Of a stretch of DNA of 26,230 nt, positions 1 through 26,230 are shown piece by piece. Positions within the stretch are counted from its first letter, which is position 1. Each line of letters starts with the position of its first letter. A program made the position numbers and the translations under genes. The notes under the pieces are model-generated. The model searched no databases. It had not been told where the DNA came from and saw nothing but the letters and a program-made list of their open reading frames with translations. This stretch comes from a virus: IMG/VR virus record IMGVR_UViG_3300047998_000159, positions 1 through 26,230 of that record. One strand, 5' to 3'.

Positions 1-1
1 G

Positions 2-226
2 ACAAAGCCGGGGATGCTTTCTGGTGGCATTAAGAATCAGAGCAATAACCAGAACAATCAGTCAAATAGCCCCCCTAACAACGGAATCAAACCAGCTCAA
101 CGCCAGCAAAGGCAGGGAGTCTGGGGTTCAGGCTTTACAAAAGGGGGGTATGGAATGCTCTCTGAGGAAAATGAAAACATGAGACAGTCTGTGGTTGCGG
201 CACTGGAGAAGAAGCTCCTTGGCTAA
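2..226 (+). CDS. 3' end of an unidentified late gene (cut by window start)
   Basis: An open frame runs in from the left edge and ends at the TAA at 224-226; an ATG at 14 is in frame, but the frame is already open before it, so the true start is probably outside the window. The visible 70-75 residues are rich in Asn, Gln and Ser at first, then a Gly-rich stretch (GVWGSGFTKGGYGML), then a short charged helix ending EKKLLG. No family is recognised. The end overlaps the start of the next gene by 8 nt, so the two are probably translated together as part of the late virion operon. Real coding is likely but not certain. Confidence 0.5.
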   Translation, partial: TKPGMLSGGIKNQSNNQNNQSNSPPNNGIKPAQRQQRQGVWGSGFTKGGYGMLSEENENMRQSVVAALEKKLLG

Positions 227-3200
227 TGCGCTTGCCAATCCGCTGTTGGATAGCCCTACTGGACTGTCCTCTGACTTCTCTGTGAATGACATTGATTACG
301 ATGCTCTGTCTGGATTCACTGTGGGGCCGAGCTTCTATAACACAGACGAAGACGGCAACCTTACCTGGGCAGACAATGTTAACGCTGAGCTAATGGGTTC
401 TAATCCCATCATGGGTCTAGCCAGTGGAGCCGGTGGCGGTATGTACATTGGCGAAGACGGCAATATGTATCTCAAGAAAGTCACCTATCACGGAGACGGT
501 CAGCTTCCTGATGACTGGAAGTATGGCGATCCTGTAAACGAAGATGACTGGGTTACTGAGTACACAGATGAGCGCCTGTATTTCTGGTCACCTCCGCAAG
601 AGCTTGGTGACACAGGGCTAAACGGCGATCAAGAAGCGGCTATGGCTGGGCGCGAAAAGGTCGGTTCTGGAGGTTTATACACAGAGGCTCAGATTAAAGA
701 GGCATGGGATGCCAAAGAAGGCATGGGGTATCTCAAGCAACACACTACATGGGATAAGTACTGGAACTTTATTCAGAAAACTTCAGAGCTGTTCGTTGAC
801 TCTGAATTTGACGATAAGACCTATAAAGGAATAACCGCTCCTGGGGGCGGCAACTGGCAAGACAGCCCTGAGTACATGGCCTTGCTGGAAGAGACCGGCA
901 TCCCTACTCAGTACGTTAATGATGACGGTGATGTATTCAACTTTAACGGCACAACCTACGTTAAGGACTATAAGGTTGATGACAGCATAGACATTGGTGT
1001 CATTAATGCTGTTGCTCTGGGTCTTATAGGAAGTTTTATTGCTGGCCCTGCTATTGCTGGGGCATTAGGCCCGATGCTTGGTACGGCTGGAGCTAAAGCC
1101 GCCTCAGCCGCCATTACCAGCCTTGCTAAAGAATATATGCTGACCGGAGAGCTTAGCTTTGAAGACGCCCTAACGTCTGCGGCACTGTCCTATGGTGGCG
1201 CTGAGCTTTCTGATGCTCTTACTGGAGGCGGGGTAATAGGGGATATTGGCTCTAAGCTAACTGACTTTGGCAACAATGTTGTTGATGGTGGTGGCGGCAT
1301 ACTGACAGCCGCACTCCAGGCTGGCGGCATGAACCTAGTTACCCAGCTAGTTAATGAAGGTGAGATTGATTGGAAAGATGCGGCGCAGGCCGCGTTAATG
1401 GCTGGTGGTAGTGCCGCACTGCAGGGCTTCCTTTCTGACATTGGCAAATCTGATGAGATGGACAGCCTCGAGGAGTGGGATGAATACGACGAATGGCAAC
1501 AAGAGGCCATTAGCGCTGACATTAAAGATCCCTTCCTTAACCCTAATTACAAGTCTGTAGGCGATGGCCTTGTGATGAACATTAATACTGGAGAGGTGTT
1601 TGGGCAGGGCGGAATAGACACTACCAGCTACGGCAACTTTGATGATCTAGATAAAGACGGTGATGGCGTTCTAAATGGCAATGACCTTTCGGAGATTACG
1701 ACTCCAGACCGCCCCTATGTAGATCCGCGTCCAAATGATAATCCCTATACGAAGGATGGTGCGCGGGTTTACATAGACTCAGACGGCAATGTCTATACGC
1801 AGGATCAGATAGCGTACTTCTCAAGAGATCAAGATGGCGGGGCCGAGTTTGGTTCGTGGTATCAATTGGAGGACGGGTCAAAAGTCCTGCTTGAGCAAGG
1901 CACTATGATCGGTGGCCGCTATATGTTCGATGGCGATGGTGATGGCGTATTCGATGCCGTTTACAACGAAAACGGAGCAATGGTCGGTAGATATGACCCA
2001 GAGATAAAAGAGTGGGTTGATTATGAGGGAAATGTAAGCGCAAGCATTGGCAACTATATGAATGAGGTCAATGGCGCAGGTAGCGGTACGCCGATTGATA
2101 ACCCATTCAACATGACTAGGGAGCAGTATGACGCTCTAACAGACAAGGAGCTTTTCCAAGACTTCTGGGTTCAGAAGGGTGATCAAGGGATTCTGGCTCT
2201 GACCGATGGAGAGATGGAGGCTCTTGTCGCCAAGTTTGGCTCAGGAGAGGCTTTAGAGGCTCATCTAAAGGCAAATGGATATGGTGTTCATTACTCTGAA
2301 CAGCATGGCTGGAGGCTTGAAGCTGGGGTTGATACCTCTGATGGAATCTATGGAATCAACACTGGTGACAATACGATTGCAGGAATAATTGGTGACCCTA
2401 ATGGCCCTGATGGGCCGCGTTATTGGCAGGGCGAATATGACCCCAATGACCCCAATGCGCCCGCAAAAGAAGACCCCTTCAAAGACCCCCCTAAGCCCCC
2501 TAAGACGCCTGATTCAACTGATAATGGTGGGAATACAGATGGCGCTACAGGGGCTGACAAAACTGGCAATCCTGCTAATCCGGGCGGTGGACCCACTGGT
2601 GGTGGCGGTCCCTCTACTAACGCTAGCGATTACTCTCCTAATCAGTACATCAACATAGCCGTACAGACTGGCCTTACGGTAACGGAGATTATTGACAGGC
2701 TAAATAATGGGGAGACCCCAGAACAGATTGTCTCCAACCCTAGTGGTGAGACTCCTGCAACAAATGGTGACACCCCTACTAACAGTGGTGAGAAGCCAGA
2801 CAATACTCCAACTACAGACACGACACCGCCCTCCGGCACTAACAATGGCGATCCAGCTTATGTAACCCCTACCTTTGCTTGCGATTCGGGATGGGCTGAT
2901 GGGACTGGCGCTTGCGTCCCTGTGGGTGACTCACGATTGCCGGGGCAGGGCGGCGGTAACGGTGACGGGAATACTAATACAGACGGCACTGGCACTGGCG
3001 GCGATGGCACTGGCGGCGATGATGCTGATGGCTCTGGTGACGGCACCACTGGCGGTGATGGAAGTGGCGGCACTGGTGATGAGACCGGCGGAGATGGCAC
3101 TGGTGGTGACGGCACTGGCACTGGAACTGACGGCAACGGCACTGGAAGCGATACTAATGGCAGTGGCGATGGCACTGGAGACGGCACTGGAGATGGTGAG

Positions 3201-3407
3201 GGTGACGGCAATGGCAACGGGAACGGTCTTGGTAATGGCAATGGTCTTGGTAATGGGATGCTTGCTGGGGCTGGTGGCTCTGGCAGACCTGCTTGGGGCG
3301 AGTTGTTTGCGCCTCCTGCGTTTAGGAAGCACACGCCATATCAGTCCAAGGTAACGGGCCGCTTGTTTACAGACATTATGCTGGGTGGAAGAAATGACAT
3401 ATCTTGA
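219..3407 (+). CDS. Large Gly/Asp-rich putative virion protein with EF-hand-like loops
   Basis: This frame of about 1062 aa lies just upstream of the tail-tube genes, so a virion role (neck, tail or adsorption apparatus) is inferred from position; no named family is recognised. There is no ATG near the 5' end. TTG 219 has GGAG at 205-208 and is preferred; TTG 195 would add 8 residues. Residues about 260-300 form a hydrophobic Ala/Gly segment, with a second Ala/Gly-rich stretch near 385-410. A canonical EF-hand loop (DKDGDGVLNGND, about residue 478) and a near match (DGDGDGVFDAVY, about residue 571) suggest calcium binding. Then come a Pro/Asp/Thr-rich linker, a Cys pair in ACDSGWADGTGACVP, a long Gly-Asp-Thr low-complexity region (about residues 922-1012) and a short ordered C-terminus. 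Opposite-strand Pro-rich ORFs here are shadows. Confidence 0.8.
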   Translation: MANALANPLLDSPTGLSSDFSVNDIDYDALSGFTVGPSFYNTDEDGNLTWADNVNAELMGSNPIMGLASGAGGGMYIGEDGNMYLKKVTYHGDGQLPDDWKYGDPVNEDDWVTEYTDERLYFWSPPQELGDTGLNGDQEAAMAGREKVGSGGLYTEAQIKEAWDAKEGMGYLKQHTTWDKYWNFIQKTSELFVDSEFDDKTYKGITAPGGGNWQDSPEYMALLEETGIPTQYVNDDGDVFNFNGTTYVKDYKVDDSIDIGVINAVALGLIGSFIAGPAIAGALGPMLGTAGAKAASAAITSLAKEYMLTGELSFEDALTSAALSYGGAELSDALTGGGVIGDIGSKLTDFGNNVVDGGGGILTAALQAGGMNLVTQLVNEGEIDWKDAAQAALMAGGSAALQGFLSDIGKSDEMDSLEEWDEYDEWQQEAISADIKDPFLNPNYKSVGDGLVMNINTGEVFGQGGIDTTSYGNFDDLDKDGDGVLNGNDLSEITTPDRPYVDPRPNDNPYTKDGARVYIDSDGNVYTQDQIAYFSRDQDGGAEFGSWYQLEDGSKVLLEQGTMIGGRYMFDGDGDGVFDAVYNENGAMVGRYDPEIKEWVDYEGNVSASIGNYMNEVNGAGSGTPIDNPFNMTREQYDALTDKELFQDFWVQKGDQGILALTDGEMEALVAKFGSGEALEAHLKANGYGVHYSEQHGWRLEAGVDTSDGIYGINTGDNTIAGIIGDPNGPDGPRYWQGEYDPNDPNAPAKEDPFKDPPKPPKTPDSTDNGGNTDGATGADKTGNPANPGGGPTGGGGPSTNASDYSPNQYINIAVQTGLTVTEIIDRLNNGETPEQIVSNPSGETPATNGDTPTNSGEKPDNTPTTDTTPPSGTNNGDPAYVTPTFACDSGWADGTGACVPVGDSRLPGQGGGNGDGNTNTDGTGTGGDGTGGDDADGSGDGTTGGDGSGGTGDETGGDGTGGDGTGTGTDGNGTGSDTNGSGDGTGDGTGDGEGDGNGNGNGLGNGNGLGNGMLAGAGGSGRPAWGELFAPPAFRKHTPYQSKVTGRLFTDIMLGGRNDIS
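2983..3255 (+). repeat. Coding low-complexity tract of imperfect GGCACT/GGCGAT-type repeats
   Basis: Within the C-terminal part of the large Gly/Asp-rich protein the DNA becomes an imperfect array of short units such as GGCACTGGC and GGCGATGGC, later GGTAATGGCAATGG. The encoded chain alternates Gly with Asp, Thr, Asn and Ser. Such tracts can expand or contract by slippage or recombination. The composition recalls RTX-type Gly/Asp calcium-binding repeats, but no regular nonapeptide period is visible, so a flexible linker is the safer reading. Confidence 0.75.
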
Positions 3408-4029
3408 ATTGGTAAATAACGTCCTCACCAGACTGCGTGAGCCGATGATTACCTCGGTCCTCAAGTCTGAGGATGCTGTGGTTAACATCGTTAAGAACCT
3501 TGTAAATGACGCTAAGCGTCACGTTGAGATGGCTCATTCATGGAATGCCACCCGCAGGCTATGGCAGTTCACTACTGAGCTAGGCAAGACTAGTTACATC
3601 CTTGAGGACACTGCTGGCGGGTGCAGGATTAGTGAGGTCATGGTCAACGGGAATCACATCCATCAATGGGATTTGAGAACCCTGATACATCAGGCAAACA
3701 AGGCGGGTCTTTCTTACCGTTATGCCTATGATGGTACAGATAACGATGGGAATATCTCTTTAAGGTTTGACCCCGTGCCAGAGGCGGGGATTCTGATTCA
3801 TATTTTAGGGCATCAAGTTCTTGCTGACCTTAAAGAAGACACAGATACGCTTAGGCTTCCTGACCAGCCTGTTCTCTATTACGCCTTAGCTCTTGCGGCC
3901 AGGGAGCGTGGAGAGGTGGGCGGTCAAACAGCACAAGAGCTGTTCAGCATGGCCTCGCAGTACATATCAGACGCTATAGCACTAGATGCAAACCTGTCAC
4001 CAAATGAGAAGACCTGGGCGGTAGTCTAA
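3394..4029 (+). CDS. Tail tubular protein A-like / head-tail adaptor (T7 gp11-like)
   Basis: A 211-aa protein. The start MTYLELVNNVLTRLREPMI, followed by a helix with VVNIVKNLVNDAKRHVE and then W-N-A-T-R-R, matches the general pattern of podovirus tail tubular A/adaptor proteins, which form the ring under the portal; T7 gp11 has 196 aa. ATG 3394 is chosen because GGTGG lies 5-9 nt upstream; an in-frame GTG at 3385 is less likely. It overlaps the preceding gene by 14 nt and the next gene by 1 nt (TAATG). Position directly before the nozzle-like gene supports the call. The assignment is by length, pattern and gene order, not by a diagnostic motif. Confidence 0.6.
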   Translation: MTYLELVNNVLTRLREPMITSVLKSEDAVVNIVKNLVNDAKRHVEMAHSWNATRRLWQFTTELGKTSYILEDTAGGCRISEVMVNGNHIHQWDLRTLIHQANKAGLSYRYAYDGTDNDGNISLRFDPVPEAGILIHILGHQVLADLKEDTDTLRLPDQPVLYYALALAARERGEVGGQTAQELFSMASQYISDAIALDANLSPNEKTWAVV

Positions 4030-5762
4030 TGGCACAAGCAGTCAATCAATTCACGATAAGGGGCCAAGGCTTTCAGGGTCTCAATACCGAGATGAGTCCT
4101 ATTGGCTCTGACCCTAGTTATGCTTTGCGTGCTGACAACTGCGTGATTGACAGAGTGGGGCGGATAGCGGCGAGAGAGGCATTCGCGGCAGAGGCAGAGA
4201 TTGGGCCTAATATCTGGGATAACACTGATCTCACCAATATCTCTGCTCACTACACTAACGATGGGTATGATGTTTATGAGCCTCATCCTGTCTGCACAAC
4301 AGTTAGCGGCACGTATTTCCCCTCAGCTACGTCTATTGAGCGAGCCACATGGAATGGCGTAGAGATCATGGAAGACGTAGGAATTGATCCCAATCAGCCT
4401 TATGAATACTCACTTGGGTGGGAGAAGAACGGTGAGATTAAGCCCTGCACTTTTCCTTCTATTGATACAGAGGGGCTAGAGAAATCCCTATACGTCCATT
4501 TCAAGCGAGACCTGTTCCTGTTCAGCAGGGGTAATAGCTTCCTCAAATACAACGGTAATGGGGGTTGGGAGGATGTGGCCTACACCCCTCCTCAGACCGA
4601 TGATGGGAACATCGTAGATAAGATAGATGGGGATATAGCTATCTCTGCCTATGGTCGGCTATGGGTGTCAGGGGTTAATGGTGACTACCAGACTATCTAC
4701 TACTCTAGCCTGCTGAGAGAAGACCAGTGGTATGACGGCAAGGGTACTCCTGATGACGCTCAGAACACGGCAGGCATTATCAATGTCTCAGAATACTGGC
4801 CCGTAGACTTTGACCAGATAGTCAATATCCATGCTCATAACGGCTTCCTGCTGGTCTTTGGTCGCCGCTCTATTTTGATCTATGCAAATGCTGACAAGGG
4901 TGACCCTGCTGGAGAAAACGGCATATACCTACAAGATGCTATCTCTAATGTAGGGCTGGTAGAGCGTGACGCTATCTGCAACACAGGTACGGATGTCATG
5001 TTCTGTGATGACACTGGGCTTAGGAGCTTGGCTAGGGTAATCCAGGAAAAGTCTACCCCTATTGGCGAGCCGTCAATGAACGTCAAGCGTGAGTTCATGG
5101 ATATGATTCAGGAAGAAGAACGCTCTGAGGCGCTGGTCAAGGGCATTAAGATGGCCTACTTCCCGTCAAAGTCTCTAGTGATTTGCCTGTTCAGAACGTC
5201 TGGAGTTGCTTACACGTTCTCTACTGAGCGACCTTCAACTACTGGTGGGGCCAAGACTACCCGCTGGACTGATTGCTATTTCTCAGCCATGTACTTTGCT
5301 GAGGATTCAGACATTGGGCGGCCCTACCTTGCTGGACTAAACAACAAGGGCGTATTGAGATATGAGGGCTTCCGTGGCTATGAGCCATATTGGATAGATT
5401 TTGAATCTATGTCGTTGGGCGTCACTCAGAACTCAGTTCAGACAGTAATACCAAAGAGCATTATCTACCTTGTTTTATCTCCTGCCGTTCCTGCTGACGC
5501 ACGCTCTAAGTGGGGCTTTGGCTCACACCTTGATTACCACTACGACTTCCGCATTGAGCCTGATGGCACTACGGAGTGGGGCATTGCTGAGTTTGGAATT
5601 GATGAATATGTCGGCGGCAAACCCGGCATTTGGAAAGAGAAGGTCAATACAATAGGGGCTGGTGAGTTTTTGCGCGTTGGCCTTGAGATTGAAATTAATG
5701 GCAGTCCGTTTGCCATACAGGAGATAGCGGTGAATACAGCAGTCGGGAGGATAGCGGCATGA
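4029..5762 (+). CDS. Tail tubular protein B-like / tail nozzle protein
   Basis: A 577-aa protein whose N-terminus (GFQGLNTEMSPIGSDPSYAL followed by ADN, then RVGRIAAREAF) is the pattern seen at the start of podovirus nozzle proteins, where a short strand is followed by 'GLN...L...A..ADNC....G....R'. The rest is beta-rich with many aromatic residues, as expected for a beta-propeller-like nozzle. T7 gp12 is larger (794 aa), so domains may be missing or replaced. The ATG overlaps the preceding stop by 1 nt; the stop overlaps the next start as ATGA. It probably forms the distal short tail through which DNA is ejected. Function is inferred from the N-terminal pattern and the T7-like gene order. 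Confidence 0.6.
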   Translation: MAQAVNQFTIRGQGFQGLNTEMSPIGSDPSYALRADNCVIDRVGRIAAREAFAAEAEIGPNIWDNTDLTNISAHYTNDGYDVYEPHPVCTTVSGTYFPSATSIERATWNGVEIMEDVGIDPNQPYEYSLGWEKNGEIKPCTFPSIDTEGLEKSLYVHFKRDLFLFSRGNSFLKYNGNGGWEDVAYTPPQTDDGNIVDKIDGDIAISAYGRLWVSGVNGDYQTIYYSSLLREDQWYDGKGTPDDAQNTAGIINVSEYWPVDFDQIVNIHAHNGFLLVFGRRSILIYANADKGDPAGENGIYLQDAISNVGLVERDAICNTGTDVMFCDDTGLRSLARVIQEKSTPIGEPSMNVKREFMDMIQEEERSEALVKGIKMAYFPSKSLVICLFRTSGVAYTFSTERPSTTGGAKTTRWTDCYFSAMYFAEDSDIGRPYLAGLNNKGVLRYEGFRGYEPYWIDFESMSLGVTQNSVQTVIPKSIIYLVLSPAVPADARSKWGFGSHLDYHYDFRIEPDGTTEWGIAEFGIDEYVGGKPGIWKEKVNTIGAGEFLRVGLEIEINGSPFAIQEIAVNTAVGRIAA

Positions 5763-6823
5763 GTACACAATCATTTGGTGGGATGCTGTCTGGTTTTGGG
5801 GATTGGCTGGGCAATAACGCTTCTGGCCTAGCCTCAGTAGGCTCTATCTATGGAGCGCTAGACAACGCATCAGACATCAGGGATCTGGGGTACGCCACCC
5901 AACAGCACCTTGAGAACATGGGTAAAGACCTAAATACAGGCTCTCAGTTCCAAGGCTATGGAGTGACCTCTGGTTTAGGGACTAGCACTGTAGGTACTGA
6001 TGGAGGCATTAACCTTGGCGTTAATTCAAATCAGGCTCAGATAAATCAAGGCCTGGGTATGGGTACTGCGGCGCAAGGCGCAATGCAGAACGCTCTCAGT
6101 ATGGGGCATGGGCAGGGCGCTATTAACTACTCTCCCTATGCAACTCAAGCCATGGAGAACTCACTTGCCGATCCCTCCCAGCGGCAGAACGAGATCTACA
6201 ACCAGATGATGGCTATTCAGAACCCTCAGCTTGATGCACAGCAGGCTCAACAGCAGGCTCGCGAACACGCTATGGGTCGCGGTGGCGTCATGGGTAGTGC
6301 TTATGGCGGCACAGCAGAAGATGCGGCAATGGCTAGGGCTAGAGCGCAGGCTTCTAATGAGGCCGTCATGGGCGCTATGAAACAGGCTGATAGCGAGCGT
6401 CAGATGTTTGGTCAGATGGGTGCGGCATACGGTGGTCTGGGTAATCAGGCTATCAATTCAGCGGCACAGTACGGCGGGATGCTTGGGCAGGTAGGCTCAG
6501 CTATGGGTCAGCTTGGCCTTGACCAGCAGAAGGCTGGATACCTGCCAATGCAGATGCAGTTGGAGCTTCTGAATCAAGCTCAGAACACAGGTGGCATGGC
6601 TCAAGCGGGTCAGCTTACTGGTCAGGATTATCTGGCACAGCTTCTAATCGGTGGCACTAACGCCAACATCAACGCACAGAAAGTATCCAGTGAGCTACAG
6701 GGCAACCTGTATGACTCTATCTTGGATAACTTGGGTGGCGCATCCAATGAGGAAGGTAGTTCTAACGGTCTGTTCTCTATGCTGGGTGATGCGGCTGGCT
6801 GGCTTGGCGGTCTTTTTGATTAA
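5759..6823 (+). CDS. Gln/Ala/Gly-rich putative internal virion (ejection) protein
   Basis: A 354-aa protein rich in Gln, Ala, Gly, Met and Asn, with long helix-forming runs (for example QLDAQQAQQQAREHAMGRGG) and hydrophobic Gly-rich ends (N-terminal FGGMLSGFGDWLG, C-terminal GDAAGWLGGLFD). Position after the nozzle gene and before two larger coiled-coil proteins matches the place of T7 gp14, the first internal core protein, which crosses the outer membrane during ejection. No direct sequence match can be shown. Translation is coupled to the upstream gene by an ATGA overlap. Another structural role is possible. Confidence 0.5.
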   Translation: MSTQSFGGMLSGFGDWLGNNASGLASVGSIYGALDNASDIRDLGYATQQHLENMGKDLNTGSQFQGYGVTSGLGTSTVGTDGGINLGVNSNQAQINQGLGMGTAAQGAMQNALSMGHGQGAINYSPYATQAMENSLADPSQRQNEIYNQMMAIQNPQLDAQQAQQQAREHAMGRGGVMGSAYGGTAEDAAMARARAQASNEAVMGAMKQADSERQMFGQMGAAYGGLGNQAINSAAQYGGMLGQVGSAMGQLGLDQQKAGYLPMQMQLELLNQAQNTGGMAQAGQLTGQDYLAQLLIGGTNANINAQKVSSELQGNLYDSILDNLGGASNEEGSSNGLFSMLGDAAGWLGGLFD

Positions 6824-6833
6824 GGAGTAGGTG

Positions 6834-8555
6834 ATGGCACGTTATGGTTCAAGAGCAAGTAACCTATCTGGCCTGCTAGGTTCTATCGGTGACACCATCG
6901 GTGAGATGGGCAAGCCGGGGGAGCAGTACATTGATACGTTTCGTAGACAACAGGCTCCGACCCCCGAGATGGATAGCTCAAAGTCTCTTGGTGATTATGC
7001 AGAGTGGGCGCGGCGCAACGGCTATGATGAGGAGGCCGACAGGTACATGGCCCTGGCCTACAAGCAAAAGGAGGTTGAGAAGCAAGAGGCTAAGGATGCG
7101 GCTCTTGGTAAGGCAATGGCTGGCGCTAGCAAGTCTGGCTCTGTTGCCATGCGCGAAGGTGCGCGCGGCGACCTCGGCAATGTTGACGCAACCATAGCCT
7201 CTCTTAACAGCAGGCTGTCTGACCCCGCTGTGCAGGCTAATCCTCAAGCCGTTCAAGCAATTACTTCTCAGATTCAGCGGCTAGAAAACAACCGTCCAGC
7301 GTTTGAGGCGGCTAATACCGAGGCAATTGCGCGCGGCGTGGTAAACATTGACCAGCAGATAGCGGCTCTTGATAAGTCTGACCCAAACTACGAGCAAAGA
7401 AAGGCGGGGCTTGAGAGCGCTAGGGCTAGATTCATGGACCAGCCAGGAGTCGATGAGACCTATCAGCTTAAAAAGCTGGAGCTGATGGAGCTTGAGAATA
7501 AGCAAAGTGCGGCAATGTGGACGAACCAAAGCTCCGCTGTTGTGGCTGAGCTTAGGAAAGCTGGCACTGACCCCTCAGAGATTGCAAAGGTAGAGGCGAA
7601 GTATCCTCAGTTCGCGGCGCAGATTGCGGCTGTGTCTCCTGAGATCCTCGCCCAGAATGAATCGCTAGAAAAGATACGCTCTGATGACTTCCGCATTGAA
7701 AGCCTGCCGAATGAAATTGACAATCAGCGCAAGAGAATTGCCGAGTCCAATCTTTCGGACGCTCAGAAGGCTGACCTGAATAGCAGTCTCGATACCACTG
7801 AGGCCGGAGTGAATGGCGCGCAGATTTACCCGCCTGCCGCGATTGAAAGCTACACCAAGGTCGTTAGCAGAATTGACCAGATGATGAACCAAGAGCTAGC
7901 GGCTGATGCTGGTGTTGAGCGTCAGAGAACAGAGCGGGCCGTCATCATGCACGAGAAAGCTAAGATGGTTCAGGTCACCGAGGCTGATGCGCGAGAGTTC
8001 GCCAGCCAGAGAACAGGCAGGGACGTTGACGATCTCACTGATGAAGAGATTGCGGATGCTCGCGCTGACCTTCTTGAAGAGGCGGCTGAATGGGAGTACC
8101 GCACTGCTGTAGCCGCTGACAGGGCTGAGCCTCGGGAGCTTGACTCTGATGACAAGAAGGATCTTACGCAGAGGCTTAAGAATGGCGACTACGGAGAAGA
8201 CCATGACTCTGCTGTCGCTGTCGCCGCGTTTGACCTGACTACTCAGGGGTATAGCAAGGAGGATGTAACGGCCTTCTTGACCAAAGAGCTTCCCGAGATG
8301 ACCGCTGACAGGGCCGAGGCTTTGTATGACGATATGTGGGAAGACCTGAACAGTGTCGATGAGGCTGTGCCTACCCCCGCTGAGGCAAAGGCTGACCCAT
8401 ATCGCAAGGAAAAAGGCTTCCCGTTTCTTAAGCCGATGGAGGAGCGTTACGCGGAATTCCTACAGCGCCGGTCTCAAACTGTAGCGAGGAGGCCGGAGCC
8501 TAAGCCAGCCAGTGCGCCCTACATTGCTCCCGTTTATAGAAGACTTGGGGGCTAA
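6834..8555 (+). CDS. Helical putative internal virion protein (gp15-like by position)
   Basis: A 573-aa protein, almost entirely predicted helical and strongly charged, with coiled-coil stretches (for example AYKQKEVEKQEAKDAAL and LKKLELMELENKQ). No signal peptide or obvious membrane segment is seen. ATG 6834 is preferred over GTG 6831 because AAGGAG at 6822-6827 is then 6 nt away. It lies between the Gln-rich protein and the largest protein of the group, as T7 gp15 lies between gp14 and gp16, so an internal core or ejection role is inferred. There is an 11-nt gap before it and a 2-nt gap after it. The family is not recognised from motifs. Confidence 0.5.
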   Translation: MARYGSRASNLSGLLGSIGDTIGEMGKPGEQYIDTFRRQQAPTPEMDSSKSLGDYAEWARRNGYDEEADRYMALAYKQKEVEKQEAKDAALGKAMAGASKSGSVAMREGARGDLGNVDATIASLNSRLSDPAVQANPQAVQAITSQIQRLENNRPAFEAANTEAIARGVVNIDQQIAALDKSDPNYEQRKAGLESARARFMDQPGVDETYQLKKLELMELENKQSAAMWTNQSSAVVAELRKAGTDPSEIAKVEAKYPQFAAQIAAVSPEILAQNESLEKIRSDDFRIESLPNEIDNQRKRIAESNLSDAQKADLNSSLDTTEAGVNGAQIYPPAAIESYTKVVSRIDQMMNQELAADAGVERQRTERAVIMHEKAKMVQVTEADAREFASQRTGRDVDDLTDEEIADARADLLEEAAEWEYRTAVAADRAEPRELDSDDKKDLTQRLKNGDYGEDHDSAVAVAAFDLTTQGYSKEDVTAFLTKELPEMTADRAEALYDDMWEDLNSVDEAVPTPAEAKADPYRKEKGFPFLKPMEERYAEFLQRRSQTVARRPEPKPASAPYIAPVYRRLGG

Positions 8556-8557
8556 GC

Positions 8558-11215
8558 ATGGGGGCTTACTCAAAGCGCTACCGTGGCAGTCGCTCTAGGA
8601 AATCCGAGGCCTACAGCGGAGTCAGGTCTGGGTTTGTAGACTTGCTTGAGTCCGGCCTTGGCGTGGGTGATGAGCTTGATGCCGCCATTCGTAGGCTTAC
8701 GGGCGACGCAGGCTCTTTTGACGAGGGGCTAGACCAATCCCGCAAAGATCTTGATTACTTTGAGCGAGAGAACCCTACCGCCTCCAAGCTGATTACTGGT
8801 GCGGGCATTGCTGGCTCGCTGTTAATTCCAGGGGCCACTGCGGTCAAGGTCGCTCAGACAGGCTCTCGCTTGAGCCGAGCGGTAAAGATGGGCGCGGCTA
8901 CCTCAGCGGAGGGCGCGGCATATGGCTATGCGGCTGGTCGTGATGAGGGCCGTACTGATAGCGCGATGATGGGCGCGGCTGTAGGCGGTGCGCTAGGTGC
9001 TGGTATTGGTGGCTTCCTCACAAAGAGCGCTGACGAGGTAGCAAAGATTAAAGAGGCTGACAGCAAGAAGATTGGTGTCGGCGGGGCTATTGGCGGTGAT
9101 GAGGGATACAAGCGCGTTGGCGCGGTCAGTCGCAAGGCGGGCGTTCAGGACATTAGTACCAGTGCGCGCGAGCGCAAGGTTAACTCCTATGATGATGTCA
9201 CCCCTGATAACAGCCTGTCTCGTAAGGGCTGGTGGGACAGCATTCAGTCTATTGCTTTGAATGCTCGCAACTGGGGTATTCAGAATGTTGGGGTTCGTGC
9301 TACCCGTCTGGTTGAGGACGCTGACTCTGCCATGAGGATGGCGAGGGCGCAGTCTGACCGGATGTACAAGGACAATGAGCCTCTCTTCAAGTTGCTCCAA
9401 GAAAACCGAAACATAAACCTTGCGCTGGCTAACGTGGGCGCTACGCCTGTGGGTAATGCCCGAGGTATTCTGGGGATGACGGAGAAGCGCAAGGTCGAGT
9501 GGGAGGATGTTTTCCGTCAAGCCACTACTGCCGAGGAGAAGCAGGCTATCAAGCTATACAAGGAGGAGCTTGATGATGCGCTAGCTCTTGCCGGTGAGCG
9601 CTTCCCAAATTGGAACACAGGCAAAATATCTAATGAGCTGTATGCCCCGCGAGCTACGCGCGGTGATGGTCAGCAGGCCGCTGTTTATCAGAGGGAGGAT
9701 GGATCAGAGGTCGGCGTACTAGATAACCTCAAGCCCCCGTCTGAAGCACTGCGCGAGTTTCGTAATGATGTATCGGATGCCGTGTCTCTGATGGCTCGGT
9801 TTGAGCAAGCCGGTGTCAAGTTCGGTGATGAGGTTGCTGAGGGCTTCTATGACCTAGAGAAGAAAGGCACAACATCTCGCCTTGAGGCTGTGATGCAGTC
9901 TATTAAGAAGCAAGTTAATGGCGAGATAACTAGCACGGGCGGGACCAAGGCTGAAGCGGCGGCGGTAGCTGAGAACATGGACAACCTCATGCACTCTGTG
10001 TTTGTTAATTCTCGCACGGGCGGTGATGCGCTTGGCGCGATGGCGAGAAAGACCGCTTCTACTGCACTGCTGGCTAACCCTATCAACGCTGTGTTGAACC
10101 TCGCGGAAACTGTCACTGCCCCGATATATCAGAACGGGGTATCGGCTTGGGCGAGAACGCTCCCCGGTCTCGTGAAGTCTGGACTGTTGCCTCGCCTCGC
10201 GGAGAAAGACCAGAAGTGGCTGACCGCTAATCAGCTTGGTGTATCTGATGACCAGTTTGCGGGCGAGCTAATGAACGTCGGTAAAAGCACGGTCAGCAAA
10301 TGGCTCAACTGGGGGTCTCAGGGTCTCTACAAATACACGGGGACGAGTGGCTCTCATCGCATGACACAGGAGGCGCTGGGTAATGCGGGCATAAAGCGGG
10401 GTGTTTCTCTGGCAAAGGCTGGGAAGCTGGATAAGCTCCGCAAGCACAAGGGGATGGCTGGTCTTACTGAGTCTGAGTTCAATGCCACGGTCAATGCGCT
10501 CAAGCGGTTTGATGAGCAGGGTATTGATGCGATGTCCGAGACGGATGCCGCATGGTTTAAAAACTTTTCTGGCGCGTCGATGAACGAGTGGCAGGCTATC
10601 TCCCCGATGTCCATGCCCAAGGCGTTCCTTGATAACCCCAATGGTCGTATCGGTTATTCGATGCTGTCGTACATGAACATCAACATGAACAACGTCATCA
10701 ATGATGTGGGCCGCAACCTTGCCAGGGTGAACAAGTACGGTCTGAGTAGCAAAGAAGGGCAGGCGGCATGGCGTGATGCTCAGAAAAACTCTGCCAAATA
10801 CGTTGCCATGTTCGGTGTTGTTGCTGGTATTTGGGATGATATGCGGAAGACGCTGGACGCCACCTCTGACTATGAGGCTGATGAGATCCTGACGTTTGAG
10901 GGGATTTCTAGCGCCGCGCTTAATCAGTTCGGCTCCAACCTATCTAGCGGCCTACTGAATATCAGGGCTGAGGAGTTTGGCGGTCAGCCTATACAGCCAA
11001 TCCCTGCGCCAATAGGTCTTGCCATGCGCGGCCTTAATGCTGGCGCTGAATTAACTCAGGGGAATGTTGATCCTGCCTTGCGATTTGTTGAATCCTCCGT
11101 ACCTGGGTTCAGCCAGGCCAACAAGCTATCCCGCATGGGTATGCTAGACCCTGATAACTTTGAGCGACTGCTTGAGGGCAAGGAGTTCCGTGGCGAAAAG
11201 CTATTGAGTGAATGA
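8558..11215 (+). CDS. Large internal virion / DNA-ejection protein with glycine-zipper segments
   Basis: An 885-aa protein, the last gene of the rightward late block. Residues about 58-75 (ITGAGIAGSLLIPGATAV) and 137-155 (MMGAAVGGALGAGIGGFLT) are Gly/Ala-rich hydrophobic segments; the second is a good glycine zipper, typical of proteins that insert into or span membranes. The long middle region is helical and charged; the C-terminal part has further amphipathic stretches. By analogy with large podovirus ejection proteins (T7 gp16 and equivalents) it would enter the host envelope with the DNA. No lysozyme-like catalytic motif is seen. A G-run lies just upstream of ATG 8558. The stop is separated by 1 nt from the stop of the convergent early operon, and no terminator hairpin is visible between them. 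Confidence 0.6.
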   Translation: MGAYSKRYRGSRSRKSEAYSGVRSGFVDLLESGLGVGDELDAAIRRLTGDAGSFDEGLDQSRKDLDYFERENPTASKLITGAGIAGSLLIPGATAVKVAQTGSRLSRAVKMGAATSAEGAAYGYAAGRDEGRTDSAMMGAAVGGALGAGIGGFLTKSADEVAKIKEADSKKIGVGGAIGGDEGYKRVGAVSRKAGVQDISTSARERKVNSYDDVTPDNSLSRKGWWDSIQSIALNARNWGIQNVGVRATRLVEDADSAMRMARAQSDRMYKDNEPLFKLLQENRNINLALANVGATPVGNARGILGMTEKRKVEWEDVFRQATTAEEKQAIKLYKEELDDALALAGERFPNWNTGKISNELYAPRATRGDGQQAAVYQREDGSEVGVLDNLKPPSEALREFRNDVSDAVSLMARFEQAGVKFGDEVAEGFYDLEKKGTTSRLEAVMQSIKKQVNGEITSTGGTKAEAAAVAENMDNLMHSVFVNSRTGGDALGAMARKTASTALLANPINAVLNLAETVTAPIYQNGVSAWARTLPGLVKSGLLPRLAEKDQKWLTANQLGVSDDQFAGELMNVGKSTVSKWLNWGSQGLYKYTGTSGSHRMTQEALGNAGIKRGVSLAKAGKLDKLRKHKGMAGLTESEFNATVNALKRFDEQGIDAMSETDAAWFKNFSGASMNEWQAISPMSMPKAFLDNPNGRIGYSMLSYMNINMNNVINDVGRNLARVNKYGLSSKEGQAAWRDAQKNSAKYVAMFGVVAGIWDDMRKTLDATSDYEADEILTFEGISSAALNQFGSNLSSGLLNIRAEEFGGQPIQPIPAPIGLAMRGLNAGAELTQGNVDPALRFVESSVPGFSQANKLSRMGMLDPDNFERLLEGKEFRGEKLLSE

Positions 11216-11216
11216 A

Positions 11217-11375
11217 TTAATCTTTCTTGCGGTAGCCCTGTCGGTACAGCTCAATCAACTCCACCAGCTCAGCCGGTGGGGTCTTGTCTTGCGGATGCTC
11301 AATGATGACGGCGAATATAATCTTGCCGTCCTCATCCCCAAACCACCATGTTTTATCAACCCATCCTTCAATCAC
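11217..11375 (-). CDS. 52-aa hypothetical protein, last gene of early operon
   Basis: The frame can be opened further upstream, to 11432, but the best start is GTG 11375-11373. It overlaps the stop of the NinG-like gene as GTGA and has GGAGGA 6 nt upstream. The product is 52 aa with a Trp-rich N-terminus (GWVDKTWWFGDEDGK), a short hydrophobic strand (IIFAVIIEH) and a basic end (YRQGYRKKD). No family is recognised. It is the last gene of the leftward operon, tail to tail with the large ejection protein. Confidence 0.6.
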   Translation of the reverse strand: MIEGWVDKTWWFGDEDGKIIFAVIIEHPQDKTPPAELVELIELYRQGYRKKD

Positions 11376-11791
11376 AGAAAGTCCTCCAGCGGTAGCACTC
11401 CGGTGACACCGCATTCTCTGGCCTGTAAGCACAGGTCATATTGATTTTTCCAGTGGGCGCTCAGCTCTCCCTTACCCTTGGTCTTGCGGTACATCTTGCC
11501 TAACTGAACGTCATCCCTCAGCTCGCGCAGTCTCTCCCGCTCCCAGTCGGTAAGCAGTCGCTCCATCCAATGACCACCCTCTAGGCGATGGCAACCCATG
11601 CAGGCTGGTCGTGCATTCAGCGCAGAATTAAACCTTACGGACCAATTTCCTCTGGAATAGCCGTGGCTACAATCCAAGCCCTGGTGGTTGTGGTGGTACT
11701 GGGTCCCGCACCGGCAACAGGTCCAATCGTATGCTTCACGGATAGACAGGCTGAACCACTTATCGGCCATCGTCACCTTGATGCCACCCAT
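11372..11791 (-). CDS. NinG-like zinc-binding (HNH-type) recombination protein
   Basis: A 139-aa protein with CCRCG near residue 25, then LDCSHGYSRG, then a conserved-looking RFNSALNARPACMGCHRLEGG. The CxxC...H...N..CxxC/H layout matches NinG (Rap) family proteins and related HNH-fold zinc nucleases, which act on branched DNA in phage recombination. Lambda NinG has 204 aa, so this is a short form. ATG 11791 overlaps the stop of the 43-aa membrane-protein gene (TGATG); ATG 11770 (MADKWFSL) is an alternative. A NinB-like gene lies two genes upstream, as in the lambda nin region. Active nuclease function is inferred, not shown. Confidence 0.6.
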   Translation of the reverse strand: MGGIKVTMADKWFSLSIREAYDWTCCRCGTQYHHNHQGLDCSHGYSRGNWSVRFNSALNARPACMGCHRLEGGHWMERLLTDWERERLRELRDDVQLGKMYRKTKGKGELSAHWKNQYDLCLQARECGVTGVLPLEDFL

Positions 11792-11922
11792 CAGAAATAC
11801 CCCCGCTCAATTAGTTGAAATATCAGCGTCAACGAGAAGACCGCTAAAAGCGCCCACAGAGCCTCGTTGTCCCACCCCATTCGATGGCATTGCTTTAGCA
11901 ATATCTTCCTAGCACGGCTCAT
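11791..11922 (-). CDS. 43-aa single-pass membrane protein between NinB-like and NinG-like genes
   Basis: A short frame with strong translation signals: AGGAGG lies 6 nt before ATG 11922, the start overlaps the NinB-like stop as ATGA, and its own stop overlaps the NinG-like start as TGATG. The product begins with a basic stretch (MSRARKILLKQCHR), then MGWDNE, then one hydrophobic helix (ALWALLAVFSLTLIFQLI), ending ERGYF. The positive-inside rule suggests cytoplasmic N-terminus. The function is unknown. A holin-type or inhibitory role cannot be judged from sequence, and its place among recombination genes does not suggest lysis. Confidence 0.65.
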   Translation of the reverse strand: MSRARKILLKQCHRMGWDNEALWALLAVFSLTLIFQLIERGYF

Positions 11923-12347
11923 ATGCGGCCTCCTGTGGACTGTCCCTGAAACATTTGTGGCATCTGCATGGCAATGCCGGTGTTTTGGGCTAGCGCGTCG
12001 AGCAAAACCTCAACAGATTCGGATAGCTCTTTGGTGTCCAGCTCGGAGGAGTGCTGTTTCTTGTACACCTTGTCGATGATGGGGACATAAAACATTTCCT
12101 TGACCGCCACCTCAGAGTAGGGGACTTCCATCTTTCCCCACGGATGGGGGCGAGTGTAGCCAGCGTTATTCAGTTCTTCCGCTATCTGGCGGAACAGGAG
12201 ATGCAAAGCATTGTTCTGCTTGACGCTCCTTGTTCCGCGTTTGATTGAGTACAGCCGATCTATGCCGTCTTCAGCTTGGTTCATGACGTACTGACAGAAC
12301 GACTTTGCTTTCTCCCGGTTATCAACCAGCCAGCTCTCGCCACTCAT
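11919..12347 (-). CDS. NinB-like recombination protein
   Basis: A 142-aa protein. The stretch IKRGTRSVKQNNALHLLFRQ, followed by IAEEL, is the hallmark of NinB (YbcN/Orf) proteins, which have 'R..[KQ]N..LW....I' at this place. The following region with VAVKEMF and VPI also fits. Lambda NinB/Orf (146 aa) is a mediator that helps load recombinase on SSB-coated DNA. ATG 12347 is preceded by a G-run (GGGGGTG). The start overlaps the upstream 91-aa gene by 26 nt and the stop overlaps the 43-aa gene as ATGA. The C-terminus is Gln/Met/Gly-rich and probably disordered. Confidence 0.6.
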   Translation of the reverse strand: MSGESWLVDNREKAKSFCQYVMNQAEDGIDRLYSIKRGTRSVKQNNALHLLFRQIAEELNNAGYTRPHPWGKMEVPYSEVAVKEMFYVPIIDKVYKKQHSSELDTKELSESVEVLLDALAQNTGIAMQMPQMFQGQSTGGRI

Positions 12348-12597
12348 CGGACACCCCCCATCGCTTAGTCATCCATTGCCTGCGCCAAGCCACGTTTTCA
12401 TAGGTGACCCACTGCGTTACGGAGTCCTCAGCCCCTACGATGCGGAAGTAATCCTGCGAGACACCCATGACAATGGCTTGCCTGGCCCTCGCTTTCTCCC
12501 AACCGAAATGCTCACAGAGCTGTGAGTGAGTGAATTCGCGGGGGAATTCCTGACGAATCCTGGTGATGTCTTCCAGTGCAGTGCCAGTAAAAGTCAT
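12322..12597 (-). CDS. 91-aa hypothetical protein of the replication operon
   Basis: ATG 12597 is chosen because GGAGG lies 7 nt upstream and it overlaps the preceding stop as ATGA. The 91-aa product contains EFTHSQLCEHFGWEKARARQ, which looks like a helix-turn-helix (HSQLCEHFGWEKARARQAI), followed by a Trp/aromatic-rich segment (WVTYENVAWRRQW). A small DNA-binding role is possible but no family is recognised. It lies between the helicase-loader-like and NinB-like genes. Confidence 0.6.
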   Translation of the reverse strand: MTFTGTALEDITRIRQEFPREFTHSQLCEHFGWEKARARQAIVMGVSQDYFRIVGAEDSVTQWVTYENVAWRRQWMTKRWGVSDEWRELAG

Positions 12598-13061
12598 CCC
12601 CAAACCTCCGCAATTTTATAAGCATCTGGAATGGCCTCTGGAGAATTGGTCCTCTTGGCCTCGCGGTTCACAACTGTCAGCATCTCCTCCGCGTCCTCCT
12701 CAGTGACACCCTCTACCTTGGGCCAAGTGCTGGGGTTCATCCCATACCAGTGACCAAGCCAAAACACCCATGAGCGGGATATCTTCGGAGGACAGTTGGT
12801 GGTCAGCGGCTTGCTCGACAACGCCTTGTGCGACGGCACGGCTGGCGCATCGCGTTCAATTAATTCAGCAATGTCTTTGGGCTTGGGGGCATACCGCCCT
12901 TCGCTGGGGTACTTCCTCAGCGCAGACATCAGCCGGTTATATTCCTGCCCTTGGATAAACTGCATCCAGAATGCTCGCTGTATATCGTCAAACTCTTTGC
13001 TGTAGAACGCATACACCTGCCCAAGAGCATGCATACAATCCTCTAGTTCTTTTCTATCCAT
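12594..13061 (-). CDS. Possible helicase loader-like replication protein
   Basis: A 155-aa protein directly after the initiator-like gene, the place where lambda-type phages carry the helicase loader P. The N-terminal half is helical with Trp and Phe (FDDIQRAFWMQFI) and is followed by YNRLMSALRKYPSEGRYAPK and PKDIAELI; the 'P.....P....I' motif is common in replication-P-like and other phage replication proteins that choose a working size by region. The C-terminal half has SWVFWLGHWYGMNPSTWP. No Walker motif is present, so it is not a DnaC-type ATPase. The start overlaps the initiator gene by 19 nt. The functional call is weak; the coding call is strong. Confidence 0.5.
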   Translation of the reverse strand: MDRKELEDCMHALGQVYAFYSKEFDDIQRAFWMQFIQGQEYNRLMSALRKYPSEGRYAPKPKDIAELIERDAPAVPSHKALSSKPLTTNCPPKISRSWVFWLGHWYGMNPSTWPKVEGVTEEDAEEMLTVVNREAKRTNSPEAIPDAYKIAEVWG

Positions 13062-13735
13062 GACACATCGGTTCCTTTAAAGTCTCCGCTCACCGCTTGG
13101 GAATTGCGGCGGGCTAATTCGGTTGAGTTGCGTGGCTTCTCGCTCTGGTTCCTGCGTATCCAGTTGCGGACAGCAGACTTCCAGCATTTCATTTTTGACT
13201 TGCCCACCAGCCAGCCCTTCGACTCGTAGAAGTCGACAAAGCGCTCGGCCTCGGCAGGGTCAGCACCCCTCTCGGAGAAGTAATCAGACACCTCGGAAAC
13301 TGTGGGTGGAGCAAAGCGTGAAGGGGGACTACAGGGGGTAGTTGTTATATGTTTGTTATCATGTAGAACAAGTGGCGATTTCGACACTTCTGAACTGTCG
13401 ATTCCGACACATGCATCTGTCGATTCCGACACATGAAGAAACTCGGGGGCTACAGACCAGTACGTTGTTCGGTTAAAGTGTTCAGGACTCCTTTTAACTA
13501 TATGATTAGCCTCAACTAAATCCCTCATTACCCTTCTAATCTGCTGGACTGACAGGTATTTGTGCCATTCAGCCAGTGATTCGTAGCTGTGTCGCACCCA
13601 CCATCGGCCCTCAAAATAGTATTCATCGCCCCCTTGGATTGCTCGCTGTGTTTGTAGGTATGCGAGGTTGCTGATGATTAGTGCCGCGTTGACTCCCAGC
13701 CGTTGTGCTACCTCGACGTTAAGCAAGTGCATCAT
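13043..13735 (-). CDS. Replication initiator-like protein (O/DnaD-type organisation)
   Basis: A 230-aa protein. The N-terminus (MMHLLNVEVAQRLGVNAALI, then SNLAYL) begins a winged-helix-like domain with YESLAEWHKYLSVQQIRRVM as the probable recognition region. The C-terminal block ERFVDFYESKGWLVGKSKMK, then CWKSAVRNWIRRN, is a motif often seen at the end of phage replisome organiser proteins. Between them is a Ser/Thr/Pro-rich linker. ATG 13735 is chosen because GGAGG lies 9 nt upstream and the N-terminus then begins like the family; a TTG at 13756 also exists. It overlaps the 46-aa upstream gene by 17 nt. It would bind the phage origin and recruit host helicase. Confidence 0.65.
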   Translation of the reverse strand: MMHLLNVEVAQRLGVNAALIISNLAYLQTQRAIQGGDEYYFEGRWWVRHSYESLAEWHKYLSVQQIRRVMRDLVEANHIVKRSPEHFNRTTYWSVAPEFLHVSESTDACVGIDSSEVSKSPLVLHDNKHITTTPCSPPSRFAPPTVSEVSDYFSERGADPAEAERFVDFYESKGWLVGKSKMKCWKSAVRNWIRRNQSEKPRNSTELARRNSQAVSGDFKGTDVSWIEKN

Positions 13736-13859
13736 CGTATTGAGCCTCCACAGCAAACTCGTAATCCTCCTCTAGCTCTTTAATCTGCTTGTCCAGCAAC
13801 TCGCGCTGACGCTTCAGCACGACTATCTCCATGCTGATTTCTTGGTGATGCCTATTCAT
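13719..13859 (-). CDS. 46-aa coiled-coil protein upstream of initiator gene
   Basis: A short frame from ATG 13859 to TAA 13719. The product is almost wholly helical and charged: EISMEIVVLKRQRELLDKQI, then KELEEDYEFAVEAQYDDALA. Hydrophobic residues fall at heptad-like spacing (I, V, L, L, I, L), which suggests a small coiled coil. A weak GAGG lies 10 nt upstream of the start. Its 3' end overlaps the initiator start, so translational coupling is likely. Its function is unknown; modulation of the initiator by dimerisation is one guess. Confidence 0.5.
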   Translation of the reverse strand: MNRHHQEISMEIVVLKRQRELLDKQIKELEEDYEFAVEAQYDDALA

Positions 13860-13886
13860 ATCCGACTAGCCTCAGTTAAATGAAAG

Positions 13887-13911
13887 GCCGGTTTTGTTAA
13901 TCCAGACCGGC
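13887..13911. repeat. Inverted repeat GCCGGT-N13-ACCGGC
   Basis: A perfect 6-bp inverted repeat (13887-13892 and 13906-13911) with a 13-nt AT-rich centre lies 28 bp upstream of the 46-aa gene on the minus strand. There is only a short T-rich stretch after it (CTTTCATTT on the minus strand), so a weak terminator or attenuator, or a protein site, are all possible. Confidence 0.4.
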
Positions 13912-13921
13912 AAACTGGAAT

Positions 13922-13960
13922 CCACGGGAGGGGATTAGGAGTGATAGAATCCCTCTGTGG
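13922..13960. repeat. Longer imperfect hairpin between the 223-aa gene and the initiator module
   Basis: GGGATT (13931-13936) pairs with AATCCC (13948-13953) across an 11-nt centre. The outer parts CCAC (13922-13925) and GTGG (13957-13960) also pair, with GAGG/CCTC between them and a small mismatch region, giving roughly 12 bp of stem. No U-run follows on either strand, so it is not a typical intrinsic terminator. Its place just before the replication genes makes an origin or regulatory element possible. Confidence 0.45.
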
Positions 13961-13975
13961 ATAGGCGGGGTATGC

Positions 13976-14647
13976 TCAGCTTTGACTTTCCACGGCCTCT
14001 GCTGACGTATCCCCCTGTCCCTCTAACTGCTTCATCCGAGGCTCGGGCAGGTGCTGAGACAGGGCGCTATCAACGGCATCTCGCAATGCCTTGCCAGCTT
14101 CCAGCTCACCAAACTGCCTACCTATGCGGGTGTACGCCGCGCGGGTGACACCCTCAAGGCTCTTACGGTCACGCCGCTTCTGAGACTCTGAGGCTGTCAT
14201 GCCAGTGGATTCGTCAACTACAACGTAGGGATCTACCGTGATGGTCGTAACCTTGTTGCCAGCACCAGCGCACTGACATCGGAACAGCGGGATTCCCCAC
14301 TGATCTTCAAGCCAGTTAGCCAGAGTGGTTACACCAGAGCGAACCTCATGCGCGTACTCCTGCGCGGCTTCAACCCTGATGCGGGTTGTTGCTTGAGGTG
14401 CGTGAATCTCAGCCGCCATGTATTCGTAGATAGTGTCGAATACATCGACGCCATTCTTGGGGTCATTGAGATCCCATTGAACGGAGCCGCTTCCAGCGTC
14501 TAAGAGCTGAGCCACATCCCATCCGAAACCGGATGAGCCATCACGTTTCCTCATCCGTAGGCCACCAATGTTCGGGCCTCCCTTACCAGCTCGTTGCTGT
14601 TTCTCAAGGGCTAGGGATAAAGCGGTTCTTCTATCTTCGCGTGTCAT
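13976..14647 (-). CDS. 223-aa hypothetical early protein
   Basis: The open frame extends up to 14722, but ATG 14647 (MTREDRRTALSLALEKQQ) has AAGGAG 6 nt upstream and is clearly the start. The N-terminal 50 residues are basic and polar with Gly-rich parts (KGGPNIGGLRMRKRDGSSGF). The middle contains YEYMAAEIHAPQATTRIRVE and a single CxC (FRCQCAG). The C-terminal third is helical and charged (SQKRRDRKSLEGVTRAAYTR) with an acidic disordered tail. No family is recognised. It lies between the ParB-like and initiator genes in the early operon, so a DNA-metabolism or regulatory role is likely by context only. Confidence 0.65.
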   Translation of the reverse strand: MTREDRRTALSLALEKQQRAGKGGPNIGGLRMRKRDGSSGFGWDVAQLLDAGSGSVQWDLNDPKNGVDVFDTIYEYMAAEIHAPQATTRIRVEAAQEYAHEVRSGVTTLANWLEDQWGIPLFRCQCAGAGNKVTTITVDPYVVVDESTGMTASESQKRRDRKSLEGVTRAAYTRIGRQFGELEAGKALRDAVDSALSQHLPEPRMKQLEGQGDTSAEAVESQS

Positions 14648-14718
14648 AAGACACTCCTTGTTGCGGTGCGATATTGCACCCAGAAGCCCACTCATTGAAT
14701 GGGCTTGAGGGTGAAATA

Positions 14719-15939
14719 TCACTTCACCAATTCCAGGGCCGGAAGGTCTGGAGTCAGGTGGTCAGGCTCATTTCTGAGCGCAGTTCCCACAACATTTGCG
14801 CCATCTGACAGGTCAAGCAGGGACTCTGACAGGCTGGCGCGTAGCCTTGGGTTTTCAATCTGGTCTGTGTAATTCAGAACAGCGTGAATCTCCTTGGCTA
14901 GCGCCTTGGCTTTCTGGTTAAGCTCAGCCGCAAACTCCTCAAGGGACTTGGACTTGTGCTTGCGCTTAAACTCCTGCCGCTTGGTGTCGGCGCGGCGCTT
15001 GGCTGACTCGCCGCTGACAACAAACCACCACTGCTCAACAGCACGGCGCACTTGCTTGCTGGTCACATCGTTGTTGAGGATGTGGCTTACAAGGTCGGCA
15101 TGATTGGCTGTCGGTATCTTGCTGACCTTCACGGCCGTGGCAAGCTCAGTCATGTGGCGAGTAGTAGGCATCTTGAGCAGAAGTTTTTGAGCCATGATGC
15201 TGTTCAAAGACTTAGCCTGACTCTCAAGCTCAGCGCTCTGAGCATCTAGCTTTTCAGCTTCAGCCCGGGCTTTCTTAGCCGCCGCCGCAGACTTAGCCGC
15301 CTCTGCCGCCTTGCGCTGAGCATCAGCCTCAGCTTTTTTAGCATCCGCACGCTTCTGCTTGGCCTGAGATTTGGTCTTGGCGTAATGAGAGTCCACAACA
15401 GACTGCACGTTATCGCGGCGGGTAGAGCTGCCGCCGGGTAGGGTGCTGGATAGGAAGCTAACCCCAAGCCCCTCGCCATTGAGCAGATTGTTCCTGACCT
15501 GTTTGTACGCATCGGGCCTCATAGCACTGGTCCCCCGGGGGACTACTGCTTCAAAATCCCCCAGCGTTTCGCACTCACGCACGATTGGCTCAAGGAAATT
15601 AATTCCAGCTTCGATGTTCTCAAAGATGAGGGCGGGTGTTACCTCTTTCTGGCTCTCGTTCTCATCAACCATCCATGTGTACATACCCCAATCGCTGACC
15701 GGCTTAACAATAAACTCAGCCTCCTTTCGGCCAAGCAACTTCAGGGCGTCGAAACGGTGGTGTCCGTAGGTGAGCTGGTACTTGCCTTTCTTGGTGGGGT
15801 GTTTGCGTACAATGACGTTCTCGCCCCATTGGTTTCGCTCGATGGACTCGGCAATGATTTTCACCTGTGCCTTGTCCGGAGGGTTCCGCTTCATATCGCG
15901 GTGTGGGTTTGGTTCGATATTGCTCAGTGCAATTTTCAT
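14719..15939 (-). CDS. ParB/sulfiredoxin-fold N-terminal domain protein with long coiled coil
   Basis: A 406-aa protein. Residues about 1-75 form a ParB-like N-terminal domain: IEPNPHRDM near the start, then a long helix with IIAESIERNQWGENVIVRK and then YQLTYGHHRFDALKLLG. The 'GHHR' replaces the GxRR of chromosomal CTP-binding ParBs, so this belongs with the diverse phage/plasmid ParB-like proteins, some of which are nucleases. Residues about 190-250 are an Ala/Lys/Glu-rich coiled coil. The rest is helical. ATG 15939 is chosen because GGGAGA lies 6 nt upstream; the frame opens further to 15987. It is early in the lytic operon; a partition, nuclease or regulatory role cannot be separated from sequence. 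Confidence 0.7.
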   Translation of the reverse strand: MKIALSNIEPNPHRDMKRNPPDKAQVKIIAESIERNQWGENVIVRKHPTKKGKYQLTYGHHRFDALKLLGRKEAEFIVKPVSDWGMYTWMVDENESQKEVTPALIFENIEAGINFLEPIVRECETLGDFEAVVPRGTSAMRPDAYKQVRNNLLNGEGLGVSFLSSTLPGGSSTRRDNVQSVVDSHYAKTKSQAKQKRADAKKAEADAQRKAAEAAKSAAAAKKARAEAEKLDAQSAELESQAKSLNSIMAQKLLLKMPTTRHMTELATAVKVSKIPTANHADLVSHILNNDVTSKQVRRAVEQWWFVVSGESAKRRADTKRQEFKRKHKSKSLEEFAAELNQKAKALAKEIHAVLNYTDQIENPRLRASLSESLLDLSDGANVVGTALRNEPDHLTPDLPALELVK

Positions 15940-16054
15940 GTTGTTTCTCCCGTAGCCACCAGAAAGCCGGTGGTCCGCTATTGCCACATCCTGTGGCGAA
16001 TTAGGGCCAGCATTTATCCGAGAGGGGCTGGCTAACCTCCGCTCACTGATGAGG

Positions 16055-16270
16055 TCAGCCGGATTCGATAGACCATTCAGCGATGGAGACCTTCTCGCCG
16101 TAGCGGTTATGCACGGTCTTCATCTTGGTCTTGATGGGATGGCCGTCAGCGCGCAGTTCAGAGATGCGAGCGGGGGCTTCCAGAACCCCCAGGCGTGACC
16201 AGCTCACCAATCGGTTGAGCCTTTGGCCTGACTGAAGGTAGTGAAGGATTCGATCTTTCTGAGTCATCAT
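16055..16270 (-). CDS. Small HTH protein (HTH_39-like), first gene of the early operon
   Basis: A 71-aa protein: MMTQKDRILHYLQSGQRLNR, then a helix with LGVLEAPARISELRADGHPI, then a beta-wing (KTKMKTVHNRYGEKVSIAEW). This is the layout of the small phage winged-helix family known as HTH_39 ('RI..YL..G......A......R...LR..G..I'). ATG 16270 has GAGGA 7 nt upstream; a second ATG at 16267 is possible. It is the first gene after the predicted leftward early promoter, a place suited to a Cro-like or early regulatory role, though it is not a Cro homologue. Confidence 0.65.
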   Translation of the reverse strand: MMTQKDRILHYLQSGQRLNRLVSWSRLGVLEAPARISELRADGHPIKTKMKTVHNRYGEKVSIAEWSIESG

Positions 16271-16304
16271 GGTTGCGTCCTCATCCGTAAGCTGTATACC
16301 CAGC

Positions 16305-16341
16305 AGTTGCTAAGTGAGGGCATCATTTCATAAGTTGCTAA
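16305..16341. promoter_or_regulatory. Operator-like direct repeats AGTTGCTAA (two copies)
   Basis: The 9-mer AGTTGCTAA occurs at 16305-16313 and 16333-16341, in the same orientation, 28 bp apart. The two copies flank the -10 box and likely transcription start of the leftward early promoter. The XRE repressor gene lies 300 bp away and is the natural candidate to bind them. A related TTAGCAAC occurs alone at 19991-19998. Confidence 0.5.
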
Positions 16342-16351
16342 CAGTAGTCAA
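16322..16351 (-). promoter_or_regulatory. Predicted leftward early promoter (PR-like)
   Basis: On the minus strand TTGACT (16351-16346) is followed after 18 nt by AATGAT (16327-16322), five and four matches to the sigma70 boxes. It lies 50 bp upstream of the first early gene. One copy of the AGTTGCTAA repeat lies between the two boxes and another just beyond the expected start point, as expected for a repressed lytic promoter. The prediction is by eye only. Confidence 0.5.
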
Positions 16352-16364
16352 CAGAAGGACATAC

Positions 16365-16568
16365 TTAACAGATGTCGTCTTTCATTGTTGTAAAAGTGCG
16401 CTCGGCGTGGTTAGCTAGCCAATCTCTCAGTTCAATCAGGTTGACGTATTCATGTGAGACGGCGTCCTGAATGGCCTGGGGAAGATGAGAGGTGTTCTGT
16501 TCATCTAGCGCCTTGATGCGCTGTGTTGCAAGCGTTGTCATTATCGTTACATGAGCGGAGTCGAGCAT
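16365..16568 (-). CDS. 67-aa hypothetical protein divergent from the repressor
   Basis: A 67-aa frame transcribed opposite to the repressor. ATG 16568 has GAGGG 10 nt upstream; ATG 16541 (MTTLATQ) is an alternative with no clear ribosome site. The product is helical and mildly acidic (HLPQAIQDAVSHEYVNLIEL, then RDWLANHAERTF), with no recognisable HTH. It lies between the repressor and the leftward early promoter. No family is recognised and coding is only moderately supported. Confidence 0.45.
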   Translation of the reverse strand: MLDSAHVTIMTTLATQRIKALDEQNTSHLPQAIQDAVSHEYVNLIELRDWLANHAERTFTTMKDDIC

Positions 16569-16640
16569 TTCAAAAGCGCCCTCAATTGTAGAAGCTGTTG
16601 GGTTAAACCAGAAGATACACTAACTATAGAGGATGTAAAT

Positions 16641-16997
16641 ATGTCGGATGAAATTCTGTCACCTATTGCACCGAGGGTGTCGGAAATATTTGCCGACAAC
16701 CTGAAGCAGTTTATGGAGCAAAACGAGATCAGCACCAATGGCGTTGCTTTGCGGTCTGGCATTTCACAGAAAACGCTGTGGGTAACGATAAACAAGAAGA
16801 ACATTCCCACCCTGGATACCGCAAACAGAATGTGTGAAGCGCTGAATGTGGACATGAGGGTGATGATGAGTCGATTGCTTCAGCCAGCAGAGCTGAACCG
16901 CACCAAGATTATTGGCAGGGCGATTGACTCCCTGATTTCGCTCCCGACTGAAAGGGTTGCGGCAGTCCGCGAGGTAATGGACGCCTTTTCTAAGTAA
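16641..16997 (+). CDS. XRE/Cro-CI family transcriptional regulator (putative lysogeny repressor)
   Basis: A 118-aa protein. Residues about 14-70 form the HTH_3 domain: FADNLKQFMEQNEISTNGVA, then LRSGISQKTLWVTINKKN with the recognition helix near SQKTLWVTIN, then PTLDTANRMCEALNVDMRVM. The C-terminal 45 residues are helical (KIIGRAIDSLISLPTERVAA) and may dimerise. There is no S24 peptidase domain, so RecA-stimulated self-cleavage is not expected. ATG 16641 is chosen because GAGG lies 8 nt upstream; the frame opens further to 16551. It lies at the divergent boundary with the early operon and close to the integrase, fitting the role of lysogeny repressor. Confidence 0.75.
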   Translation: MSDEILSPIAPRVSEIFADNLKQFMEQNEISTNGVALRSGISQKTLWVTINKKNIPTLDTANRMCEALNVDMRVMMSRLLQPAELNRTKIIGRAIDSLISLPTERVAAVREVMDAFSK

Positions 16998-17042
16998 GCA
17001 AGCCTTGCATTAAGCATATTTGACTGACACAATAGCGACAAG

Positions 17043-17058
17043 CCCTGATAAGTCGGGG
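17043..17058 (+). terminator. Weak possible terminator hairpin after the repressor gene
   Basis: CCCTGA (17043-17048) pairs with TCGGGG (17053-17058), with one G-U pair, around TAAG. It is followed by TTAGTTGTG, only partly U-rich. It lies 45 nt after the repressor stop and could reduce read-through into the recombination genes, or act as a leader structure for them. Confidence 0.25.
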
Positions 17059-17101
17059 TTAGTTGTGCGTATCCCATGTCACATATTGCTAGGAGGGCAT
17101 T

Positions 17102-17734
17102 GTGAGCAAGAAAGATAACGGTGTGGTTAATATCCACGGCAAAGAATATCTGACTGTCGCAAGACGGATTAACGATTTCCGCGAGAGGCACCCTGATTAC
17201 GGCATTCACACAGAGATCCTGTCTATCGACGAGGCAACAGTGGTTTGTCGGGCGGTGATTACTGATGCTGAGGGTCGCCAGCTATCAAGCGGTATTGCTG
17301 AGGAGCATCGCCGCGCATCCAAGATCAACCAGACCAGTGCGACTGAAAACTGTGAGACCTCTGCTGTGGGTAGGGCGCTTGCGTTCTTGGGTATGGCTGG
17401 CACTGAGATTGCCAGTGCTGATGAGGTCGCTGGTGCTATCAGCCAGCAGAAGCAGAACGAGGTAGACGAGGGGCTGATGGCTCACGCCGTAGCGGTGCGG
17501 GAAAACCTAGATGAAATCCACATGATGAAGACCGCCATGCAGGAGGAGGATTACATGACCGCCGCTGGCATCTTCATGGATTGGGATGAGGACACGCTTC
17601 AGGCATTGCGCCGCGCCCCCTCAAAAGGCGGGGTGTGGACAACGGCAGAGGTCGCATTGCTGAAGGCTGATGGCGCTGTCGGTAAGTGTGTATCAACAAT
17701 CAAAAAGCAAGACTATGCAGAGGCTAACGCATGA
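17102..17734 (+). CDS. Possible ssDNA-annealing-type recombination protein
   Basis: A 210-aa protein starting with GTG 17102, which has a perfect AGGAGG 5 nt upstream. The N-terminal half has IHGKEYLTVARRINDFRERH, then alternating strands, then KINQTSATENCETSAVGRAL followed by AFLGMAG. The 'TSA.E.AETSA.GRALA..G' motif is common to a group of phage proteins found beside SSB and exonuclease genes and often treated as annealing or ERF/Rad52-like proteins. I could not prove membership. The C-terminal half is acidic and helical. The next gene, joined by ATGA, is SSB-like, which supports a recombination role. Confidence 0.5.
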   Translation: MSKKDNGVVNIHGKEYLTVARRINDFRERHPDYGIHTEILSIDEATVVCRAVITDAEGRQLSSGIAEEHRRASKINQTSATENCETSAVGRALAFLGMAGTEIASADEVAGAISQQKQNEVDEGLMAHAVAVRENLDEIHMMKTAMQEEDYMTAAGIFMDWDEDTLQALRRAPSKGGVWTTAEVALLKADGAVGKCVSTIKKQDYAEANA

Positions 17735-17970
17735 AGAACATCAAGAAATTGATGGTCCCGAAAGGGGAGTATACCGACAAGCAGACCGGCGAGACTAAAA
17801 CTAACTGGCTCAACATCGGTGTGCTTCAGTCTGACGGCAACGGAAAATACAAGGTCAAGCTGGATAGCATCCCTGTCGGGGACTTCAGCGGGTGGGTTGA
17901 ATGTTTTGATATTGAGCCACGGCAAGGCGGACAGGCCGGTGGCTCCAACAAGATGGCGGGGTGGGACTGA
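17731..17970 (+). CDS. Small SSB-like protein
   Basis: A 79-aa protein with a strand-rich pattern (GEYTDKQTGETKTNWLNIGV, then LQSDGNGKYKVKLDSIP, then WVECFD) typical of short phage OB-fold-like single-stranded DNA-binding proteins, ending with a Gly/Gln-rich tail and GWD. It is shorter than bacterial SSB (about 170 aa) and lacks the usual acidic DDDIPF tip. The start overlaps the preceding gene as ATGA and the stop overlaps the next gene as TGATG. The call is by pattern and context. Confidence 0.5.
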   Translation: MKNIKKLMVPKGEYTDKQTGETKTNWLNIGVLQSDGNGKYKVKLDSIPVGDFSGWVECFDIEPRQGGQAGGSNKMAGWD

Positions 17971-18191
17971 TGGATAACAGCACATTTTTTAAGCACAGCG
18001 AACTGCTTGAGTTCGCCGGGGTAAAGCAGGTGGATGCGCTCATGCGGTGGCTAGACAAGCAAAGTATCCCCTACTTGGTTGATGCAAGGGGAAGGCCAAA
18101 GGTAAAGTACGCATCCGTTGAGAAACATTATGTGACCCAGGATGCCAAAGAGGAAAGAGTCGGGTTTGCCCCCGTACACCAGCCGGGATAA
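17970..18191 (+). CDS. DUF4224-like small DNA-binding protein (possible excisionase)
   Basis: A 73-aa protein: FFKHSELLEFAGVKQVDALM, then RWLDKQSIPYLVDARGRPKV. The pattern 'L...EL.E.TG.K....Q..WL...GI.F.....GRP.V' is the DUF4224 signature, found in small proteins encoded directly before phage integrases and thought to act as excision or directionality factors. ATG 17970 overlaps the preceding stop (TGATG). Its 3' end overlaps the integrase by 50 nt, the usual arrangement for this pair. Confidence 0.65.
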   Translation: MDNSTFFKHSELLEFAGVKQVDALMRWLDKQSIPYLVDARGRPKVKYASVEKHYVTQDAKEERVGFAPVHQPG

Positions 18192-19149
18192 GGTTCGGGG
18201 CGTTGTCTTCCGCCCTTACATGGGGAGGGTGGATGGCAAAATCAGGTGGGGTTCTAGAGTTTGGCTCGCCCCACTTGATGCCCCTCTTTCAGAAGTATGG
18301 GCGAGATATGAAGCCCTCCATGCAGAGCAACAGCACACTGTAACCTGGCTCCTGCAAACCTATTTTGGTAGCCGCCAGTTTAATAATCTCAGAGTCAAGA
18401 CTCAGACTGATTACCGCAGTCGCGCCAACACCTTAGAAAATATGCTGATGACTAACGGCAAGCCGTTCGGCCAATTGCTGTTGAGCCAAGTGGACCGCTA
18501 CCTACTCAGAGAATACCTAGACCTAAGCCCTCACCCTGTCAGCGCAAATAGGCAGATAGCCGTACTCAGCTCGGCGTGGGCGTGGGCCTTAGAGCGGTAC
18601 AAGATTCCCGCCAATGCCTGCAAAGAGGTAAAGCCCAATAAAGAAAGACCGCGTACCCGATATGTGAATGACCAGGAATATCGCAGGGCAAAGAGCCTTG
18701 CTCCCCCTTGGTTACAGGTGGCGATGGACCTTTCCTATATCTGCCGAGCGAGAAGGGGTGAGGTATTGGCGCTGACCTTTAACCATGTGCAAGACGATGG
18801 CCTATTGATTAGCCGTAGCAAGGGCAGTAAAGCTGAGGTCACGCAGTGGACTCCGGCGCTTAGGTCGGTGGTCGATAGCGCGAGGTCGCTGTCTGGGGTG
18901 GGAGATCATCTGGTTAGGACTAGCGCCGGTCACATCCGCGTCCCGCAATTTGATTCCGCATGGCGCAGACTGATGGCAAAGGTGGCTGAGTTAGGCGGCG
19001 CAAAGTTTTCGTATCACGATATTAAGGCTAAGGGGCTGTCAGATATGCATGAACCCTGGGCCGGTCACAAGTCTGATTCGATGCTGGATACCTATGTCCG
19101 CACACCCAGGAAAATCACTCCCGATTATGCAGATAATGCTGACGTTTAA
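18142..19149 (+). CDS. int: Phage integrase, tyrosine recombinase family
   Basis: A 335-aa tyrosine recombinase. The N-terminal 60 residues include basic strands for arm-type DNA binding (KVRGVVFRPYMGRVDGKIRW). A SAM-like core-binding domain spans about residues 62-155. The catalytic domain shows R204 in ICRARRGEVLALTF, a Lys in SKGSKAEV (K227 or K230), H292 in YHDIKAKG, H309 in WAGHKS and the nucleophile Y318 in LDTYVR. The HxxR motif reads HxxK, a variant known among phage integrases. The gene ends about 80 bp before the tRNA-derived attP core and overlaps the Xis-like gene, so it should integrate the phage at a host tRNA gene. Confidence 0.9.
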   Translation: MPKRKESGLPPYTSRDKVRGVVFRPYMGRVDGKIRWGSRVWLAPLDAPLSEVWARYEALHAEQQHTVTWLLQTYFGSRQFNNLRVKTQTDYRSRANTLENMLMTNGKPFGQLLLSQVDRYLLREYLDLSPHPVSANRQIAVLSSAWAWALERYKIPANACKEVKPNKERPRTRYVNDQEYRRAKSLAPPWLQVAMDLSYICRARRGEVLALTFNHVQDDGLLISRSKGSKAEVTQWTPALRSVVDSARSLSGVGDHLVRTSAGHIRVPQFDSAWRRLMAKVAELGGAKFSYHDIKAKGLSDMHEPWAGHKSDSMLDTYVRTPRKITPDYADNADV

Positions 19150-19155
19150 ATTCTG

Positions 19156-19383
19156 TTACCCACAGTGTTATCCCACAAAGGCGAGTTAATTATTGGGCCT
19201 CTCCTCTAAGCGGCATAAACACTGGGTTTAATGGCGCGGAATAGAGGATTCGAACCTCTGACCTTCGGTTTCGTAGGTAGACATGCAATGGCTTAACGGT
19301 GCGGGTTACAGCGGGATTGTGGGATAAAGCGCGGGAGTATAGATTGGCTTGAAAGCTAGGCTTGGCGGGACTTTTATCCCACA
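19156..19383. promoter_or_regulatory. attP arm-type integrase sites (TTATCCCACA repeats)
   Basis: TTATCCCACA occurs at 19168-19177 and 19374-19383 on the plus strand and as its reverse complement TGTGGGATAA at 19318-19327. A shortened copy, TTACCCACA, lies at 19156-19164. The copies lie on both sides of the tRNA-like core, as P and P' arm sites do. Between 19150 and 19417 no convincing gene is present; the 64-aa frame here is the tRNA half read as protein. Confidence 0.6.
19232..19277 (-). other. attP core: 3' half of a tRNA-Arg(ACG)-like gene
   Basis: On the minus strand this reads as an anticodon loop CTACGAA (U33, anticodon ACG, A37, A38), the 3' anticodon stem strand ACCGA, a 5-nt variable loop AGGTC, a perfect T arm (AGAGG, TTCGAAT, CCTCT), the 3' acceptor strand ATTCCGC, G and CCA. 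The bases just 5' of the loop (TCTAC) do not pair with ACCGA, and no D arm or 5' acceptor strand exists, so it is not a complete tRNA gene. This is the classic attP pattern for a tyrosine integrase that recombines in the anticodon loop and restores the host tRNA. Confidence 0.8.
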
Positions 19384-19397
19384 CAAACCTAGTAATA

Positions 19398-19416
19398 TGT
19401 GCGGCGGTTCCGTATA
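19398..19416 (+). repeat. Left copy of an 18-19 bp direct repeat (TGTGCG-GC-GGTTCCGTATA)
   Basis: TGTGCG, then GC, then GGTTCCGTATA. The same elements separated by T instead of GC recur at 21568-21585. The repeat lies 1 bp outside the last stop codon of the small-gene cluster. Confidence 0.5.
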
Positions 19417-19417
19417 G

Positions 19418-19660
19418 CTACGCTACCCTCCACACTCGGTAACTATCCTCACCTTCTGGGCGGCGACTGATTCTGTATTGTTCGGGAAGCCATCCAGATT
19501 TCCGGGCTTGGTCAACGGCGGCCCCCACTCTGGGGGCGTCCGCGCGGCTACAAGAAAAAGAATCCCCAACCTCTAGATCGGACAGCCATGCCCATTTAGA
19601 CCCCCGTGCGCGCTCTTGTGGCGTCACGGGTATATCTTTTTCGATGATGGGCTTAATCAT
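19418..19660 (-). CDS. 80-aa phage accessory protein (DUF7303-like)
   Basis: An 80-aa protein: PVTPQERARGSKWAWLSDLE, then VGDSFSCSRADAPRVGAAVD, then a C-terminal YRISRRPEGEDSYRVWRVA. The pattern 'W....L.VGDSF......R...A......G....R....G.RVWR' is shared by a widespread small phage family of unknown function. ATG 19660 has a GAGGGGG run 7 nt upstream and overlaps the preceding gene by 8 nt. It is the last gene of the leftward accessory cluster next to attP. Confidence 0.6.
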   Translation of the reverse strand: MIKPIIEKDIPVTPQERARGSKWAWLSDLEVGDSFSCSRADAPRVGAAVDQARKSGWLPEQYRISRRPEGEDSYRVWRVA

Positions 19661-19976
19661 TGTTGCGCCCCCTCAATGCTGAGTTGACAAACATTGTCGC
19701 GGAGCTTGAATCGCCGCCCACATTCCAGCGGATGGGAACGTCCGATTCCACAGCGATCCCGCCATCGTAGTATTTCCAGGCGTAGACAGTAGCCCGAACG
19801 GTTTCGCCTCCGGCGTCCGTGAATATCAAGCCCCACTCATGGGATACTTTTTCCTCTGGGTTATAGTCCACCCAATCAGGCTTCCCGAATGCGTGGACCA
19901 GGTCAGAATATTTAGCGGTAACATAACCCCGCAGACAGGTTCCGGTTATGTCGGTGCATTTCTCAAAGTTAAGCAT
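19653..19976 (-). CDS. 107-aa hypothetical accessory protein
   Basis: ATG 19976 (MLNFEKCTDITGTCLRGYV) is chosen because GAGGAA lies 6-8 nt upstream; the frame opens to 20018. The protein has YSDLVHAFGKPDWVDYNPEE, then HEWGLIFTDAGGETVRATVY and AWKYYDGGIAVESDVPIRWN, alternating strands with Trp/Tyr, and ends GGDSSSATMFVNSALRG. The 'FG.P.......K...EW.....DG...T.Y..K' layout occurs in small phage proteins of unknown function. No function is assigned. Confidence 0.6.
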   Translation of the reverse strand: MLNFEKCTDITGTCLRGYVTAKYSDLVHAFGKPDWVDYNPEEKVSHEWGLIFTDAGGETVRATVYAWKYYDGGIAVESDVPIRWNVGGDSSSATMFVNSALRGRNND

Positions 19977-20060
19977 TTCAATTTCCTCAATTAGCAACAA
20001 GTGAATAGGCGCAGACAATAAAAAACAGAAACAGCGCCGCGCCTAGCAAATCCGAACTGG

Positions 20061-20321
20061 TCACGGCGTCAATTCCTCGCGCCATTCCTTAACCTGTTCC
20101 TCAAAGCACCAGCGGTGAGAATGCATGGTGTCCCATGATTCGCGCCAGGGGATGTCATCTGGCAGATTGTCGGGCGCAATTCTGAGATCTTCATCCTGGA
20201 TTGCGGTATCGCAATATTCGCAGTGTTTCATGGGTACAGTCTCCTTTTCGGTGGAGTCTTCGGCGTTTGGGCAATGGGCATGATGACCATTCACCCGCCC
20301 GCATTCATTACAGAGCCTCAT
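20061..20321 (-). CDS. Zinc-ribbon-like accessory protein with a possible internal start
   Basis: ATG 20321 overlaps the preceding stop as ATGA and follows GGGGGCTGGG; the frame itself opens to 20468. The 86-aa product holds two Cys clusters: RLCNECGRVNGHHAHCP near the N-terminus and KHCEYCDTAIQDED with a later HSHRWC, so two zinc-binding knuckles are likely. An internal ATG (20231, MKHCEYC) has its own AAGGAG 9 nt upstream, so a shorter 56-aa form with only the second cluster may also be made. Function unknown; small zinc proteins in such clusters often bind host proteins or nucleic acids. Confidence 0.6.
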   Translation of the reverse strand: MRLCNECGRVNGHHAHCPNAEDSTEKETVPMKHCEYCDTAIQDEDLRIAPDNLPDDIPWRESWDTMHSHRWCFEEQVKEWREELTP

Positions 20322-20593
20322 ATCCCAGCCCCCTCGCGATAGTCGGCGGTCTGTTCGGCCTCCATTGCTCGGCGCATAATCTCCGCGCGGGCATCTTCGG
20401 TGAGACATAAATGCTCGCCTAATCCTTGGGGGTCGTATTGATTCCGCAACCATAGGCGGGCAGTCCAAACCATGCGGCGAGCCTGCTCCGGCTTTAGTTC
20501 GTCTATCGTCTTATATTGGGCTTGGGTCATAGCCGCGCAAAGGTTGACGGTGTCTTCCTCATAGCCCTGAATGAAACGTGACATATTCGACAT
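20318..20593 (-). CDS. 91-aa hypothetical accessory protein
   Basis: Three close in-frame ATGs exist (20599, 20593, 20584). ATG 20593 is best spaced (9 nt) from AGGAG; 20599 is only 3 nt from it. The product is helical: YEEDTVNLCAAMTQAQYKTI, then DELKPEQARRMVWTARLWLR and a C-terminal TEDARAEIMRRAMEAEQTAD. No membrane segment or family is seen. It precedes the zinc-ribbon gene with an ATGA overlap. Confidence 0.55.
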   Translation of the reverse strand: MSNMSRFIQGYEEDTVNLCAAMTQAQYKTIDELKPEQARRMVWTARLWLRNQYDPQGLGEHLCLTEDARAEIMRRAMEAEQTADYREGAGI

Positions 20594-20635
20594 TCTCATT
20601 TTCTCCTATTCAGATATTACTAGGTGGGGCCGCAA

Positions 20636-20821
20636 TTAAGCGGCCTTGTTTTCTAGTTCAATAATGCGGTCAATCCGTGCCGCGTCTGCCCTCATTAGCT
20701 CGCGGGGGGTTAGCAGGCCAAGGTTATAAAGATTGTCTAGCCTGCCCTCATACCGCTCTAACCCAAATGCGGTTTGCATGTTGGCGATTATCTCTAGCGC
20801 GCTTTCAATGTTGCTCTTCAT
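20636..20821 (-). CDS. 61-aa helical hypothetical protein
   Basis: A 61-aa helical protein (SALEIIANMQTAFGLERYEG, then LDNLYNLGLLTPRELMRADA and ARIDRIIELENKAA). The start overlaps the preceding stop as ATGA, which supports translation. No family is recognised. A 42-bp gap separates it from the next gene, which has its own ribosome site. Confidence 0.55.
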   Translation of the reverse strand: MKSNIESALEIIANMQTAFGLERYEGRLDNLYNLGLLTPRELMRADAARIDRIIELENKAA

Positions 20822-21177
20822 GCCGCACCCCGCTTAGATTCCAGTGACTCAAACCACTCATAGACCACTTGCTCGCCAACGATATAGGTATACATATTCA
20901 CCACGGCTTCGGGGCTTGATAAGTCGGTATGAACCTCGCCGAAATTATCTTGTTCATAATCTTTGATGATTTCGATACATTCAAAGGCGCGGTCACCTAG
21001 CCACTGGGTGGCCTGATAAGTCCCGATGATGTAGTAGTCAGTGTTGAAAGCCTCGTGGTGAAGTTCGGACGGCTCAAAGTCTGAGCGCTGACCGTCGAGC
21101 CACTGTTGCCAGGGGCGCTGGTCGGTTAAATAGTCCTGAAAGTGTGAAGAGATCTCTTCTTGCTTGAAATATTGCAT
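20818..21177 (-). CDS. 119-aa strongly acidic accessory protein, first gene of the cluster
   Basis: ATG 21177 (MQYFKQEEISSHFQDYL) has GAGGAA 6 nt upstream; the frame opens to 21228 without a better start. By count it has about 23 Asp/Glu against 7 Lys/Arg, a net charge near -16. Recognisable stretches are ELHHEAFNTDYYIIGTYQAT, then AFECIEIIKDYEQDNFGEV and VVNMYTYIVGEQVVYEWF. I believe similar proteins occur in many phages without a known function. Size and charge are in the range of DNA-mimic proteins such as T7 Ocr (117 aa), but sequence likeness to Ocr or ArdA is not seen. It is the first gene after the cluster promoter, so it should be highly expressed. Confidence 0.65.
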   Translation of the reverse strand: MQYFKQEEISSHFQDYLTDQRPWQQWLDGQRSDFEPSELHHEAFNTDYYIIGTYQATQWLGDRAFECIEIIKDYEQDNFGEVHTDLSSPEAVVNMYTYIVGEQVVYEWFESLESKRGAA

Positions 21178-21206
21178 TGTTTGTTCCTCATGTTGTGAGC
21201 TAGGAA

Positions 21207-21231
21207 GCGTTGGGATAACATCCAACAACGC
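21207..21231. promoter_or_regulatory. Operator-like palindrome at the accessory-cluster promoter
   Basis: GCGTTG (21207-21212) and CAACGC (21226-21231) are inverted, with inner GGGAT / ATCC also inverted. The element covers the expected transcription start of the leftward promoter at 21234-21262, so a bound protein should block it. Confidence 0.45.
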
Positions 21232-21233
21232 GA

Positions 21234-21262
21234 ACGATACATGAATGGAAATAGGGTGTCAA
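21234..21262 (-). promoter_or_regulatory. Sigma70-type promoter for the leftward accessory cluster
   Basis: On the minus strand a perfect TTGACA (21262-21257) is followed by exactly 17 nt and TATCGT (21239-21234, four of six). The expected start point is about 50 nt upstream of the 119-aa gene. It is the best promoter match seen in the window. Confidence 0.65.
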
Positions 21263-21327
21263 GTAATATTGGTATTTATTTTTATCCCCACCTTCGCCGC
21301 TGTTATTTGGTCTTCAGATACAGGGGG

Positions 21328-21349
21328 ACAGAGAGCGCACAGAGAGCGA
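21328..21349. repeat. Tandem 11-bp repeat ACAGAGAGCG(C/A)
   Basis: Two adjacent copies, 21328-21338 and 21339-21349, differ only in the last base; a degenerate third (ACACAGAC) follows. The array lies inside an AGGGG ... CCCCT inverted pair. An 11-bp period places each copy on nearly the same helix face, as for multimeric DNA-binding proteins. Confidence 0.55.
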
Positions 21350-21567
21350 CACAGACCCCTATTGTTTAGCTGGTCATTGGTAGGGTGTAGCACTGTCTAA
21401 CCATCTGAGCGCATTGGGGAAACCTGACAGGGGATTGGCAACAAATCATAGGGAATGGCACAGCATCGCCGCCAGCGTCCGGTGTCACCCTAATTACTAA
21501 TACACGTATACTGATATAGGGAACAACGGATATATCGGATACCAATCCCCAAACACTAATTACCTCT

Positions 21568-21585
21568 TGTGCGTGGTTCCGTATA
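21568..21585 (+). repeat. Right copy of the 18-19 bp direct repeat (TGTGCG-T-GGTTCCGTATA)
   Basis: TGTGCG, T, GGTTCCGTATA, the partner of 19398-19416. Here the final bases form part of a TATAAC box (21582-21587) that stands just before the first CTTGTT-N3-AACAAG palindrome. Confidence 0.5.
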
Positions 21586-21590
21586 ACTTG

Positions 21591-21605
21591 CTTGTTGCAA
21601 ACAAG
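21591..21605. promoter_or_regulatory. Operator-like palindrome 1, CTTGTT-GCA-AACAAG
   Basis: A perfect 6-bp inverted repeat with 3-nt centre, starting 3 bp after a TATAAC box and so covering the likely start point of a rightward transcript. The same half-sites and spacing recur at 21952-21966. Confidence 0.55.
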
Positions 21606-21932
21606 TAACTTTAGATTGGCCTACCTTCGTGGTTCTTACTGCCGTAAATCTACATTATCGACAGTTAGACGGCCCAATGTTTATGCGGGCTGTGGCGATA
21701 GTGGTCACTAACCGATTCGGGCGGCGATTGAGGGCCGGGGGAGGGGGTGCGGCCTCGCGCGAACACTGGGGTCCCACTCTCCCTTACCAAAAAAGCATTC
21801 GGACACGCGTGATTGAGAATCGCTGAAACCCTTACGGCTGTATGTCTGAGACCCGATTAGGAGTTCGGAGCCGAAGGCTCTGTAACTGAATTGGGGTGTT
21901 TTTCGGAGGGGTTGCGGGGTTAGTCAGATGTG

Positions 21933-21968
21933 TATACTATGGCGACACTTACTTGTTCGGAACAAGTA
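21933..21968 (+). promoter_or_regulatory. Promoter-like TATACT box and operator-like palindrome 2 before the small terminase
   Basis: TATACT (21933-21938) is a good -10 box; the best -35 candidate (TTGCGG, 21912-21917) is weak and only 15 nt away. Twelve bases later TACTTGTTC-G-GAACAAGTA (21950-21968) is a perfect 9-bp palindrome whose core is CTTGTT-CGG-AACAAG. It ends 2 bp before the proposed TTG start of the small terminase and includes its likely ribosome site GGAA, so it could act on DNA or as an RNA hairpin. Confidence 0.5.
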
Positions 21969-21970
21969 TC

Positions 21971-22351
21971 TTGAGTGACTTGGACGATAAGTGTGCTGAG
22001 AGAAAGGCTGTCAATGTCCGTAAGCGTGGCAGGGAGGATGCTCGCCGCGAGAAAAGGGAATTGGCGAAGCTATCTCGGGAGGAGCAACGTCATCGGTTGT
22101 CTCTTTTGCGTACTGAGTTTCTGACTCACTCATCTTTGGATCGTTATGTAGAGAAGCTGTTTGCGATTGCTCTTGATGACGATCACAGCGCCCAGGCGAT
22201 GGCAATGAAGCTGATTGCTGAGAGAATCCTGCCTATTCAGTCTTTCACTGCCGAATCCAAGAAGTCTTCTGCGGTCAATATAAACATCACAGGATTGAAG
22301 GTCGATGTGGAGCCGGAGAAGGATGTTAGCGAGCCGGTGTCGATCCAGTGA
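21971..22351 (+). CDS. terS: Probable small terminase subunit
   Basis: A 126-aa protein directly before the large terminase and overlapping it as GTGA. It is basic at the N-terminus (AVNVRKRGREDARREKREL), which would suit DNA recognition, then helical (LDRYVEKLFAIALDDDHSAQ, then AMAMKLIAERILPI), ending in a strand and acidic tail (VNINITGLKVDVEPEKD). The AMKLIAERILPI-type motif occurs in small terminase and terminase-associated proteins. There is no ATG near the 5' end; TTG 21971 with GGAA 8 nt upstream is preferred over GTG 21896, which would add 25 residues across the palindrome. Function is supported mainly by position and size. Confidence 0.65.
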   Translation: MSDLDDKCAERKAVNVRKRGREDARREKRELAKLSREEQRHRLSLLRTEFLTHSSLDRYVEKLFAIALDDDHSAQAMAMKLIAERILPIQSFTAESKKSSAVNINITGLKVDVEPEKDVSEPVSIQ

Positions 22352-23595
22352 GTGATCTCAACTTACAGCTCTTGCCTTGGCAGGAAGAAGTGATGCAGGA
22401 TGCCTCCCGCTTCAAGATCGTTGCCGCTGGTAGACGAACCGGGAAATCCCATTTAGCCGCTATTTCGCTGATTCTATCTGCCCTTGATGGCAGGGATGGG
22501 AAGGTCTTCTATGTGGCCCCCACTCAAGGACAAGCCAGGGACGTTATCTGGCACACCATCTTTGATATCGCCAATGACATCATTGAGCGAAGTCATATCA
22601 ACAACCTTGAAATTACGCTAAGTGGCGGCAACACCATCTATTTGAAGGGTGCTGATAGACCGGATTCCCTCCGTGGTGTCTCTTTGAAGCACCTCGTTCT
22701 TGATGAATATGCGTTTATGAAGCCGGATGTGTTTGAGTCCATCCTCCGTCCAGCTCTCGCAGATAGGAAGGGGTCTCTTATCGCCATCGGAACCCCTGAA
22801 GGAAGAAACCACTTCTACGACATGTTCCAAGGCTCATCCAGTTGGGATGATTGGGCGCAGTTCCACTACACCTCTTTTGATAACCCCCTCGTCGACAAGG
22901 CTGAGATTGAACACGCTAGGGCAACCCTCCCGTCCTGGGCCTTCCAGCAGGAGTTCATGGCCTCATTCGATGCCCGTACTGGCGGCATTTTCGACACCGA
23001 CAGCTTTTTGTTTCACGATGAGGTGAAAGATCCCGGCGACCACTACATTTCTATCGACCTTGCCGGTTTTAAAAGCCAGGGTCAGAGAAAAGCAAAGAAG
23101 CGAGACAACAGCGCAATCGCCGTTACCAAAGTCACCCCATCGGGAAAGTGGCTTGTTCAAGACATCATTTACGGCCAATGGTCTTTAGATGAGACCTGTC
23201 AAAAGATTTTTGACGCCGTGGAGAAGTATCGGCCCCTAAAGATCGGTATGGAGAGGGGCATTGCACAGCAGGCCGTTATGTCCCCCCTCGGAGACCTGAT
23301 GCGTCGAAGAGGGCGGGTTTTTCATATTGAGCTTTTGACCCACGGCAACCAGAAAAAAGAGGATCGGATCGCGTGGGCTTTGGAGGGAAGGTTTGCAAAC
23401 CAGATGATCTCCCTCAAAAAAGCCGCGTGGAACGAAACATTCATTGATGAGGCGGCTAACTTCCCCTCAACACTCGTCCATGATGACCTGATCGACGCGC
23501 TTGCATACTGCGACCAGATCGCACAGATCGCTTACCTGGATGGCATTGAGCTAGATGATGAGTGGGAACCTTTAGAGGACGCCGTAGGCTTTTAA
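22348..23595 (+). CDS. terL: Terminase large subunit (ATPase-nuclease)
   Basis: A 415-aa packaging motor. Walker A AAGRRTGKS (residues 26-34) follows an N-terminal WQEEVMQD segment; Walker B LVLDEY (116-121) carries catalytic D119-E120; motif III is AIGTP (146-150). The RNase H-like nuclease domain has YISIDLAG (D237), a central MERG (E302) and HDDLIDALAY (D379-D383). It drives ATP-powered DNA packaging into the prohead through the portal and cuts the concatemer. The start is GTG 22348 overlapping the upstream stop (GTGA). The stop TAA abuts the portal ATG with no gap. The length is slightly short for the family but all motifs are present. Confidence 0.95.
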   Translation: MSDLNLQLLPWQEEVMQDASRFKIVAAGRRTGKSHLAAISLILSALDGRDGKVFYVAPTQGQARDVIWHTIFDIANDIIERSHINNLEITLSGGNTIYLKGADRPDSLRGVSLKHLVLDEYAFMKPDVFESILRPALADRKGSLIAIGTPEGRNHFYDMFQGSSSWDDWAQFHYTSFDNPLVDKAEIEHARATLPSWAFQQEFMASFDARTGGIFDTDSFLFHDEVKDPGDHYISIDLAGFKSQGQRKAKKRDNSAIAVTKVTPSGKWLVQDIIYGQWSLDETCQKIFDAVEKYRPLKIGMERGIAQQAVMSPLGDLMRRRGRVFHIELLTHGNQKKEDRIAWALEGRFANQMISLKKAAWNETFIDEAANFPSTLVHDDLIDALAYCDQIAQIAYLDGIELDDEWEPLEDAVGF

Positions 23596-25731
23596 ATGGC
23601 TGATTTAGAGCATTTAGGTATAGAACACGGGCTGTGTGAGTGGCTTGAGACGTTGACTTTAGAGTGGAGAGACCACTATGAAGGGAACTACGAGGACAAG
23701 CACGACGAGTACTATCGCCTTTGGCGCGGCATTTGGGCGGAGAACGATAAAACCCGTCAATCTGAGCGTAGCCGAATCATCGCTCCGGCACTACAGCAGG
23801 CTGTTGAGAGTGCTGTTGCTGAAATTGAGACTGCTTCCTTTAGTCAGGCATTCATGTTTGACATTGAAGACAGTCAAAAGACTCCACCCCCACCCCCGCA
23901 GGGCCAACAGCCGACAAGTGGACCCCAGATGCCTATGCCGGGGGCGGGTGGTGGACCACCAATGCCACCCCAGGGGCCGCAAAACCAGCCAACACCAGCC
24001 GAAACCGTTGCTGTACGCGATCAACTGCACAAAGACATAGAGCGAGCCAACTACAGGGCCGCTATTGGCGAGGTTTTAATCAATGCCGCTGTCTACGGTA
24101 CTGGTATTGCTGAGCTAGTCATTGAAGATTCCAAAGAATATGTGCCTTCTACTCAGCCATTAGAGGGTATGCCGCAGGAAGCTTCACTGGTTGAGTACGG
24201 AGTACAGACTAAGACCAGACCTATTGTTAAGTTAAACCCTGTTCAGCCTAAAAACTTCCTGATTGACCCTAATGCCACCTGTGTAAGCAGTGCTATGGGC
24301 GTTTGTATTGAAGAGTTTGTCTCTATCCACACTGTTGAGCAGTTACAAGAATTAGGTGTTTACAGGGATGAGGACATTGGCACTGATGCCAGTGACCCCT
24401 CCGTTGATGCTGACGATGAATTGGTCACTCAGCCCTTAAGAAAGGTAAAAGTTAAGCGATATTACGGGTTAGTGCCTACTGACCTGCTTAAAGATGAGGG
24501 TGTTGACTCTGATTTGCTAGAAGACGGCAAGTACACAGAGGCCGTTGTGGTGATTGGTAACGGCAAGATCCTCAAGGCACAGTCTAATCCCTACATGTGC
24601 AAGGATCGGCCCATAGCGGCCTTCCCATGGGACGTAGTGCCTAGCCGCTTTTGGGGCCGTGGTGTGTGCGAAAAGGGCTATATGAGCCAGAAGGCTCTAG
24701 ATGCCGAAATGAGAGCCAGGATTGATGCTCTGGCACTCACTACCCACCCCATGATGGCGGTAGATGCGACCAGAATCCCCAGAGGGGACAAGTTTGAGGT
24801 CCGTCCCGGCAAGATGATCCTGACTAACGGCGCTCCACAAGAGTCAATCATGCCGTTTAAGTTTGGTCAGGTAGATCAGATCAGTTTCAACCAAGCTCAG
24901 AACCTACAGATGATGGTTCAGCAGGCTACAGGCTCGCAGGACGCCGCTGAGATGGCTAAAGGGCCGTCATCAGACACAACTGCCGCTGGTATCAGCATGA
25001 GCATGGGCGCTGTTATGAAGCGTCAGCGCCGTACTCTGGTCAACTTCCAAGAATCCTTCTTTAAGCCCCTAATCAAGAAGACTGCTTGGCGTTATATGCA
25101 GTTTGATCCAGAGAAGTATCCAAGCAAGGACTACCATTTCAGCGTGGTGTCCAGCTTGGGGGTAATTGCTAGGGAATATGAGGTAAGCCAGCTTGCTCAA
25201 ATCTTGCAGGTTATCCCGCCCAACACTCCAGCACACGGCGCGATGATTAAAGCGATCATCGAACACATGAACGTGACCTCTAAGGAACAGCTCTTGCGGG
25301 TTATCGATCAGAGTAATCAGCCAAACCCCCAGGCACAGCAGGCTCAGCAGGCTCAGATGCAAGCCCAGATGGAATTGCAGAAAGCTCAAACAGCGGTGTT
25401 GATGGCCCAAGCGGAAGAGGCCAAAGGCAGGGCCGCGAAGTACGCAGTCGAAACAGACCTCATGCCAAAAGAGACAGTCTTGAAATACAGCGATCAAGAT
25501 AAGGACGGAAAGATCGACGATGACTTTGAGCAAAAGGTAAAGCTGGCTCAGATGCTCATGGAAGAGGACCGTTGGAATGTAGAAAAGGAGGAGCGTGTCT
25601 CAAAGCTCCAGATGGCGCAACAGGAAGCACAGCGCAAGCAACAGGAACAACAGCAACTACAGCAGATGATTTCCGATAGCTCGGATATGTTAGGTCAAGT
25701 AACCATTGAGAAGGATGGACCACTGCAATGA
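23596..25731 (+). CDS. Portal (head-tail connector) protein with Pro-rich insert and EF-hand-like loop
   Basis: A 711-aa portal, the dodecameric channel through which DNA passes. It begins with a helical region (WRDHYEGNYEDKHDEYYRLW) and has the typical portal stretch AAVYGTGIAELVIEDSKEYV, a long crown/wing region with FPWDVVPSRFWGRGVCEKGY, and SSDTTAAGISMSMGAVMKRQ near the stem. Two unusual parts stand out: a Pro/Gly/Gln-rich insert at about residues 92-137 (TPPPPPQGQQ...), and near residues 633-645 a near-canonical EF-hand loop (DQDKDGKIDDDFE). The C-terminus is Gln-rich coiled coil. It follows the large terminase directly and overlaps the next gene as ATGA. Confidence 0.85.
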   Translation: MADLEHLGIEHGLCEWLETLTLEWRDHYEGNYEDKHDEYYRLWRGIWAENDKTRQSERSRIIAPALQQAVESAVAEIETASFSQAFMFDIEDSQKTPPPPPQGQQPTSGPQMPMPGAGGGPPMPPQGPQNQPTPAETVAVRDQLHKDIERANYRAAIGEVLINAAVYGTGIAELVIEDSKEYVPSTQPLEGMPQEASLVEYGVQTKTRPIVKLNPVQPKNFLIDPNATCVSSAMGVCIEEFVSIHTVEQLQELGVYRDEDIGTDASDPSVDADDELVTQPLRKVKVKRYYGLVPTDLLKDEGVDSDLLEDGKYTEAVVVIGNGKILKAQSNPYMCKDRPIAAFPWDVVPSRFWGRGVCEKGYMSQKALDAEMRARIDALALTTHPMMAVDATRIPRGDKFEVRPGKMILTNGAPQESIMPFKFGQVDQISFNQAQNLQMMVQQATGSQDAAEMAKGPSSDTTAAGISMSMGAVMKRQRRTLVNFQESFFKPLIKKTAWRYMQFDPEKYPSKDYHFSVVSSLGVIAREYEVSQLAQILQVIPPNTPAHGAMIKAIIEHMNVTSKEQLLRVIDQSNQPNPQAQQAQQAQMQAQMELQKAQTAVLMAQAEEAKGRAAKYAVETDLMPKETVLKYSDQDKDGKIDDDFEQKVKLAQMLMEEDRWNVEKEERVSKLQMAQQEAQRKQQEQQQLQQMISDSSDMLGQVTIEKDGPLQ

Positions 25732-26230
25732 GTGATTTCACATTAGTTGAGATCCTTAATCTCGTTCGTGCTGAGATAGCGCGGACTGAGATAGGTGACG
25801 TTAAGCGCATCACTGGACCGCAGGGTGAGCGCGGCCCTCAGGGTGAGCAAGGTATTCAGGGGCCACAAGGCCCGAGAGGTAATGACGGCAAGCAAGGCCC
25901 AGCCGGTATTAAAGGTAATCAGGGCAAGAAAGGCGACAAGGGTGTTAAGGGCGCTGACGGTGATGATGGCGTAGGTATTGCGCGCATTGACCAAGACAGT
26001 GTTGATGGCTCTGTTGTCATGTACCTGACTGACGGCACTAGCTACACGGTTGAAATGCCGCTGGTTGACAGTGAGGGCAACCTAAGCCGTGAAGTTCACT
26101 ACAAGTCTGGTGGTGGCGGCGGCGGGGGAACGGTTGACCTATCAAAGTATGTGAAGCGACCGACCAATACCCATGATGGCAAGTGGTTAGTTTACAGAGA
26201 GCCAGATGGCAGTAACCAAGGTGAATGGTC
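25728..26230 (+). CDS. Collagen-like fibre protein, 5' part (cut by window end)
   Basis: The frame starts at ATG 25728, overlapping the portal stop as ATGA, and is still open at the window end (167 codons visible). After an N-terminal helix (FTLVEILNLVRAEIARTEIG) come about 18 Gly-X-Y triplets (GPQGERGPQGEQ... to GDDGVG), which should form a trimeric collagen-like rod. A beta region follows (VMYLTDGTSYTVEMPLVDSE), then GGGGGG, then a new domain start KYVKRPTNTHDGKW. Collagen-like rods occur in phage tail fibres, tail needles and capsid fibres; the place after the portal does not decide which. Promotion of trimer assembly by the N-terminal helix is inferred. Confidence 0.85.
   Translation, partial: MSDFTLVEILNLVRAEIARTEIGDVKRITGPQGERGPQGEQGIQGPQGPRGNDGKQGPAGIKGNQGKKGDKGVKGADGDDGVGIARIDQDSVDGSVVMYLTDGTSYTVEMPLVDSEGNLSREVHYKSGGGGGGGTVDLSKYVKRPTNTHDGKWLVYREPDGSNQGEW

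Follow-up and report, generated by a model that had tools for sequence, protein, structure and literature searches.

A tRNA-Arg(ACG)-type phage attachment site that points to a Luminiphilus-type host

Introduction

Attachment sites centred on the anticodon loop of a tRNA gene form a standard class (PMC4383910). In the class A (anticodon-centred) tRNA islands of Islander, the tDNA fragment on attP restores the interrupted gene, and the crossover belongs to the anticodon-loop class (PMC4383910). Among the closest known systems is that of phage mEp390, whose annotated attP is of the tRNA-Leu type. Its excisionase gene is followed by the integrase gene and then by a core that consists of a tRNA 3' half starting at the anticodon loop, with the CCA side towards the integrase gene. 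Arm repeats lie at +40 (inverted) and +104 (direct), box II of the integrase reads HDLK, and a compensatory pair in the T stem sets the carried half apart from the usual E. coli gene. Phages ST64B of Salmonella and ZF40 of Pectobacterium have the same gene order and arm geometry, with cores that are the 3' halves of tRNA-Ser and tRNA-Leu, respectively. The ST64B core differs from the E. coli tRNA-Ser gene, which is not that of Salmonella itself, only in the variable region and the T arm, mostly at paired positions.

Here we describe a locus in an uncultured phage that resembles these systems in each of the features listed for mEp390, including the lysine in box II, but that carries the 3' half of a tRNA-Arg gene. 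Its integrase is only about 30% identical to those of the three phages (about 32% for mEp390 and 28-31% for ST64B and ZF40), and its arm repeat differs from theirs, being TTATCCCACA where mEp390 has AATGGCGAA. As in the Islander class A islands, the carried fragment would restore the gene through an anticodon-loop crossover; unlike them, it has compensatory T-arm changes relative to the nearest host gene, a point left undiscussed in the portions of PMC4383910 drawn on here.

Results

Genomic context and the integrase gene

We analysed a stretch of 26,230 nt (hereafter the window) that makes up IMG/VR record IMGVR_UViG_3300047998_000159, which we read as deriving from a marine temperate phage. 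A DNA similarity search with the window gave no match among named phages. The record has no terminal repeats, and no capsid gene was identified downstream of the portal gene (positions 23596-26230 and 1-226, with the part from 25731 to the end looked at less closely); the related phage records L030 and L032 extend to 38 kb. The record is probably incomplete, a fragment of a larger genome. Near its start, a large gene (195-3407) encodes a long C-terminal Gly/Asp/Thr-rich stretch of GDGTGG-like repeats (window positions 2858-3350).

Three plus-strand genes assigned by profile matches precede the attachment site. A Cro/C1-type helix-turn-helix regulator (16551..16997; PF13443, E=3.6e-6) is a candidate lysogeny repressor. 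An excisionase-like gene of the DUF4224 family (17961..18191; PF13986, E=8.6e-6; phrog_4764 excisionase, E=4.3e-8) lies upstream of the gene for a tyrosine integrase of 335 amino acids (18142..19149; phrog_1 integrase, E=1.3e-29). Between the regulator and the excisionase-like gene, positions 17102-17734 encode a protein of unknown function (phrog_11717) that is 77% identical at the nucleotide level to its counterpart in the otherwise distant L032, a possible sign, judged from this similarity, of gene exchange within the host group.

A Pfam search with the integrase returned nothing at E<=0.001. Its closest solved structure is lambda Int, with whose box I arginine R204 aligns, and H292, H309 and Y318 are present at the catalytic positions. 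The catalytic R, H, H/W and Y are thus in place, and the position of the second R in HxxR is taken by a basic residue, K295. We considered whether the resulting HDIK motif marks a dead integrase and rejected this, because the integrases of ZF40, mEp390 and ST64B all have the same lysine, which is therefore typical of these relatives and not a sign of decay.

The core is the 3' half of a tRNA-Arg(ACG) gene

The attP core begins 82 bp beyond the integrase stop codon at position 19149 and occupies 19232..19276 on the minus strand. Aligned with the host tRNA described below, it starts at C32, the first base of the anticodon loop, extends to CCA and reads, in order, the anticodon loop CTACGAA (19270..19276, minus strand), ACCGA, AGGTC, a T arm of AGAGG, TTCGAAT and CCTCT (19243..19259, minus strand), the acceptor strand ATTCCGC, G and CCA. 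ARAGORN calls no complete tRNA in the window, and the 5' half is missing, so that what is present is the 3' tRNA fragment from anticodon loop to gene end that characterizes the anticodon-loop class. When the host 5' half and the phage 3' half are joined in silico, ARAGORN calls a tRNA-Arg(acg), whereas attP alone is not called.

An earlier note, made from the sequence alone, had described such a minus-strand half tRNA without a 5' half and with repeats on both sides in both orientations, about 80 bp from the end of the integrase gene, and all of this is borne out. It had put the half at 19232-19277 (46 bp). The start stands, but the end moves to 19276 and the length to 45 nt because base 31 (position 19277), a C in the phage, is a T in the host tRNA. 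Identity with the host sequence begins at the anticodon loop. The putative crossover is placed within that loop on two grounds, the established class of anticodon-loop sites and the lysogen of E. coli described below.

The core is conserved in three related IMG/VR records, L004 and L005 (integrases 92% identical) and L003 (integrase 76% identical over the available fragment; about 72% nucleotide identity to the window). An alignment of the attachment region shows the 45-nt core to be identical in L003 and L004 and to have one T-loop change in L005. The flanking sequence has diverged among these records, so that the core stands out as a conserved island.

A further motif, GCATAAACACTG, lies on the integrase side of the core at 19213-19224; it is retained in L003, and almost fully in L004 and L005, and occurs on the opposite side of the core in L045, from the same contig as L032. 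It may be a site for an accessory factor or the excisionase. For IHF, only matches with two mismatches were seen, and these were left uncounted.

The tRNA half points to a Luminiphilus-type host

We scanned the sampled genomes (genome_contigs) for an exact 40-mer of the core and found it in none of them. We replaced this search with a relaxed tRNA pattern that left free the outer pairs of the T stem, as well as some positions in loops and stems. Among 84,980 species, only 20 loci matched, all with titles naming Luminiphilus or Halieaceae and all intact tRNA-Arg(ACG) genes; Luminiphilus is classified in the Halieaceae (Gammaproteobacteria). The signature was matched by 19 of 140 Halieaceae genomes, and tRNA-Arg(ACG) was single-copy in six of the seven genomes tested. 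The Halieaceae metagenome-assembled genome SI073_bin195 has two intact copies (L015 and L023) with differing downstream sequences, which suggests either a mixture of strains or an integrated element.

The commonest host tRNA-Arg(ACG) is GCGGAATTAGCTCAGCTGGATAGAGCGTCGGT followed by CTACGAAACCGAAGGTCGCAGGTTCGACTCCTGCATTCCGCGCCA. The window core is identical to it at 40 of 45 nt, and all five differences fall in the T arm, which in the host reads GCAGG, TTCGACT and CCTGC: two base pairs are changed on both strands, in compensatory fashion, along with one loop base. In its anticodon-stem and acceptor strands, the phage half is a perfect match for the common host 5' half; in the minority of hosts whose anticodon stem is CCGGT/ACCGG, one further position differs from the window core. 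Other phages bear on the same lineage. In L029/L030 and L032, whose integrases are related but more distant and lie directly beside the core, the core is identical to the Luminiphilus half at all 45 positions. L044 has a third T-arm version, ATAGG/CCTAT; its ACCGG strand is complementary to the CCGGT allele of some hosts.

From these tRNA comparisons, the host is most likely a Luminiphilus-type bacterium of the Halieaceae (OM60/NOR5 clade), resolved to lineage only. Searches for the phage itself in this group gave little. No near match to the core (<=3 mismatches) was found in 392 genomes of the order, no integrase gene lies beside the 20 host tRNA genes, and the 140 Halieaceae genomes contain no close relative of the integrase, with matches of 29-33% identity in three genomes only. 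The best terminase match in the same 140 genomes was 42% over half the protein, which gives no clear host signal. Since no close integrase was found there, no lysogen of the window phage has been seen, and we infer its integration in the true host.

The suggestion that the tRNA half could name the host thus proved sound, the acceptor strand having led to the Luminiphilus/Halieaceae lineage. The two checks proposed with it went otherwise: no prophage with a close relative of the window integrase turned up in the 140 genomes, and no sampled genome has the exact core, the outcome that the earlier note had named as counting against the site. On the shared core, the expectation fails for an exact match but holds in a weaker form, in that the Luminiphilus tRNA is only five T-arm bases off with pairing kept, and L030 and L032 carry the exact Luminiphilus half.

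The missing exact match could also mean that the attP is real but that the phage has a host from a lineage not yet sampled, within the Halieaceae or beyond, with the AGAGG/CCTCT T arm in its own tRNA-Arg(ACG). The constancy of the T arm in the window, L003 and L004 (with one T-loop base off in L005), despite divergence elsewhere, would fit such an unchanging host gene. However, the search pattern left the outer T-stem pairs free, yet all 20 matches had GC/GC there, and mEp390-type phages integrate at tRNA-Leu despite a T stem unlike that of the usual E. coli gene. We regard an unsampled host of this kind as possible rather than probable, and hold equally tentatively what it implies, that the gene of such a host would be copied exactly in the phage half. 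The T arm leaves two options: the true host may be an unsampled relative that has the AGAGG T arm, or the part of the phage half that pairs with itself may have drifted.

Repeated arm sites flank the core at conserved distances

The 10-bp repeat TTATCCCACA occurs three times in the window (forward, reverse, forward), and only around the core. A P arm site on the integrase side (19168..19177, plus strand) lies 54 bp from the core and is found at the same place in L003, L004 and L005. On the other side, beyond the anticodon edge of the core, lie P' arm site 1 (19318..19327, minus strand), inverted, at a distance of 41 bp, and P' arm site 2 (19374..19383, plus strand), direct, at 97 bp. In 2000 dinucleotide-shuffled versions of the 241-bp region, no 10-mer ever occurred three times. 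In the three close relatives, the arm sites keep the same distances as in the window with at most one mismatch.

We extended the comparison to ten records. All ten have at least one arm repeat on the integrase side and a tRNA half with its CCA towards the integrase gene, an inverted arm repeat at +40 to +53 bp past the anticodon edge, and a further repeat at +97 to +113 bp, direct in eight and inverted in L043 and L044. The arm motifs were chosen from repeats within these same regions, so that their presence was selected for but their matching positions were not. The repeat sequences themselves vary among the ten records (TTATCCCACA, GTTACCTCA, TCACTCCCA, AATGGCGAA, TATTAGGAA and TTTTCTCA). 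This is strong comparative evidence for TTATCCCACA as the putative integrase arm site, and repeated arm sites on both sides of the core are what is expected for a heterobivalent integrase.

A repeat sequence alone names no protein, and the arm assignment is a reading of sequence; the copies might in principle be operators or replication iterons. We think this very unlikely, because their number, orientation and spacing agree with those around other integrases of the family whose repeats differ in sequence, and because TTATCCCACA is absent elsewhere in the window. That the tRNA half, being only half a tRNA, is the decayed remnant of a phage-borne tRNA or a past host gene in a phage that now integrates elsewhere is scarcely credible, given that pairing is kept, that the core is conserved while its neighbours diverge and that in ten records the arm sites keep almost constant distances to it.

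An E. coli lysogen with a related integrase has both expected junctions

The junctions predicted for this type of integration are both seen in E. coli 2017C-4173W12 (NZ_CP030768). Its prophage lies beside tRNA-Leu and has a DUF4224 gene immediately upstream of an integrase gene of the mEp390 type. Unlike the window, this E. coli relative has siphovirus-type virion genes. At the integrase end there is an intact tRNA-Leu with the T stem GTGGG/CCCAC, as in mEp390 attP, and at the far end a displaced half with the native-type GCGGG/CCCGC. The arm sites are divided between the prophage ends, with one inverted and one direct at the far end. Exchange therefore took place upstream of the T arm and swapped in that of the phage, as proposed for the window.

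In the E. coli set, the mEp390-type core was matched by 5239 records at 95-99% identity and by 125 at >=99%. In another E. coli record (NZ_CP025913, L047), the tRNA-Leu at positions 2471-2557 has the phage-type T stem and adjoins a different integrase gene. Judging from this case and the 125 close matches, swapped tRNA-Leu alleles may persist after the phage is lost.

Discussion

Taken together, the conservation of the core, the host tRNA genes, the arm geometry and the E. coli lysogen support the earlier identification of a phage attP that uses tRNA-Arg(ACG), with its use in the true host predicted from them. We consider it very probable that the locus serves as attP in a temperate podovirus-like phage whose integrase, with its TTATCCCACA arms, restores the tRNA-Arg(ACG) gene of a Luminiphilus-type host. 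The tyrosine integrase would bind the three arm sites and the core and recombine the latter with the host gene in the region of the anticodon loop. The 5' half would stay with the host and the 3' half would come from the phage, so that the gene would again encode a functional tRNA-Arg(ACG), now with a new T arm. Next to the integrase gene, the restored gene would form attL, and at the opposite end the displaced 3' half of the host gene would form attR. Excisionase function would fall to the DUF4224 protein.

The attP is well supported as an ordinary tRNA-type site that works by an otherwise well-known mechanism, with a new assignment of host lineage. What is added here is that lineage, the arm geometry conserved across the integrase family, and the observation that carried halves differ in the T arm by compensatory changes. 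In a limited literature search, we found no description of such differences, and likewise no temperate phage of Luminiphilus (OM60/NOR5) in the open literature.

The T-arm differences recur in the window (AGAGG/CCTCT), in L044 (ATAGG/CCTAT), in mEp390-type phages with tRNA-Leu, for which the swap is seen in the E. coli lysogen, and in the tRNA-Ser half of ST64B relative to the E. coli gene. They raise the possibility, which we judge evenly balanced, of a general rule for anticodon-loop integrases: the carried tRNA half would evolve independently, mainly where it is self-paired (the T arm and variable arm), while the strands that pair with the host half (the anticodon and acceptor stems) stay matched, and lysogeny would swap a new T-arm allele into an essential tRNA.

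Forty-five bases thus give a testable host assignment, to the OM60/NOR5 clade, for a group of uncultured marine phages, and the comparative layout allows the arm sites and tRNA target of this integrase family to be read straight from sequence. If the T-arm rule is true, phages would supply bacteria with new tRNA alleles.
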